From Virgibacillus alimentarius (GTDB lineage: Bacteria; Bacillota; Bacilli; Bacillales; Amphibacillaceae): a DNA stretch of 64,000 bases. The translations under genes were made by a program, and so were the position numbers. The notes under the pieces are model-generated. The model did not search any database. It was given only the letters and a program-made list of their open reading frames with translations, and was not told where the DNA came from. Of the stretch, positions 1-64,000 are shown piece by piece. Every line of letters starts with the position of its first letter. Position 1 is the first letter of the stretch. The stretch covers positions 1-64,000 of the forward strand of contig NZ_JFBD01000047.1 in assembly GCF_000709085.1 (NCBI RefSeq), given 5' to 3'.

Positions 1-56
1 ACGTACGGTGGTGTGAGAGGTCGACTAACCAAGTAATGGTTAGTCACCTACTCGAT
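1..56 (+). mobile_element. 3' end of a group II intron (domain V tail and domain VI)
   Basis: The first bases (ACGTACGGT) look like the 3' strand of a group II intron domain V. They are followed by a complete domain VI. GACTAACC (23-30) pairs perfectly with GGTTAGTC (38-45) around a 7-base loop. The outer GAGAGG (15-20) pairs with CCT-A-CTC (47-53), leaving A50 unpaired. A50 lies seven bases before the likely end CGAT at 56, the usual place for the branch-point adenosine. The rest of the intron lies outside the window. The exact 3' splice site could be one or two bases either way. The ending differs from that of Ll.LtrB, so this intron probably belongs to a different class from the one at the right edge. 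Confidence 0.8.
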
Positions 57-243
57 TTATTTATGTGAGGAAAACGAACGCATGATTGTCTTAAAATAGA
101 GAGTGTAGTATTCGATTTATCGAAATTACTTTTGTTGATTAAAGTGTATCCGCGTTTTATTTTGTACTTTATGTCATGAAAGGCTCGTCTCTTGTCATAT
201 ACCTATAATAAATAGGTATTTGCCTACAGAAGGAGGGGAGGAC

Positions 244-819
244 ATGGAACTGATTGGTAACTATCTGATGGCTTATATTGAATTAGGAGGATTATTTGCA
301 CCAATATTATTCATAAGTTTCCATTTACTTCGGCCCCTATTTTTTATACCAGTTGTATTTATATGTATCTCTGGGGGCGTGTTATTTGGAACTGTGGCAG
401 GAACTATTTATTCGATTATAGGAATTACTTTATCGAGTATTATTTTTTATGGTGTAATCCGATGGATGCCAAAGACATTAGATAAACTTCTCAGTTTAAA
501 GACAAAATTAATAGGAGAACAATCCAAATTTACAATGTCGCAGATCGCACTCCTTCGACTTATCCCTTTTATTCATTTTCATCTTTTATCTATATGTTTA
601 ATTGAAATTTCGAGGAGTTTTAAGGATTATATGAAATCATCTTTATTATCTAATATTCCTTTAGCTTTTGTGTATACTTCGATTGGGAAATGGATTTCAA
701 ATTTATCCCCACTTCATGTTTTTATCTTTTTAGCGGTGTTACTGTCATTGATTTATATACTAAGAAGAAAAGAAATCAATATTAAATGGGAAGATTTTTT
801 CCAAGTAAGTACTTATTGA
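244..819 (+). CDS. TVP38/TMEM64-family membrane protein
   Basis: The product is a 191-residue integral membrane protein of the TVP38/TMEM64 (SNARE-associated/DedA-like) type. The family signature is visible as LRPLFFIPVV followed by a glycine-rich GVLFGTVAGT segment near residues 29-56. Several hydrophobic segments follow, and the C-terminus is basic. The ATG at 244 was chosen because GAAGGAGGGG lies 6-15 bases upstream; an upstream in-frame TTG at 220 has no ribosome site. Members are proposed to handle lipids or small solutes at the membrane, but the substrate here is unknown. A strong terminator begins at its stop codon, so it is probably a single-gene unit. Confidence 0.75.
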   Translation: MELIGNYLMAYIELGGLFAPILFISFHLLRPLFFIPVVFICISGGVLFGTVAGTIYSIIGITLSSIIFYGVIRWMPKTLDKLLSLKTKLIGEQSKFTMSQIALLRLIPFIHFHLLSICLIEISRSFKDYMKSSLLSNIPLAFVYTSIGKWISNLSPLHVFIFLAVLLSLIYILRRKEINIKWEDFFQVSTY

Positions 820-852
820 TACCATTCATACGTGTGAATGGTATTTTTTTTG
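819..852 (+). terminator. Rho-independent terminator of the TVP38-family gene
   Basis: ATACCATTCA (819-828) pairs perfectly with TGAATGGTAT (835-844), and a run of eight T follows. The stem starts on the last base of the stop codon. Confidence 0.9.
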
Positions 853-1023
853 ATTAGTATCCAAGAGGTTGTTATTAATAAAGGATTATCTTTGAAAAGG
901 TGAATCAAAGGCAGCGATTGAAATCTATGGAGATTCCTACATTAGCAAAAAAATATGCGAAAATAGCCTTTTTAATAATGCAATATGTTACAATCGAAAA
1001 AAAGGGAAAAGAGGTTAGCATTC

Positions 1024-1509
1024 GTGGATTGGAATACGTTGTTTACAATGCAAGAGAAACTTGATGAATATATTGAAGAAAAAAACAATATAAAAAATAC
1101 GGATGTTTTTCGGGAAAAATGCTTAGCTCTGTTAGTAGAGCTCGGTGAATTAGCGAATGAAACACGGTGTTTTAAATTTTGGAGTAAAAAGCCAAGAAAT
1201 GATGATTCTGTGATTTTAGAAGAATACGTAGATAATATACATTTTCTTTTATCGCTAGGGATTGAAAAAGGATACCGATACACAATGATTCCAGAGGTAA
1301 GAGATACTTTATCTGAATCAGAGCAGTTTATGCATATATTTGACGCATGTGTACAATTTAAAAAAGAGCCAACCAAAAATAATTATGAGCATTTATTTAA
1401 CCAATATCTATTGCTCGGAAATTTGCTTGGTTATAATGAAACAGATATACAAGAAGCTTATTTCAAAAAAAATGAAGTAAATTATGAAAGACAAAATCAA
1501 GGGTACTAA
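1024..1509 (+). CDS. All-alpha dimeric dUTP diphosphatase (dUTPase_2 family)
   Basis: This predicted 161-residue cytoplasmic enzyme would hydrolyse dUTP to dUMP and pyrophosphate, keeping uracil out of DNA and feeding dTMP synthesis. It shows the family layout: N-terminal WNTLFTMQEKLDEYI, a metal-binding helix LALLVELGELANETR followed by FKFW, a second acidic helix EEYVDNIHFLL, and the C-terminal YFKKNEVNYERQ segment. The GTG at 1024 is preferred because AAAGAGG lies nine bases upstream and it gives the normal family N-terminus; the ATG at 985 adds a basic extension and has no ribosome site. The gene sits just upstream of ysdC. Confidence 0.85.
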   Translation: MDWNTLFTMQEKLDEYIEEKNNIKNTDVFREKCLALLVELGELANETRCFKFWSKKPRNDDSVILEEYVDNIHFLLSLGIEKGYRYTMIPEVRDTLSESEQFMHIFDACVQFKKEPTKNNYEHLFNQYLLLGNLLGYNETDIQEAYFKKNEVNYERQNQGY

Positions 1510-1594
1510 TGATACTTTTTAAAAATTGTATTCTTTCTAAGAAAACAGATATAATGAAAGGGTAGAAAGTATTAAAAGGAGGATAAATTTACAT

Positions 1595-2680
1595 ATGGCA
1601 AAAACAGATGAAACACTTACGATGTTAAAGGATTTAACAGATGCAAGAGGAATTCCCGGTAATGAAAAAGAAGCAAGAGAAGTAATGGAAAATTACATAA
1701 AGCCTTATGCTGATAAAGTGTATACGGATAACTTAGGAAGCTTAATCGCAGAAAAAATAGGAAATCAAAATGGGCCTAAAATTATGGTTGCAGGACATTT
1801 AGATGAGGTTGGCTTTATGGTCACTCGTATTGATGATCAAGGTTTTATTTACTTCCAGACTGTTGGCGGATGGTGGAGCCAGGTTATGCTGGCACAACGT
1901 GTAACTATTTTAACGGCCAAAGGGGATATCACAGGTGTGATCGGCTCTAAACCACCGCACATTTTATCTGCTGAAGCGCGAAAAAAACCTGTAGAAATTA
2001 AAGACATGTTCATTGATATCGGTGCATCCAGTAAAGAAGAAGCGAGCGAATTTGGTGTGCGTCCAGGTGATTCTATCGTACCGTATTTTGAATTTACTCC
2101 TTTAAAAAATGAAAAGATGTTACTAGCAAAAGCTTGGGATAATAGAATAGGCTGTGCAATAGCTATTAAAGTGTTAACGTTGTTAAAAGAAGAGGATCAT
2201 CCAAATATCGTATACGGTGTAGGAACAATCCAAGAAGAAGTTGGTTTGCGCGGGGCGAAAACCGCGACAAATATGATTGCCCCAGATATTGGTTTTGCAG
2301 TTGATGTTGGAATAGCTGGTGATACACCAGGAATAAGTGATAAAGATGCTGACAGTAAATTAGGTGAAGGACCTCAAATTATTTTATATGATGCATCCAT
2401 GATATCGCATAAAGGTGTACGTGAATTGATCATAGATACTGCAGAGGAACATAATATACCTTTCCAATACGCAACAATGGCAGGTGGGGGAACAGATTCG
2501 GGTTCCATTCACCTAACTGCTAACGGAGTTCCTGCATTGTCGATCACTATAGCAACGAGATACATTCATTCGCATGCAGCAATATTACACCGAGACGACT
2601 TTGAAAATGCTGTAAAATTAATCGTTGAAACAATAAAAAAATTAGATACTGATACAGTAAAGGAAATTAAATTTGCGTAG
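1595..2680 (+). CDS. ysdC: M42-family metallo-aminopeptidase YsdC
   Basis: A 361-residue cytosolic M42 peptidase, a family that forms large tetrahedral complexes removing N-terminal residues from peptides. The two-metal site is complete: His68 in AGHLDEVG, Asp182 in AWDNRIG, the catalytic pair Glu214-Glu215 in IQEEVGLRG, Asp237 in AVDVG and a C-terminal histidine in YIHSHAAI (residues 323-330). AAAGGAGG precedes the ATG. In B. subtilis ysdC lies in the same neighbourhood downstream of the rplT region. A strong hairpin terminator follows. The family includes glutamyl- and leucyl-preferring enzymes; specificity cannot be read here. Confidence 0.9.
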
Positions 2681-2705
2681 GTTTATTCATATATTGTGAT
2701 AGGAG

Positions 2706-2740
2706 AAGATCAGCAATTATTCTGTTGCTGATCTTTTCTA
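2706..2740 (+). terminator. Terminator downstream of ysdC
   Basis: AAGATCAGCAA (2706-2716) pairs perfectly with TTGCTGATCTT (2725-2735), with a T-rich tail. It separates ysdC from the convergent transglycosylase gene and may stop transcription from both sides. Confidence 0.85.
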
Positions 2741-3358
2741 TGCTAAATCATTCTTCATTATTTTATTTACATAATTCTTTGTCTCACGGAATGGGGGAAC
2801 CCCCTGATGTTTATCAACATTACCTGGTCCTGCATTATAAGCAGCGAGAGCAAGTTCTTTGTTTCCGTTATATCTTTTTAGCATTTGACTTAAATATTTT
2901 TTTCCAGCTTCGATATTTTGCTTAGGATCAAACGGATCAGATACACCTAACCCCAGTGCTGTTCCAGGCATCAATTGCATCAGACCCTGTGCACCTGCAG
3001 AACTTTGTGCTTGTACATTATAATTCGATTCTGCCATAATGACAGAATGAATGAGACTTTCATCGACATTAAATTTTTTTGCCGCTTCCTGTATGTATTG
3101 ATCAATCGTTGCAGACACAGGATCATGAGTGACCTTGGACCTGGATTGGAGAGAAGAAGCATTATAATTAATAGGATAATGATCATTGCTCGCTTTTTTG
3201 TTCGTTTTATTTAGGGCAGTTGCTTCATTTATCTTTGCTTGTAGCAATTGCCTAAATGCATTTGGCATCGATGAATCATGAGATATCCCGTTATTATTCA
3301 TTCTATGTACGGACATTACTTGATGTTGAATCAGTCGCTGTAAATCGTTTGTTTCCAT
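2738..3358 (-). CDS. SLT-type lytic transglycosylase (CwlQ/YjbJ-like)
   Basis: A 206-residue protein with a C-terminal soluble-lytic-transglycosylase domain that would cleave the MurNAc-GlcNAc bond of peptidoglycan. The catalytic Glu110 sits in VIMAESNYN; the family motifs [10 protein letters not shown] (125-134) and AYNAGPGNV (173-181) follow. The N-terminal 80 residues are polar with no evident signal peptide, as in B. subtilis CwlQ/YjbJ, which is the closest relative I recognise. A good AGGAGGG ribosome site precedes the ATG. It could act in cell-wall turnover, motility or sporulation; the sequence does not decide. Confidence 0.85.
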
Positions 3359-3423
3359 TTAGTTATTCCCTCCTATAATATATTTTTATTTTACTACAAA
3401 AGACCCATAAAACAATGTTCGAT

Positions 3424-4095
3424 TTATAAGGATATTACATTTTCACCTGATTTACTTAAAATATTTTTGTAAAAGGGATCTTCTCCAATACAAAATACAC
3501 GATCACAGAGATGATTAATTTCATCCATATCATGTGTAGTGTAGACAATTATTTTTTCCTTATTTATTGCATGTTCTAGCAGATAATTACCAATTTCTTT
3601 TCGTGACTTAAGATCAATTCCTACAGTTGGCTCATCTAATAATAATACAAGTGGATTATGGATCAGACTGATTGCTAAATTTAATTTACGCTTCATTCCA
3701 CCTGAAAGTGTTTTTACTGGCTCTTTCCACTTTTCAAGTTTCATATCCAAGCACAGTTGTCTTAATTGTTCTTTATTCTTTCTTTTCCACGATAATTTTT
3801 CAAAAAAGATCATATTTTCCTCAACTGTAAACTCTTCCCAAACAGCAATCTCTTGAGGTACAAAGCCAATTTGTTTACGAATATTTGTTTTATTTTTTTG
3901 ATAAGGTTCACCATTTAAAGCTACCGTACCTTTAGAAGGTTTTAGAGTTGTTGCCAGTATACTGAGTAAAGTAGACTTTCCTGCACCATTTTCTCCAACA
4001 AGTCCTATAATTTCTCCTTTAGCTATAGAAAAAGAAATATCATTAAGTATCAACTTTTTTCCGTAAGATTTTGTTAATCCGTGTGCATTAAGCAT
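3424..4095 (-). CDS. ABC transporter ATP-binding protein
   Basis: A 223-residue nucleotide-binding subunit. Walker A is GENGAGKST (34-42), the Q-loop is Gln81, the ABC signature LSGGM is at 130-134, Walker B LLLDEP at 151-156 and the switch histidine at 188. The ATG at 4095 is chosen because AAAGGAGA lies six bases before it; its first codons overlap the end of the upstream permease by eight bases, so the two are translationally coupled. It is short and lacks the C-terminal extension of many drug-exporter ATPases. It presumably powers the two ABC-2 permeases encoded just upstream. Confidence 0.92.
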   Translation of the reverse strand: MLNAHGLTKSYGKKLILNDISFSIAKGEIIGLVGENGAGKSTLLSILATTLKPSKGTVALNGEPYQKNKTNIRKQIGFVPQEIAVWEEFTVEENMIFFEKLSWKRKNKEQLRQLCLDMKLEKWKEPVKTLSGGMKRKLNLAISLIHNPLVLLLDEPTVGIDLKSRKEIGNYLLEHAINKEKIIVYTTHDMDEINHLCDRVFCIGEDPFYKNILSKSGENVISL

Positions 4096-5221
4096 TGTAT
4101 TTCTCCTTTCGCCCACACCATAAACCTAATAAAGCAATCAATATAACAGACCATAAATAACTTATTTGTCCTGATAGAAAGGCATGAAGCGGGTTAAAAT
4201 ATTCTACCCAATTATAATTTCTTGTAATGCTTTCAATTGGGAGAATAGCTCCACTTGCAATTGATAAAAATAAAGTAATGATAAATGAAACACTGTAAAA
4301 TAAGAATATGTTCTTAAAACATAAGGCTAATAGAAATGCTCCTGTATTTAACATTAACCGAAAGGAGAGGATTGCACCAATGAAAGATAAATTTACCGGT
4401 TCTTTTAAAAAGGTATGAAATATACCGATCGCCACCATATCAAACATTAGAAAAAGGATCGTGTACAGTAAAAAGTTATACAATAAGTATTTTTTCCATG
4501 TAAAGCGTATAAACACAAAACGTGGTAAAATATTTGCATTCTGCTCTTTTATCAACCAATCAAATATAAATAAAGTAGTTAAAATACTTAATAATGCCCA
4601 AATACCCCAGGTATCCAAAGTGAATAATTCCCTTTTTGGTCCTTGTTTATCCGTATTGGAAAAGGTAAATTTGGTATAAAGTAGGTTTTCTTCTTTTTGA
4701 ATGGATTTGCTTTTATTTATAATTTCCTTCCAAGACCATTGTTCTTTTTGTGGGTATTGTTCACTTAGATGTTGGATAATGTGAGCAGCTTTTGATCTGC
4801 TAGTTTCTTGTTGAGCATAGGATATTATCATTTCTTTGATTGGTGAAAAGGCAAAGGATAAATCAGATTGATAGCTTGTAATTAATTGATTACGCTTTCC
4901 TTGACGTATTTTCTCTTCGTATCCCTCGTGTATGATAAAAACGCTATCCAGCTCATGCTTCTTTAGCCGGTGAAGCGCATCGTCTTCGGTAGTTTCATAA
5001 ACCCGGATAAAAGGTGTTTCTTTTATGTGCTGATAAAGTTCCATTGACGAGTTTGTTTTTTCTTCCAATATAATTCCAACGGGAACTTTTGTATCCGATT
5101 GAATGATATTCATTAAGTTTATAATAGCAAGTGTAGTAAGAATAGGGAACAATAACCAAAATAACAGGCTGAGCCACTGTTTTTTAATATGAATCAAGCG
5201 CGTCTTAAGGATGTCTCTCAT
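4088..5221 (-). CDS. ABC-2 type permease (second of pair)
   Basis: A 377-residue membrane protein of the ABC-2 export fold. It has one N-terminal membrane helix (about 14-37), a roughly 160-residue polar domain expected outside the cell, then a block of hydrophobic helices (about 203-372). It overlaps the upstream permease by the four bases ATGA, and its product probably pairs with it as a heterodimer. The layout of ATPase plus two permeases with large outer loops resembles LnrLMN/NatAB-type exporters. The cargo is unknown. Confidence 0.8.
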   Translation of the reverse strand: MRDILKTRLIHIKKQWLSLLFWLLFPILTTLAIINLMNIIQSDTKVPVGIILEEKTNSSMELYQHIKETPFIRVYETTEDDALHRLKKHELDSVFIIHEGYEEKIRQGKRNQLITSYQSDLSFAFSPIKEMIISYAQQETSRSKAAHIIQHLSEQYPQKEQWSWKEIINKSKSIQKEENLLYTKFTFSNTDKQGPKRELFTLDTWGIWALLSILTTLFIFDWLIKEQNANILPRFVFIRFTWKKYLLYNFLLYTILFLMFDMVAIGIFHTFLKEPVNLSFIGAILSFRLMLNTGAFLLALCFKNIFLFYSVSFIITLFLSIASGAILPIESITRNYNWVEYFNPLHAFLSGQISYLWSVILIALLGLWCGRKEKYNA

Positions 5222-6441
5222 TGCTGGACACGCTCCTTTCCTAATGAAAGTCCCATAAGGATTAACAAACCTGCCCCGTTCATTAATAGCAATGGAAGAT
5301 AATCAGCATAATAACGTCCGTTTAAGACAATTTCCTGAAGCCAATGAAAAGTCACACTAGAAAAAATATAAGGCATAAATGATTGAATTTGTAATGGATA
5401 GTAAAGACTCGGTATAAAAGATCCGCTTAGCATTAATATAATACCTAGTATGGTTAATTGTAAAAACAGTCGAAGTTTCATTGCAGCTATCAATGTTTCT
5501 ATCACCGCAAATGTAATGAGTAAAAGTATGCTATAAAGTCCCATAATAATGCTAATTCGCAGGTAGTTCGCTCCCCACACTTGAAAAGATAAAGAGTAGT
5601 TTAATATAGCAAACGAAATAATTGCAAATAAAGCAGTAACGAGTAATGTAACGAGCATTCTAGCAAAAATTTGATGCAGTTCTATAACCCCATAAAGTTT
5701 CATCCGCGTTTTTATACGCTGTGTTTCTTCTCTATGTAGAAATGTATAAATGATAAAAATCCAAATGGATATGGTTATAAACCAGCTGGCAATACTAAAA
5801 TAGTCTGTTGGGGATGATGTAGCCTGGTTTTTTAATTCTTTTTGGTCTATGAGTTTATCCTTTCCTATTGTATAAAATAAAAAGTTCTTAAATTGCTCAA
5901 ACAACATGTCATGTCGTGTTTCATCATCAATAGCCAATGCCTTTGCAAAATGATTAATGGTTAAGATATTAGCTTGTGAGGTACGAATATGTCTTGCTAC
6001 GCTGTCAATTAGTTCTTTTATTAAGTGACTCTCTGTCACTTGGTTTGGATTCCCTTTGATAGGTATTGTAACAGGGGTTCCATTATACAAGTTTTTGGTA
6101 AAGTTTTTTGGTAGTTCTATATAACTGCTGATCCTATTTTTGTTTATACCATTGATTGCTTCATTTTCGGACATATTGGCTAGTTTAATATAATCTCCTA
6201 ATTGTGATGTTTCGTCAATCATTTCAACAACTAATTGAGTTTCTTCAGATTTATCCAAATCGACTATTCCAACTTTAATCGGTTTACTGTCTGGGGGTGA
6301 GAAAAAAGCCACAATGATTGTAACAATTAATCCAATAGTAATGATTGGCAGAAGCAAAAGAAGAGGAAGTGAGATCCACTTCCTCCGTAATTGTATAAAG
6401 TTGTTTTTAGTAAAAAGGAACATCTGTCTTAAAAAGTTCAT
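5218..6441 (-). CDS. ABC-2 type permease (first of pair)
   Basis: A 407-residue permease with the same plan as its neighbour: an N-terminal membrane helix (about 20-46), a polar domain to about residue 210 that begins DSKPIKVGIVDLDKSEE, as in other ABC-2 permeases, then several membrane helices to the C-terminus. It lies 18 bases downstream of the membrane-anchored 529-residue protein and overlaps the next permease by four bases, so all four genes look like one operon. Function is presumably export or membrane-stress resistance; the substrate cannot be inferred. Confidence 0.8.
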   Translation of the reverse strand: MNFLRQMFLFTKNNFIQLRRKWISLPLLLLLPIITIGLIVTIIVAFFSPPDSKPIKVGIVDLDKSEETQLVVEMIDETSQLGDYIKLANMSENEAINGINKNRISSYIELPKNFTKNLYNGTPVTIPIKGNPNQVTESHLIKELIDSVARHIRTSQANILTINHFAKALAIDDETRHDMLFEQFKNFLFYTIGKDKLIDQKELKNQATSSPTDYFSIASWFITISIWIFIIYTFLHREETQRIKTRMKLYGVIELHQIFARMLVTLLVTALFAIISFAILNYSLSFQVWGANYLRISIIMGLYSILLLITFAVIETLIAAMKLRLFLQLTILGIILMLSGSFIPSLYYPLQIQSFMPYIFSSVTFHWLQEIVLNGRYYADYLPLLLMNGAGLLILMGLSLGKERVQQ

Positions 6442-6459
6442 ACAATCACATCCAGTTCA

Positions 6460-8049
6460 TTAAAAGCTCATTCCTGGTCCGCCCATAATACCAAGAAACC
6501 ACTGTTGTGCTTGAGGAGCTACATCTGTTTCGAAATAATTCTTGAGTTCATCCACATTCATACTACCTAGATCTTTGATATTATCTTCTTTAGGCATCTC
6601 GACACTCTTTATCGTTTTTCCTTTATTTTTAATATGCAGAGAGGCCATTTCCTGGGTAATGTTTAAAGATGGAAATTCAACTGAAAAACTGTGTTCCGCA
6701 CTCATTTTATCCTTCTCATAATTAGCATTTCCAGTCCAAATCAATTTGCCACTGTCACCATATTGGTCATCTATGGAAAATTGACGCTCAAATTCACGCT
6801 TGCCATCTTTTAGCGTACTATTACCTTCGTATGCCAATTCCATATTCTCGGCAGATAGTTTAATAGAATCAGTTGCTTTATCATCTTTGGTTGAAAAATC
6901 TCCAGTAACACTTGCTGAACTTTCTTCATAGTCATCTGAAAATGCAAGTTTATAGTCGAAGATTTGATTGTTATCTTCTAATTTTTGCGTTCCATTCACT
7001 GTAAACTTTGCTAATTGGTCTTTTGTTGGTCCCATTTCTACAGAAAATTCGCGCTTAACTATTAATTTGTCTTTTGTCCATATGGTAGATGTTATCCCAT
7101 CAGGTATTTTAAAATCTTTAAGTCCATCTTGTGCTTCTTTTAAAGCATCATCAAAATCGTTCATCATTTCATCAAAATTCATATCCAAACTAGCGTCTGC
7201 CGGCATTCCAAATTGTTGCATTTCAATTTGTTCTTGCATAATTTCTTTTAATCTATCATCTTTTTGCATTTTTTCAAAAATAGCCTTTAAAATATCTTTT
7301 ACCTCATCCTCGGAAAGATGCATTGTCATTTTTTTGGTGTCTACAGATTCATCGTTTATTTTTACTGTTTCATCTGTAATTTTAAATGCACTATCCGGGA
7401 GTTTGTCATAAATCATTTTTAAGTATTCTTCATTGAAATACTTCTGATCTTCTTCAGATAAACCTCGTTTAAAGAAAACTTCAAAGTTTGGATTCTCCTC
7501 ACCAGTGAATGTCATGGGATCTAGTTCATGAAGGAATTTTCCTATGTCCTTATCTTTTATTTGAAGTAATTCTTCAAGAAATGGCAGGCCGATAGTAGCT
7601 TTTTCATCGGTTAAATAAAATTGAACATCGTCAATTTCAATATCCCCAAAACTTCCTTTTATTTCAGAAGCTATTTGTTTTTTTTCCATATCCGCAGAAG
7701 TAGTAAGTGTAATTGTTGAGTTATTAATGATTTCTTGTGGACTCATTGCTCCATAGCCTGATGAAGCAGTTGGGTCATTGTATTCTGCTGAAAGGTCTAT
7801 AACTGTCTCGGTCGGATTATTTTCCGTTTGTTCTAACCAATCAAATTCTGGCTTGAAGCGCTCCTCTACTTTATCCGTAAGAAACTCCATTGATTTTTTT
7901 TCTGAAAGGAAGTACTTTTCTTTGTCAGACAAATTTAACATTACATAAGCTGCTACACCACCTCCTATGACAAGAACTGCTGCAATAATAATTGCTACAA
8001 TCTTTTTTGGAAACCCCTTTTTTTGTCCATCGTTAAGCGTTTCTTCCAT
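6460..8049 (-). CDS. Membrane-anchored extracytoplasmic protein of the ABC operon
   Basis: This 529-residue protein has a short charged cytoplasmic tail, one membrane helix (about 18-38) and some 490 residues outside the cell, rich in Asp, Glu, Lys and Met and without cysteines. I do not recognise a characterised family; from memory it resembles conserved unknowns (DUF6583-like) found beside ABC-2 transporters in Bacillaceae. As first gene of the four-gene unit it may be an accessory or substrate-handling subunit, which is inference from position only. GAAAGGAGAAGAAGG precedes the ATG. Confidence 0.7.
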   Translation of the reverse strand: MEETLNDGQKKGFPKKIVAIIIAAVLVIGGGVAAYVMLNLSDKEKYFLSEKKSMEFLTDKVEERFKPEFDWLEQTENNPTETVIDLSAEYNDPTASSGYGAMSPQEIINNSTITLTTSADMEKKQIASEIKGSFGDIEIDDVQFYLTDEKATIGLPFLEELLQIKDKDIGKFLHELDPMTFTGEENPNFEVFFKRGLSEEDQKYFNEEYLKMIYDKLPDSAFKITDETVKINDESVDTKKMTMHLSEDEVKDILKAIFEKMQKDDRLKEIMQEQIEMQQFGMPADASLDMNFDEMMNDFDDALKEAQDGLKDFKIPDGITSTIWTKDKLIVKREFSVEMGPTKDQLAKFTVNGTQKLEDNNQIFDYKLAFSDDYEESSASVTGDFSTKDDKATDSIKLSAENMELAYEGNSTLKDGKREFERQFSIDDQYGDSGKLIWTGNANYEKDKMSAEHSFSVEFPSLNITQEMASLHIKNKGKTIKSVEMPKEDNIKDLGSMNVDELKNYFETDVAPQAQQWFLGIMGGPGMSF

Positions 8050-8202
8050 TCCTTCTTCTCCTTTCTATTTCTGTTTCATGCTTTCCATATATATGTATTA
8101 TTCAAGGCACGTAATGATAACTAAAAAGCATGTATATTGATTTTATCTCAATTTATAAAATTTAGTCAAATTATGTCGGGAAATATTTTCCTTCTTCAAC
8201 AT

Positions 8203-8240
8203 AAAAGATGGATTCTTCTTCATTTAGAAATCCATCTTTT
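8203..8240 (-). terminator. Terminator downstream of sspI
   Basis: AAAAGATGGATT (8203-8214) pairs perfectly with AATCCATCTTTT (8229-8240). The A/T-rich flanks allow action on either strand; it sits just past the minus-strand sspI stop. Confidence 0.85.
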
Positions 8241-8258
8241 TAAAGAATTGATTTATTT

Positions 8259-8477
8259 TTAACTTGTTGCTTGCTTGACACCTTGTTCTAATGCACCAAT
8301 CATTTCTTGTTTTTCTTGTTCTCCAGATTGCTTCCATATCAATTCAAAAAGTACTCCTAACCCCGGAAGCATTTTTTCTTCCCCTTTTTGAATAGCATCA
8401 ACGATTGTTGCTTCTAATTGTTCTTGATCATTGGAAGCAATATTGGACACAATTGCTTTCCGTAAATTTAGATCCAT
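8259..8477 (-). CDS. sspI: Small acid-soluble spore protein I
   Basis: A 72-residue SspI homologue, close to the 71 residues in B. subtilis. Recognisable features are the N-terminal [13 protein letters not shown], the acidic [18 protein letters not shown] centre and a Q/E-rich C-terminus. Members are minor spore-core proteins made in the forespore. It is transcribed away from the rRNA methyltransferase gene, the same divergent arrangement as sspI/ysgA in B. subtilis. A sigma-G promoter is expected upstream but I could not place one with confidence. Confidence 0.92.
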
Positions 8478-8577
8478 CTAAAATCACCTCTACTTCAGTT
8501 AGAATTTATCGATAGTTTGACCGATATAGGCCGAAATATGTATGATATAACAATAATGAAGAATAGGAATGAAAAAT

Positions 8578-9315
8578 ATGATAACATCTGTACAAAATCA
8601 AAAAGTAAAATATTGGAAGAAATTACAAAAAAGAAAGGGTAGAATTAAGGCTGGGATGTTCCTGATTGAAGGATACCACTTAATCGAGGAGGCTAAGCGT
8701 AGTAATTGGGATATTCATGAAATTATTATCAAAGAAGATCAACAGGTTCCGGATTGGTGCATGGACTTTACAATAGAAAAAGTAAACAAAACTGTTTTTC
8801 ATCACATTGCACAAACGGAGTCACCGCAAGGAATTATTGCTGTTGTTAAGATGAATCAGACAGAATGCTATCCAGGGAATTATATGCTGCTTATCGATGC
8901 GGTACAGGATCCGGGTAATCTTGGTACCATGATTCGGACAGCGGATGCCGCTGGATTTGATGCGATTATCTTAGGAGAGGGGACAGTGGATGTATATAAT
9001 GATAAGGTAATTCGGTCTACACAGGGTTCTCTCTTTCATATTCCTGTTTTACAGAGGAATCTTTTAGAAACAATATCAATATTAAAAAAAGAAGGATTTC
9101 GAATATGGGCTTCGGCATTGTCAGGTGCAGAACCATATAATCAAATAGAGGTTGAGGATAAAGTTGCGCTAATTATAGGCAATGAGGGAGCAGGTATTCA
9201 AGATACATTGCTTCACGAAGCTGATTCCATTGTAAATATTCCCATCTACGGAAGAGCCGAATCTTTAAATGCTAGTATTGCTGCTGGCATTTTAATGTAT
9301 TATATTAGAGGATAA
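8578..9315 (+). CDS. ysgA: TrmH/SpoU-family rRNA 2'-O-methyltransferase (YsgA)
   Basis: A 245-residue SPOUT methyltransferase. An N-terminal substrate-binding segment (MITSVQNQKVKYWKKL) precedes the knotted SAM-binding domain with its three motifs: the asparagine in QDPGNLGTMIRTADAAG (N-terminal third of the domain), LIIGNEGAG, and the C-terminal PIYGRAESLNASIAAGI. The ATG at 8578 gives the typical start and lies nine bases after AGGA; an ATG at 8569 is also in frame. Its rRNA target nucleotide is unknown. It is upstream of pheST as in B. subtilis, but pheST has its own promoter. Confidence 0.88.
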   Translation: MITSVQNQKVKYWKKLQKRKGRIKAGMFLIEGYHLIEEAKRSNWDIHEIIIKEDQQVPDWCMDFTIEKVNKTVFHHIAQTESPQGIIAVVKMNQTECYPGNYMLLIDAVQDPGNLGTMIRTADAAGFDAIILGEGTVDVYNDKVIRSTQGSLFHIPVLQRNLLETISILKKEGFRIWASALSGAEPYNQIEVEDKVALIIGNEGAGIQDTLLHEADSIVNIPIYGRAESLNASIAAGILMYYIRG

Positions 9316-9318
9316 AGC

Positions 9319-9347
9319 TTGCAATTATTTGTGCGATTCTCTATAAT
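9319..9347 (+). promoter_or_regulatory. Sigma-A promoter of the pheST leader
   Basis: TTGCAA (9319-9324) and TATAAT (9342-9347) are 17 bases apart, placing transcription start near 9354, just before the T-box leader. Confidence 0.85.
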
Positions 9348-9353
9348 GAAAGA

Positions 9354-9666
9354 AATTTGTCATAAACGACAAGCAATGAAAGAGCTAATTAACATTCATA
9401 GGTACGGAACAGGGAAGAAATGTCGTAGACTGAAAACATATCTACCGCAACGAATGTTAATGTTTCACTCTGGAGCTGACACTTAGACCTTGGAATTCAA
9501 GTAAAGGTGTTCCGGTTAATTACCGTTATCTTTATTCAAGTTGGACACAAATCATCTATTAAACCTAGCTTGTTTCGCGTAGGTTTTCACTAAGGTGTTA
9601 AAAGTGTCAACAAGGGTGGTACCGCGATAAAACAGCCTCGTCCCTTTTTGGGAAGGCTTTTTTTAT
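9354..9666 (+). promoter_or_regulatory. T-box riboswitch, tRNA-Phe specific, upstream of pheST
   Basis: The leader has the conserved T-box sequence AAGGGTGGTACCGCG (9613-9626 plus flanks), whose core pairs with the tRNA acceptor end. A Stem I arm is visible as AACATTC near 9391 with GAATGTT near 9452. The likely specifier codon is TTC at 9464-9466, placed immediately before ACTCTGGAGC exactly as specifier codons are in other T-boxes, and it matches phenylalanine. Uncharged tRNA-Phe should stabilise the antiterminator and allow pheST expression. The terminator hairpin is at 9634-9664. Confidence 0.93.
9634..9664 (+). terminator. T-box terminator of pheST
   Basis: AGCCTcgTCCC and GGGAAGGCT form a GC-rich stem followed by seven T. 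It overlaps the T-box antiterminator sequence. Confidence 0.9.
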
Positions 9667-9686
9667 TTTAAAGGAGGTATTTCAAT

Positions 9687-10721
9687 ATGAAAGAACAATT
9701 AGAGTCATTACAAAATGAAGCTTTAGATTCCATATCTAAAACACAAGATTTAAAAAAACTTCAGGAGATAAAAGTATCCTTTTTAGGCAAAAAAGGCTCA
9801 CTAACCAGTGTTTTACGTGGTATGGGCAAATTATCTAAAGAAGAACGTCCAATTGTAGGGGAAGTTGCAAATCGTGTCCGCTCATCGATTACAGCGGCTA
9901 TTGAGCAAAAGAATGAAGAACTTGAAGCAAAGGCGATAGAAAAACAACTTGAAGATGAAGCAATTGATGTTACACTGCCAGGACGTCCTGTCCAGGTTGG
10001 AGGAAAGCATGTACTGACTAAATTAATTGAAGAAATAGAAGATCTCTTTATCGGTATGGGTTTTGAAGTTCAGGAGGGGCCTGAAGTTGAAACAGACTTT
10101 TTCAACTTTGAAGCATTAAACTTACCACCAAACCATCCGGCTAGAGATATGCAGGATACATTCTATATTACAAACGAATTATTGCTCCGCACACATACTT
10201 CACCAGTTCAGGCACGAACAATGCGGGAATATAAAGGGAAGAAACCCGTAAAAATGATTTGTCCGGGAAAAGTGTACCGCCGAGATAATGATGACGCAAC
10301 ACATTCGCATCAGTTTACACAAATAGAAGGGCTATATATTGATAGAAATGTTCGCATGAGTGATTTAAAGGGTGTTTTAAATAACTTTGCGAAAAAAATA
10401 TTTGGTCAAGATCGAGAAATCCGTTTACGACCTAGTTTTTTCCCATTTACGGAACCATCTGTGGAAATGGATATATCTTGCAAAATATGTGGTGGAAAAG
10501 GTTGTTCTGTTTGTAAGAAATCAGGATGGATAGAGATTCTTGGAGCGGGGATGGTTCATCCGAAAGTACTAGAGATGGCTGGTTATGATTCCAAAGAGTT
10601 TTCTGGCTTTGCATTTGGAATGGGACCTGATCGAATTGCTATGCTGAAATACGGTATAGATGATATTCGCCAATTCTATGTGAACGACACACGATTTTTA
10701 AAACAATATCATAATGCATAA
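9687..10721 (+). CDS. pheS: Phenylalanine-tRNA ligase alpha subunit
   Basis: A 344-residue class II synthetase subunit that with PheT forms the alpha2-beta2 enzyme charging tRNA-Phe. An N-terminal coiled-coil arm (about 1-85) precedes the catalytic core with [12 protein letters not shown], the motif 2 region FRQIEG-like [10 protein letters not shown] and motif 3 [19 protein letters not shown] CxxCxGKGCxxC cluster (about 266-276) is typical of the Firmicutes form. It is controlled by the T-box immediately upstream; AAAGGAGG precedes the ATG. Length is normal. Confidence 0.97.
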
Positions 10722-10735
10722 GGAGGCTATATAAA

Positions 10736-13162
10736 TTGCTAGTATCATTAAATTGGCTAAAAAATTATGTTGACATCGATTCAATAACGCCAGAAGAACT
10801 TGCTGAAAAAATTACCAAATCCGGCATTGAAGTAGATGGAATTGAGTATATTGCCGAAAAAAGTAAAAATGTTGTTGTAGGTTATGTAGAAACTTGTGAA
10901 AAACATCCAAATGCAGATAAATTAAATCTTTGTCAGGTTGATGTCGGTGATCAAAAATTACAAATCATTTGTGGTGCGCCGAATGTTCGACAAGGTCAGA
11001 AAGTTGCTGTAGCAAAACCCGGAGCAATTTTACCAGGGAATTTTAAAATTAAAAAGGTGAAATTACGAGGTGTAGAATCAAATGGTATGATTTGTTCACT
11101 ACAGGAACTTGGAATTGAGGAAAAGTTCGTGCCAAAGGATACAGCAGATGGCATTTTTGTTTTTCCAAATGACGTTGAAATTGGAGAAGATGTTGAACCA
11201 TTATTAAATTTAAATGATGCAATTCTGGAATTTGATTTAACTCCAAACCGGGCGGACTGTTTAAGTATGATCGGGATTGCTTATGAAGTAGCTGCAATAT
11301 TGGATCAAGATATTCATTTACCTGAGGTAAAAATAAAAACCATCACTGAAAAAGCTCAAAATTATGTATCTGTTGAAGTAGAAGATAAGGAATTAAACCC
11401 TTATTATGGCGCATTTATTATTAAAGATATTGAAGTTAAGCCTTCACCATTGTGGATGCGTAATTATTTAATAGCGGCGGGGATTCGTCCAATCAATAAT
11501 GTTGTTGATATTACAAACTTTGTGTTATTGGAGTACGGGCAACCTTTACATGCGTTTGATTATGACCAGCTCCAATCTGAGAAAATTGTTGTAAGACGTG
11601 CTAAAGAAAATGAAACGCTTATTACTTTAGATGAAAAAGAAAGGATGTTAACAACAGATAATCTCGTAATTACAAATGGTAAGGAACCGATTGCATTAGC
11701 TGGTGTAATGGGAGGAGCAAACACGGAAGTAAGCGAGCAAACAACTACGATTTTACTTGAGGCAGCTTATTTTGATGGTTTTTCAGTTCGTAAAACAGTA
11801 AAAGCTACTGGGTTACGCAGTGAAGCTAGTACGCGATATGAAAAAGGAATCGATCCAAGTCGGGTGAAGATCGCCGGTGAGCGTGCATGCCAACTACTAT
11901 ATGAATACGCTAACGGGAAAGTCTTAGCTAATAGTGTGGAAGTTGACTCCTTAGATTGTACTAAGAAAACCGTTGAAATCACAACAAATGAGATTAATAA
12001 ACGATTAGGGACGGAAATCAGTACTGAGGAAATTGTCTCTATTCTGGAAAAGTTACGCTTTGCTTTTGATCAAGAGAAGGATCATTTTACTGTTGAAATA
12101 CCAACAAGACGCGGTGATATATCTATTTTTGAAGATATGCTTGAGGAAGTTGCAAGAATATATGGGTATGACAATTTGCCATACACTTTACCGATTGGAG
12201 CTGCTGATGCAGGTGCTTTAACACAAAGACAAAATTTAAAGCGGAAAGTGAAAAATTTCATGGAAAGTTCAGGATTAATGGAAGGAATTACATACTCGTT
12301 AACGGATCTAAATAATTCCAAGAAATTAATAAGTCCAGATATAGAGGAGGAAAATATAACTCCTGTGAAACTAGCTATGCCAATGAGTGAGGACCATCAA
12401 TTTTTACGGTTAAGTATTTTACCTGAATTACTTCGTACATTGGCATATAACAATGCTAGGGGCCAACGGAATACAGGTCTTTATGAGCTTGGGTCGATTT
12501 TTATTACGGAAGAAGAAATCTTAACGAAACAACCGGAAGAAAAACTACGTTTAGCTGGTGCACTAACTGGAGAATGGATAAGTCATCCATGGCAACAGGA
12601 GAATAAAAAAGTTGATTTTTATGTAGTTAAAGGAATCGTAGAAGGGCTGTTTGAATTTTTAAAACTTCCAGCAACATTTAAAAAGGAAAAACTCTCTGAT
12701 ATGCACCCTGGAAGATGTGCAAGCATTGCTGTAAACAATGAACCGATTGGTTTTATTGGACAAGTACATCCGATGTTTGTTAAAAAGATGGACTTAAAAG
12801 AGACATACGTATTTGATATCAATATGGAAAAGGTTTTTTCTGCTTATAAAAAGGAACCAGAAACGAAACCCATTCCAAAGTTTCCATCCATTACAAGGGA
12901 CATTGCTTTTATCGTAGATGAGAATGTCGTCGCAGGCGATCTAAAAGCTTCGATTGAAGAAATAGGGGCGCCTCTTGTGAAAAAAGTACGTATTTTTGAT
13001 GTTTATCAAGGAAAGAATTTACCGGAGGGTAAGAAGTCTATTGCTTATAGCCTGGTCTATCGTCACCCGGAAAAAACGTTAAAAGATGATGAAGTGGAAG
13101 AATCTTACCAACAGATTATCGATGAAGTAAATAAAAAATACGATTCTTATATTCGATCATAA
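10736..13162 (+). CDS. pheT: Phenylalanine-tRNA ligase beta subunit
   Basis: An 808-residue subunit that binds tRNA and edits mischarged Tyr-tRNA-Phe. Domains in order: a tRNA-binding OB fold (about 40-150), B3/B4 editing domain (about 210-390), B5 domain (about 410-480), the catalytic-like domain and a C-terminal anticodon-binding ferredoxin-like domain (about 715-808). The start is TTG at 10736, with AAGGAGG nine bases upstream; translation MLVSLNWLKNYVDI matches the family N-terminus. It follows pheS by 14 bases in one operon. Confidence 0.97.
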   Translation: MLVSLNWLKNYVDIDSITPEELAEKITKSGIEVDGIEYIAEKSKNVVVGYVETCEKHPNADKLNLCQVDVGDQKLQIICGAPNVRQGQKVAVAKPGAILPGNFKIKKVKLRGVESNGMICSLQELGIEEKFVPKDTADGIFVFPNDVEIGEDVEPLLNLNDAILEFDLTPNRADCLSMIGIAYEVAAILDQDIHLPEVKIKTITEKAQNYVSVEVEDKELNPYYGAFIIKDIEVKPSPLWMRNYLIAAGIRPINNVVDITNFVLLEYGQPLHAFDYDQLQSEKIVVRRAKENETLITLDEKERMLTTDNLVITNGKEPIALAGVMGGANTEVSEQTTTILLEAAYFDGFSVRKTVKATGLRSEASTRYEKGIDPSRVKIAGERACQLLYEYANGKVLANSVEVDSLDCTKKTVEITTNEINKRLGTEISTEEIVSILEKLRFAFDQEKDHFTVEIPTRRGDISIFEDMLEEVARIYGYDNLPYTLPIGAADAGALTQRQNLKRKVKNFMESSGLMEGITYSLTDLNNSKKLISPDIEEENITPVKLAMPMSEDHQFLRLSILPELLRTLAYNNARGQRNTGLYELGSIFITEEEILTKQPEEKLRLAGALTGEWISHPWQQENKKVDFYVVKGIVEGLFEFLKLPATFKKEKLSDMHPGRCASIAVNNEPIGFIGQVHPMFVKKMDLKETYVFDINMEKVFSAYKKEPETKPIPKFPSITRDIAFIVDENVVAGDLKASIEEIGAPLVKKVRIFDVYQGKNLPEGKKSIAYSLVYRHPEKTLKDDEVEESYQQIIDEVNKKYDSYIRS

Positions 13163-13170
13163 GTAAAAGC

Positions 13171-13209
13171 AAAAGCCCATCAGGATTTCTTGTCCTGTGG
13201 GTTTTCTTT
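13171..13209 (+). terminator. Terminator between pheT and rnhC
   Basis: AAAAGCCCAtCAGGA pairs imperfectly with TCCTGTGGGTTTT, followed by CTTTT. A-rich and T-rich flanks suggest it also serves the convergent rnhC. Confidence 0.8.
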
Positions 13210-14147
13210 TATAAATATTTCTTTGCTTTATTTGTATTAGCAAAATGTGTTTTAGCACAAGTGTGTAGAACCTGCTTACCTCTCTTTTTAATAATGTTGG
13301 CGATGGTTTGGTCAACTAGATAGGAAGCACCTTTCTGTAAAGGAACTCCGATTTTTTTGGATAATTTATCCATTTCATTTAGAAAACTTGCACGTGCTAT
13401 AATAGATCCTGCAGCCACTGCAAGCGAGTAGCTTTCTGCTTTTGTTATAAAATAAGTTTTTGCTGAAAGTGATTCTTTCTCGGAGCTGATATATTTTTTA
13501 TATAAACTTGGCTCACAAAATTGGTCAATTAAAATACCTTTTAAAGGTTGATTATTAATTTTTTGCTGCAGGTTTTTTATTGCGTGATGATGGAGCATTG
13601 CTTTCATTTTACCTTGAGACCAACCTTTTTTCTGTAATTTATTATACTTTTCATTGCGCAGTACAAGCAGGGAGTAGGGCAAGCGAGATTTTATTATCTC
13701 TTTGGATAATTTCCGTATTTGTTCATCTGATAGATTTTTTGAATCTTTTACACCCAGTTCACTTAAAGCGGCTATTTGTTCTTTTTTAACATATGTACAA
13801 GCAACAGTAATAGGACCGAAATAATCCCCGGTTCCAGCTTCATCCGAACCAATATGCGAGTTGTTAAATAATGTTAAAGGTGGCGTGTATAACGACGTTT
13901 TTTGTGATGTAACTTTTTGCTGAGATTTAGGCACTTGTTGTTTGTTCATCCATTTTCCCGCCTCTGCTTCTGGAGACGCTCCTTGAAATAATACCTTTCC
14001 AGATTTGTAAGCAGTGATTACGGCGTTTTTGGTTTTCGCTCGAAAAACGGATCCTTGTGGGGGATCTTGAAGAAAATGCTGATAATATTTTTTCATTTTA
14101 TTAATGGTCTCCAAGGTTAACTTATGGACGCTTTGTCCCAATTTCAT
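13209..14147 (-). CDS. rnhC: Ribonuclease HIII
   Basis: A 312-residue RNase HIII, which cleaves the RNA strand of RNA-DNA hybrids. An N-terminal TBP-like substrate-binding domain (about 1-85) precedes the catalytic domain with GSDEAGTGDYFGP, holding the acidic pair near residues 102-103 as in all HIII enzymes, then GVKDSKNLSD and a third acid in ILIDQF. The ATG at 14147 has AGAGG nine bases upstream; the ATG three codons earlier directly abuts that site. It is opposite to pheST and divergent from zapA, as in B. subtilis. Confidence 0.93.
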   Translation of the reverse strand: MKLGQSVHKLTLETINKMKKYYQHFLQDPPQGSVFRAKTKNAVITAYKSGKVLFQGASPEAEAGKWMNKQQVPKSQQKVTSQKTSLYTPPLTLFNNSHIGSDEAGTGDYFGPITVACTYVKKEQIAALSELGVKDSKNLSDEQIRKLSKEIIKSRLPYSLLVLRNEKYNKLQKKGWSQGKMKAMLHHHAIKNLQQKINNQPLKGILIDQFCEPSLYKKYISSEKESLSAKTYFITKAESYSLAVAAGSIIARASFLNEMDKLSKKIGVPLQKGASYLVDQTIANIIKKRGKQVLHTCAKTHFANTNKAKKYL

Positions 14148-14346
14148 CTCTCCCATCCTCTGTATATAGTTGACTATAACAAACTCAATTTAAAAAAGAA
14201 ATGCTTTACTGGTAAATCCATTCGACTAAATAGTTTCGGTTTCCCTAAACCTGATGTTCATGTTAATATAAGGTGAATAATTTTAGATAATAAAAATATA
14301 GATTCATATTTCTTAAAATATTAAATTTTTATTGGAGGGTGCATAA

Positions 14347-14610
14347 ATGGCCCATAAAGATAAAATACGTGTATCTGTCGATATTTATAACAGATCATAT
14401 ACAATTGTTGGAGAAGAAACAGCATCTCATGTTCGATTAGTTGCTAGTTTAGTGGATCAAAAAATGCGTGAGATCCAGGAGGCGAATAAACATTTAGATA
14501 CAACAAGATTAGCAGTTCTTACTGCTGTTAATTCCATGAACGATTATTTAAAATTAAAAGAAGACTATGCAGCATTACTAGGCTCATTAAATAAGAAAGA
14601 GGATAAATAA
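14347..14610 (+). CDS. zapA: Cell division protein ZapA
   Basis: An 87-residue ZapA, a small FtsZ-binding protein that bundles protofilaments and stabilises the Z-ring. The N-terminal half (IRVSVDIYNRSYTIVGEE) forms the beta domain, the remainder is a coiled-coil helix. GGAGGGTG precedes the ATG. The adjacent cvpA-like gene starts three bases after its stop, so the two are cotranscribed. Confidence 0.92.
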   Translation: MAHKDKIRVSVDIYNRSYTIVGEETASHVRLVASLVDQKMREIQEANKHLDTTRLAVLTAVNSMNDYLKLKEDYAALLGSLNKKEDK

Positions 14611-14613
14611 GCC

Positions 14614-15168
14614 ATGGTTACATTAATAATACTTTTCTTTCTCGGATTCGGATTTTTGGCTGGTTTAAAAAGGGGTTTTGTTTTACAAGTATTTCATTTA
14701 GTAGGATTTATTATAGCTTTTATTGTTGCATATTTGTATTATGATAAGTTATCTTCAAGCCTTGCAGTATGGGTTCCGTATACAGAATTGCCAAATGATA
14801 GCACGTGGGCATCGTTTTTACAATCCCTCCCCCTTGAAAAAGGATTTTATAATGCTATTTCCTTTGCGATTATTTTCTTCGCTACGAAAATTGTGTTGCA
14901 GATTATAGCTTCAATGCTTGATTTTGTAGCATATTTGCCAATTTTGAAATCCATTAATAAACTTGCTGGGGCTATACTAGGATTTGTCGAAATCTATCTC
15001 ATTTTGTTTGTTATATTATACATTTTAGCATTAACACCGATGTCAGGAATACAAGTTTGGCTGAATAGTTCAACGCTTGCATTATTTATCATCGAACACA
15101 CACCAATTCTTTCTGAATTGATAAAATCATCATGGTTTGCACAAATGAATAGCATATTAACAATCTAG
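14614..15168 (+). CDS. yshB: CvpA-family membrane protein (YshB)
   Basis: A 184-residue protein with four predicted membrane helices and the CvpA signature near its start (FFLGFGFLAGLKRGFVLQV). Family members are linked to colicin V production in E. coli and to envelope functions elsewhere; the role in Bacillaceae is unclear. It lies between zapA and polX as in B. subtilis. The ribosome site AGAGGA is within the end of zapA, consistent with coupling. Confidence 0.85.
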   Translation: MVTLIILFFLGFGFLAGLKRGFVLQVFHLVGFIIAFIVAYLYYDKLSSSLAVWVPYTELPNDSTWASFLQSLPLEKGFYNAISFAIIFFATKIVLQIIASMLDFVAYLPILKSINKLAGAILGFVEIYLILFVILYILALTPMSGIQVWLNSSTLALFIIEHTPILSELIKSSWFAQMNSILTI

Positions 15169-15215
15169 AGGTGTTAAGGATGCCTCATGTACAATTTTCT
15201 AAGCAAAGCATATTA

Positions 15216-15295
15216 AAAAGGCTGATTCAAGTATTAGTGTACACTTTTGTATGTTTCGTACAATAAGTATTACTTTAACTGGAATCAGTCCTTTT
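15216..15295 (+). terminator. Long imperfect hairpin, probable terminator after yshB
   Basis: AAAAGGCTGATTC (15216-15228) pairs with GAATCAGtCCTTTT (15282-15295) with one bulge, enclosing about 53 bases that can fold further. The tail is only TTTT. The size is unusual for a simple terminator. Confidence 0.55.
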
Positions 15296-15331
15296 AATGA
15301 AATGAAGGTATAAAAGAAGGTGACTGGAAAA

Positions 15332-17047
15332 GTGACGAAAAATAAAAAAGATGTAATAAAATTACTTGAACAAATAGCTATTTACCTAGAAATAAAAGGA
15401 GAAAATCCGTTTAAAATATCTGCTTACCGAAAAGCGGCTCAAGCATTAGAACAAGATGAAAGGTCGTTAGAAGAGATTCGTGAATTTACTAACATTAAAG
15501 GTATTGGAAAAGGGACAAGTGAAGTCATTCAGGATTATATTGCCAATGGTATTTCTGAAACATTGGAGCAATTAAAACGCGAAATACCAGAGGGATTAAT
15601 TCCATTACTTCAGCTTCCAGGTCTTGGTGGTAAAAAAATATCAAAATTATATCAAGAACTGGGTATTACAGATGCATCGTCCTTAAAAGAAGCGATTGAA
15701 AAAAAACAAGTGGAGAATCTATCTGGTTTTGGAAAGAAAACAGCTGAAAAAATATTAATTGCATTGAAAGAAGCAGGCAATCGACCTGAACGATTACCGA
15801 TAGCGATGATGCTGCCGATTGCTGAAAGGATACAATCCTTTTTAAGTCATGTTCCTGAGATAAAAGATTTTTCGGTAGCTGGCAGTTTAAGAAGAATGAA
15901 AGAGACGATAAAAGATATTGATTTTATTATTGCTGCAGATGAAGCAGCTAAAGTGCGTGATATTTTATTAATGATAGATAATATAAAAGAAATTATAGCT
16001 AAAGGAGATACAAAAGTATCTATTGTTTTAGATGACGTATATGATATTAATGTTGATTTTAGAATCGTTGCACCAGAAGAATTTGCTTCAACATTGCATC
16101 ATTTCACAGGATCAAAGGAGCATAACGTTGCCATGCGACAACTTGCAAAAGCGCGTGGGGAAAAAATTAATGAATATGGCATTGAAATAGAAGATACTAA
16201 TGAGATATTAACATTTAAGAGTGAACAAGAATTTTTTAAGCATTTCGGGTTACATTATATCCCACCAGAGATAAGAGAAAATACAGGTGAAATTGAAGCT
16301 TTTGCAAACAACCTAAACCTTATCGAAAAAAGTGATATACGTGGGGACCTGCATATGCATACAACTTGGAGTGATGGTGCACAATCGATTGAGGAAATGG
16401 TTAATCACGCGCGGAAAATTGGTTATCAGTATATAGCGATTACGGACCACTCGAAATTTTTACGTGTAGCTAATGGTTTAAATGAAACAAGATTACGGAG
16501 GCAAAGGGAAGAAATTGCTATGTTAAATGAAAAATACCCAGATATTTATATTTTTTCAGGTGTAGAAATGGATATTTTATCTGATGGAAACCTGGATTTT
16601 TCGAATGACTTTTTACGAGACATGGACTTTGTGATTGGTGCGATTCATTCAAGTTTTAATCAATCTAAAGAAAAGATCATGACAAGATTATATCATGCTT
16701 TGGAAAATCCTTATGTTTCATTAATTGCACATCCAACAGGAAGACTAATTGGACGTAGAGATGGATATAAGGTAGACGTAGAAAAATTAATGGAACGGGC
16801 GAAGGAAACGGAAACGGCACTAGAAATAAATGCCAATCCAAATCGGTTTGATTTATCTGCTGACTGGGCAAAAAAAGCGCAGGAAATTGGAGTTACTATT
16901 GCTATTAATACAGATTCACATGATTATCAAATGATGGATCATATGAAATATGGGATAAGTGTGGCAAGGAAAGGCTGGCTAAAAAAAGAAACAGTGATGA
17001 ACACATGGTCACTAGAAAAATTATCTAAATTTATAAATAGTTATTAG
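15332..17047 (+). CDS. polX: DNA polymerase/3'-5' exonuclease PolX
   Basis: A 571-residue family X polymerase fused to a PHP phosphoesterase, acting in base-excision and gap repair. Helix-hairpin-helix repeats (FTNIKGIGKGT and LPGLGGKKI) precede the nucleotidyltransferase motif GSLRRMKETIKDIDF, with a third acid in INVDFRIV. The C-terminal PHP domain begins RGDLHMHTTWSDG and includes ITDHSKFL, AHPTG and NTDSHD metal ligands. GTG at 15332 is chosen since GGTGA lies nine bases upstream; an in-frame GTG at 15320 directly abuts the same site. Confidence 0.93.
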   Translation: MTKNKKDVIKLLEQIAIYLEIKGENPFKISAYRKAAQALEQDERSLEEIREFTNIKGIGKGTSEVIQDYIANGISETLEQLKREIPEGLIPLLQLPGLGGKKISKLYQELGITDASSLKEAIEKKQVENLSGFGKKTAEKILIALKEAGNRPERLPIAMMLPIAERIQSFLSHVPEIKDFSVAGSLRRMKETIKDIDFIIAADEAAKVRDILLMIDNIKEIIAKGDTKVSIVLDDVYDINVDFRIVAPEEFASTLHHFTGSKEHNVAMRQLAKARGEKINEYGIEIEDTNEILTFKSEQEFFKHFGLHYIPPEIRENTGEIEAFANNLNLIEKSDIRGDLHMHTTWSDGAQSIEEMVNHARKIGYQYIAITDHSKFLRVANGLNETRLRRQREEIAMLNEKYPDIYIFSGVEMDILSDGNLDFSNDFLRDMDFVIGAIHSSFNQSKEKIMTRLYHALENPYVSLIAHPTGRLIGRRDGYKVDVEKLMERAKETETALEINANPNRFDLSADWAKKAQEIGVTIAINTDSHDYQMMDHMKYGISVARKGWLKKETVMNTWSLEKLSKFINSY

Positions 17048-17084
17048 TTGTGTATAGATAAGGATATAAAAGGAGTAAGAAAGT

Positions 17085-19425
17085 ATGAACGAACGTATTC
17101 TACATGTTCTCGAATACAATAAAATTTTAAAACAATTAAATAACCAGGCAGCAACATCTTTAGGCAAAGATCTTATCGATGCAATAAGTCCCTCAACGGA
17201 TTATATAGAGGTAAAGCAATTACAGGAAGAAACGGATGAAGCTGTACAAATCATTCGCCTCAATAAAGTAATTCCCTTAGGCGGTATATATGATATTCGT
17301 CCTAGTTTGAAAAGGAGTGTCATCGGTGGTTTATTAAATACAGAAGAATGTTTAAATATCGCAAGCACTATTTATGGAGGAAGACAGACAAAAAACTTTA
17401 TTGAAAATATAGAAGAAACATTCCCTCATTTAGAAAGACTTGTTGATGTAATAACACCACTAAGAGAATTAGAGCGTCAAATTAACAGTTGTATTGACGA
17501 TCACGGATATGTAATGGATAATGCTTCTGCTAAATTAAAGGGTATTCGTTCTGCGATTCGAACACACGAAACTAGGATACGTGAAAAACTGGATAATTAT
17601 ATAAGAAGCCAGAGTAGCATGCTTTCTGACGCGATTGTTACAATTCGCAATGAACGATACGTTATTCCTGTTAAACATGAATATCGCGGAACGATAGGTG
17701 GAATTGTTCATGATCAATCAGCTTCTGGGGCAACATTATTTATGGAGCCTAAATCGATTGTTGATCTTAATAATCAATTACAAGAGTCAGCTTTAAAAGA
17801 GAAACAGGAGATCGAACGAATATTACGTGTTTTAAGTGAAGAAATTGCTGCAAATGAGGCTGCATTAAATGAAAATGTAAAGGTTCTTGGAAAAATAGAC
17901 TTCATATATGCGCGTGCAAAATTGGCTAAGAAAATGAAAGCAGCGCGACCAAAAATAAATAATCAGGGAATAATTAAAATGCAACAAGCGCGTCACCCAT
18001 TGATTCCTATAGATGAAGTAGTTGCAAATGACATTGAAATTGGCGAATCCTATTTATCTATTCTTATTACTGGACCGAACACGGGCGGAAAAACTGTAAC
18101 ATTAAAAATGGTGGGATTATGTACGTTGATGGCTCAATCGGGTTTACAGATACCAGCTTTGGATGGCTGTGAAGTAGCTGTGTTTGAACATGTTTTTGCT
18201 GATATTGGTGATGAGCAATCGATCGAACAAAACTTGAGTACATTTTCTTCACACATGTCAAATATTGTGGAGATAATGAAACAAGTTAATCGTAAATCAC
18301 TCGTGCTGTTTGATGAGATCGGGGCAGGTACAGATCCACAAGAAGGTGCGGCATTAGCTATGTCGATATTAGATGAAGTTATTTCAAGAAAGGCAAGAGT
18401 AATTGCTACAACCCATTATCCCGAACTAAAGGCATATGGTTATAACCGGGAACATGTTATTAATGCATCTGTAGAATTTGACGTTCAGACATTACAGCCG
18501 ACCTATCGTTTATTAATAGGTGTACCTGGTAGAAGTAATGCTTTTGAAATTTCTAGACGATTAGGATTAAGCGATAATATAATTAATGAAGCAAAAGATT
18601 TGATCGGTGTGGATTCGAAAAGTGTGGAAAATATGATAGCTGCTTTGGAAAGTTCCCGAAAACAGGCAGAAAAAGAGTATGAAAAAGCACACCAGATTTT
18701 AATTGATAGTGAAAACTTAAAGAATGATCTCCAAAAAGAATGGAAACAATTTGAACATAAACGAGAGAAATTGTATAAGAAAGTTGAAGAAAAAGCAGAA
18801 ACAGCATTGCGAAAAGCGCGAGAAGAAGCCGAAATCATTGTAGAAGAAATGAGGAACATGAAAAATGAAACTTCATTAAAAGAACATGAATGGATTGAGG
18901 CAAAAAAAAATGCTCGAGGAAGCAAAGCCTAATTTAGCATCAAAGAAAAAGAAAGAACATGATAAAAAGGCATCATCAGTAAAAATACAACCTGGTGATG
19001 ATATTAAGCTGTTAACTGTCAATCAAGAGGGTACGGTGTTAGAACAAATTAGCGATCATGAGTTTCTTGTACAAGTCGGTATTATGAAAGTAAAGGTAAA
19101 GCGCGATGATTTACAGCTCATTAAAAAACAGAAAGAAACAATTGAAAAGCCAATTGCAACAATAAAAGGATCTAACCATCATGTAAGTACGGAAATCGAT
19201 TTACGAGGTGAGCGATATGAAGATGCTCTATTAAGGCTAGAGAAATATGTAGATGATGCCATCTTAGCCGGTTATCCTAAGGTATCTATTATTCATGGTA
19301 AAGGTACAGGTGCTCTCAGGAAAGGAGTACAGGATTTCGCCAAAAACCACCCCAATATTCATTCGCACAGATCAGGTTCGGCTGGGGAAGGCGGTAGCGG
19401 AGTGACGGTCATTGAATTGATTTAA
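17085..19425 (+). pseudogene. mutS2: MutS2, split by a +1 frameshift in an A9 run
   Basis: Together the two frames encode a near-complete MutS2 of about 779 residues, the usual length. The first frame (17085-18932, 615 residues) has the clamp and core, Walker A GPNTGGKT (about 329-336), Walker [14 protein letters not shown] and most of the coiled-coil. It ends out of frame 22 bases after the A9 run at 18902-18910. The second frame carries the rest of the coiled coil, a KOW-like segment and the Smr nuclease domain ([15 protein letters not shown]) to 19425. Removing one A joins EAKK to MLEEAKP without loss. MutS2 acts on branched DNA and stalled ribosomes. This may be a real mutation, transcriptional slippage on A9, or a sequence error; the listed range covers both halves. 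Confidence 0.9.
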
Positions 19426-19484
19426 AAATTGATTACAAAATCATTCCCATTTGAATAACAGCTAGTACCAATGAAGGGGAGAGT

Positions 19485-19562
19485 ATGTTGGAAACATTAT
19501 CAAAAGTTTTAATTGTAGTTGCAGTTGCTTTTGTTATCGTAGGAATTATTTATTTACTTTAA
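19485..19562 (+). CDS. Possible 25-residue membrane micro-protein
   Basis: A short reading frame encodes 25 residues: MLETLSKV followed by a single hydrophobic helix rich in Val, Ile and Leu. AAGGGGAGAG lies just before the ATG, and a strong terminator starts five bases after the stop, so it has the ends of a real gene. It occupies the position of yshE between mutS2 and lcfA in B. subtilis but is far shorter and unrelated in length. No function can be named. It could also be a chance reading frame in the mutS2 3' region. Confidence 0.5.
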   Translation: MLETLSKVLIVVAVAFVIVGIIYLL

Positions 19563-19566
19563 AACA

Positions 19567-19616
19567 AAAAACTTGAATGATATCATAATTTGAGAATGTC
19601 ATTCAAGTTTTTTTAG
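19567..19616 (+). terminator. Terminator before lcfA
   Basis: AAAAACTTGAATGA (19567-19580) pairs perfectly with TCATTCAAGTTTTT (19599-19612) and continues into a T run. Confidence 0.88.
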
Positions 19617-19695
19617 TTAGAATTAAATAAAATTTCAAAAAATAGAAATTAATCGGTATAATGGTAATAAGCTTATTATTAAAGGAGGAATATTT

Positions 19696-21384
19696 ATGGT
19701 AAAAAATTGGCTAGATCATTATCCGGAGGAAATACCTGCGAGCATCCCCTACGATGAAAAACCTTTGCACACTTTTTTACAAGATGGGGCCGCTCGATTC
19801 AAAGAAAAGAAAGCGCTTCATTTTATGGGAAAAGAGATTTCATTTTCAGAGCTTTATCTACAGGCAAAAAAAATGGCTGGTTACATGCAATCATTAGGTG
19901 TGAAAAAGGGAGATCGTGTAGCAATCATGTTACCGAATTGTCCCCAATCTGTTATTTCTTATTATGGAGCTTTGATGGCTGGAGCAATTGTCGTACAAAC
20001 CAATCCTTTATATAAAGAAAGAGAATTGGAGTATCAATTAAATGATTCGGAAGCTAAAGCTATTGTATGTTTGGATCTTTTGTTACCGCGCGTTTCCAAT
20101 GTCCAAGGAAAAACAAATATAGAACATATTATTGTTACTGGTGTGAAAGATTATTTACCATTTCCAAAAAACATGATTTATCCTTTAATTCAAAAGAAGC
20201 AAACTAAAATGGTAGTTAAAATAGAGGAAAGCAAAAATATCCATCTATGGAAATCAATATTTGAACAAGAGAATCATACATTTACAGAAGTTCCAATTAA
20301 CCCTAAAAATGACCTTGCATTACTTCAATATACTGGTGGAACTACAGGATTTCCAAAGGGGGTAATGTTAACTCATTACAATTTGGTTTCGAATGTTCAA
20401 ATGTGTCAAGCATGGCTGTATAAAGCAAAGCCAGGGAAAGAAGTTGTATTAGGTGTTTTGCCGTTTTTTCATGTATACGGTATGACAGCAATAATGAACT
20501 TTTCTATTATGTTTGGTTCGAAAATGGTTTTACTTCCGAAATTTGATGTTAAAGAGGTTTTAAAAACAATCGATAAACAGAAACCTACCTTGTTTCCTGG
20601 TGCACCGACCATTTACGTTGGTTTACTAAATCATCCTGATTTAAATAAATATGATATATCGTCTATAAGAGCATGTGTGAGCGGCTCAGCGCCTCTTCCT
20701 TACGAAGTGCAGGAGCAATTTGAGCAGCGTACAGGTGGAAAAGTAGTTGAAGGCTATGGACTAACAGAAACCTCTCCTATAACTCATGCTAATTTTCTTT
20801 GGTCGAAAAGAGTAAATGGAAGCATTGGGGTTCCATGGCCGGACACAGATTCAAAAATCATCGATGTAAACACATTGGAAGAAGTTGATGCAGGTGAAGT
20901 AGGTGAAATTGCAGTAAAAGGACCACAAGTAATGAAAGGGTATTGGAATAACCCTGAAGAAACAGAGCATGTATTAAAAGACGGCTGGCTATTTACTGGG
21001 GATCTCGGTTACAAGGATGATGAAGGTTATTTCTACATTGTTGATCGAAAAGGTGATATGATTATAGCTGGAGGGTATAATATCTATCCTAGAGAGGTGG
21101 AGGAAGTTCTTTATGAACATGAAGGCGTTCAAGAAGCCGTTGTTGCAGGCATCCCGGATCCATATCGCGGGGAAACTGTGAAGGCCTTTGTAGTATTGAA
21201 AGAAGGATATCAATTAAGTGCAGATGAATTGAATCATTTTTGCAGAAAACATTTAGCAGCATATAAAGTTCCAAGACTTTATGATTTTCGCCGAGAATTA
21301 CCAAAAACGGCAGTGGGAAAAATTCTTAGAAAAAAATTAATTGAAGAAGAAGAAGAACAATTTAAAGTTCAAGAAAATAAATAA
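19696..21384 (+). CDS. lcfA: Long-chain fatty acid-CoA ligase
   Basis: A 562-residue acyl-CoA synthetase of the AMP-forming superfamily, which activates fatty acids for beta-oxidation with ATP and CoA. The P-loop-like AMP motif YTGGTTGFPKGVMLTH is near residues 214-230, then GYGLTETSP, the A8 hinge TGDLGYKDDEGYFYIVDRK and the C-terminal catalytic lysine in PKTAVGKILRK. AAAGGAGG precedes the ATG. A weak TATAAT at 19657-19662 may be its promoter. It heads the lcfA-fadR-fadB-etfB-etfA cluster, as in B. subtilis. No FadR box was found directly in front of it. Confidence 0.95.
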   Translation: MVKNWLDHYPEEIPASIPYDEKPLHTFLQDGAARFKEKKALHFMGKEISFSELYLQAKKMAGYMQSLGVKKGDRVAIMLPNCPQSVISYYGALMAGAIVVQTNPLYKERELEYQLNDSEAKAIVCLDLLLPRVSNVQGKTNIEHIIVTGVKDYLPFPKNMIYPLIQKKQTKMVVKIEESKNIHLWKSIFEQENHTFTEVPINPKNDLALLQYTGGTTGFPKGVMLTHYNLVSNVQMCQAWLYKAKPGKEVVLGVLPFFHVYGMTAIMNFSIMFGSKMVLLPKFDVKEVLKTIDKQKPTLFPGAPTIYVGLLNHPDLNKYDISSIRACVSGSAPLPYEVQEQFEQRTGGKVVEGYGLTETSPITHANFLWSKRVNGSIGVPWPDTDSKIIDVNTLEEVDAGEVGEIAVKGPQVMKGYWNNPEETEHVLKDGWLFTGDLGYKDDEGYFYIVDRKGDMIIAGGYNIYPREVEEVLYEHEGVQEAVVAGIPDPYRGETVKAFVVLKEGYQLSADELNHFCRKHLAAYKVPRLYDFRRELPKTAVGKILRKKLIEEEEEQFKVQENK

Positions 21385-21430
21385 ATGGAGGTTGTTCTCT
21401 TTTTTCTTTCATACTCATACAAGCTCTATA

Positions 21431-21459
21431 TTGACAAAGTGAATGTATCTTTGTACAAT
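21431..21459 (+). promoter_or_regulatory. Sigma-A promoter of fadR
   Basis: A perfect TTGACA (21431-21436) and TACAAT (21454-21459) are 17 bases apart. Transcription should start near 21466, at the edge of the FadR operator. Confidence 0.85.
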
Positions 21460-21467
21460 AAATAGGA

Positions 21468-21487
21468 ATGAATGATTATTCATTCAT
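21468..21487 (+). promoter_or_regulatory. FadR operator
   Basis: ATGAATGATTATTCATTCAT is a near-perfect palindrome matching the Bacillus FadR consensus TGAATGAnTAnTCATTCA. It covers the start of the fadR transcript, so FadR bound here should repress its own gene and the downstream fadB-etfBA; long-chain acyl-CoA would release it. Confidence 0.88.
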
Positions 21488-21520
21488 ATTTTCGTTTTAA
21501 TGAAGTGATAGGAGAATATT

Positions 21521-22105
21521 ATGAAAAAGAACAGGCCAAAGTACAAACAAATTATTGATGCTGCTGTAGTAGTCATTGCCGAGAATGGCTATCATGCTTC
21601 ACAAGTTTCAAAGATTGCAAAAAAGGCAGGCGTAGCAGACGGTACAATTTATTTATATTTTAAAAATAAAGAAGATATTCTTATATCTGTGTTTGAAGAA
21701 AAAATGGGTCAATTTATTGAACAAATTGTATATAGTACAAATAAAAAGGATAATGCGTCTGAAAAATTGCTTACTTTAATTGAAGAGCATTTCCATCAGC
21801 TTGCAGAAGATCTTCACCTAGCAATTGTCACCCAATTAGAATTAAGACAGTCAAATACGGATTTACGATTAACAATTAATAAAGTATTAAAACCCTACTT
21901 AGATGTTATAGATGAAATTATCGAAGAGGGGAAAGTCGAGAATATTTTTCGCGAAAATTTAAACACGCCGCTAGTTAGACAAATGATCTTTGGAACATTA
22001 GATGAAACAGTCACAAATTGGGTTATGAAAGATCAGAAATATAACTTAGAAAAATTGGCTACTGAAGTTCATGCATTGATAACATCAGGAATTTCAAAAA
22101 AATAA
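21521..22105 (+). CDS. fadR: TetR-family regulator FadR
   Basis: A 194-residue TetR repressor. The N-terminal helix-turn-helix is VIAENGYHASQVSKIAKKAG followed by the typical GTIYLYFKNKEDI (about residues 19-55); the rest is the all-helical ligand domain, which in B. subtilis FadR binds long-chain acyl-CoA. The operator at 21468-21487 sits between its promoter and its ribosome site, so autoregulation is very likely. Neighbours on both sides belong to fatty-acid degradation. Confidence 0.93.
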   Translation: MKKNRPKYKQIIDAAVVVIAENGYHASQVSKIAKKAGVADGTIYLYFKNKEDILISVFEEKMGQFIEQIVYSTNKKDNASEKLLTLIEEHFHQLAEDLHLAIVTQLELRQSNTDLRLTINKVLKPYLDVIDEIIEEGKVENIFRENLNTPLVRQMIFGTLDETVTNWVMKDQKYNLEKLATEVHALITSGISKK

Positions 22106-22165
22106 TCGAAAAAATCTAAATTTCCAATTAGTTCTGTTATACTGAAGTTGGGGAGGGGGGATAAC

Positions 22166-22939
22166 TTGAAAACGATATCATACCAATTAGACGAACATGT
22201 CGCAATATTAACAATTAACAGTCCACCGGCAAATGCTTTATCTAGCGCATTAATAAATGATATTGATGAAAAACTAAATGAGATTGAAGCGAATCATTCA
22301 GTAAAGGTTATTGTACTAAAAGGTGAAGGTAAATTTTTCTCTGCTGGTGCAGATATAAAAGAATTTACTTCATTAAGAGAGAACTCGGACTATCAAGTAT
22401 TATCTGAAAGAGGACAACAAGTATTTAATCGAATTGACCATTTTCCGGTACCAATAATTGCAGCAATTCATGGCGCTGCATTAGGGGGTGGACTTGAGCT
22501 TGCTATGGCCTGTCATATTCGGTTGGTAACAGCAAACACTAAATTGGGTCTTCCTGAACTAACACTGGGAATTATCCCTGGTTTTGCAGGTACACAGAGA
22601 TTACCCCATTATGTTGGCACTGCAAAAGCATATGAAATGATCCTTACTGGACAGCCGATTAGCGGAAAGGAAGCGTGCTCCCTAGGACTTGCGAATCATG
22701 TTGTAGAAGAGGACCAATTGATTCCAGAAGCAATGAAATTGGCAAAGGGGATTGCTAAGAAAAGTAAAACTACCATCAACCATGTAATGAATTTAATCCC
22801 ATTTTCAAAACCTGATCAGTTTACAAAAGGTTCGCAAGCAGAAGCAGAAGCTTTTGGTCATGTTTTTAATACAGAAGATGCAGCAGAAGGGATTCAAGCA
22901 TTCATGGAAAAAAGAAAGCCTAATTTCAAGGATAAATAA
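22166..22939 (+). CDS. fadB: Enoyl-CoA hydratase
   Basis: A 257-residue crotonase-fold enzyme (YsiB/FadB) that hydrates trans-2-enoyl-CoA in beta-oxidation. The oxyanion-hole motifs FSAGADIKEF and GAALGGGLELAMACHIRL are present and the glutamates in ALGGGLE and LGLPELTLGIIPG match the catalytic pair. TTG at 22166 is preferred: GGAGGGGGG lies just upstream and the reading frame before it is that ribosome site itself. It is in one transcription unit with fadR and etfBA, likely under FadR control. Confidence 0.92.
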   Translation: MKTISYQLDEHVAILTINSPPANALSSALINDIDEKLNEIEANHSVKVIVLKGEGKFFSAGADIKEFTSLRENSDYQVLSERGQQVFNRIDHFPVPIIAAIHGAALGGGLELAMACHIRLVTANTKLGLPELTLGIIPGFAGTQRLPHYVGTAKAYEMILTGQPISGKEACSLGLANHVVEEDQLIPEAMKLAKGIAKKSKTTINHVMNLIPFSKPDQFTKGSQAEAEAFGHVFNTEDAAEGIQAFMEKRKPNFKDK

Positions 22940-22981
22940 ACCACATATAATATATTTATTGCATTTAAAGGAGGAACTTAC

Positions 22982-23755
22982 ATGAATATTTATGTATTAT
23001 TAAAAAAGACCTTTGATACAGAAGAAAAAATCATTATAAACGATGGTCAGATTGAAGATGATAGTGCGGAATTTATAATTAATCCTTACGATGAGTATGC
23101 TGTTGAAGAAGCCATCAATCAGCGGGATGAACATGGAGGAGAAGTTACAGTTGTAACAATTGGTGATGAGGATTCTGATAAACAGCTCCGAACAGCCCTT
23201 GCAATGGGAGCTGATAAAGCCGTTCTCATTGATACAGAAGATGATCTGGAGGACGGAGATCAATATACGACTACAAAAATTCTTGAAGCTTTCTTCCAAG
23301 ATAGAGAAGTGGATTTAATTTTAGCTGGAAATGTTGCCATTGATGAAGCAAGTGGCCAAGTAGGACCAAGACTTGCTGAATGTTTAGGAATAAACTATGT
23401 AACTACTATCACAGACCTAAAAATCGATGGAGACACTGCTAACATTGATAAAGATGTTGAAGGGGACGTTGAAAAAATAGAAACTAGTTTACCACTCCTG
23501 GTAACATGTCAACAAGGATTGAATGAACCACGTTATCCTTCATTACCTGGTATCATGAAGGCTAAAAAGAAACCGATGGAAGACTTAGAGATTGACGATC
23601 TTGATTTGGAAGAAGAAGACGTAGAGCCAAAAACAAAAACAGTAGAAATATTTTTACCAGCTGAAAAAGAAGCAGGAAAAATACTTGAAGGTGAAGTGGA
23701 GGATCAAGTTAAAGAATTAGTATCCTTACTTAAAAATGAAGCAAAAGTACTTTAA
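22982..23755 (+). CDS. etfB: Electron transfer flavoprotein beta subunit
   Basis: A 257-residue ETF beta chain. With EtfA it carries electrons from acyl-CoA dehydrogenases to the respiratory chain. The AMP/FAD-binding region is visible as ALAMGADKAVLID and LILAGNVAIDEASGQVGPRLAE. The C-terminal third is unusually acidic, ending in a helix that clasps EtfA in known structures. AAAGGAGG precedes the ATG; etfA follows after 29 bases. Confidence 0.94.
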   Translation: MNIYVLLKKTFDTEEKIIINDGQIEDDSAEFIINPYDEYAVEEAINQRDEHGGEVTVVTIGDEDSDKQLRTALAMGADKAVLIDTEDDLEDGDQYTTTKILEAFFQDREVDLILAGNVAIDEASGQVGPRLAECLGINYVTTITDLKIDGDTANIDKDVEGDVEKIETSLPLLVTCQQGLNEPRYPSLPGIMKAKKKPMEDLEIDDLDLEEEDVEPKTKTVEIFLPAEKEAGKILEGEVEDQVKELVSLLKNEAKVL

Positions 23756-23784
23756 ATCATGCTAAAGAGAGGAGAAATAATGAT

Positions 23785-24768
23785 ATGAGTGATAAATTAC
23801 TAGTTATTGGTGAATCAAGAGATGGGGAATTGCGTAACGTCACATTTGAAGCAATAGCAGCTGCAAAAAAAATCAAATCTGATGCAGAAATCGTTGGTAT
23901 CATTTGTGGGAATCAGAATTTGCAGAATCAAGGCCAGGAAATGATTTATTATGGTGCTGATCGAATTGTAACGGTTCAACATGATAATTTGAAAACGTAT
24001 ACTTCTGAAGGTTACGGACAAGCGCTTATGGCAGTTATTAATGAAGAAAACCCTGCTGGGATAGTTATGGGGCATACCGCTATTGGGAAGGATTTGACTC
24101 CTAAGTTAGCCAGCAAACTAGAATCAGGCTTGATTTCTGATGCAGTGGATATTGAGCATAATAATGATGAGTTAATTTTCACTAGACCAATTTACTCAGG
24201 TAAGGCTTTTGAGAAAAAAGTGATCACAAGCGGAATTATTCTTGCTACGATACGTCCGAATAATATTCCTATATTGGAAAAAGATGAAACAAGATCTGGA
24301 GATATCCAATCAAAAGATGTAGATATTACAGAAATACGTACAATTATTAAGGACGTTGTACGTAAAGCATCTGAAGGTGTAGATTTATCAGAGGCAAACG
24401 TAATTATTGCTGGTGGAAGAGGAGTTAAGAGTGAAGATGGTTTTAAACCATTATATGAACTGGCAGATTTGTTAGGTGGAGCGGTTGGTGCTTCACGAGG
24501 TGCATGTGATGCAGAGTACTGTGATTATTCCCTTCAAATAGGTCAAACTGGAAAAGTGGTCACACCTGATTTATATATAGCAGTGGGAATATCAGGAGCA
24601 ATACAGCATTTGGCAGGAATGTCAAACTCCAAAATCATTGTGGCAATTAACAAAGATCCAGAGGCAAATATCTTCAATGTTGCAGATTATGGTATCGTAG
24701 GTGATTTATTTGAAGTCGTGCCACAATTGACAGATGAAATAAAAAAAGCACTCCAACCTACTAGCTAA
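23785..24768 (+). CDS. etfA: Electron transfer flavoprotein alpha subunit
   Basis: A 327-residue ETF alpha chain. The C-terminal FAD-binding domain is complete: AGGRGVKSEDGF, GASRGACDAEYCDYSLQIGQ, VGISGAIQHLAGM and INKDPEANIFNVADYGIVGD. It ends the fatty-acid/ETF unit. GAGAGGAG precedes the ATG. Length and motifs are normal for Bacillaceae. Confidence 0.95.
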   Translation: MSDKLLVIGESRDGELRNVTFEAIAAAKKIKSDAEIVGIICGNQNLQNQGQEMIYYGADRIVTVQHDNLKTYTSEGYGQALMAVINEENPAGIVMGHTAIGKDLTPKLASKLESGLISDAVDIEHNNDELIFTRPIYSGKAFEKKVITSGIILATIRPNNIPILEKDETRSGDIQSKDVDITEIRTIIKDVVRKASEGVDLSEANVIIAGGRGVKSEDGFKPLYELADLLGGAVGASRGACDAEYCDYSLQIGQTGKVVTPDLYIAVGISGAIQHLAGMSNSKIIVAINKDPEANIFNVADYGIVGDLFEVVPQLTDEIKKALQPTS

Positions 24769-24901
24769 AAACTATTCTAATTGAAGATCTTCTTCAATCG
24801 AGAAAAACCATCCTACGAAAAATTGATGAAGCAAACTATTAGCATGTAGTTATAAAGGGTGGTATACTCAGTAAAGACTTTATGATTGAGGAGGGTGAAT
24901 A

Positions 24902-25216
24902 ATGGCAATTGAAAATGTTACAGACCAAAACTTTTCACAAGAAATTGCAGAAGGTCTTGTATTAGCTGATTTCTGGGCACCATGGTGCGGACCATGTAAA
25001 ATGATTGCACCGGTGTTGGAAGAAATCGACGGTGAAATGTCTGAAAAAGTTAAAATAGTTAAATTAGATGTCGATGAAAACCAAGAAACTGCTGGAAAAT
25101 ACGGTGTTATGAGTATTCCAACTTTACTTCTATTTAAAGATGGAAGCGTAGTTGACCAAGTAATTGGTTTCCAGCCAAAAGAAGCACTTGTTGATTTAAT
25201 AAATAAACACGCTTAA
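24902..25216 (+). CDS. trxA: Thioredoxin
   Basis: A 104-residue thioredoxin with the active site WAPWCGPCK (about residues 25-33), the cis-proline in [11 protein letters not shown] and the normal fold length. It reduces cytoplasmic protein disulfides and supplies ribonucleotide reductase. GGAGGGTG precedes the ATG. A TATACT at 24863-24868 could be its -10 element, but the -35 match is poor. B. subtilis also has trxA between etfA and uvrC. Confidence 0.97.
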
Positions 25217-25242
25217 AAAGTGTTTCAACAACATTTAAAAGA

Positions 25243-25288
25243 CTAAAGTAGATCCCTTGTTACAATTGTAACAAGGGATCTGCTTTAG
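25243..25288. repeat. 23-bp back-to-back inverted repeat between trxA and uvrC
   Basis: Bases 25243-25265 are the reverse complement of 25266-25288 except for one G-T pair, with no spacer. The centre is TTACAATTGTAA. There is no clear T run after it, so it may be a weak terminator, an mRNA-end stabiliser or a protein-binding palindrome. Confidence 0.8.
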
Positions 25289-25316
25289 ATGGTTTGAATA
25301 AAAGGGATGAAGCATA

Positions 25317-27098
25317 TTGAATCATACAATAAAAGAAAAATTAGCTGTTCTTCCTGCTCAACCAGGTTGTTATTTAATGAAAGACAAGAATAAAACTGTC
25401 ATTTATGTCGGAAAATCAAAAAAATTAAAAAACAGAGTAAAATCTTACTTTACGGGGGCTAATGATAGAAAAACGCAACGATTAGTACAGGAAATTGTGG
25501 ATTTTGAATATATTGTTACATCTTCTGAAATTGAAGCACTTATATTAGAAATGAATTTAATTAAAAAGTATGACCCTAGGTATAACGTAATGCTAAAGGA
25601 TGATAAGTCATATCCATATTTAAAAATTACAAATGAACGCCATCCGAGATTGCTAATTACTCGAAAGGTAAAAAAAGATAAAGGGAAGTATTTTGGACCT
25701 TACCCAAATGTTATCGCAGCAAGAGAAACAAAAAGGTTATTAGATCGATTATTCCCCCTAAGGAAATGTAATAATCCTCCTGGACGTGTGTGTCTTTATT
25801 ATCATATGGGTCAATGCCTGGCGTGCAGCGAAAAACCAGCATCAGAAGAAATGTATAAAGAAATTAAGCAAAGTATCACTTCTTTTTTACATGGAGGATA
25901 TCATGAAATTAAAAATCAATTAAAAGAGAAAATGTATAAGGCTAGTCGCCAGTTGAATTTTGAAAGAGCACAGGAATTTAGAGACCAGATTCAGCATATT
26001 GAAATTGTAATGGAACAACAAAAAATGACGTTAAACGACAATGTTGATCGAGATATATTTGGATATAGCTATGATAAGGGTTGGATGTGTATTCAAGTAT
26101 TTTTTGTCCGACAAGGGAAATTAATCGAACGTGACGTTGCAATTTTTCCATTCTATGATGATGCTGAAGATATATTTATAAGTTATATTGGGCAATTCTA
26201 TCTTCATTTAAATCATCCTATACCTAAAAGTATCTTCGTACCAATTGGGGCAGATACCGATTTATTAAAAGAATTATTAGATACTGATGTTCACACCCCT
26301 TTTCGAGGACGTAAAAAAGAATTAGTTGAATTAGCAATGAAAAATGCAAAGATTTCATTGCAAGAAAAATTTTCACTTATTGAACGCGATGAAGAAAGAA
26401 CAATATTAGCTGTTGAACGCTTGGGAAGGATACTGAATATTGAAACACCTCATCGTATAGAAGCATTTGATAACTCAAACATTCAAGGAACTGATCCTGT
26501 TTCAGCAATGGTAGTATTTATTGATGGAAAACCAAATAAAAAAGAATATCGTAAATATAAAATAAAAAATGTTAGCAGTCCTGATGACTATGAAACGATG
26601 CGAGAAGTGATTCGCAGACGTTACACCCGTGTGTTAAAGGAACAATCACCCTTACCAGATTTAATTGTTGTAGATGGTGGAAAAGGACAGATGAATGTGG
26701 CATTGGATGTCCTTGAAAATGAGCTAGGATTAGATATTCCATTATGTGGTTTAGTAAAAGATGACAAACATAAAACAGGGGAGCTACTATATGGTATGCC
26801 ACCAGTTGTAATGCCTTTAAAGCGTAAATCACAAGAGTTTTATCTGGTGCAGCGCATCCAAGAGGAAGTTCACCGTTTTGCAATTACCTTCCATCGTCAG
26901 TTGCGGGGGAAAGGCTTACTTCACTCCGAATTAGATAACATTGCTGGTGTAGGGGAAAAAAGAAGAAAATTATTGTTGACGCATTTTAAAACAATTAAGG
27001 AAATTAGAAAAGCATCTATCAAAGACATAACCAATTTAGGAATTCCAAAAAATGTTGCAGAAAAAATCATAACCCACTTAAATAAGGTTAAAAAATAA
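25317..27098 (+). CDS. uvrC: Excinuclease ABC subunit C
   Basis: A 593-residue UvrC, which makes both incisions around a lesion in nucleotide-excision repair. The GIY-YIG nuclease is at the N-terminus ([20 protein letters not shown], about 17-36), a UVR UvrB-binding motif follows near 200-235, then the endonuclease-V-like domain ([23 protein letters not shown]) and paired helix-hairpin-helix motifs at the C-terminus. The start is TTG at 25317, with AAAGGGATG upstream. Four cysteines ([13 protein letters not shown]) match the Fe-S site reported for UvrC. Confidence 0.95.
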
Positions 27099-27130
27099 GG
27101 CGCAGTTTTATTACAAACTGTACCTTTTTT
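27099..27130 (+). terminator. Terminator after uvrC
   Basis: GCAGTTT (27102-27108) pairs with AAACTGT, extended by GG/CC, followed by six T at 27125-27130. The adjacent yslB ends convergently. Confidence 0.7.
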
Positions 27131-27142
27131 ATACAATTGATT

Positions 27143-27580
27143 TTATTTGGTATATACAACTGTAAATTCGATTTGATAGATTTTGTGATTAACCTTTTCA
27201 ATGCATTCACATTCGTTACCTTTTATTATTTGAATGGCTTCTGCTAAAAATCCAGCTTCTAAACGAAATTCAGAGTTTAATGGGGATTTCAAACGATAAA
27301 CGATTGCATCATCCATTAAATGAAATATTAGTTCTCTTTTTTTCTCTTTTACAAGCTCTATTTTTCCCCACCCTAATTTTTCATAGATATCATAAATATC
27401 TTCTAGTGATGTTATGTCCAGTTTCCTAGCAAGATTCCTACCCATAAAATATAGTAGAGTTTTTGATTCTGTACCTAGTAATTCAGGTAAGCTTATATAG
27501 CGTAGGATATCATATCCAGCACCTGATGTATGTAAGTCATCAAGGAGAGAAATGGGGATTTTTTGTTGTTTTTTCGACAT
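27143..27580 (-). CDS. yslB: YslB-family protein (DUF2507)
   Basis: A 145-residue soluble protein resembling B. subtilis YslB, found next to sdhCAB in both genomes. The fold is V4R/BLTP-like; visible conserved stretches are the central YFMGRNLARKL and the C-terminal EAGFLAEAIQ. The biochemical role is unknown. AAAAAGGAG precedes the ATG. It is transcribed away from sdhC. Confidence 0.82.
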   Translation of the reverse strand: MSKKQQKIPISLLDDLHTSGAGYDILRYISLPELLGTESKTLLYFMGRNLARKLDITSLEDIYDIYEKLGWGKIELVKEKKRELIFHLMDDAIVYRLKSPLNSEFRLEAGFLAEAIQIIKGNECECIEKVNHKIYQIEFTVVYTK

Positions 27581-27906
27581 AATTCAACGTCTCCTTTTTC
27601 ATTTGAAATCTATATCGCAAACAATAAAATATCATTACACAATTATTTTTTCATAGTCCCATTATCTACATAAACAAATGAATCTGCAAGCATCTATCTG
27701 ATTCTAATAAAATTTACTATTCATTTAATTATATGAAGGCAATGGATAATAACTAAAAAGGGTGTATCGTTTCCTTGACGGTTATATAAGTTAGAAGTAC
27801 AATAAACATGTCACAAATTGTATAATTTTAGATAATAAATTTTTAACTTTATTATTTAAAATTTTACATTACTCATTAATATTAAACAATCTAAGGGGGG
27901 TAACTC
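27581..27906. other. Intergenic region between yslB and sdhC
   Basis: This 326-base divergent region holds the yslB ribosome site at its left end and the sdhC promoter (27775-27803) with an AT-rich leader of about 100 bases at its right end. I see no gene, tRNA or strong hairpin in the rest. Confidence 0.6.
27775..27803 (+). promoter_or_regulatory. Sigma-A promoter of sdhCAB
   Basis: TTGACG (27775-27780) and TACAAT (27798-27803) are 17 bases apart. The transcript would have a leader of about 97 bases before the sdhC ATG, room for post-transcriptional control such as the small-RNA repression of sdh known in B. subtilis. Confidence 0.8.
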
Positions 27907-28527
27907 ATGGCAACGCAACGTGAATTTTTTTACCGGAGATTACATTCATTATTAGGTGTAATCCCAATAGGTGTGTTTTTAGTTCAGCACTTAGTGGTGA
28001 ACCATTTTGCTGTATACGGGGAAGAGAGCTTTAATAAGGCTGCGGGAGTTATGTATGGTTTGCCATTTCGAATCGTACTAGAAACTGTTGTTATCTATCT
28101 TCCAATTTTATTTCATGCAATACTCGGTGTCTATATAGTGTTCGTATCGCGTAATAACGTGAAAAACTATGGATATTTTCGAAATTGGATGTTTTATTTA
28201 CAGCGGATATCCGGAATCATCACATTAGTATTTATTGCATGGCATGTTTGGGAGACACGTATTCAAATCGGTCTTGGGAATGAAGAACTGAACTACAGTC
28301 TAATGGAAAGTATACTGACTAACCCATTTATGTTCTGGTTCTACACTATTGGAGTCTTATCTACAACGTTCCATTTTGCAAATGGTTTATGGAGTTTTCT
28401 TGTTTCATGGGGTATTATACAATCTCCGCGTTCACAAAAGATTACTACATACGCAACTTTAATTGTATTTTTAGCGATTAGCTATGTTGGTGTTAGAACT
28501 TTAATTCAATTTGCATATGGGGTTTAG
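27907..28527 (+). CDS. sdhC: Succinate dehydrogenase cytochrome b558 subunit
   Basis: A 206-residue membrane anchor with five hydrophobic segments and histidines positioned for two haems (for example RRLHSLLG, LFHAILG and IAWHVWE, FHFANG). It holds SdhAB at the membrane and passes electrons to menaquinone. GGGGGGTAACTC precedes the ATG. It is the first gene of sdhCAB. Confidence 0.94.
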   Translation: MATQREFFYRRLHSLLGVIPIGVFLVQHLVVNHFAVYGEESFNKAAGVMYGLPFRIVLETVVIYLPILFHAILGVYIVFVSRNNVKNYGYFRNWMFYLQRISGIITLVFIAWHVWETRIQIGLGNEELNYSLMESILTNPFMFWFYTIGVLSTTFHFANGLWSFLVSWGIIQSPRSQKITTYATLIVFLAISYVGVRTLIQFAYGV

Positions 28528-28639
28528 TTCGTGAAAACGTTATAAGACCAACATATATGGTAATGGAAAAAGTCAGATGCGATACACCGGTCAATTAACT
28601 GGTTTTAAAGATCTGATATTAGAAAAAGGAGTTTTTATT

Positions 28640-30391
28640 ATGAGTAATCGTAAAATTGCTGTAGTAGGTGGCGGGCTTGCTGGATTGATGGCTACAATAA
28701 AGGCGGCTGAAGCAGGAGTAAACGTTGACCTGTTTTCCATTGTGCCTGTTAAACGTTCTCATTCTGTGTGTGCCCAAGGAGGCATAAATGGTGCAGTAAA
28801 TACAAAAGGAGAAGGCGATTCTCCTTGGAAACACTTTGATGATACTGTATATGGTGGAGACTTCTTAGCTAATCAGCCACCAGTAAAAGCAATGTGTGAA
28901 GCAGCACCAGGCATCATCAATTTACTAGATCGTATGGGAGTTATGTTTAACCGTACCCCAGAAGGATTATTAGACTTTAGGCGTTTTGGCGGCACAAGTG
29001 TCCATCGTACTGCATATGCAGGGGCAACAACAGGTCAACAATTACTATACGCACTTGATGAGCAAGTTCGCCGCTATGAGGTAGAAGGTTTAGTAACAAA
29101 ATATGAAAGCTGGGAATTTCTTGGAGCTATTATTGATGATGATGGTGTTGGAAAAGGAATTGTAGCACAAGATATTAAGACACATGAAATAAAATCATTT
29201 CCATCCGATGCAACGATATTAGCTACAGGAGGACCTGGAATCATTTTTGGGAAATCTACAAACTCAATGATTAATACAGGTTCAGCGGCAAGTGCTTTGT
29301 ATCAGCAAGGTGCAAGATATGCTAATGGAGAGTTTATTCAAATACATCCGACTGCAATACCTGGTGATGATAAATTACGTCTAATGAGTGAATCAGCACG
29401 AGGGGAAGGTGGACGTGTATGGACTTACAAAGATGGTGAACCATGGTATTTCTTAGAGGAAAAATATCCTGCATACGGAAACCTTGTTACCCGTGATATC
29501 GCTACTCGTGAAATATTTGATGTTTGCGTTAATCAGAAACTTGGAATAAACGGCGAAAATATGGTTTATCTTGACTTATCCCATAAAGATCCGAAAGAAT
29601 TGGATGTTAAATTGGGGGGTATTATCGAGATCTATGAAAAGTTTGTTGGTGAGGATCCTCGAAAAGTACCTATGAAAATTTTCCCTGCTGTTCACTATTC
29701 CATGGGAGGATTATGGGTTGATTATGATCAAATGACAAGTATACCTGGTATCTTTGCAGCTGGTGAATGCGATTATTCCCAACACGGTGGCAACCGTCTA
29801 GGTGCTAATTCTTTGTTATCAGCTATTTATGGTGGATCAGTTGCAGGGCCAAATGCAATAAAATACGTTGAGGGTCTCGAAACACATGTAGAAGATATGT
29901 CTTCAGAGTTGTTTGAAAGAAGACAAAAGGAAGAGCAGGAAAAATTTGAAGCGTTGATGAAAATGGACGGCGAAGAAAATGCTTATCAAATTCACAAAGA
30001 ACTTGGTGAATGGATGACAGATAATGTGACAGTTGTTAGACATAACGATAAGCTAAAACAGACAGATGAAAAGATTAAAGAACTGATGGAACGCTGGAAC
30101 AATATTAATATCAACGATACAGCTCGTTGGAGTAACCAGGGAGTAATGTTTACACGTCAACTTAAAAATATGTTACAGCTAGCCCGTGTTATTACAATTG
30201 GTGCACTTAATCGTAACGAAAGCCGAGGGGCACATTATAAACCGGATTACCCAGAGCGAAATGATGTAGAATGGTTAAAAACAACAATTGCAACATATGA
30301 TCAAGAGAAAAATGAACCGATCTTCACATATGAAGATGTAGATGTTTCTCTAATTGAACCAAGATTAAGAGACTATACAACAAAACACTGA
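28640..30391 (+). CDS. sdhA: Succinate dehydrogenase flavoprotein subunit
   Basis: A 583-residue flavoprotein oxidising succinate to fumarate. The FAD-binding GGGLAGLMA opens the protein; the His carrying covalent FAD lies in KRSHSVCAQGG; active-site HPTAIPG, RGEGGRV and GGNRLGANSLLSA are present. ATG at 28640 follows AAAAGGAG and gives the normal length; the upstream in-frame ATG at 28577 has no ribosome site. It follows sdhC and precedes sdhB by 16 bases. Confidence 0.96.
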   Translation: MSNRKIAVVGGGLAGLMATIKAAEAGVNVDLFSIVPVKRSHSVCAQGGINGAVNTKGEGDSPWKHFDDTVYGGDFLANQPPVKAMCEAAPGIINLLDRMGVMFNRTPEGLLDFRRFGGTSVHRTAYAGATTGQQLLYALDEQVRRYEVEGLVTKYESWEFLGAIIDDDGVGKGIVAQDIKTHEIKSFPSDATILATGGPGIIFGKSTNSMINTGSAASALYQQGARYANGEFIQIHPTAIPGDDKLRLMSESARGEGGRVWTYKDGEPWYFLEEKYPAYGNLVTRDIATREIFDVCVNQKLGINGENMVYLDLSHKDPKELDVKLGGIIEIYEKFVGEDPRKVPMKIFPAVHYSMGGLWVDYDQMTSIPGIFAAGECDYSQHGGNRLGANSLLSAIYGGSVAGPNAIKYVEGLETHVEDMSSELFERRQKEEQEKFEALMKMDGEENAYQIHKELGEWMTDNVTVVRHNDKLKQTDEKIKELMERWNNININDTARWSNQGVMFTRQLKNMLQLARVITIGALNRNESRGAHYKPDYPERNDVEWLKTTIATYDQEKNEPIFTYEDVDVSLIEPRLRDYTTKH

Positions 30392-30407
30392 GGGGGGAAA
30401 TTTTAAA

Positions 30408-31172
30408 ATGGCTGAACAAAAACAAGTTACGTTTATTATAACACGTCAAGACAGCCCGGATTCTGCTCCTTATGAGGAAACATTTCATATACCTTATAAA
30501 AAAAATATGAACGTTATTTCTGGGTTAATGGAAATTCGTCAAAATCCTATAAACGCAAAAGGTGAAAAGACAACGCCTGTGTACTGGGATATGAGCTGTT
30601 TAGAAGAAGTTTGCGGTGCTTGTTCAATGGTTATTAATGGGACTGCTCGTCAGTCATGTGCCGCACTCGTTGATCAACTAGAGCAGCCTATTCGTTTAGA
30701 GCCAATGAAAACTTTTCCGGTTGTACGTGACTTAATTGTAGATCGTGAACGAATGTTTGACGCTTTAAAACAGGTGAAAGCATGGATCCCAATTGATGGA
30801 ACTTATGATTTAGGTCCAGGGCCACGTATGCCTGAAAAGAAACGTCAATGGGCATATGAATTATCAAAATGTATGACATGTGGCGTTTGTTTAGAGGCAT
30901 GCCCTAACGTAAATGATAAGTCAGACTTTATTGGACCTGCTGCTTTATCACAGGCACGTTTGTTTAACGCACACCCAACTGGAGAAATGAATAAAAGTGA
31001 ACGGTTAGGCGGATTAATGGAAGATGGAGGAGTCTCCGGATGTAGTAACGCACAGAACTGTGTTCAAGTATGTCCAAAAGGTATTCCTTTAACAACTTCA
31101 ATTGCAGCTATGAACCGTGCAACGAATATTCAATCTTTTAAAAACTTCTTTGGTAGTGATCATTCTTATTAA
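30408..31172 (+). CDS. sdhB: Succinate dehydrogenase iron-sulfur subunit
   Basis: A 254-residue electron-transfer subunit. The 2Fe-2S cysteines are in CLEEVCGACSMVING, and the 4Fe-4S/3Fe-4S cysteines in CMTCGVCLEACP and GCSNAQNCVQVCPKG. It links the flavin of SdhA to the haems of SdhC. A terminator 13 bases after the stop closes the operon. Confidence 0.96.
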   Translation: MAEQKQVTFIITRQDSPDSAPYEETFHIPYKKNMNVISGLMEIRQNPINAKGEKTTPVYWDMSCLEEVCGACSMVINGTARQSCAALVDQLEQPIRLEPMKTFPVVRDLIVDRERMFDALKQVKAWIPIDGTYDLGPGPRMPEKKRQWAYELSKCMTCGVCLEACPNVNDKSDFIGPAALSQARLFNAHPTGEMNKSERLGGLMEDGGVSGCSNAQNCVQVCPKGIPLTTSIAAMNRATNIQSFKNFFGSDHSY

Positions 31173-31184
31173 TATTTATTAACC

Positions 31185-31219
31185 TAACCCTTGCCAGTCA
31201 AACGGTAAGGGTTATTTTC
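31185..31219 (+). terminator. Terminator of sdhCAB
   Basis: TAACCCTTGCC (31185-31195) pairs with GGTAAGGGTTA (31204-31214), followed by TTTT. Confidence 0.85.
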
Positions 31220-31241
31220 ATAATAGAGAGGAGACTTGAAA

Positions 31242-31688
31242 TTGAAGACCGTTGCATATATAGAAGATATCGACCAATGGAAAGCAGAATTTTCATTTTA
31301 TATATCCATTAAGATTCGTTTTTCGGAAACAGATATGTTTGGTCATGTGAATAATGTTTCTCCATTTATTTATTTTGAGGAAGCCCGGATTGAATATTTA
31401 AAGTCAATGGGATTATTTGAAGATCCAAAGCATGAAAGGGGAATCCCTATTGTTGCTGATCTGCAATGTGATTACCATCGTCAAATTTATTTTACAGACC
31501 AATTAAAAATGTATGTAAAAGCTAATCATGTTGGTAATACCTCGGTTGATATTCATTATATGGGGCTAAATCAAAAAGAAGAGCTTTGCCTGACAGGACG
31601 TGGAAGAATGGTTTACATTAATACGGATACGGGCAAACCTACGCCCTTATCTGAACCAATGAAAGAAAAACTTTTGGATGGTATTTGA
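31242..31688 (+). CDS. ysmA: Hotdog-fold acyl-CoA thioesterase (YsmA)
   Basis: A 148-residue 4-hydroxybenzoyl-CoA-thioesterase-like protein. The catalytic aspartate region is RFSETDMFGHVNNVS, followed by YFEEARIEY. It would hydrolyse an acyl-CoA; the natural substrate is unknown. TTG at 31242 is preferred because AGAGAGGAGA lies about seven bases before it; a TTG two codons upstream nearly touches that site. It sits between sdhB and gerE as in B. subtilis. Confidence 0.85.
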   Translation: MKTVAYIEDIDQWKAEFSFYISIKIRFSETDMFGHVNNVSPFIYFEEARIEYLKSMGLFEDPKHERGIPIVADLQCDYHRQIYFTDQLKMYVKANHVGNTSVDIHYMGLNQKEELCLTGRGRMVYINTDTGKPTPLSEPMKEKLLDGI

Positions 31689-31737
31689 AAATCAGTTGAA
31701 CGATAACTTGCTTTAAATTATCTGTTTTTTTATACAG

Positions 31738-31784
31738 TCAGCAATTGGTATATATCATATTTAATGTTTATATCAATTGCTGGT
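31738..31784. repeat. Inverted repeat between ysmA and gerE
   Basis: AGCAATTGGTATA (31740-31752) pairs with TATATCAATTGCT (31770-31782) with one G-U pair. No T run follows on either strand. A second short stem, GGAGGG/CCCTCC, lies at about 31845-31865 next to the gerE stop. Confidence 0.6.
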
Positions 31785-31868
31785 CATGATCCCATACTGA
31801 AGGAAGTTTGAATACTTAAAGGCGGCATGTCCAATTGACAAGAACGGAGGGTAAAAAACCCTCCTATT

Positions 31869-32099
31869 TTAGTAGAGCTTCAATTCACCCATGCGTAGAA
31901 GCTCAACTACAGCTTGTGAACGCCCCTTAACTCCTAATTTTTGCATAGCATTTGAAATATGGTTACGGACAGTTTTTTCTGATATAAACAAATCCTGGGC
32001 AATTTCTTTTGTTGTTTTATCTTGTACTAAGAGTTCAAAAACTTCTTGCTCGCGTTTGGTCAGTAATTTTTTCTGTTTATACTCGTTTTTGTCCTTCAA
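31869..32099 (-). CDS. gerE: LuxR-type spore regulator GerE
   Basis: A 76-residue protein that is essentially one LuxR-type helix-turn-helix (LTKREQEVFELL to FISEKTVRNHISNAMQKLGV). GerE is the last regulator of the mother-cell cascade, acting with sigma-K on coat genes. Length matches B. subtilis GerE (74). A good sigma-K promoter lies upstream at 32159-32185 and GGAGGGG is just before the ATG. Confidence 0.95.
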   Translation of the reverse strand: MKDKNEYKQKKLLTKREQEVFELLVQDKTTKEIAQDLFISEKTVRNHISNAMQKLGVKGRSQAVVELLRMGELKLY

Positions 32100-32425
32100 A
32101 TGTTAACCCCTCCTTGCTGTCAATAGAGTGCAGATTGAAGGGAATTATTTAGTCATAATAGCTTATGAAAACATTGGAAATCAGTGCGTGCTCTTGCCTG
32201 AATAATTCAATTAAATTGCATGCTGCTATTATTTTCTTCTGAAAAACAACATTTCATCAGAAAATTATATTTGTTCTCCCATGTAATGTTTTAATTCCTT
32301 TAAAAATAACAAATTTTGTTGTAAATTGTAAAAGTAATAAAATAGTGGATTAGATGTCTGTTTTTTGTTGTTCTATGATTTGACAACATTTAAATAATTT
32401 ATACTAGTAAAAAGAGGCGATTATT
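32100..32425. other. Divergent region between gerE and murI
   Basis: This 326-base region carries the gerE sigma-K promoter on the minus strand, and near murI a TTGACA at 32380-32385 whose -10 partner (TACTAG, 16 bases downstream) is weak. Nothing else was recognised. Confidence 0.55.
32159..32185 (-). promoter_or_regulatory. Sigma-K type promoter of gerE
   Basis: On the minus strand AC (32184-32185) is followed after 16 bases by CATAAGCTA (32159-32167), matching the sigma-K pattern AC-n16-CATAnnnTA. gerE is sigma-K dependent in B. subtilis. Confidence 0.7.
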
Positions 32426-33232
32426 TTGAATCATCCAATTGGAGTTATCGATTCTGGCGTAGGTGGATTAACTGTTGTTCATGAATTAATGCGACAACTT
32501 CCTAAAGAAAAATTAATATACATAGGAGATACATTGAGATGTCCTTATGGACCAAGACCAAAAAAGGAAGTAAAAAAATTTACATGGGAAATGGTAAGGT
32601 TTTTATTGAAAAAAAATATAAAAATGTTAATTGTAGCATGCAATACTGCAACAGCTTTTGCTCTAACGGAACTCCAAGAAAATCTGGACATCCCAGTTTT
32701 AGGGGTAATCCAGCCAGGAGCCCGTTCAGCTATTAAGGCTACACAAACCAATCATATTGGTATCATTGGCACAGAAGGAACCATTCGAAGTGAAGCTTAT
32801 CCTACAGCTTTGAAAAGTATTAAAGCTAATATAAGTGTCAGTGCTTTAGCATGTCCATTATTCGTACCAATGGTGGAACAGGGAATATTATCAGGTGAGC
32901 AAGCGGAGAATGTAATATCAGATTCCTTGCAAACGATCAATAAAGATGATGATATGGATACGTTAATACTTGGCTGTACACATTATCCACTTATCAAGGA
33001 AACCATTCAAAAGGTTATGGGAAAAGACGTGACTCTGATCTCTTCGAGTGAAGAAACGGCAAGAGAAACTAGTACCATTCTTGATGTTCACCATTTATTA
33101 AATATAGAAGAAAAAATACCGAATCATCAATTTTATGCTACAGGAAATTTAAATATTTTCACAAAAATATCTCAAAGTATTTTTAAATACGAAAATTTAG
33201 GTAAGTTAACAATTGAAAATGTAAAGATATAA
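32426..33232 (+). CDS. murI: Glutamate racemase
   Basis: A 268-residue racemase making D-glutamate for peptidoglycan (called racE in Bacillus). The two catalytic cysteines are in VACNTATAFA (about residues 72-81) and LGCTHYPL; the N-terminal IGVIDSGVGGLTV carries the first catalytic Asp. The start is TTG at 32426 with AAAGAGG eight bases upstream. It lies between gerE and gerM as in B. subtilis. Confidence 0.95.
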   Translation: MNHPIGVIDSGVGGLTVVHELMRQLPKEKLIYIGDTLRCPYGPRPKKEVKKFTWEMVRFLLKKNIKMLIVACNTATAFALTELQENLDIPVLGVIQPGARSAIKATQTNHIGIIGTEGTIRSEAYPTALKSIKANISVSALACPLFVPMVEQGILSGEQAENVISDSLQTINKDDDMDTLILGCTHYPLIKETIQKVMGKDVTLISSSEETARETSTILDVHHLLNIEEKIPNHQFYATGNLNIFTKISQSIFKYENLGKLTIENVKI

Positions 33233-33360
33233 TAAATCAGTTAATTTATACTTGTTTCTTTACTACATCCAGACTATTTTTAATTTTTTTCATAGATTGG
33301 TCTAATTTTTCAGGTAGGCTCGTATAGATAGTAGTACAAACTATCGTAGGAGGGAAGATC

Positions 33361-34443
33361 ATGAAAAAATACGGTGTTCTAACATTAATGTTGATGATGA
33401 TCTTATCGATCATCTTAACAGGATGTTTTCAAGGAGAACAGTCTATGAAAGAAATTGATGTGCCTCAAAATAATGAATCGGCAGAGAAAGAGGATGCTAC
33501 AGATAAAAAATCGGAATCCAAGGAGACAAAGGAGGGTGAGAAAGGTCAAGATTCGGACTCAGAAAAGGTTGCTCGACAATTGTATTTAGTAGATGCTAAT
33601 GGGATGGTAGTATCTCAAACTTTGGAACTGCCAAAAGAAGAGTCGAAGGAAGTAGCTACACAGGCATTGGAATATTTGGTTAAAGATGGACCCGTGACTT
33701 CCATCTTACCGAACGGTTTTCAGGCTGTTTTACCAGCTGGTACAGAAATTTTAGGCCTTAATTTGCAAGAAGATGGAACCATGATTGTTGACGTTTCCAA
33801 AGAATTTGAAAACTACGAGGCGGACGAAGAATTAAATATACTAGAGGCAATGACGTTTACAATAACGCAATTTGATGACGTTGATAAAATGAAACTAAGA
33901 ATCAATGGTCATTCTGTAGAGGAAATGCCAGTAAATGGAACCCCCATTAAAGAGGGATATACAAGAGCAAATGGAATTAATCTTAAAGAATCAGATGCCC
34001 TTGATCTATTAAAAAGTGAAGCTGTAACAATGTATTATCCTGCAGAACATAATGAAAATCGTTATTATGTTCCTGTAACTCAGCATTTGGAATATGACGA
34101 TCAAGATATATTTAGTTCTATTGTACAAACTTTAATTGACGGGCCTAGATTTAATATCAATGCAACACATGTTTTTAATTCCAAGACCAAATTAACTAAT
34201 AAACCTGTACTAAATGAAGATGTACTTGAACTATCATTTAGCAAAGACATATTAAAAGATGGAGACAAGGCAATGATTTCAGATGAGGTAATGGAAACTT
34301 TAGTTCGCACGCTAACAGATCAGGAAGAAGTTGAAGGAGTAAAGGTAGAAGTAGAGGGTGTAGACAAACTAGTTAATGAAAATGGGGAAGCGTATACGGA
34401 GCCGGTTACAAAAAAAACGTTTGTTCCAACTGATAAGCTTTAA
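33361..34443 (+). CDS. gerM: Spore germination/sporulation lipoprotein GerM
   Basis: A 360-residue exported lipoprotein. The signal peptide ends with the lipobox LTGC (cysteine at residue 22), followed by a Glu/Lys/Ser-rich linker to about residue 65. Two GerMN domains follow (about 70-195 and 215-345), the second around YYVPVTQHLE. In B. subtilis GerM is needed for engulfment and germination. GTAGGAGGG precedes the ATG; a terminator follows. Confidence 0.92.
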   Translation: MKKYGVLTLMLMMILSIILTGCFQGEQSMKEIDVPQNNESAEKEDATDKKSESKETKEGEKGQDSDSEKVARQLYLVDANGMVVSQTLELPKEESKEVATQALEYLVKDGPVTSILPNGFQAVLPAGTEILGLNLQEDGTMIVDVSKEFENYEADEELNILEAMTFTITQFDDVDKMKLRINGHSVEEMPVNGTPIKEGYTRANGINLKESDALDLLKSEAVTMYYPAEHNENRYYVPVTQHLEYDDQDIFSSIVQTLIDGPRFNINATHVFNSKTKLTNKPVLNEDVLELSFSKDILKDGDKAMISDEVMETLVRTLTDQEEVEGVKVEVEGVDKLVNENGEAYTEPVTKKTFVPTDKL

Positions 34444-34446
34444 TAT

Positions 34447-34477
34447 GGAGGATGGTGTGAACCACCTCTTTTTTTAT
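34447..34477 (+). terminator. Terminator after gerM
   Basis: GAGGATGGT pairs imperfectly with ACCACCTC around GTGA, followed by a run of seven or more T. Confidence 0.8.
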
Positions 34478-34571
34478 TGTTTAAGAAAGGATAGAGTGAT
34501 CTGTTGAGTGATTAACATTTAGCTTTAGCAAAAAATATGATAAGCTTAGACTTGGAATAAGGAGGAATAAA

Positions 34572-35345
34572 ATGAGAAATGATCAACGAAATCATAATAA
34601 TTTAAGACAAATAAAAATGGTACCACACTTTGTTAAACATCCAGAAGGCTCTGTTTTAATACAAGTAGGTGATACAAAAGTGATCTGTAACGCTAGTATT
34701 GAAGATAGAGTTCCTCCGTTTATGCGCGGTCAAGGTAAAGGCTGGATTACAGCGGAATATGCAATGTTGCCACGGGCAACTAGCCAAAGAACAATTAGAG
34801 AATCATCTAAAGGTAAAGTAAGTGGAAGAACAATGGAAATCCAACGTTTAATTGGCAGGGCACTACGTGCGGTTGTTGATTTGGAAAAAATAGGCGAACG
34901 TACTGTATGGGTGGATTGTGATGTTATTCAAGCTGATGGAGGAACAAGAACGGCCTCTATCACAGGTGCATTTGTTGCGGTTGTATTAGCTTTTGATAAA
35001 TTACTTCAAAATAAAATGATTAGCCATATCCCAGTAACTGACTTCCTTTGTGCTACATCCGTTGGAATATTGCCAAATGGAAAAGCAATATTGGATTTAA
35101 ACTATAAGGAAGATTCTCAAGCAAACGTTGATATGAATATTGTTATGACAGGATCTGGAGAATTTGTAGAAATACAAGGAACTGGGGAGGAAGCAACATT
35201 TTCTGGTAGTCAGCTTCAAGAAATGCTTCACCTTGCAGATGAAGGATTAAAGCAAATTATTGAAAAACAAAGAGAGGTACTTGGTGATTTAGCAGATCGA
35301 ATAGGCGAAACCAATATAAAAATGACCACCAAGGAACATAAATGA
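34572..35345 (+). CDS. rph: Ribonuclease PH
   Basis: A 257-residue phosphorolytic exoribonuclease trimming tRNA 3' ends. Typical features are [16 protein letters not shown], the phosphate-binding arginines in [21 protein letters not shown] (written in two parts), and [14 protein letters not shown] with catalytic acids. AAGGAGG precedes the ATG. Its end overlaps the next ATG by four bases, coupling it to rdgB. Confidence 0.95.
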
Positions 35346-35935
35346 AAAAAATAATTATTGCTACAAAAAATAAGGGAAAAGCTGCCGAATTTAAAGCCTT
35401 TTTTAATAAAACTGGTATAGAAGCTTATTCTCTATTAGATGTAAATAACCAATTACCTGAAATAGAGGAGACCGAAAAAACTTTCGAAGGCAACGCGGCT
35501 TTAAAAGCAGAGAAAATAGCTGATGTTTTAGGTGTTCCTGTATTAGCTGATGACTCGGGTTTGATTGTTGATGCTTTAAATGGCGAACCAGGAGTTTATT
35601 CAGCAAGATATGCCGGTGAACCGACTAATGACCAGGCAAATATTGATAAAGTGTTAGAAAAAATGCAAGCTATTTCTCAAGAAAAGCGAACTGCAAGATT
35701 TATTTGCGTTTTAGCGCTTGTCATTCCTGATTCAGAAACAATATTTTGTACTGGGTATTGTGAAGGTGAAATTTCTTCCGAACAAGCAGGAACAAATGGT
35801 TTTGGATACGATCCTATTTTTATACCTGCTGGTTATTCGATTACACTAGCACAGCTGTCATCAAAGGAGAAAAATAAAATAAGTCATCGAAGTAATGCAA
35901 TTGCTCAGCTGGAGAAATGGTTACAAAACATATAA
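35342..35935 (+). CDS. rdgB: dITP/XTP pyrophosphatase (RdgB/Ham1)
   Basis: A 197-residue nucleotide-sanitising enzyme that hydrolyses dITP and XTP to monophosphates. The substrate-binding [11 protein letters not shown] opens the protein; [13 protein letters not shown] holds the metal-binding acids; [10 protein letters not shown] and SHRSNAI complete the site. It overlaps rph by ATGA. B. subtilis has the same pair (ysnA). Confidence 0.93.
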
Positions 35936-35949
35936 AGAAGGGAAGCATT

Positions 35950-36468
35950 ATGACGAAAGTATTGATTTTAAGTGATAGCCACGGTCTTACTGAAGAAATC
36001 GAACGAATAACAGATCGCCATCAATCCGAATATATGATTCATTGTGGTGATTCGGAATTAGATATGGACGCTCCATCATTAAAACCGTTAATTAAAGTTG
36101 GCGGAAATTGTGATTCGGATACAAGGTTTCCATCTGAGCAAGTAATTCAAATCGAAAATCTTACTTTTTTAATAACCCACGGGCATTTGCATCATGTAAA
36201 AAGGAACCTAATGACTTTATCGTATCGGGCAGAAGAAGTTAATGCACAAATTGTATGCTATGGACATACACATATTGCTGCGGCACAAAAATTTGATAAT
36301 CAACTGTTCATTAACCCTGGCAGTATTCGTTTGCCTAAAGCTCGCCATGAAAAAACATATGCAGTTTTGGAGTGGATCGATTTAGATCGTATTAAAGTAG
36401 AATTTTATACAGTCGATGGGAATATCATAAAAGAATTATCTTATCAAACAACCATAGATGAAAAATAA
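35950..36468 (+). CDS. ysnB: YfcE/MJ0936-type metallophosphoesterase (YsnB)
   Basis: A 172-residue calcineurin-like phosphodiesterase. The dinuclear-metal ligands appear in order: SDSHG, HCGDSE, GGNCD, THGHLHHV and GHTHIA. The ATG at 35950 has AAGAAGGGA just upstream. The substrate is unknown; relatives cleave cyclic or phosphodiester bonds in vitro. It ends the rph-rdgB unit before a terminator. Confidence 0.9.
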   Translation: MTKVLILSDSHGLTEEIERITDRHQSEYMIHCGDSELDMDAPSLKPLIKVGGNCDSDTRFPSEQVIQIENLTFLITHGHLHHVKRNLMTLSYRAEEVNAQIVCYGHTHIAAAQKFDNQLFINPGSIRLPKARHEKTYAVLEWIDLDRIKVEFYTVDGNIIKELSYQTTIDEK

Positions 36469-36478
36469 CTTTCATCGT

Positions 36479-36525
36479 ATTGCCCCTAAGAAATAATGAT
36501 AACAACTTTGGGGCAATTATATTTT
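36479..36525 (+). terminator. Terminator after ysnB
   Basis: ATTGCCCC (36479-36486) pairs with GGGGCAAT (36510-36517), followed by TATATTTTT; the loop is 23 bases. Confidence 0.75.
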
Positions 36526-36557
36526 TAATACTTTACTAACGTTTTTTAAAAAATATG

Positions 36558-36586
36558 TTGACAAAAGTCACTATAATGCATATAAT
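36558..36586 (+). promoter_or_regulatory. Consensus sigma-A promoter of the tRNA pair
   Basis: TTGACA (36558-36563) and TATAAT (36581-36586) are both perfect and 17 bases apart. Confidence 0.93.
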
Positions 36587-36643
36587 AATTCTTGTCCGTT
36601 AAAAAAGTATAACTATGCAACATACATAATGGTATTTGAATAT

Positions 36644-36714
36644 GCGGGTGTAGTTTAGTGGTAAAACCTCAGCCTTCCAAGCTGATGATGTGGGTTCGAT
36701 TCCCATCACCCGCT
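36644..36714 (+). tRNA. tRNA-Gly (anticodon TCC)
   Basis: The acceptor stem GCGGGTG/CACCCGC closes a 71-base cloverleaf. The anticodon loop CTTCCAA gives TCC, reading GGA and related glycine codons, and the T arm has GTTCGAT. CCA is not encoded. The sequence is close to B. subtilis tRNA-Gly. Confidence 0.97.
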
Positions 36715-36731
36715 TTGATACATAATCATAT

Positions 36732-36805
36732 GTCCCAGTAGCTCAGTTGGATAGAGCAACAGCCTTCTAAGCTGTGGGTCGCAGGTTCGAATCCTGCTTG
36801 GGACG
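36732..36805 (+). tRNA. tRNA-Arg (anticodon TCT)
   Basis: The acceptor stem GTCCCAG/TTGGGAC closes a 74-base cloverleaf. The anticodon loop CTTCTAA gives TCT for AGA/AGG, and the T loop has GTTCGAA. CCA is not encoded. It is cotranscribed with the tRNA-Gly 17 bases upstream. Confidence 0.97.
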
Positions 36806-36820
36806 TCATCTGAAGAAACA

Positions 36821-36858
36821 GGAAACCTATACGTTGGATAATAGGTTTCTTTTTTTAT
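36821..36858 (+). terminator. Terminator of the tRNA pair
   Basis: GAAACCTAT (36822-36830) pairs perfectly with ATAGGTTTC (36841-36849), followed by eight T. Confidence 0.92.
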
Positions 36859-36939
36859 AAAGAAAGTTTATTTCTAATCGAATCGGGAATGGTTATTATT
36901 ATATTGTATACAATGATTAAAAAAGAGAGGAGTGAAAAA

Positions 36940-37923
36940 ATGAAAAACAGTTCAGAAAATGTGGTTCTTTTTCCTAAGTGGAAAAAAATGCTAGAAGATA
37001 AAAGTGTGGAAGCAATAAAGCAGAAAGAATATGAAGAGGCTTTAATAAACTTAAATAAATTATTAAGCTATCATGTAAACAACCACGAAATTATTATCGG
37101 TAAAATGATTTGTTTAATGGAATTAGGAAGATATGAAGCAGCCCAGGATTATTGCGAACAAGTTCTAAAATGTAAAGATGCAAATTATTACCACTATCTA
37201 CATATATATTTAACTATTTTATTTCAAACAAGCCAATATGAATTGCTAATGGATCAACTTACAGAAGAATTTATAAATAATAAAATACCAAAAATGTTTC
37301 ATGAACAATTTAAACAGTTATATGATATGAGCGAACAAATGAAAAATGATTTGAACATAAAAAAACATAAAGCATATCTCAATGATTTACAGCAAGCTAT
37401 AGACGAAGATGATCATAGTTTGCAATGGCGCCTTGTTGAAGATTTGCGAAAAATGGAGATAAAACCTACCCAAAGAATTTTACATTTATTAGTTGATGAA
37501 TCCATTCATCCAGTAATTAAAACAGCTATATTTCTTTGGTTACAGGACGAAGAAGTTACACAAGAGGTATCTATACATAAACTGAATTTATCATTAGATA
37601 TATGTCCGGTTAACGTTTCAGATTTACAATTGAATACAACGGTAAAGCAGACAATACTAATGGTCAGTGAGTTAGAGCAAAATAACCCATCATTATTTTT
37701 ATTAATCAAACAGGTTCTTTATCGTTATGCATACGTCCGACACCCAATAATGTATCCTAATGAAGATATTATTGAGGTGACGAGAGCTTTGAAATATATT
37801 GGTAATCAGTATCTTAATATACATATAAACTCGGACGATAATATGCTTAATGATACTACTGTTCGTTACATAGAAGAAATAAAAATGTGTGAGGCACTTT
37901 ATTTAAGTATCATCGAAGAATAA
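36940..37923 (+). CDS. ysoA: TPR-repeat protein (YsoA-like)
   Basis: A 327-residue protein with two or three tetratricopeptide-like helical repeats in the N-terminal half (QKEYEEALINLNKLLSYH and MELGRYEAAQDYCEQVLK), followed by a helical region without recognised motif. It lies directly upstream of tig, as ysoA does in B. subtilis. The ATG at 36940 has AGAGAGGAG upstream; an earlier in-frame start at 36889 lacks one. Function unknown; TPR domains usually bind proteins. Confidence 0.82.
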   Translation: MKNSSENVVLFPKWKKMLEDKSVEAIKQKEYEEALINLNKLLSYHVNNHEIIIGKMICLMELGRYEAAQDYCEQVLKCKDANYYHYLHIYLTILFQTSQYELLMDQLTEEFINNKIPKMFHEQFKQLYDMSEQMKNDLNIKKHKAYLNDLQQAIDEDDHSLQWRLVEDLRKMEIKPTQRILHLLVDESIHPVIKTAIFLWLQDEEVTQEVSIHKLNLSLDICPVNVSDLQLNTTVKQTILMVSELEQNNPSLFLLIKQVLYRYAYVRHPIMYPNEDIIEVTRALKYIGNQYLNIHINSDDNMLNDTTVRYIEEIKMCEALYLSIIEE

Positions 37924-37944
37924 TGGTTTGTAAACGAGAAATGC

Positions 37945-37972
37945 TTGAAAGGCAAACTATTTATGTTATAAT
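37945..37972 (+). promoter_or_regulatory. Sigma-A promoter of tig
   Basis: TTGAAA (37945-37950) and TATAAT (37967-37972) are 16 bases apart, about 80 bases before the tig start. Confidence 0.7.
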
Positions 37973-38059
37973 GAGATGGTTGTAAATATGATATGATATA
38001 GTATTTATTGTAATAACGAAAAGCAAAAATAGATTTAATAGATTTTGGAGGGAATTTTT

Positions 38060-39346
38060 ATGTCAGCAAAATGGGAAAAACAAGAAGGAAATGAAGGAGT
38101 ACTAACGATTGATGTTCCAGCTGAAGATTTTGATCAAGCACTAGATAAAGCTTTCAAAAAAGTAGTTAAAACAGTCCAAATCCCTGGATTCCGAAAAGGA
38201 AAAGTTCCTCGTAAAATCTTTGAAAAAAGATTTGGTGTCGAATCATTGTATCAGGATGCGGTGGATATTGTTTTACCTGAAGCTTATATGAAAGCTGTTG
38301 AAGAAACTGGAATTTCCCCTGTAGATCAGCCTGAAGTTGATATTGAAGAAATCGAAAAAGGTAAAAATCTTGTTTTTACAGCCAAAGTAATAGTTAAACC
38401 AGAAGTTACACTTGGTGAGTACAAAGGATTAGAGGTAGAAGAGCAATCTGTTGAAGTAACAGATGAAGATGTAGAGCAGGAGCTAGAAGCACAGCGTCAA
38501 CAACATGCAGAACTTGTTGTTAAAGAAGAAGGCAATGTTGAAGAAGGCGATACTGTTGTTATGGACTTTGAAGGATTCATGGATGGTGAGGCATTCGAAG
38601 GTGGAAAAGGTGAAAATCATTCTCTAGAAATCGGATCTGGACAGTTTATTCCTGGATTTGAAGAACAGTTAGTTGGTAAAGAAACTGGTGAAGAATCTGA
38701 GATTGAAATTAATTTCCCAGAAGACTACCATGCTGAAGAATTAGCAGGAAAGAAAGCGACATTTAAGGTTAAAATTCATGAAATAAAAGAAAAAGAACTA
38801 CCAGAGTTAGATGACGAATTTGCTAAAGATGTAGATGAAGAGGTTGAAACACTAGATGAATTAAAGAAAAAGAAAAAAGAACAGCTCGAAGAACAGAAAA
38901 AGCAAGATGCTGAAAATCAAAAACGTGAAACATTAATTGAACAAGCTTCTAATAATGCAGAAGTAGACATCCCTGAGGCAATGGTAAATACAGAATTAGA
39001 ACAGATGATTAAAGAATTTGAACAACGCCTTCAAATGCAAGGTATGACGATGGAAATGTATTACCAATTCTCAGGTCAAGATGAAAATGCGTTGAAGGAA
39101 CAAATGAGAGAAGACGCTCAGAAACGTGTGAAAACAAATCTTACATTAGAAGCGATTGTTAATGAAGAGACGATTGAGGTTTCACAAGAAGACGTTGATG
39201 CTGAACTTGAAAAGATGGCATCTATGTATGGTACAGAAGTAGAGCAGCTTAAGCAAATGCTTGGCGGTAATACAGACGCACTTAAAGAAGATTTGAAATT
39301 CAAAAAAGCAATTGACTTTTTAATTGAACATAGTAAAAGTGTATAA
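38060..39346 (+). CDS. tig: Trigger factor
   Basis: A 428-residue ribosome-associated chaperone and prolyl isomerase. The N-terminal ribosome-binding signature [17 protein letters not shown] is present, then the FKBP domain (about 150-240: [15 protein letters not shown]) and a long helical C-terminal domain. The ATG at 38060 has TTGGAGGG upstream; an in-frame upstream start at 38045 includes that site. It precedes clpX, a common pairing. Confidence 0.96.
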
Positions 39347-39742
39347 AGTAAAAGAAAATTTATTAATATAACGGAAGTAAAAGAACAAGGTGCGATGATT
39401 CGTACCTTGTTTTACACTTTTATTAACATAAGAATATAATTTTAGAATCAAATACATAGTATATATTTATCTTCATTTGTTAATTGCATAAAGTAAAAAT
39501 GGTTTTGGTTTGACTTTTGCAGTTATTTCTTCATAATTAAAAAATAAGAAATAAAATGATCATCATCATATAATCAAGAATTTGAATTGATGATCTGCTT
39601 GGATATTGCAGTGTTTTTAATCCGATGAAAAAGAGTATATCATTTTGTTTTCTATTTTTGTTCTGTTATGATGACAATGAAAGTAAGAGTCACGTATTTA
39701 AAAACATTAGAAGTAGAGTTAAACTTTTAGGGGTGAAATCAA
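39347..39742. other. Intergenic region between tig and clpX
   Basis: The 396 bases hold a terminator at 39377-39424 and then some 300 bases of AT-rich DNA. TTGACT (39510-39515) and CATAAT (39532-39537), 16 bases apart, may be a clpX promoter with a long leader. I see no gene and no convincing CtsR tandem operator. Confidence 0.55.
39377..39424 (+). terminator. Terminator after tig
   Basis: ACAAGGT (39385-39391) pairs with ACCTTGT (39404-39410), extended by GTAAAA/TTTTAC across a small bulge, with CTTTTATT following. Confidence 0.75.
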
Positions 39743-41020
39743 ATGTTTAAATTTAATGAGGAAAAAGGGCAACTAAAATGTTCATTTTGCGGGAAGGGTC
39801 AAGATCAAGTACGTAAACTTGTAGCTGGTCCTGGCGTTTATATATGTGATGAGTGTATTGATTTATGTACTGAAATCGTAGAAGAAGAGCTTGGAACGGA
39901 AGAAGAAACGGAGTTAAAAGAAATACCGAAGCCAAAAGAAATTTGTGAGACACTTGATGATTATGTGATCGGTCAAGAACAGGCAAAGAAAAATTTATCG
40001 GTAGCAGTGTATAATCACTATAAACGTATTAATTCCCCTAAAAATGTAGATGATGTTGAGTTGGCTAAGAGTAACATTGCTATGTTGGGGCCGACAGGAA
40101 GCGGGAAAACGTTATTAGCTCAGACACTCGCTAGAATACTTAATGTTCCATTTGCAATGGCAGATGCAACTTCGCTTACGGAGGCTGGCTATGTAGGTGA
40201 AGATGTTGAAAATATCCTGTTAAAACTAATTCAAGCGGCAGATTATGATATTGAAAAAGCTGAAAAAGGAATTATTTATATTGATGAAATTGATAAAGTA
40301 GCACGTAAATCAGAAAACCCATCTATTACGAGAGATGTATCTGGTGAAGGTGTACAACAAGCGCTTCTTAAGATACTGGAAGGAACTGTTGCAAGTGTTC
40401 CTCCGCAAGGGGGCCGTAAACATCCGCACCAGGAGTTTATTCAAATTGATACTACGAATGTTCTCTTTATTGTGGGCGGTGCGTTTGATGGAATTGACCA
40501 AATTATTAAACGTCGTCTTGGTAAAAAGGTAATAGGCTTTGGTGATAATGAAGCACAGCAAGATCTGGATACAGGTGAATTACTTGCTAAGGTGTTACCA
40601 GAAGATTTATTAAGTTACGGCTTAATACCTGAATTTATTGGGAGACTCCCAGTTATTGGAAGCCTAACGCCATTAGATGAACATGCGCTAGTTGAAATTT
40701 TAACAAAGCCTAAAAATGCATTAGTAAAACAATATAAAAAGTTATTCCAAATCGATGATGTAGAATTAGAATTTGAAGAAGAAGCTCTTGTAGCAATCGC
40801 TAAAAAGGCTATTGAACGTAAAACAGGTGCACGGGGGTTGCGCTCCATTATCGAAAATACGATGTTGGATGTTATGTTTGAATTACCATCACGTGAAGAT
40901 ATAGAAAAATGTGTGATAACAAAAGCTACAGTTGCTAATGAAGATGGAAATCCTAAATTGATTTTTAGTGATGGAACTGTAAAAGAAGGTAATGAAAAGT
41001 TACCAAAAGAAAGTGCATAA
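39743..41020 (+). CDS. clpX: ATP-dependent protease ATP-binding subunit ClpX
   Basis: A 425-residue AAA+ unfoldase that feeds ClpP. The N-terminal zinc domain has [10 protein letters not shown] and ICDEC; Walker A is GPTGSGKT (about 119-126), Walker [10 protein letters not shown], the pore loop GYVGED, the IGF ClpP-binding loop is seen as VIGFG and sensor-2 GARGLR is near the C-terminus. GGGGTGAAATC precedes the ATG. In B. subtilis lonB lies next; here lonA follows directly. Confidence 0.97.
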
Positions 41021-41045
41021 TTTTAACTTAAAATAATACTTTCAT

Positions 41046-41134
41046 GAGACTGATTTAGCTTATTAGCTCCTTTTATGCTTGCATTTCCAATGTAGGGAGT
41101 CTCTAATAATTGCTTCGGATCAGTCTCTTTCTTT
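41046..41134 (+). terminator. Long hairpin, probable terminator after clpX
   Basis: GAGACTGAT (41046-41054) pairs perfectly with ATCAGTCTC (41119-41127), followed by TTTCTTT. The 64 enclosed bases can pair further (AGCTCC with GGGAGT). Confidence 0.6.
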
Positions 41135-41318
41135 ATGATAATAGGTAGTATTTATTTGTGTAATAGGAAATGCTATACATAGGATTTATAGAGTTTACTA
41201 TAACCTTCTAACTTTTGTGTATCTTATTTACAAATAGGAAAGTTTTCTATAAACTCTAAGAAAATATTAAGTGTAGTGCAATTAAAAATACATAACAATT
41301 ATGGAGGTACATACGACT
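41135..41318. other. Region upstream of lonA
   Basis: AT-rich DNA between the clpX terminator and lonA. B. subtilis has lonB at this place; no remnant of it is visible. The lonA ribosome site GGAGGT lies at its end. No promoter was assigned. Confidence 0.5.
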
Positions 41319-43637
41319 ATGAAGAATAATATTATCCAGTTACCCCTCCTTCCTTTACGCGGATTACTTGTATTTCCATCAATGGTTCTTCACCTTGATG
41401 TAGGCAGAGATAAATCTGTAACCGCAATTGAAAAAGCAATGATGGGTGATCATCAAATTTTTCTAGCGTCTCAAAAGGAAGTTAGTATAGAAGATCCTGA
41501 ACCAAAGGATATATATCAAGTGGGCTCCCTAGCGAAAGTAAAACAAATGCTGAAATTACCCAACGGGACAAATCGGGTACTTGTTGAAGGGATACAACGT
41601 GCAGAAATCATCCGCTTTACTGATAAAAAAGAGCACTTTAATGTGGAAATAAAATTATTAGAAGAAGAACATGGGGAACCAAATGAAGAGGAAGCCTTAA
41701 TGCGTTCTTTATTAGAATTATTTGGACAGTACATAAAAATATCCCGAAAAATCACTGAAGAAACATTTGCAACTGTTTCTGATATAGACGATCCTGCCAA
41801 TCTTGCAGATATTATTGCCTCTCACCTGCCTTTGAAAACAAAGGATAAACAAGAGTTGCTGGAAATAAAAAATGTCAAACAACGTTTAGAAAAATTAATT
41901 GAGTTAATATCAAATGAGAAAAAAGTGCTTGACTTAGAAAAAAAGATAGGAAAACGTGTTAAAACTTCTATGGAAAAAACACAAAAAGAATATTACCTAC
42001 GAGAACAACTAAAAGCTATCCAAAAAGAATTAGGAGAGAAGGATGGCAAGACAGGTGAAGTAGGAGATTTAAACGAAAAAATAGAACAATCAGATATGCC
42101 AGAACGAATTGTCGAGGTTGCAAAAAAAGAATTAGATCGATTTGAAAAAATTCCTCAAAGCTCAGCTGAAAGTTCTGTTATACGAAATTATTTGGAGTGG
42201 CTATTGGCCCTTCCGTGGTCAAAAAAGACAAATGATACAGTAGAAATAAAGCATGCCCATCGCATTCTAGATGAAGATCATTATGGATTAGATAAGGTAA
42301 AAGAACGCATTTTAGAATATTTAGCAGTCCAAAAACTTACAAAATCCATTAAGGGTCCGATTCTTTGCCTGGTTGGGCCTCCAGGGGTTGGTAAAACATC
42401 TTTAGCAAAATCAATCGCAAGATCGGTCAATAGAAACTTTGTTCGCGTTTCTTTAGGTGGAGTACGTGATGAAGCAGAAATAAGAGGACATAGAAGAACG
42501 TATATTGGTGCGATACCAGGTCGTATTATCCAAGGAATGAAAAAGGCAAAGACAATAAACCCTGTTTTCTTATTGGATGAAATTGATAAAATGTCAAATG
42601 ATTTTCGTGGGGATCCATCATCTGCTATGCTTGAAGTTTTAGATCCGGAGCAAAATAGTAATTTTAGTGATCACTATATAGAAGAAACCTACGATTTATC
42701 CAATGTTCTCTTTATTGCAACAGCAAATTATGTAAATCATATTCCACAACCGCTATTAGATCGAATGGAATTAATTTCAATTGCTGGATATACTGAAGTA
42801 GAAAAATTGCATATTGCGAAAGAACATTTACTTCCAAAGCAGTTAGAAGAAAATGGATTAGAAAAAAATAAACTTCAAATTAGAGATGAAGCTTTATTAA
42901 GTTTGATACGGACTTATACTCGTGAAGCAGGGGTTCGTAATTTAGAAAGGCAAATTGCTTCGCTTTGCAGAAAGGCTGCGAAAATAATTATTTCTGGTGA
43001 TAAGAAACGAGTTATTGTTACTAAAAAGAACTTAGTAGAGATTCTAGGTAAACCTTTATACCGCTATGGACGTATGGAGTTAGAAGACCAAATCGGTGCT
43101 GCTACAGGGTTAGCTTATACAGCAGCTGGAGGCGATATACTATCCATTGAGGTTTCACACTATCCCGGAAAGGGAAAGCTTACTTTAACAGGAAAACTAG
43201 GAGAAGTGATGAGGGAATCCGCACAAGCTGCTTTTAGTTATATTCGTGCAAGAACTAACGAATTGCATATCGATCCCAAATTTCACGAAACATATGATAT
43301 TCATATTCATGTTCCAGAAGGGGCCACACCAAAAGATGGACCTTCTGCTGGGATAACGATGGCAACAGCACTTGTTTCTGCTTTGACAGGACAGGCTGTC
43401 AAGAAAGAAGTAGGTATGACAGGGGAAATAACGCTGCGGGGAAGAGTACTGCCTATAGGCGGCTTAAAAGAGAAATCATTAAGTGCTCACCGAGCTGGGA
43501 TCACTACAATAATTATTCCCCAAGATAATGAGAGGGATATTGAGGATATTCCCGAAAGTGTACGCAATGATTTAACGTTTATAAAAGTAAATCATTTAGA
43601 CCAAGTACTTAAACATGCGCTTGTGGAGGAAAAATAA
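41319..43637 (+). CDS. lonA: ATP-dependent protease Lon
   Basis: A 772-residue Lon protease. The N-terminal substrate domain starts [13 protein letters not shown]; Walker A is GPPGVGKTS (about 352-360), Walker B FLLDEIDK, and the protease domain has the catalytic Ser in KDGPSAGIT and Lys in [15 protein letters not shown] at 41319 is chosen since GGAGGT is about ten bases upstream; the ATG at 41301 overlaps that site. It ends one base into engB, so the two are coupled. Confidence 0.97.
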
Positions 43638-44218
43638 TGAAAATAACAACAGCTGAAATTATAACGAGTGCTGTTAGTGCTAAACAGTACCCAAATGATC
43701 GAAGTCCGGAAATAGCATTAGCTGGCAGGTCAAATGTAGGTAAGTCATCCTTTATTAATAAAATGATTCAGCGAAAAAATTTAGTAAGAACATCATCAAA
43801 ACCCGGTAAGACGCAAACACTAAATTTTTATAAAATAAATGATCTTTTTTATTTCGTTGACGTCCCTGGTTATGGCTATGCAAAAGTTTCTAAGAAGGAA
43901 CGAGAAAAATGGGGCGGTATGATGGAGGAATACTTTCAAACGAGAGAAACGCTGAAAGCAGCTATCTTAATTACCGATATCCGTCATGAGCCGACGAAAG
44001 ACGATATGCAAATGTATGGTTATCTTAAATATTTTGAGCTGCCTGTAATTATTGTAGGTACAAAACTTGATAAAATTCCAAAAGGCAAGAGAGTGAAACA
44101 TTTAAATCAAACCATTCATACCTTACAAGTAGAATCAACGGACATTGTTATTCCCTTTTCAGCTGAAACAGGTGAAGGAAAAGCCGATGTATGGTCAATC
44201 TTAAAAAAATATATATAG
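43637..44218 (+). CDS. engB: Ribosome biogenesis GTPase EngB/YsxC
   Basis: A 193-residue essential GTPase needed for late 50S assembly. G1 is GRSNVGKSS (about 32-40), G2 region [11 protein letters not shown]3 DVPGYGYA, G4 TKLDKIPKG and G5 FSAETGEG. Its ATG overlaps the lonA stop (TAATG). Confidence 0.96.
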
Positions 44219-44230
44219 GCAGATATAAGA

Positions 44231-44266
44231 AAAATAATCCATTGCTATTTAAATGGATTATTTTTT
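44231..44266. terminator. Bidirectional terminator between engB and ysxD
   Basis: AAAATAATCCATT (44231-44243) pairs with AATGGATTATTTT (44252-44264), with A and T runs at the two ends, serving both convergent genes. Confidence 0.9.
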
Positions 44267-44740
44267 CTTATTTAATAAATAAACTCCTAAAATAATTAAA
44301 ATGAGGGACCAAAATGTTTCCAGAAAGTGAATCACGTCATAAATCCAATCTAGCCAATCCGGAACATTGGTAAAAAATAGCATGCAGAGAGAAACTCCAA
44401 TTAAAATAATTCCTGAAAAAAATCCGTTTTTGGTTCTTAAAAAACGTATTAAAAATGCGATACCGATAATTAGCAAGTAAACTGCCCAGTGATCAATCCA
44501 AAGTGAATAATGTATGAGGCCGTGAAAATGCACACCCAGCCCCAAAAGAAGCGTACCACTAAATAAATTTTGATAATCCTTTGCAGCATAACTATGTATA
44601 AGCAGTGTAGCCCCGACAATAATTAACAATGTAGGCCATGAATTGAATTTCGATAAAATAGGTAAATTAATTTGTTTTAATAAAAAGTAAAATCCAATAC
44701 CAATTAAGATATAAGCGGAAAATGAATTTTGTTTTTTCAA
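44258..44740 (-). CDS. ysxD: Small membrane protein, YsxD-like
   Basis: A 160-residue protein of about seven short hydrophobic segments with repeated LIIIG/LIIVG turns, resembling the membrane part of LiaF-like proteins. It occupies the position of B. subtilis ysxD between engB and hemA, but on the opposite strand. GAAAGAGGTGAAAAATTG provides the ribosome site. Function is unknown. Confidence 0.75.
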   Translation of the reverse strand: MKKQNSFSAYILIGIGFYFLLKQINLPILSKFNSWPTLLIIVGATLLIHSYAAKDYQNLFSGTLLLGLGVHFHGLIHYSLWIDHWAVYLLIIGIAFLIRFLRTKNGFFSGIILIGVSLCMLFFTNVPDWLDWIYDVIHFLETFWSLILIILGVYLLNKKK

Positions 44741-44891
44741 TTTTTCACCTCTTTCATTCTCATTAAATCAATTTCTTGATTACCAGTATATGCTATGGTA
44801 AAGTACATTCGATAATAAAAATATATGAACTATCCTATCATAATTTTTTCGAATTCTGTTCATTTTTTTAGGAATAGTAACTGTTATTTCG

Positions 44892-44900
44892 TGTTATAAT
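44892..44900 (+). promoter_or_regulatory. Extended -10 promoter element of hemA
   Basis: TGTTATAAT is a consensus extended -10 (TGnTATAAT); no good -35 is seen 17 bases upstream. It would start the hem transcript about 70 bases before the hemA ATG. A PerR-like box as in B. subtilis was not convincing. Confidence 0.6.
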
Positions 44901-44979
44901 AGATGAAGTTATATTTTTACTACGAAAAAACTTGATTTATCTTATTATACATTGTTTAAGTTTCGTTGGGGGTAAAAAA

Positions 44980-46353
44980 ATGCATATTATTAAAGTAGGA
45001 TTTAATTACAAAACGGCCCCTGTAGAAATTAGGGAAAAACTTACATTTTCTGAAAATAATATAGAAGAGGCAATGAAACAATTAAATTTGCAAAAAAGTA
45101 TTTTAGAAAATGTGATTGTTTCTACATGTAACCGTACAGAAATTTATGCGGTTGTTGATCAAATCCACACAGGACGTTATTATATCAAGCAGTTTTTAGC
45201 AGAATGGTTTCAGGTTAAAAAGGAACAATTTACTGCTTTCTTACAAATCGCAGAAAGTGATGAGGCGATTGAACATTTATTTCGCGTATCAGCCGGATTA
45301 GATTCCATGATTCTAGGCGAAACGCAAATATTAGGTCAGGTAAGAGAGGCTTTTTTCACTGCACAACAAGCATATACGACAGGGACTATTTTTAATGAGT
45401 TGTTTAAACAAGCCATTAGTTTTGCTAAACGAGCGCATAAGGAAACAGCAATTGGGGAACATGCTGTCTCGGTGAGCTATGCGGCCGTACAATTAGCTAG
45501 AAAGATATTTGGCGACTTGGCAGATAAACATGTAGTTATCAATGGTGCAGGTAAGATGGGTGAATTAGCTGTTAAAAACTTGCAAGGTTCAGGTGCAACT
45601 CAAATTACCGTAGTCAACCGTACCCTTGAAAATGCTGAAGTTTTAGCGGGGAAATTTGCGGCAAATGCAGAAGAATCTTCCCATTTGTTAAAGGTTATTC
45701 AACATGCAGATATTTTAATCAGTTCAACTGGCTCAGCTTCAACGATCCTAACTAAAGAAGCACTGAAACCTGTTCAAAAAAAGCGTAAGGGAAAGCCTTT
45801 GTTCCTTGTTGATATAGCTGTTCCAAGGGATCTAGATCCAAAAATAAGTGAATTAGATAATGTTTTTTTATATGATATTGATGATTTACAGCATGTTGTT
45901 GATGAAAATCTGGCATCCAGGGAATCTGCTGCAGAATCTATAGAAGTTCTGCTTGATGCAGAAATTGTTGCATTTAACGAATGGGTAACAACATTAGGTG
46001 TTGTTCCAGTAATTTCTGCGTTACGTCACAAGGCATTGTCTATACAATCCGAAACGATGAAAAGTATAGAAAGGAAAATACCGGACTTAACAGTGCGTGA
46101 AAAGAAGGTCTTAAATAAACATACGAAAAGTATCATCAATCAGTTACTAAAGGAACCGATCAATCAGGCAAAAGAGCTTGCTGCAAGTGAAAATCCGGAG
46201 GAAGCATTGTCGTTATTTGTTGATATTCTAGGAATTAATGAAGAGGTTAAAGAGGAGTTAGTAAAACATGAGGAAAAAAAAGACGCTAATAAAACAAACG
46301 CAACGAAAAAGTTATCCTCTCGATTGATTAGAAATCTTTTGACGAGTAACTAG
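44980..46353 (+). CDS. hemA: Glutamyl-tRNA reductase
   Basis: A 457-residue enzyme making glutamate-1-semialdehyde from Glu-tRNA, the committed step of haem synthesis. The nucleophilic Cys50 is in [26 protein letters not shown] and the NADPH-binding [12 protein letters not shown] follow, and the C-terminal helix dimerises. ATG at 44980 has TTGGGGGT upstream. It leads the hemAXCDBL operon. Confidence 0.95.
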
Positions 46354-46367
46354 AAAGGATTTCATAT

Positions 46368-47186
46368 ATGTTTGAAACAGTTTGGATGTATGAAGTTATC
46401 CTATTTATTTATGGTTTAAGTTTGATCGGTTACTTTATCGATTTTATCCAACATAACCAGAAGGCGAACCGAATTGCTTTCTGGTTACTTAGTCTAGTTT
46501 GGATTTTACAAACAGCTATTTTAATAGATGAAATTCTGATTGAAAAAAATCTGCCGGTACAAACTGTAAATGACGGGTTATTTTTTTATGCCTGGGTTCT
46601 GATAACATTTTCGCTTATCATCAATCGACTGTTCAACATTTATTTTATAGTGTTTTTTTTAAATCTTTTTAGCTTTTGTATCTTGCTCTTATATTTTTTG
46701 ACCAATGCACAGATTGACACTTATTCTAACGATATACCATTAGTGCATGAAATATTAATCACCCATATTACTTTAACGATTGTCTCTTACGGTTTTTTCA
46801 CATTATCATTTATTTTTGCGTTAATGTATTTGATGCAATATCGTTTTTTAAAGAACAAAAAAGGATTAAAATGGATCATGCGCTTTGCAGACTTAAGGCA
46901 GTTAGATACTCATTCCATTAAAACTGTTACACTTGGGGTGCCGCTATTATTAATTGGAATTATTCTTGGTTTCGTATGGGCTTTTGTAGCTAATGCAGAA
47001 TTTTATTGGTTTGATTTAAAAACAATCGGTTCTGTTTGTGTATTGGTCGTTTATATTATTTATTTATTTTTATATGTAAGAAGAGGTCAGCGTGGAAGAG
47101 TGATAGCTGTATATAATTTCGCAGCGTTTTTAGTCTTATTAATTAATTTCTTTTTATTTAGCATACTATCAAATTTTCATTTTTAA
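46368..47186 (+). CDS. hemX: HemX, cytochrome c assembly-type membrane protein
   Basis: A 272-residue protein with eight predicted membrane helices in the CcmC/CcsA-like fold. In B. subtilis HemX limits HemA abundance. A conserved His region (LVHEILITHITLTIVSYG) is present. AGAAAGGA precedes the ATG; it is 14 bases after hemA. Confidence 0.88.
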   Translation: MFETVWMYEVILFIYGLSLIGYFIDFIQHNQKANRIAFWLLSLVWILQTAILIDEILIEKNLPVQTVNDGLFFYAWVLITFSLIINRLFNIYFIVFFLNLFSFCILLLYFLTNAQIDTYSNDIPLVHEILITHITLTIVSYGFFTLSFIFALMYLMQYRFLKNKKGLKWIMRFADLRQLDTHSIKTVTLGVPLLLIGIILGFVWAFVANAEFYWFDLKTIGSVCVLVVYIIYLFLYVRRGQRGRVIAVYNFAAFLVLLINFFLFSILSNFHF

Positions 47187-47204
47187 TCTATTGGAGGAAA
47201 ATAA

Positions 47205-48131
47205 ATGCGCAAAATTATTGTTGGATCCAGAGGAAGCAAATTAGCTATCACACAAACAAAATGGGTCATTAATGCTTTGAAAAAAGCTGGAGTCAAAAAC
47301 GAAATTAAAATTAAAGAGATAGTGACAAAGGGTGATCGCAATTTAAACGTAGCCTTGTCCAAAGTAGGCGGCAACAATATCTTTACACAAGAACTTGAAC
47401 AAGCGATGTATGATCAAGAAATTGATTTTGCTGTTCATAGTATGAAAGATCTTCCATCGGTTGAACCGGAAGGACTTGTTATTGTTGGAATACCAGAAAG
47501 AGAAGATCCCCGTGATGCATATATTGCAAAAAATTCTGTTGCGTTAAAAGACCTGCCTGCTGGTTCAATTGTAGGAACAAGCAGTTTACGCCGTGCTGCA
47601 CAAATTTTAGCAGTTAGACCTGATCTGAAAACAAAATGGATTAGGGGAGCAATTGATGCTCGTCTCCAAAAATTACATGATGAAGATTATGATGCAATAA
47701 TATTGGCTGTTGCTGGCTTGAAGCGACTAGGCTTAAGTGAAAATATAACAGAATACTTACCAGTCGATCCATTTGTTCCCTCGGTTGGTCAAGGAGCTCT
47801 AGCTATTGAATGTCGTTCAAAGGACAAAGAGTTACGTGAAATTTTGGCAAAGATCAATGATAAAGTTGCTTTGAAAACAGTTAAAGCAGAAAGAAAATTC
47901 CTTGATTTATTACAAGGCAGCGACCAATTTCCAATAGGGGCTTATGCTTATATGGAGAACGATGAAATTATTTTGCATGCCACTGTGCTAACAACGGATG
48001 GAAAGGTCGCCTTAAAAGAGATCGTTCGAGGTGAAGATCCAGACATCGTAGGTACAGAAGCAGCAGAAAAGTTAATTAAACAAGGTGCAGCAGATATTAT
48101 TAAAGAAGTTAAAGCTGAGTTAGATAAGTAA
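47205..48131 (+). CDS. hemC: Hydroxymethylbilane synthase with altered cofactor site
   Basis: A 308-residue porphobilinogen deaminase, which builds the linear tetrapyrrole on a covalently held dipyrromethane cofactor. The fold motifs IVGSRGSKLA, GGNNIFTQELE, HSMKDLP with catalytic Asp82, IPEREDPRDA and SVGQGALAIE are present. The anchoring Cys, normally in EGGCQVP, is missing: the segment reads QGSDQFPIG with Asp240 at that place. The only cysteine is Cys203 in AIECRSK, a different conserved position. The RGNxxTRL loop is also changed to RGAIDARL. GGAGGAAAATAA precedes the ATG. Activity is therefore uncertain. Confidence 0.93.
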   Translation: MRKIIVGSRGSKLAITQTKWVINALKKAGVKNEIKIKEIVTKGDRNLNVALSKVGGNNIFTQELEQAMYDQEIDFAVHSMKDLPSVEPEGLVIVGIPEREDPRDAYIAKNSVALKDLPAGSIVGTSSLRRAAQILAVRPDLKTKWIRGAIDARLQKLHDEDYDAIILAVAGLKRLGLSENITEYLPVDPFVPSVGQGALAIECRSKDKELREILAKINDKVALKTVKAERKFLDLLQGSDQFPIGAYAYMENDEIILHATVLTTDGKVALKEIVRGEDPDIVGTEAAEKLIKQGAADIIKEVKAELDK

Positions 48132-48913
48132 TGGAGAAGATATTGCAAGATAAAAAAATTCTAATCACTAGAGAACGCAAACAAGCAAAAGCATTTTCTG
48201 AAAAAATAATGAGATTTGGCGGGATTCCGATTGAAGTACCCTTGCTGAAAATATCCTGTAAAGAGCGGGAAGAAGACAAAACTGTATTTCAAACGCTGTC
48301 AAAATATAAATGGATTTTTTTTACAAGCGCGAATGGAGTCGAATGCTTTTTCCAACTTTTAAAAAACTATAAAATCAGCTCCGGTGTTTTCAAACATATT
48401 AGGATAGCAGTTGTAGGCCATAAAACGGAAGAAGTATTAAAAAATTATGGTTATCATGCAGATTTTATTCCGACCATTTATAGTGCCGACCAAATGGTGA
48501 ATGAATTTGTAAACAACTTTGCATTAAAGGATCCATTTTTACTTGTAAGAGGGAACAGGTCAAGAAATGTACTCCCTGATTTCTTTTCACGTCTTGGTAT
48601 CGAGTTTGATACCGTAGAAGTATATGAAACTTTATATAATGATGAGGTAGCGGATAAATTAAATGACGTCCTGATGAATCAGCAATTGGATTTTATTACA
48701 TTTACAAGTCCATCTACCGTAGATGCTTTTATAAAAATGCGAAATAGAATTCTCATGGACGGAACAATCTGTGTTTGTATAGGCACCACAACACAGCAGC
48801 GTGCTACCGAAGCAGGTTTTAATGACACAATCACTCCAGATATATTTACGATCGAAGGCATGGTAAACTGTATGAAAGACTATATTGAAAGGATAGAATA
48901 TCATGGAAAATAA
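48131..48913 (+). CDS. hemD: Uroporphyrinogen-III synthase
   Basis: A 260-residue HemD, which closes and inverts ring D of hydroxymethylbilane. The family is poorly conserved; [28 protein letters not shown] and [10 protein letters not shown] match its usual landmarks. The ATG overlaps the hemC stop by one base and its end overlaps hemB by eleven. Confidence 0.88.
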
Positions 48914-49877
48914 ATTTGCACGACATCGTCGCTTACGGTCTTCAAACGCGATGCGTTCTTTGGTAAGAGAAAATCATTTACGTACAGAGGATTTAATTTA
49001 CCCCATCTTTGTGACCGAGGGAGAAAACATAAAAAATGAAGTAGTTTCTATGCCTGGAATATTCCAGGTTTCTCTAGACCGCCTGGTTGAAGAGATGAAA
49101 GAGGTTGAATCATTGGATATTCGAGCTGTAATGCTGTTCGGTGTCCCTTCTGAAAAAGATGAACAAGGCTCTGGTGCTTTTATAGAAAATGGCATTGTGC
49201 AACAAGCAACTCGACTTATTAAAAAGGAAATTCCAGACTTACTCGTTATTGCCGACACATGTTTATGTGAATACACTTCACACGGGCACTGTGGTGTAAT
49301 ACATAATCACGATGTAGATAATGATGCGTCTCTTAAATTATTAGCTAAAACAGCTGTTAGTCAGGCTGAAGCTGGAGCAGATATTATAGCACCCTCTAAT
49401 ATGATGGATGGATTTGTTGCTGTGATTCGGGACGCTTTAGATGAAGCAGGGTTTTCAAATGTTCCAATTATGTCCTACGCAGTGAAATATGCTTCAGCAT
49501 ATTACGGTCCATTTCGTGATGCGGCAGATAGTACACCACAATTTGGGGATCGAAAGACATATCAAATGGACCCTTCTAATCGCTTAGAGGCTCTCCGTGA
49601 AGCTGAATCAGATGTAGAAGAAGGTGCAGACTTTCTTATTGTAAAACCAGCTCTTTCTTATCTTGATATTGTTCGTGATGTTAAAAACAATTTCAATGCA
49701 CCGATCGTTGCTTATAATGTTAGCGGCGAATATTCAATGGTAAAAGCAGCAGCGATGAATGGATGGATTAATGAGAGGGAACTGGTTATGGAAAAGTTAA
49801 CCGCAATGAAACGTGCAGGTGCAGACATGATCATAACCTATTTCGCAAAAGATGCAGCAAAATGGTTAGGAAAGTAA
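48903..49877 (+). CDS. hemB: Delta-aminolevulinic acid dehydratase
   Basis: A 324-residue porphobilinogen synthase joining two aminolevulinates. The zinc site cysteines are in [14 protein letters not shown]; the two Schiff-base lysines are in [18 protein letters not shown] and [22 protein letters not shown] lies before the ATG within hemD. Confidence 0.96.
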
Positions 49878-49901
49878 ATTAAAATATAGGAGTGAAAAAT
49901 T

Positions 49902-51191
49902 ATGAGAAAATTTGATCATTCAGTTGACGCCTATAAAGAAGCAGTTGATTTGATGCCCGGCGGAGTGAACTCCCCTGTACGAGCATTTAAATCAGTGGAA
50001 ATGTCCCCAATATTCATGCAGGAAGGCAAAGGCTCCAAAATCATCGACATTGATGGAAATGAATACATTGATTATGTTCTTAGTTGGGGACCACTAATCT
50101 TAGGACATGCTGATGAGCGTGTAGTGACTAAACTACAGGAAACAGCAGCAAAAGGGACAAGCTTTGGTGCACCGACAACGCTAGAAAATAAGCTAGCTCA
50201 ACTTGTGATTGATCGTGTACCCTCTGTAGAAATGCTTCGCATGGTAAACTCTGGAACAGAAGCTACCATGAGTGCTTTACGTGTTGCTAGAGGTTATACA
50301 GGTAGAGATAAGATTCTTAAATTTGAAGGAAATTATCATGGACATGGGGATTCTTTATTAATTAAAGCTGGCTCTGGTGTAGCTACATTAGGACTTCCTG
50401 ATAGCCCCGGTGTTCCTGAATCCATTGCCAGTAACACAATAACTGTACCCTATAATGATATTGCAAGTGTTCGTTCTGCATTTGAACGTTATGGTAAGGA
50501 TATAGCGGCAGTAATCGTTGAGCCTGTATCAGGGAATATGGGTGTTGTACCCCCGGTAGAAAACTTCCTGCAAGACCTTCGTACGATAACAGAAGAAAAT
50601 GGCTCTCTTCTTATTATGGATGAGGTAATGACGGGCTTTCGCGTAGGGTATAATTGCGCACAAGGACACTTTGGAGTAACACCTGACTTAACCTGCTTAG
50701 GAAAAGTTATCGGCGGGGGATTACCAGTAGGTGCTTATGGCGGTAAACGTGAAATTATGGAGAATGTTGCACCAACTGGAACAATATATCAGGCGGGTAC
50801 ATTATCAGGGAATCCATTAGCTATGACAGCTGGATATGAAACGTTAAATGCTTTGGACGAATCTTCGTATAAAGAAATTAACCAAAAGGTAGATAAATTA
50901 GTTGAAGGTTTTAGACAAGCAGCAGCAGAATTTGATATTCCTTTACACATTAATCGTTCGGGCTCTATGTTTGGGGTGTTTTTTACAGATGACTCTGTAA
51001 TTAATTATGAAACCGCCCAAAAATCCAATCTTGATTATTTTGCTCAATATTACAGGGCAATGATTGAAGAAGGAGTGTTTCTTCCGCCTTCTCAGTTTGA
51101 AGGATTGTTTCTGTCTACAGCTCATACAGATGAAGACATTGAGTATACAATTAAAGCCGTACACAATGCATTTTCTAAAATTGAAAAGTGA
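49902..51191 (+). CDS. hemL: Glutamate-1-semialdehyde 2,1-aminomutase
   Basis: A 429-residue PLP enzyme forming 5-aminolevulinate from the HemA product. The fold-type-I motifs [17 protein letters not shown] and [10 protein letters not shown], the PLP aspartate in [12 protein letters not shown] and the Schiff-base lysine in [17 protein letters not shown] are intact. AGGAGTG precedes the ATG. A terminator closes the hem operon. Confidence 0.96.
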
Positions 51192-51197
51192 TCACAT

Positions 51198-51230
51198 AAA
51201 AAACTATTCTAAAAGAATAGTTTTTTATTT
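51198..51230 (+). terminator. Terminator of the hem operon
   Basis: AAAAAACTATTCT (51198-51210) pairs perfectly with AGAATAGTTTTTT (51214-51226) and runs into T. Confidence 0.92.
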
Positions 51231-51256
51231 TTGTAAAAGCTTCATTAATAAAATGC

Positions 51257-51285
51257 GCATAACTTATGTTTCTTACACATATAGT
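51257..51285 (+). promoter_or_regulatory. Candidate sigma-E promoter of spoVID
   Basis: GCATAAC (51257-51263) and CATATAGT (51278-51285), 14 bases apart, fit the sigma-E pattern loosely. spoVID is sigma-E dependent in B. subtilis. Confidence 0.45.
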
Positions 51286-51338
51286 GATTTAAGACAGATA
51301 ATTATCGAAGAGTTAGGTTGAAGGGAGGAATTTTTGAA

Positions 51339-52598
51339 TTGTCACACGATCAACAAAAATTTAGTTTTGAGTTAAATGAGTCTCTTTATTTTGAAAAGGG
51401 ACAGGAAGTTGAAGAAATGATACAAATAGCCTTAGAACCCGAAATTTCCATACAACCTTTTAATGAATATGTTTCAATCAGAGGAGTAATTGAATTACAA
51501 GGAGAATATCAAAAAGTTGAAGGGAGTGAGGAAAACCAGCAAAAAATTGCTGATATTGACAATACCCCCTCCCAGCGATTTATGGAAAGAATTACAGATA
51601 TAGATGTCAATACAGCAAGCTTTTCTCATCGTTTTCCTGTAGAAATATCAGTACCTTCCTATCGGGTGAAAGACATGAATCAAATAACAGTAAGTATTGA
51701 GTCATTTGATTACGAGGTGCCTATGAATAATCAATTAAACCTAACATCAACGATTGATATTCATGGGCTAAATACTGAAAATAGTGAACCTCAACCAGTT
51801 GATACCCGCAAGACAATTGATCATGAATCGATTGAGAATCATGATTCTATCGAGCCGGCTGATGTAATAGAAGAACAACAAAAAGTAAGTAATTCCCATG
51901 AAAATGAAACACGAAACGAAATCATAGAGAACGAAGTTGATACAGATCCTGATGAAATAAAGAAACTTTCCGAAAAGAATGACGAAGAGATAAAACAAAC
52001 CCCAGCTATACGTAGTATGGAACATGATGTAATGGAGGAAACGAATACTGAAGATAGGAAAAATTTTTCGGAATCTGAGCCTATAATCTCCAATGAAGAA
52101 GAAAGCTTCACATTTGATCTAAAAGCAGAAAATCAATATGAACCAGCGACTGATGGGGACACAACGAGTTCCGCTTTGGAAACACAAGATGCAGACGAGA
52201 CATCATTAGAAAAAGATAGAGAAAAAAATAAAAAATCACAAACACTAGAAGAATTTTTTGAAAGTACTGCTCCTTCTGAAGGCGCTAGTAAGATGCAAGA
52301 GGAAGAATATCTAGAGCTGGAATCAACAAACGAGGAAGCTGAAGATACATTGACTTCCCTTGAAAGCAGTTTAGAGTCTAAAGCGGATGTCAGCTATCTA
52401 TCAGATATGTTTAGAGATGATGATAGCGAGGAGCAGTATGCTCGGATGAGACTTTGTATTGTACAAGATAAAGATACAATCGAATCCATTGCTGAACGTT
52501 ATCAAATACCAACCTTGCAGTTATTAAAACAAAATCAACTAGATGGAGATGACCTATTTGCAGGACAATTATTATATATACCAAATAGGAAGAAATAA
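51339..52598 (+). CDS. spoVID: Spore coat morphogenetic protein SpoVID
   Basis: A 419-residue spore coat encasement protein. A beta-rich N-terminal domain (about 1-140) is followed by a very acidic, low-complexity middle (about 150-350, rich in Glu, Asp, Ser, Asn) and a C-terminal LysM domain (about 368-417: VQDKDTIESIAERYQI to LLYIPNRKK). In B. subtilis it links SpoIVA to SafA and drives encasement. TTG at 51339 has AAGGGAGG ten bases upstream; an in-frame TTG at 51318 includes that site. It is upstream of ysxE as in B. subtilis. Confidence 0.9.
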   Translation: MSHDQQKFSFELNESLYFEKGQEVEEMIQIALEPEISIQPFNEYVSIRGVIELQGEYQKVEGSEENQQKIADIDNTPSQRFMERITDIDVNTASFSHRFPVEISVPSYRVKDMNQITVSIESFDYEVPMNNQLNLTSTIDIHGLNTENSEPQPVDTRKTIDHESIENHDSIEPADVIEEQQKVSNSHENETRNEIIENEVDTDPDEIKKLSEKNDEEIKQTPAIRSMEHDVMEETNTEDRKNFSESEPIISNEEESFTFDLKAENQYEPATDGDTTSSALETQDADETSLEKDREKNKKSQTLEEFFESTAPSEGASKMQEEEYLELESTNEEAEDTLTSLESSLESKADVSYLSDMFRDDDSEEQYARMRLCIVQDKDTIESIAERYQIPTLQLLKQNQLDGDDLFAGQLLYIPNRKK

Positions 52599-52601
52599 GA
52601 A

Positions 52602-52640
52602 ATGATACCCCTTGCAAATGCTAGGGGTATCTTCATCCTT
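52602..52640 (+). terminator. Hairpin between spoVID and ysxE
   Basis: GATACCCCT pairs perfectly with AGGGGTATC around TGCAAATGCT; the tail TTCATCCTTTC is only moderately T-rich, so read-through into ysxE is possible. Confidence 0.65.
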
Positions 52641-52660
52641 TCGAGGAAGAGGGATAAATA

Positions 52661-53650
52661 TTGGAAAAAATTAATGACGTTTTGGAAGCATATGCTATTT
52701 CTCCTTTAAAAATGGATCAAATATCAAGTAACACGGTTCGAATTGAGGATGCACAGAAAATGTATGCGCTCAAAAGAAGTGCATTAACAAAGGAATCTAT
52801 TGAAAATTGGGAACATGTATTGCATCAAGCAAAAGTGAAAAATATAGTTAATGTATTGCCTGTATATTTAACAAAACAAGGCCATCTTTATAAAGAAATA
52901 GATGGTACAATATTTTATTTAACCCCCTGGATAAAAGCTGGAAAATTCAACGTGAAACAATTATACCAGAGTATAGGAAGGGTTCATGCTGCAACAAAGG
53001 TTACATATTCCGTTGAAACAGAAAACATGAATAATCAATTTCATACATATATGAATCGCTGTGAAGAAGCGCAGCAAATACTTCTACATTATCTGGGGGA
53101 TTTTGAGAAAGTTCGATATATGTCCCCATTTGAATTGTTGGTTTGCACGCAATACAAAGACTTGGAATTGATATTAAAGGAAAATCAAAAGAGAGTGAAA
53201 CAATTTTTAGAAGAATTCAATAGAGATCCTACATGGAATTATTGTCTATGTCATGGTAATTTACTGACATCTCATCATCTTGATGTACAAATTATAAATT
53301 GGGAAAAAGCACATTATGAGAATCCCATACATGATCTCGCATATTTTTTCAATCATGAAGTAAATTCTTATGACATAGACATTGAGGCTCTTTTGGAATC
53401 ATTTTCTACTTATATGAAGGAAAATGAATTAACGTTGAGTGAGCTTTATTTACTAGCAATTTATTTATTAGACACTTCAGAATATATAACAGTTGTGGAG
53501 CAATATATCAATAGAAATTCGTCACTTTCAATGATTAATCAAGTAAAAGCTTTACAACGTATCTATCGGAGATTAACTTTTGGATTACGCTTTTCAGAGT
53601 ACGTTGGGAAAGTATATGACACAATTGATTTAGACGATATAGAAAGTTAA
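52661..53650 (+). CDS. ysxE: YsxE, CotS/HPr-type phosphotransferase-fold spore protein
   Basis: A 329-residue protein of the aminoglycoside-phosphotransferase/CotS fold. The catalytic-loop region reads YCLCHGNLLTSHHLDVQIINWEKA (given here only as a landmark at about 187-210), where the usual HGD..N and D of active kinases appear as HGN and NWE, so kinase activity is doubtful. B. subtilis YsxE is a spore-coat protein encoded after spoVID. The start is TTG at 52661 with GAAGAGGG upstream. Confidence 0.85.
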   Translation: MEKINDVLEAYAISPLKMDQISSNTVRIEDAQKMYALKRSALTKESIENWEHVLHQAKVKNIVNVLPVYLTKQGHLYKEIDGTIFYLTPWIKAGKFNVKQLYQSIGRVHAATKVTYSVETENMNNQFHTYMNRCEEAQQILLHYLGDFEKVRYMSPFELLVCTQYKDLELILKENQKRVKQFLEEFNRDPTWNYCLCHGNLLTSHHLDVQIINWEKAHYENPIHDLAYFFNHEVNSYDIDIEALLESFSTYMKENELTLSELYLLAIYLLDTSEYITVVEQYINRNSSLSMINQVKALQRIYRRLTFGLRFSEYVGKVYDTIDLDDIES

Positions 53651-53835
53651 ATCCATTCCAAATAAAAAGCTACAAATAAACCAACTAATATCCCTAATAA
53701 AAATACATCAAGCGTTGTTGGAAAAAACAAGGTACGTATTAACTGAAATATCATAATAGGTAATGTAACTTTTTCTACTACAATAATACAATGTCGTGCC
53801 CACGGAGGTAATCGATGTCGATAAAATCTTGCCAT
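53647..53835 (-). CDS. Small membrane protein of unknown function
   Basis: A 62-residue protein with a basic N-terminus (MARFYRHRLPPWARH) and two hydrophobic segments, ending in a tryptophan-isoleucine. AAAGAGGTG lies eight bases before the ATG at 53835. Its stop overlaps the end of ysxE on the other strand by four bases. I do not recognise a family. The clean ribosome site and membrane pattern support a real gene. Confidence 0.65.
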   Translation of the reverse strand: MARFYRHRLPPWARHCIIVVEKVTLPIMIFQLIRTLFFPTTLDVFLLGILVGLFVAFYLEWI

Positions 53836-53932
53836 ATGGTTCACCTCTTTGATAATAATGATGCACTTTAAGAAGTATTTCTAATAAGATATGTATATAA
53901 AAACGCTTTTGGTACAAAAATGAGGTTAAAAT

Positions 53933-53961
53933 TTGCTTTTATAAGGAGTAATAGGTAAAAT
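53933..53961 (+). promoter_or_regulatory. Sigma-A promoter of the valS leader
   Basis: TTGCTT (53933-53938) and TAAAAT (53956-53961) are 17 bases apart, just before the T-box leader. Confidence 0.65.
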
Positions 53962-53967
53962 AAAACC

Positions 53968-54232
53968 ATAAATGAATCCCAAATGCAATGATAAGGAAAA
54001 AGTACAAAGTATTACCTAAAGAGAGGGAAATAGCAGCTGAGAATTTCCTAGGAAATAAATACTCTTGGAAAGTCGCCCTTGTAGCAGCTTCTTTGAAAAG
54101 GAGTAGAAGAAGCCGGACATTGACCGTTATCAATCATTGAGTGTGCAAGTTTATTATAACTTGTAAACAAAGGTGGTACCACGGAAATATAGCCTTTTCG
54201 TCCTTTTATGGATGAAAGGGCTTTTTATATTT
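53968..54232 (+). promoter_or_regulatory. T-box riboswitch, tRNA-Val specific, upstream of valS
   Basis: The conserved T-box AAAGGTGGTACCACGG is at 54169-54184. The probable specifier codon GTC (54072-54074) is followed by GCCCTTGTAGC, the same position relative to the downstream CTyTTGAGC-like block as in other T-boxes, and matches valine. The terminator stem at 54192-54230 completes the switch. Confidence 0.92.
54192..54230 (+). terminator. T-box terminator of valS
   Basis: AGCCTTTTCGTCC pairs with GGATGAAAGGGCT around a short loop, followed by TTTTTATATTTT. Confidence 0.88.
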
Positions 54233-54251
54233 TAAATAGGAGGAGTAAGGT

Positions 54252-56894
54252 ATGAATGAACAATCGAATTCCCTACCATCAAAATACAATCCAAATGAGG
54301 TAGAGAAAAATCGGTATAAATTTTGGTTAGATGGTAAATTTTTCGAAGCTACAGAAGACAGTAAAAAGGATCCGTATACGATCGTTATTCCACCGCCTAA
54401 CGTCACAGGTAAATTACATTTAGGTCATGCCTGGGATACAACGATGCAAGATACCATATCCCGGATGAAACGTATGCAAGGATATGATGTATTATGGCTG
54501 CCTGGAATGGACCATGCAGGAATTGCGACACAAGCAAAAGTGGAAGCCAAATTAAGAGAGCAAGGAAAGACCCGTCATGATTTGGGACGTGATGAATTTT
54601 TAGAAACTGTATGGGAATGGAAGGAAGAATATGCGGACTTTATTCGACAGCAGTGGGAAAAATTAGGTCTTGGCCTTGATTATTCCCGCGAGCGATTTAC
54701 GATGGATAAAGGATTATCTAATGCAGTACGTGAAGTTTTTGTGAAATTGTATGAAAAGGGAATCATATACCGTGGTGAGTACATTATTAATTGGGACCCG
54801 CAAACTAAAACAGCTTTATCAGATATTGAGGTTATTTATGAAGAAATACAGGGCTATTTTTACCATATGCGCTATCCGTTAAAAGATAGTGATGAATATA
54901 TTGAAATAGCAACAACACGTCCCGAAACCATGTTAGGTGACACAGCCATAGCTGTTCATCCGGAAGATGATCGGTATAAACATCTTATAGGAAAAACGGT
55001 AATCTTACCAATTGTCGGCAGGGAAATCAAAATTGTTGCGGACAGCTATGTAGATATGGAACTTGGTTCTGGTGCTGTTAAGATTACCCCTGCGCATGAT
55101 CCGAATGACTTTGAAATCGGTAATCGTCATGAATTAGAACGAATATTAGTCATGCATGAAGATGGCACAATGAATGAAAACGCTGGAAAATATGCAGGAC
55201 TTGATCGATTTGAATGCCGCAAGCAAATTGTAAAAGATTTGCAAGATCAGGGAGTTTTATTTGAAATCGAAGATCATACGCATCAAGTAGGACATTCAGA
55301 ACGCAGTGGAGCTGTTGTCGAGCCATATTTATCAACACAATGGTTTGTAGACATGAAACCACTGGCTGAAGCGGCCGTTCAACTACAACAAGGAAATAAA
55401 AAAGTCAATTTCGTCCCTGAACGGTTTGAGCGAACTTATTTACATTGGATGGAAAACATACGTGATTGGTGTATTTCTCGTCAATTGTGGTGGGGACATC
55501 GTATTCCAGCTTGGTATCATAAAGAAACAAATGAAATATATGTAGGCAAAGAAGCCCCATCTGATAGCGAAAATTGGGAGCAGGATGAGGATGTTTTAGA
55601 CACTTGGTTCTCATCTGCTTTATGGCCATTCTCCACAATGGGGTGGCCAGATGAAGGAGCAAAGGATTATAAGCGCTATTTTCCGACTGATGCGTTAGTA
55701 ACGGGGTACGATATTATCTTCTTTTGGGTATCACGAATGATTTTTCAATCGATCGAATTTACCAATGAGCGGCCATTTAAAGATGTCCTAATTCACGGTC
55801 TTATTCGCGATGCAGAGGGAAGGAAAATGAGTAAATCACTTGGAAACGGTGTTGACCCGATGGATGTTATCGATAAATATGGTGCGGATTCGCTGCGTTA
55901 TTTCTTATTAACTGGATCATCACCAGGGCAAGATTTACGTTTTCATTGGGAAAAAGTGGAAGCCACATGGAATTTTGCTAATAAGATTTGGAATGCTTCA
56001 AGGTTCTCGTTAATGAATTTAGAAGGTTTCACTTATGAAGACATTGATTTGTCGGGTGAAATGTCATTAGCAGATAAGTGGATTTTAACTCGTTTAAATG
56101 AAACGATCGAACAGGTTACGAAGAATACTAATAAATATGAGTTTGGGGAAGCAGGGCGTTATTTATATAATTTCATCTGGGATGAATTGTGTGATTGGTA
56201 TATTGAAATGGCGAAGCTCCCAATTTACGGTGAAGATGAGAGAGAAAAGAATACAACAAGATCTGTCCTTGCTTATGTTTTAGATCAGACAATGCGTATG
56301 CTCCATCCGTATATGCCTTTTATTACGGAGGAAATATGGCAAAAGCTTCCGCATTCTGGAAAATCGATTACCGTAGCTTCGTGGCCTAAAGTAAGAGAAG
56401 AATTTCATGATGAAGAAGCTTCAAGTCAAATGAAAAGACTTGTTGAGATCATTAAATCCGTGAGAAATATCCGAGCTGAAGTGGATACACCAATGTCTAA
56501 ACAAATAAAATTGCTCATTCACGCAGAAAATGATGAAATAGTAACAGAACTTGAAAATGAACGTGATTATTTAGAAAAATTTTGTAATCCGAGTGAGTTA
56601 AAAATTGGAACAGACGTAGATGTTCCGGAAAAAGCCATGACTGCAGTTGTTACAGGAGTTGAGCTATTTTTGCCTCTTGAAGGGCTCATTGATTTTGATA
56701 AGGAAATTGAACGATTAGAAAAAGAATTAACGAAATGGAACAAAGAAGTAGAACGCGTGCAGAAGAAATTGGCGAACGAAGGATTTGTCAACAAAGCACC
56801 CAAGGCTGTGGTTGATCAGGAAAAACAGAAAGAAAAAGATTATTTGGATAAACATTCAAAAGTTAAGGCACGACTAGCAGAACTAAAAAAGTAA
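54252..56894 (+). CDS. valS: Valine-tRNA ligase
   Basis: An 880-residue class I synthetase. The HIGH-type motif is [12 protein letters not shown] (about 50-60), the CP1 editing domain spans about 190-350 ([12 protein letters not shown]), the KMSKS motif is RKMSKSLGN (about 523-531), then the anticodon-binding domain and a C-terminal coiled-coil arm (about 810-880). AGGAGGAG precedes the ATG. A T-box controls it. Confidence 0.97.
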
Positions 56895-56895
56895 T

Positions 56896-56935
56896 AAAAA
56901 ATAGGCTGTATAAAAAGTTACAGCCTATTTTTTGT
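56896..56935. terminator. Bidirectional terminator between valS and the ATP-grasp pair
   Basis: AAAAAATAGGCTGTA (56896-56910) pairs perfectly with TACAGCCTATTTTTT (56919-56933), serving both convergent genes. Confidence 0.93.
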
Positions 56936-57796
56936 CTAATTGCTGAGTTTTTGTTTGATATGTTTCACGTATTCCCGCAAAATATTTATATGACTAACAG
57001 AACTTAATGTCCTAGACCCTACCACATCTTCGATTTCATTGAACAACATTTCTCCATTTGCACCAATTAAAAAATCAATACCTACCATATCGAAATCAAA
57101 ATAATTTATTATTTTGTTGATCATGGATGTTTCATTATCATTTAATTCATACCAGCGGGCAGACCCACCAAGTTTGAAATTTGCTCTAAAATCATTAGTA
57201 CTCATTCTTAACACTGCCCCTATAATTTCTTTGCCGACCACAAAAACGCGGATATCTTTTCCGAGTTGTACATCACATCTTTGAATAATTATGTCATTCT
57301 CGATATATTTTTCTATACCTTCCAACCATTCTTGGTAGTTTTCGATCATGTAAACCTGTTTTCCCCCGCGCCCTAAGACGTCTTTGATAACAAATGGATA
57401 TGAAATAGGAGGAGTAGCAGTTATCAATTCTTTTTTTATGTAGATTGTATCTACCATTGGGATGGATAAATCTGTTATATAATGATGTGTCAAAGCTTTA
57501 TTATTACAAATTCGAGCTACATTAGAAGAGTTAAAAGCTGTTATGCCGCAAGCTTCTAAGTGTTTATTTAATAGTGGCTCAATCGTACGAACGATTGCAA
57601 AATCCGGTTGCGTAATACGTTTGCCATTTTTATAAATGATACGTTCATTATTCATGATACCAATGGTTAATTCTTCTCTAAAAATTAATTTGAGTGATAG
57701 ATTTTGTAAATACGCTTCACCGATAAACCAATCAATAAAGGTTTTGTTTTTTTCTGCATCTTGTTTGTTATAAATTAACCAGCCCTCTTGCATCAT
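56936..57796 (-). CDS. RimK-type ATP-grasp ligase, second of a pair
   Basis: A protein of about 286 residues with an ATP-grasp fold. Visible blocks: N-terminal GWLIYNK, ATP-binding YPFVIKDVLGRGGKQVYMI, GKDIRVFVVGKEIIGA and STNDFRANFKLGG, then VGIDFLIGANGEMLFNEIEDVVGSR. The metal-binding end has Glu-Ile-Glu-Asp rather than the Glu-Val-Asn of its neighbour. It overlaps the upstream gene if GTG at 57811 is the start; ATG at 57796 fits its paralogue better. Such ligases join an amino acid or amine to a carboxylate; the substrate is unknown. Confidence 0.8.
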   Translation of the reverse strand: MMQEGWLIYNKQDAEKNKTFIDWFIGEAYLQNLSLKLIFREELTIGIMNNERIIYKNGKRITQPDFAIVRTIEPLLNKHLEACGITAFNSSNVARICNNKALTHHYITDLSIPMVDTIYIKKELITATPPISYPFVIKDVLGRGGKQVYMIENYQEWLEGIEKYIENDIIIQRCDVQLGKDIRVFVVGKEIIGAVLRMSTNDFRANFKLGGSARWYELNDNETSMINKIINYFDFDMVGIDFLIGANGEMLFNEIEDVVGSRTLSSVSHINILREYVKHIKQKLSN

Positions 57797-57807
57797 GCTA
57801 CACCCAC

Positions 57808-58707
57808 TCACTTTTCTTTTAATCTATCTAAAATATAGTCGATCATAAAGTCTGCTACATTAATATTTGTACAATCAAACATATTTCGTATATGTGCATT
57901 AGAGTTAACTTCACAAACTATTGGTTTCCCCGTTGGTCCTAATAATAGATCTACTCCTGCAAAATCAGCTCCAATTGCTTTTGTAGCAGCAATTGCCAGC
58001 TCTTTCTCAAGCTTTGTAGGATGGTATGATTCCATCATTCCACCAGTTGTGATATTTGCTCGAAAATCATTTGTCGAATATCTTCTCATAGCTGCAACTA
58101 CTTCATCTCCTACGACATGTAATCGCATATCTTGTCCATAGCTGGAAGCAATGAATTCTTGAAATATAAACGGTTTTCCTCGAAGCTCATTTACTTTGTT
58201 AATCAATTCCGGCTCGTTATGGATGAGATAAACTTGCTCGCCAAACGAACCAAAAGCTTCTTTTACAATCATAGGAAATTCGAATGTGTCTATGGCTACT
58301 TGAATGGTTTGCGAAGCAAATGATGATATTCCAGGAAACGTTTTAGGCGCAATGATTGTTTTAGGTATAGGTATGTTATACCGAGCTAATTGTTGGTAAG
58401 ACAAAATCTTATCATCGCTTACAGCAATTGCTTCTGAGCTGTTAAACACATGCACACCTTGTAATTCAAGCTGTTTTGCTAAATAAATATCTTTATCTGT
58501 AAACACTACATAATCTGGCAAATCATCTTGGTTGTTTTTTAAAAATGTTACTTTTTTACTACTGATCAATGAATGCAATTCATTATTTTTATAAATTTGA
58601 GTATGACTGTCTTTTCGATCCGCTGAGCATTTAATCCATTCTGCAAAATCAAGGAATTTACTCCCCGGTATCTGGCCATTATATATAATCCACCCTTGTA
58701 AACTCAC
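57808..58707 (-). CDS. RimK-type ATP-grasp ligase, first of a pair
   Basis: A 299-residue RimK/glutamate-ligase-like ATP-grasp protein. Blocks: SLQGWIIYNG, the linker VFNSSEAIAVSDDKI, ATP-binding FPMIVKEAFGSFGEQVYLI, GQDMRLHVVGDEVVAAMRR, STNDFRANITTGG and the metal site AGVDLLLGPTGKPIVCEVNSNAH. It starts with GTG at 58707 behind AAAGGAAATCAG and is directly followed by its diverged paralogue, so both are likely one operon. No peptide or carrier protein gene is adjacent. The pair is absent from this position in B. subtilis as I recall it. Confidence 0.85.
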   Translation of the reverse strand: MSLQGWIIYNGQIPGSKFLDFAEWIKCSADRKDSHTQIYKNNELHSLISSKKVTFLKNNQDDLPDYVVFTDKDIYLAKQLELQGVHVFNSSEAIAVSDDKILSYQQLARYNIPIPKTIIAPKTFPGISSFASQTIQVAIDTFEFPMIVKEAFGSFGEQVYLIHNEPELINKVNELRGKPFIFQEFIASSYGQDMRLHVVGDEVVAAMRRYSTNDFRANITTGGMMESYHPTKLEKELAIAATKAIGADFAGVDLLLGPTGKPIVCEVNSNAHIRNMFDCTNINVADFMIDYILDRLKEK

Positions 58708-58783
58708 AATCTGATTTCCTTTCTATACTTAAATTGATATACTGTTTTTGTATTTAAAACTGATTTTTGAGAGTGGTGTACAA

Positions 58784-60061
58784 ATGTTTGAAACGATTCA
58801 ACAAGTGGAAGACTTTTTTGAATACAGAAGAAAAATAGGAATAAAACCAGGTTTAGAACGCATGAGACAGTTGTTAGAATTGGTCGGTAATCCGCAAGAA
58901 CAGATACAAGCTATTCATATTGCGGGTACAAACGGAAAAGGGTCAACACTATCTTATTTAGATCATGCTCTGAGAGCTAATAGCTATCTTGTTGGAGTTT
59001 TCACTTCTCCAAGCCTTACAGGTTTATGTGGATACATGAAAATCAACGATCGTCCAATATCTGAAAATACTTTCATAACTATCTTAAATGATATTTACCA
59101 TCTGATTCAACGGCTAGACAGAGAACAAAGGCATCCATCCGAGTTTGAGATTATTACTGTGATTGCTTTTTTGTATTTCGCAAAACATGTCGATATTGCC
59201 TTAATAGAAGCCGGGATGGGGGGACGTGAAGATACAACAAACTGTATTCAACCTATTATATCCATTATAACAAATGTTGCAAAAGACCATACTGTTTTTT
59301 TAGGAAATAGCATAAAAGAGATAGCTCATCATAAAGCTGGAATCATTAAGAGTGATCGGCCGGTCATTATTGGCGATATGCATCAAGACGCTCTTAAGGT
59401 AATCAAGGAGGAAGCGGTCTTAAATCAGGCCGACCTCTACCAATTAGGTGTGAATTTCACTTATGAATCTATTCGAAATGACATATTCGAACAAAGTTTT
59501 ATGTGGCGTATCAATTCATTTGAATTGCAAGTTCACATACAAATGCAAGGAGAACATCAGCTAAAAAATGTTTCCATTGCAATAATGGCTTTAGTGAAAT
59601 TAATAGAAGATGGGTATAGTCTTCAGTGGAATAAGGTGCTTCAAGCAATGAGGAAAACAGTTATTGCTGGCAGATTTGAAATAGTTCATCATGATCCTAT
59701 GATTATCGTGGATGGAGCGCATAATCCTGCAGGAGTTCAGTCTTTTTTACATACAGTAAATGATAATTATGAAAACATGGATAAGCATCTTATATTTGCA
59801 GCCTTTAAAGATAAGGATTTAAAAACGATGCTTGATGAACTTCATAAGCATTTCATTTCAATAACATTAACAAGTTTTGACCATCCAAGAGCAGCAAGCA
59901 CAAAGACTTTATACGAACTAACTCCAGCAACTAATAAATATCAGCTTCCAAATTGGAAAGATGCAATTAAAAGGATTAGTGAAAATTCTTTTCATAAACA
60001 GTGTTATTTTGTAACAGGTTCCATTCATTTTATATCTCTTGTTCGAACATATTTTCAGTAA
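58784..60061 (+). CDS. folC: Folylpolyglutamate synthase/dihydrofolate synthase
   Basis: A 425-residue Mur-ligase-fold enzyme adding glutamate to (dihydro)pteroate and folates. The P-loop is AGTNGKGST (about 45-53), the omega-loop region GLCGYMKI, EAGMGGREDTTN and the late DGAHNPAGV motif are present. ATG at 58784 follows GAGAGTGGTG; the upstream in-frame ATG at 58748 lacks a site. It is divergent from the ATP-grasp pair and lies downstream of valS in gene order, as in B. subtilis. Confidence 0.94.
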   Translation: MFETIQQVEDFFEYRRKIGIKPGLERMRQLLELVGNPQEQIQAIHIAGTNGKGSTLSYLDHALRANSYLVGVFTSPSLTGLCGYMKINDRPISENTFITILNDIYHLIQRLDREQRHPSEFEIITVIAFLYFAKHVDIALIEAGMGGREDTTNCIQPIISIITNVAKDHTVFLGNSIKEIAHHKAGIIKSDRPVIIGDMHQDALKVIKEEAVLNQADLYQLGVNFTYESIRNDIFEQSFMWRINSFELQVHIQMQGEHQLKNVSIAIMALVKLIEDGYSLQWNKVLQAMRKTVIAGRFEIVHHDPMIIVDGAHNPAGVQSFLHTVNDNYENMDKHLIFAAFKDKDLKTMLDELHKHFISITLTSFDHPRAASTKTLYELTPATNKYQLPNWKDAIKRISENSFHKQCYFVTGSIHFISLVRTYFQ

Positions 60062-60199
60062 AATGATGTGCTGCATATTACCAATAAAAGGCATATTTTG
60101 TTGAACGAATTTTAGAAGCATTGACAAAAATCGGCTTTCTTTTTGAATTTCCTATGCTAGAGTAAAACTATTACAACTAGCAAAGCGAGGGAAGAAAAG

Positions 60200-61096
60200 A
60201 TGGAAAATAAAAAACCAATTGTCGTGCGCATGAATGGAAAGCGGGCGAAGTCAAATCGAAAAAAAGATAACTTTGCTGCAGGCTCTAAAACGAATAATGA
60301 ACAGGCAGCTACCATTGAAAAAACTGACGCTCCAGTCCCAACATTTGCTAGAGGGTACAAAAATATGAAGTCTGATAATAAAAGTATAAAGGGATCTTTG
60401 AAGCCTATTGTGATAGCTATTTTAGCTGCAATTATTACAGGTTCTATACTAGGTTTTATTATGCTGAATATGTTTGGAAGTATACAAGACAATGCAGGTA
60501 ATAAGGGAGTAGGAGATAATAATGATAATGTGGCTGCAACAAATGATTCCGGCAATGAAAGCAAGAATACTTCAACTGCAATGGATAATAAATCTTTAAC
60601 TGCTTATGTAATACAGGGAGGTGTTTTCTCAGAAAAGGAGAACGCTGATAAATGGGCAAAAAAGTTCAAGCAATCTGGATTTCCAGTGATTATATGGGAA
60701 AGAGATAATCAGTATTATTTACTGACAGGTATTGCAAGTACGAAGGAAAAGGCTAATCAGGATACAGCTTCAATGAAAGAGGAAAACATGGAACTGTATG
60801 TTAAGGAATGGGAAACAGGTAAAATAGAAGCAGAACTTAATAAAGGGGAAATGAATTGGTTAAAGACATACCAGAAGCAATGGGAAGATACACTTACATC
60901 ATTGAATCATAAAGAAGCATTTCCAAAAAAAGAATGGGAAAAATTAGCTGAAAATCCACCACAGAATTCAAAAATGATTTCAAAATTTGCTGATTATATG
61001 ACCGATTCGCTTAATGACCTGGACCATAAAAATAAGAAGCAAATACAGAAGTTCTTGCTCGTGTTATGGCAACAATATGAAAAAATATTAACATAA
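60200..61096 (+). CDS. spoIIB: Sporulation septum protein SpoIIB (SPOR domain)
   Basis: A 298-residue bitopic protein: a basic cytoplasmic N-terminus of about 70 residues, one membrane helix (about 73-93, PIVIAILAAIITGSILGFIM), a Gly/Asn-rich linker and a SPOR domain (about 134-200, YVIQGGVFSEKENA to YYLLTGIASTKEKA) that should bind denuded glycan. The helical C-terminus is unassigned. GCGAGGGAAG precedes the ATG. In B. subtilis SpoIIB aids engulfment and lies between folC/comC and maf/radC. Confidence 0.88.
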   Translation: MENKKPIVVRMNGKRAKSNRKKDNFAAGSKTNNEQAATIEKTDAPVPTFARGYKNMKSDNKSIKGSLKPIVIAILAAIITGSILGFIMLNMFGSIQDNAGNKGVGDNNDNVAATNDSGNESKNTSTAMDNKSLTAYVIQGGVFSEKENADKWAKKFKQSGFPVIIWERDNQYYLLTGIASTKEKANQDTASMKEENMELYVKEWETGKIEAELNKGEMNWLKTYQKQWEDTLTSLNHKEAFPKKEWEKLAENPPQNSKMISKFADYMTDSLNDLDHKNKKQIQKFLLVLWQQYEKILT

Positions 61097-61246
61097 CTAT
61101 AATTATGAAATGATGTAAAATAGATAGAAAGCAGAAAATAAGTATTTTTTTAGCTAGGCAAAAAATTAAAATTGAATTTCCATTATGTGTTTTTGCAATT
61201 TAGTACCAAAATATTGCCTTAAAAGATGGTTTTGCAGATTGGTTCA

Positions 61247-61282
61247 AAAATATATTATCAACTATTATTGATAATATATTTT
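61247..61282 (+). terminator. AT-only hairpin directly before radC
   Basis: AAAATATATTATCAA (61247-61261) pairs perfectly with TTGATAATATATTTT (61268-61282) around CTATTA. It ends two or three bases before the radC ribosome site AAAAGGAGG. It may be the spoIIB terminator or influence radC translation. Confidence 0.6.
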
Positions 61283-61298
61283 AAAAGGAGGAACCATA

Positions 61299-61847
61299 AT
61301 GACAACTTCATCGATTATGATTAAGGATGTACCAAAGGAGGACCGCCCAAGAGAAAGATTATTAAAACTAGGGGCCAGCTATTTATCTAATCAGGAATTA
61401 TTAGCTATTTTACTCGGGAGTGGAACCAAACAAGAATCCGTTATGTCTTTATCCAATCGGATACTTATGCATTTTGAAGGACTAAAATTATTAAACGATG
61501 CGACTATTGAGGAGTTAACAGCTATTAAAGGAATAGGCATAGCAAAGGGGGTTGTAATATTATCAGCAATTGAACTTGGTAAAAGAATGAATGAATATAA
61601 GCCAAACGAACGATATACAATCCGTTCACCAGAGGATGGCGCTGATTATGTCATGGAGGAGATGCGTAATCTACCTCAGGAACATTTTGTAGTTCTCTTT
61701 CTTAATACAAAAAATCAGATCATTCACAGACAAACAATTTTTATCGGAAGTTTAAATGCCTCAATCGTACATCCCCGGGAAGTATATAGGGAAGCGGTAA
61801 AACGTTCTGCAGCTTCTATTATATGCGCCCATAATCACCCTTCTGGA
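61299..61847 (+). CDS. radC: RadC, 5' exon interrupted by a group II intron
   Basis: The first 183 codons of RadC (YsxA), a JAB/MPN-domain protein of uncertain role usually about 230 residues long. A helix-hairpin-helix segment (AIKGIGIAKGV) precedes the MPN domain with EHFVVLFLNTKN and the JAMM histidines in CAHNHPSG. The reading frame is broken after the Gly codon at 61847: the intron begins GTGCGCC and read-through adds VRLQGA and a stop. The missing part should start with Asp and supply the Ser and Asp of HxHx7Sx2D. The 3' exon lies beyond the window. AAAAGGAGGAACC precedes the ATG. Confidence 0.93.
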
Positions 61848-64000
61848 GTGCGCCTGCAAGGTGCGTAATTTTAGTGATTTCTTTTGAAATCTAGAACTCC
61901 TTACAATGTTCTATGGTCAGCATCTTACCTTGAGGGGAAACCCATAGAGGAAACAAAGCATGATGTGAAAAGGAGAAAAGACGACAAAACTATCTAATGT
62001 CGAGTCAGTTCTTCAGACCAAGTGGTGTACGGTAAAAGCTAAACTGCTTAAATCCTAGACGAATGAGCGATGGGTGCGCCGTTGTCTACGATAGTTAACA
62101 GGCAATGAGGGCAAAATGGGAGACACATTGCTTGTGTGTCTGCTGGGTATCTCCTGAACTCTGCCCATAGTAAGGTTTTGTCCTTCAATCCTCAACTAGA
62201 GGAAAACGTCGAAAGGGATACCTAACCATCACGTATCTAAAATTAAGACATAATGCAGGGATTACCTAAATGCAAACGCCACACGGCTATTAGATTTTGG
62301 TCTCTGAAAATTGCATATGGTAACGGAGTCTCCGTAGTACCCAACGTTCGCTTGTAATGAGTTTAGCATGGGGAAGGGAGACAGGTTGATGTTAACGTCA
62401 ATGAGAAAGGAGTCATGAATATGGCGACAGATCCATTTCATCAGTTAGACGTTATAAGGAAAGCTTCTCATAACGGAAAATTCATTACTGATTGTTATCG
62501 CTTAATGTATAAAAAAGAGTTGTGGATGAATGCTTATGCCAAACTATATCCAAATCCAGGAAAACTAACGCAAGGAATATCGGATGACACGATAGATGGT
62601 TTCAGTCTACAAAAAATTGAAGGTATCATAGAGCAATTAAAAGCTGGAACATTCCGTTTTGCACCTGTAAGAAGGGTTTATATCCCTAAATCTAATGGGA
62701 AAAAGAGACCACTAGGAATTCCTAGTTTCAAAGATAAGCTAGTACAAGAAGTTATGAGAATGATATTGGAAAATGTATATGAACCGACATTCTCAGAAAA
62801 CTCCCATGGTTTTAGGGGGGAAAGAAGCTGTCATACAGCCCTATCCCAAATTAAAAGCACGTGGAAGGGTCTAACATGGTGCATTGAAGGAGATATCAAA
62901 GGCTTCTTCGACCATATTGACCATAAGGTACTAATAAAACTTATCTCAAAGAAAATAAATGACCATCGTTTCTTGCTTCTCGTTCATAATGCACTTACTA
63001 GTGGCGTAATGGAGAACTGGATGTATCGTAAAACCTACAGTGGCACACCACAGGGTGGGATTATATCACCTATTTTAGCTAACATCTATCTCCATGAGTT
63101 TGACCTTTTTATGGAAAAACAATTGAAGGAATTTGATAAAGGAGCAAGAAATGGGGAATATAGAAAGCTCCGTTCAAAAATTAGCACGTTATCACAAAAG
63201 ATTAAAAGACTCGATCAAAGAAACGACCACATGCAATGGAAAGGTAGAGGTGAGTTAATCCTTGAGATTCAGAAACTTAAAGCAAAACAAGTAAAAGTTA
63301 CCTCTATTATCGATCCAAGGGGCAGAAACTACCAAAGAATGAAATATGTACGTTATGCAGATGATTTTGTGATTGGGATTGCTGGTTCAAAGCAAAGTGC
63401 AGTGAACATGAAGAATACAATCAAACGATTTCTTAAAGATGAATTAAACCTTGACCTTAGCGATGAAAAAACTCTCATTACCCATTTAGAAAAGCCGATT
63501 CCTTTTCTTGGATATCAATTTCGTAGTTGGGATGAAATAAAGATCAAAAAGGTCACTTACAAGAATCAAAAACATCCATTGAAAAAGAGAATTTTATCAG
63601 GTGTTATTAAGTTAGAAATTCCTGAAAAGAAAATTAAAGAATTTGCAACAAAAAACAGATATGGTAATTTAGACAGCTTTAAAATTATACATCGAGCAAA
63701 ACTTATTAATAATTCGGAGTTAGAAATTCTGTATATCTATAACGCTGAACTACGTGGAATTGCAAACTACTATAAGTTAGCCAATAACTATCATCATTTA
63801 GATAGGTTATTTTATCTAGCTGAAAGTAGTTTCGTTAAAACTATAGCTAATAAACGTAGAAGTACTTCTATGAAGGTTGCAACCAGCATGCGAACACATA
63901 AACAGGCAAGTTTATGCCTTATTATGAAAGGCAAACATGGAAATGAAAAACTTCATCAGTTCGTAAAGCTAAAAGATCTACCAAAGCATAAAGGTTCAAT
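61848..64000 (+). mobile_element. Group II intron in radC (runs off the right edge)
   Basis: The intron starts at 61848 with GTGCGCCTGCAAGGTGCG, closely matching the start of the lactococcal Ll.LtrB intron (GTGCGCCCAG...GGTG). About 573 bases of structured RNA (domains I-III and the beginning of IV) precede the intron protein; GGGATACCTAA and CGGAGTCTCCGTAGTA resemble segments at similar places in Ll.LtrB. The insertion is sense-oriented and falls between codons of radC, so accurate splicing would restore the gene. Domains V and VI and the 3' exon are outside the window. The class is probably mitochondrial-like (IIA). Confidence 0.93.
62421..64000 (+). CDS. ltrA: Group II intron reverse transcriptase/maturase, LtrA-like (3' end outside window)
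   Basis: The frame is open from 62421 to the edge (526 codons). RT blocks are in order: [62 protein letters not shown], and the catalytic RYADDFVIG (Tyr312-Asp315). The maturase domain X includes [14 protein letters not shown] (about 440-455). Close resemblance to lactococcal LtrA suggests that a DNA-binding and HNH endonuclease region follows beyond 64000. ATG at 62421 has AAAGGAG eight bases upstream; an ATG two codons earlier is too near it. The catalytic YADD is intact, so mobility is possible. Confidence 0.95.

Follow-up and report, generated by a model that had tools for sequence, protein, structure and literature searches.

Mobile group II introns of the IIA/ML type, such as Ll.LtrB, retrohome into DNA targets recognized through EBS1, EBS2, and delta pairings, and encode a protein (IEP) with reverse transcriptase (RT), maturase X, and HNH endonuclease domains. 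An ML-class intron, O.i.I2, interrupts radC in Oceanobacillus iheyensis and has been called the only intron in bacteria known to encode a degenerate IEP; an ORF-less group II intron, C.te.I1, is also known (PMC4424553). The radC gene is non-essential in Bacillus subtilis and Streptococcus pneumoniae, its function is unclear, and it is the preferred target of Tn554-like transposons (PMC3788773). Given the precedent of O.i.I2 (PMC4424553), radC as an intron target is not new; the most unusual features of the system described here are two guide hairpins, radC genes with two introns, and splicing-only descendants.

Overall structure of the split radC

The window analyzed here is a stretch of 64,000 nt (positions 1–64000 of contig C47) from a genome of 3.05 Mb in 146 contigs. 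The window stops within the intron, and the reading was therefore continued past 64000 along C47. The features are as follows, in window positions unless a contig is given (a slash in a sequence marks the intron insertion point).

61299–61847, + strand: radC 5' exon, 183 codons from the ATG at 61299, ending ...AHNHPSG
61836–61840, + strand: IBS2 in the exon, CACCC, pairing with EBS2 GGGTG
61842–61847, + strand: IBS1 in the exon, TCTGGA, with the G of the GAT that opens exon 3 as delta'
61848–64000 in the window and on to C47:64375, + strand: group II intron, probably of ML type, 2,528 nt in total
62072–62076, + strand: EBS2, GGGTG, which tracks exon changes across species
62115–62167, + strand: domain I guide region, AATGG...CCA, with two hairpins whose stems covary
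62129–62135, + strand: loop of hairpin 1, TGCTTGT, a second guide, apparently decayed in the window copy
62151–62157, + strand: loop of hairpin 2, CTCCTGA, the likely working guide (delta plus EBS1), 6/7 with TCTGGA/G
62415–64000 in the window, + strand, ORF end at C47:64043: IEP, with RT (YADD) and maturase X intact and HNH beyond them frameshifted

The radC frame reads from the ATG at 61299 through ...CAHNHPSG and is followed by GTGCGCC at 61848, and unspliced radC adds VRLQGA after HNHPSG before a stop at 61868. A profile search splits the RadC domain (PF04002) exactly, with positions 1–77 at C47:61620–61850 and positions 77–120 at C47:64376–64507. The 3' exon begins at C47:64376 in phase 0 and comprises 46 codons (DPTPSQED...KGYL). 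The letters at the 3' junction are CTCCTACCCTAC followed by GATCCTACACCTTCC, and the intron, which starts with GTGCGCC, closes with CTACCCTAC before GAT. Its termini, GTGCGCC ... CCCTAC, agree with the 5' GUGYG and 3' AY ends of group II introns, and domains V–VI are matched by Rfam RF00029 at C47:64280–64375 (64.4 bits), the very end of the intron. The initial annotation had read RadC as far as CAHNHPSG, a group II start at GTGCGCC, and an LtrA-like frame behind it, with the cut in phase 0 inside the JAMM motif; the RT and maturase matches and the split profile bear out this reading, and the domains V/VI, the 3' exon starting with GAT, and the rest of RadC that it expected past 64000 are all present. 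The presence of a group II intron in radC directly after HNHPSG is confirmed.

Exon 3 supplies the Ser and Asp of the JAMM motif as its residues 5 and 8. As proposed, the unspliced product lacks two motif residues and ends after six more, but the Asp that follows the Gly, though conserved, is not a zinc ligand. Since the intron lies inside the JAMM motif and the 3' exon lies downstream, full-length RadC is predicted to require splicing. Frames named by eye as mreB, mreC, mreD, minC, and minD lie 3' of exon 3, which identifies the split gene as the canonical chromosomal radC. A second, uninterrupted radC-like gene is located at C3:14192–14815; its neighbours are rlmH copies and a serine recombinase, and it seems to belong to a mobile element. 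An intact second copy, which the initial annotation had named as counting against a spliced gene if this one lacked its 3' half, exists, but the window copy keeps that half. The surrounding stretch of contig C3 (L008:5445–19846) is an SCC-like element with the radC-like gene, two rlmH-like ORFs, the serine recombinase, and DNA methyltransferase-like ORFs. Elsewhere on C47, a group II intron of another type (RF02001) is found ~7.5 kb downstream, shortly past an L21 leader (L007:10575–10746; C47:71774–71945), and a T-box leader lies at window positions 53979–54208.

The IEP extends for 528 aa up to the window end and 542 aa in all, and matches RVT_1 (PF00078, 1e-34) and the maturase domain X profile Intron_maturas2 (PF01348, 3e-11). 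After residue 542, the HNH endonuclease is found only in broken frames with stops, and the intact HNH of an autonomously retrohoming intron is thus lacking in this copy, while it is intact in L248, L252, and other relatives. The window copy should splice, as predicted from its sequence, and with its endonuclease broken it is probably unable to home.

Distribution and decay of the intron

Genomes were scanned with a junction pattern consisting of the HNHPSG codons followed by GTGYG; many first-scan matches proved to be uninterrupted radC with HNHPSGVC or HNHPSGVR and were rejected as introns. The search of other genomes for the same intron at the same radC site, which the initial annotation had suggested, returned it in 28/159 genomes of the same family (19/46 genera) and in 11–12 more genomes in the rest of the order-wide sample of 397. 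A class-wide sample searched with this pattern gave no match beyond the order. Out-of-sample testing yielded few new introns overall, and none in the class sample or in repeat order and family samples. A named scan added more species of Bacillales and a MAG from Calditrichia among the matches listed, for a total of at least about 50 species. A search of phage contigs gave no match, and among plasmids the matches were confined to two from Bacteroides and were short and weak.

The same-site introns range from 2,538 to 552 nt, that is, from full retroelements (2.5 kb) to ORF-less remnants of 552 nt. Nearly all copies end in CCCTAC, or in a sequence close to it, with GAY as the next three letters, and domain V was matched in 20/20 short copies tested. 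Both exons are open except in one case (L235), where exon 1 has an internal stop and another element interrupts radC. In L024, the first base of the 3' exon is A instead of G, and the delta position of the guide is U instead of C, a compensating change. Three Halolactibacillus species carry a 1.1-kb intron, whose remnant ORF of 225 aa (one species tested) has Intron_maturas2 as its sole match above the cut-off (9e-10); no IEP was found in the three genomes at E ≤ 1e-20. These sequences fit a small maturase serving its own intron, autonomous splicing being the alternative. Upstream of a Halolactibacillus radC intron, a RAGATH-18 RNA match is located at L239:597–690. In Bacillus sp. FJAT-22090 the intron occurs in both radC genes (L044 and L077), and each of the two contigs breaks off within it, which points to nearly identical copies. 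Derivatives with a degenerate IEP are common and persistent at the radC site.

Two hairpins as proposed guides for synonymous targets

In the full-length introns, two adjacent hairpins ~22 nt apart each carry a 7-nt EBS1-like guide. L252 carries CTCCAGA and CGCCGCT, L094 the same two guides in swapped order (CGCCGCT and CTCCAGA), L260 CGCCTGA and CGCCGCT, and L106, from another phylum, CGCCTGA and CTCCGCT. In these four introns, guides of the CTCCAGA/CGCCTGA kind pair with TCN-GGN/G, while those of the CGCCGCT/CTCCGCT kind pair with AGY-GGN/G. Two site-matching guides are present in 10/10 introns with intact RT and HNH, and nine pair 7/7 in both loops; the tenth, L042, has a single delta mismatch in its AGY guide (the loop of L106 was taken from the exon-complementarity alignment and that of L042 was read from the printed guide region). 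Seven of the ten combine a TCN with an AGY guide, and three have two TCN guides that differ at the third base of the Gly codon. A random 7-mer would pair 7/7 with an allowed site in ~2.3% of cases per loop. Exons of either serine type pair at 6–7/7 with the matching guide and at 2–5/7 with the other. At 6/7 pairing, two guides cover 12–20 of the 24 possible spellings and one guide covers 2–12. Among uninterrupted sites in the family sample, AGY occurs in only 2/29, so an AGY guide adds little there.

In the window copy, one guide remains good while the other loop appears to have decayed. With its own exon, EBS2 pairs 5/5 and EBS1 plus delta 6/7 rather than 7/7. The hairpin 1 loop reaches at best 6/7 with any TCN spelling, 5/7 with any AGY spelling, and 4/7 with its own exon, whereas intact relatives reach 7/7; pairing at 7/7 in both loops is thus a property of those relatives and not of the window copy. 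Most shortened copies retain a guide that fully fits their own exon, and in L088, which has an AGY exon, hairpin 1 is deleted and TTCCGCT is kept. Control introns, namely those at radC site A (target codons Glu and Val, with no split codon family) and a related intron elsewhere, carry a single guide.

EBS2 GGGUG pairs with CAYCC by G-C or G-U, and several resident introns have GGAUG where the exon reads CAUCC. The EBS1/IBS1 pairing tracks synonymous exon changes, with 266 Watson-Crick pairs against 226.9 ± 5.0 in 5,000 permutations that ignore kinship (maximum 248). The hairpin stems covary among 18 introns, with 99.6% of cells paired and 27 changes on both sides against 9.1 in shuffles that likewise ignore kinship (0/500 as high). 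Because neither test is corrected for the tree that relates these introns, the effective sample is smaller than these counts. An anchor rule that placed EBS1 at a fixed offset was abandoned, as it mixed the loops of both hairpins and gave a weak excess (165 Watson-Crick pairs against 142.6 ± 6.4, maximum 167 in 10,000); because the rule landed on different loops in several introns, the two-loop arrangement became visible. Hairpin 1 was rejected as EBS2, since its loop never complements CAYCC and the covarying EBS2 lies ~55 nt upstream. Taken together, the sequences suggest a dual-guide intron that may tolerate synonymous variation of its target. In the literature searched, largely papers of open access, we found no paper on two EBS1 guides or on synonymous-codon coverage.

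Selection and modes of inheritance

In pairwise comparisons, exon dN/dS is mostly 0.01–0.08 where dS is measurable, species with RT-less introns included. Open exons in ~50 species and strong purifying selection in the measurable pairs imply that radC splicing probably occurs across the relatives. Among full-length introns, IEP dS is 0.4–1.6, lower than the mostly saturated exon dS, with IEP dN/dS of ~0.1; their ribozymes differ by a median of 10%, with no correlation with the host (rho 0.10, p 0.25). Close pairs of shortened introns show an IEP dS similar to that of the exons; in this group IEP dN/dS lies at 0.3–0.5, and ribozyme divergence, with a median of 33%, is correlated with the host (rho 0.29, p 0.001). 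By these measures, the full-length introns appear to spread between species and the shortened ones to be resident. The window copy belongs by sequence to the spreading, full-length group, with its endonuclease lost.

Other introns and elements in radC

About nine species have a further group II intron, also in phase 0, at HPREV/YREA, 63 nt upstream. The two introns measure ~0.73 kb and 2,040 nt in L251 and ~0.72 kb and 705 nt in L238, where both are ORF-less, and ~0.5 kb and 1,466 nt in L250; further two-intron genes are L262, L092, L094, L043, L261, and L300. At L295:1655–7122, two group II introns occupy the upstream site, in tandem or nested, with two domain V and two IEP matches. Introns of another type (RF02004; L296–L299), most of them without an ORF, occupy a third site that precedes the one in the window by a few codons; in three genomes from a single genus they are ORF-less and ~0.9 kb long. 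The group I intron model RF00028 matches twice at L296:5325–6001, next to a radC copy. The gene is also interrupted by a Tn554-like element (L302, codon 185) and by a serine-recombinase element (L311), and is broken in several relatives. radC is a crowded insertion target.

Proposed mechanism and alternative explanations

Group II introns find their targets by RNA pairing, and synonymous drift in the host should let those targets escape. We consider it probable that the intron in the window is a radC-specific ML-type element that arrived recently, is spliced from its host, descends from dual-guide homing elements, and is now in stepwise decay. With its own maturase, the intron would be spliced from the radC mRNA, restoring the JAMM motif, while mobile members would home into DNA encoding HNHPSG/D. 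EBS2 (GGGUG) would read CAYCC via a G-C or G-U pair, and each of the two EBS1-like loops in neighbouring hairpins would act as a guide for different synonymous Ser-Gly spellings, mostly one for TCN and one for AGY; as no single guide could pair with both serine types, the second would widen the target range. Once the intron has arrived, its endonuclease and the guide not in use would decay (the stage of the window copy), then the RT, and in some lineages the whole ORF, ending in a splicing-only intron inherited with the host gene.

The second hairpin could instead be a leftover duplicate of the EBS1 arm, with no targeting role, in an ordinary ML-type intron related to O.i.I2. The O.i.I2 precedent, the C(T/G)CC core common to guides of both loops, and the two same-serine-type guides in three intact introns would suit such a duplicate. 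We regard it as unlikely, given about nineteen distinct guide pairs, in most of which both loops pair 7/7 with a permitted synonymous site; two or three differences between TCN and AGY guides, which have exchanged loops in L094, L253, and L050; and an unused guide that has mostly decayed in shortened or damaged copies.

That the window radC is a dead, unspliced fragment, with RadC supplied by the mobile-element gene on C3, would accord with that intact gene, with the broken endonuclease, and with the non-essentiality of radC (PMC3788773). It is nevertheless very improbable, because both exons are open, exon dN/dS in relatives is mostly 0.01–0.08 even with RT-less introns, the guide, domain V, and 3' splice site are retained, and several split-radC relatives (e.g., G039–G041) have no other radC match. 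The initial annotation had further proposed that a housekeeping gene depends on splicing, which could act as a switch. Full-length RadC does need splicing, but radC is reported non-essential and of unclear function (PMC3788773) and is broken in several relatives, which weakens both the housekeeping and the regulatory readings. A switch would be compatible with the need for splicing and with the long persistence of the intron in some lineages, but nothing was found in its support, no conditional element or shared regulatory feature being detected, and the scattered distribution and stepwise decay better suit a selfish element; we consider it the most improbable of these readings.

For the favoured dual-guide intron, the broader proposition seems likely: a natural lineage with two EBS1 guide hairpins would splice and home across synonymous spellings of the motif in both serine codon families, and in Bacillales radC would repeatedly have given rise to long-lived splicing-only introns, in some cases two around a 63-nt exon. 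If true, a ribozyme with two guides would offer a natural solution to drift and a design idea for programmable broad-target introns.

Comparison with known systems

Tn554-family elements target the same conserved stretch of radC (PMC3788773) but, being DNA transposons, disrupt it. The radC introns resemble organellar splicing-only introns, MatK-type maturases, and C.te.I1 in that the RT or the whole ORF is lost while the host gene stays functional, and in that an X-domain protein is kept (225 aa in Halolactibacillus); unlike the organellar introns, those in radC are bacterial and chromosomal, with many losses at one site. Trichodesmium reportedly has multi-intron and twintron genes, with more than one group II intron per bacterial gene, but these are other genes in another phylum, and radC has a 63-nt internal exon between its two introns. 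The L244 intron, which occupies the same site as that in the window, is probably O.i.I2. If so, O.i.I2 and the window intron would have in common not only the gene and probably the type (the ML class taken from PMC4424553) but also the site. The L244 IEP lacks YADD; the window copy differs in its intact RT and its second guide hairpin. O.i.I2 was called the sole bacterial intron with a degenerate IEP, and dozens of such derivatives are found here at the radC site. The radC introns share with Ll.LtrB the EBS1/EBS2/delta recognition, an RT-X-HNH IEP, and similar positions of EBS2 and EBS1, but where Ll.LtrB has one EBS1, they carry two EBS1-like guides.
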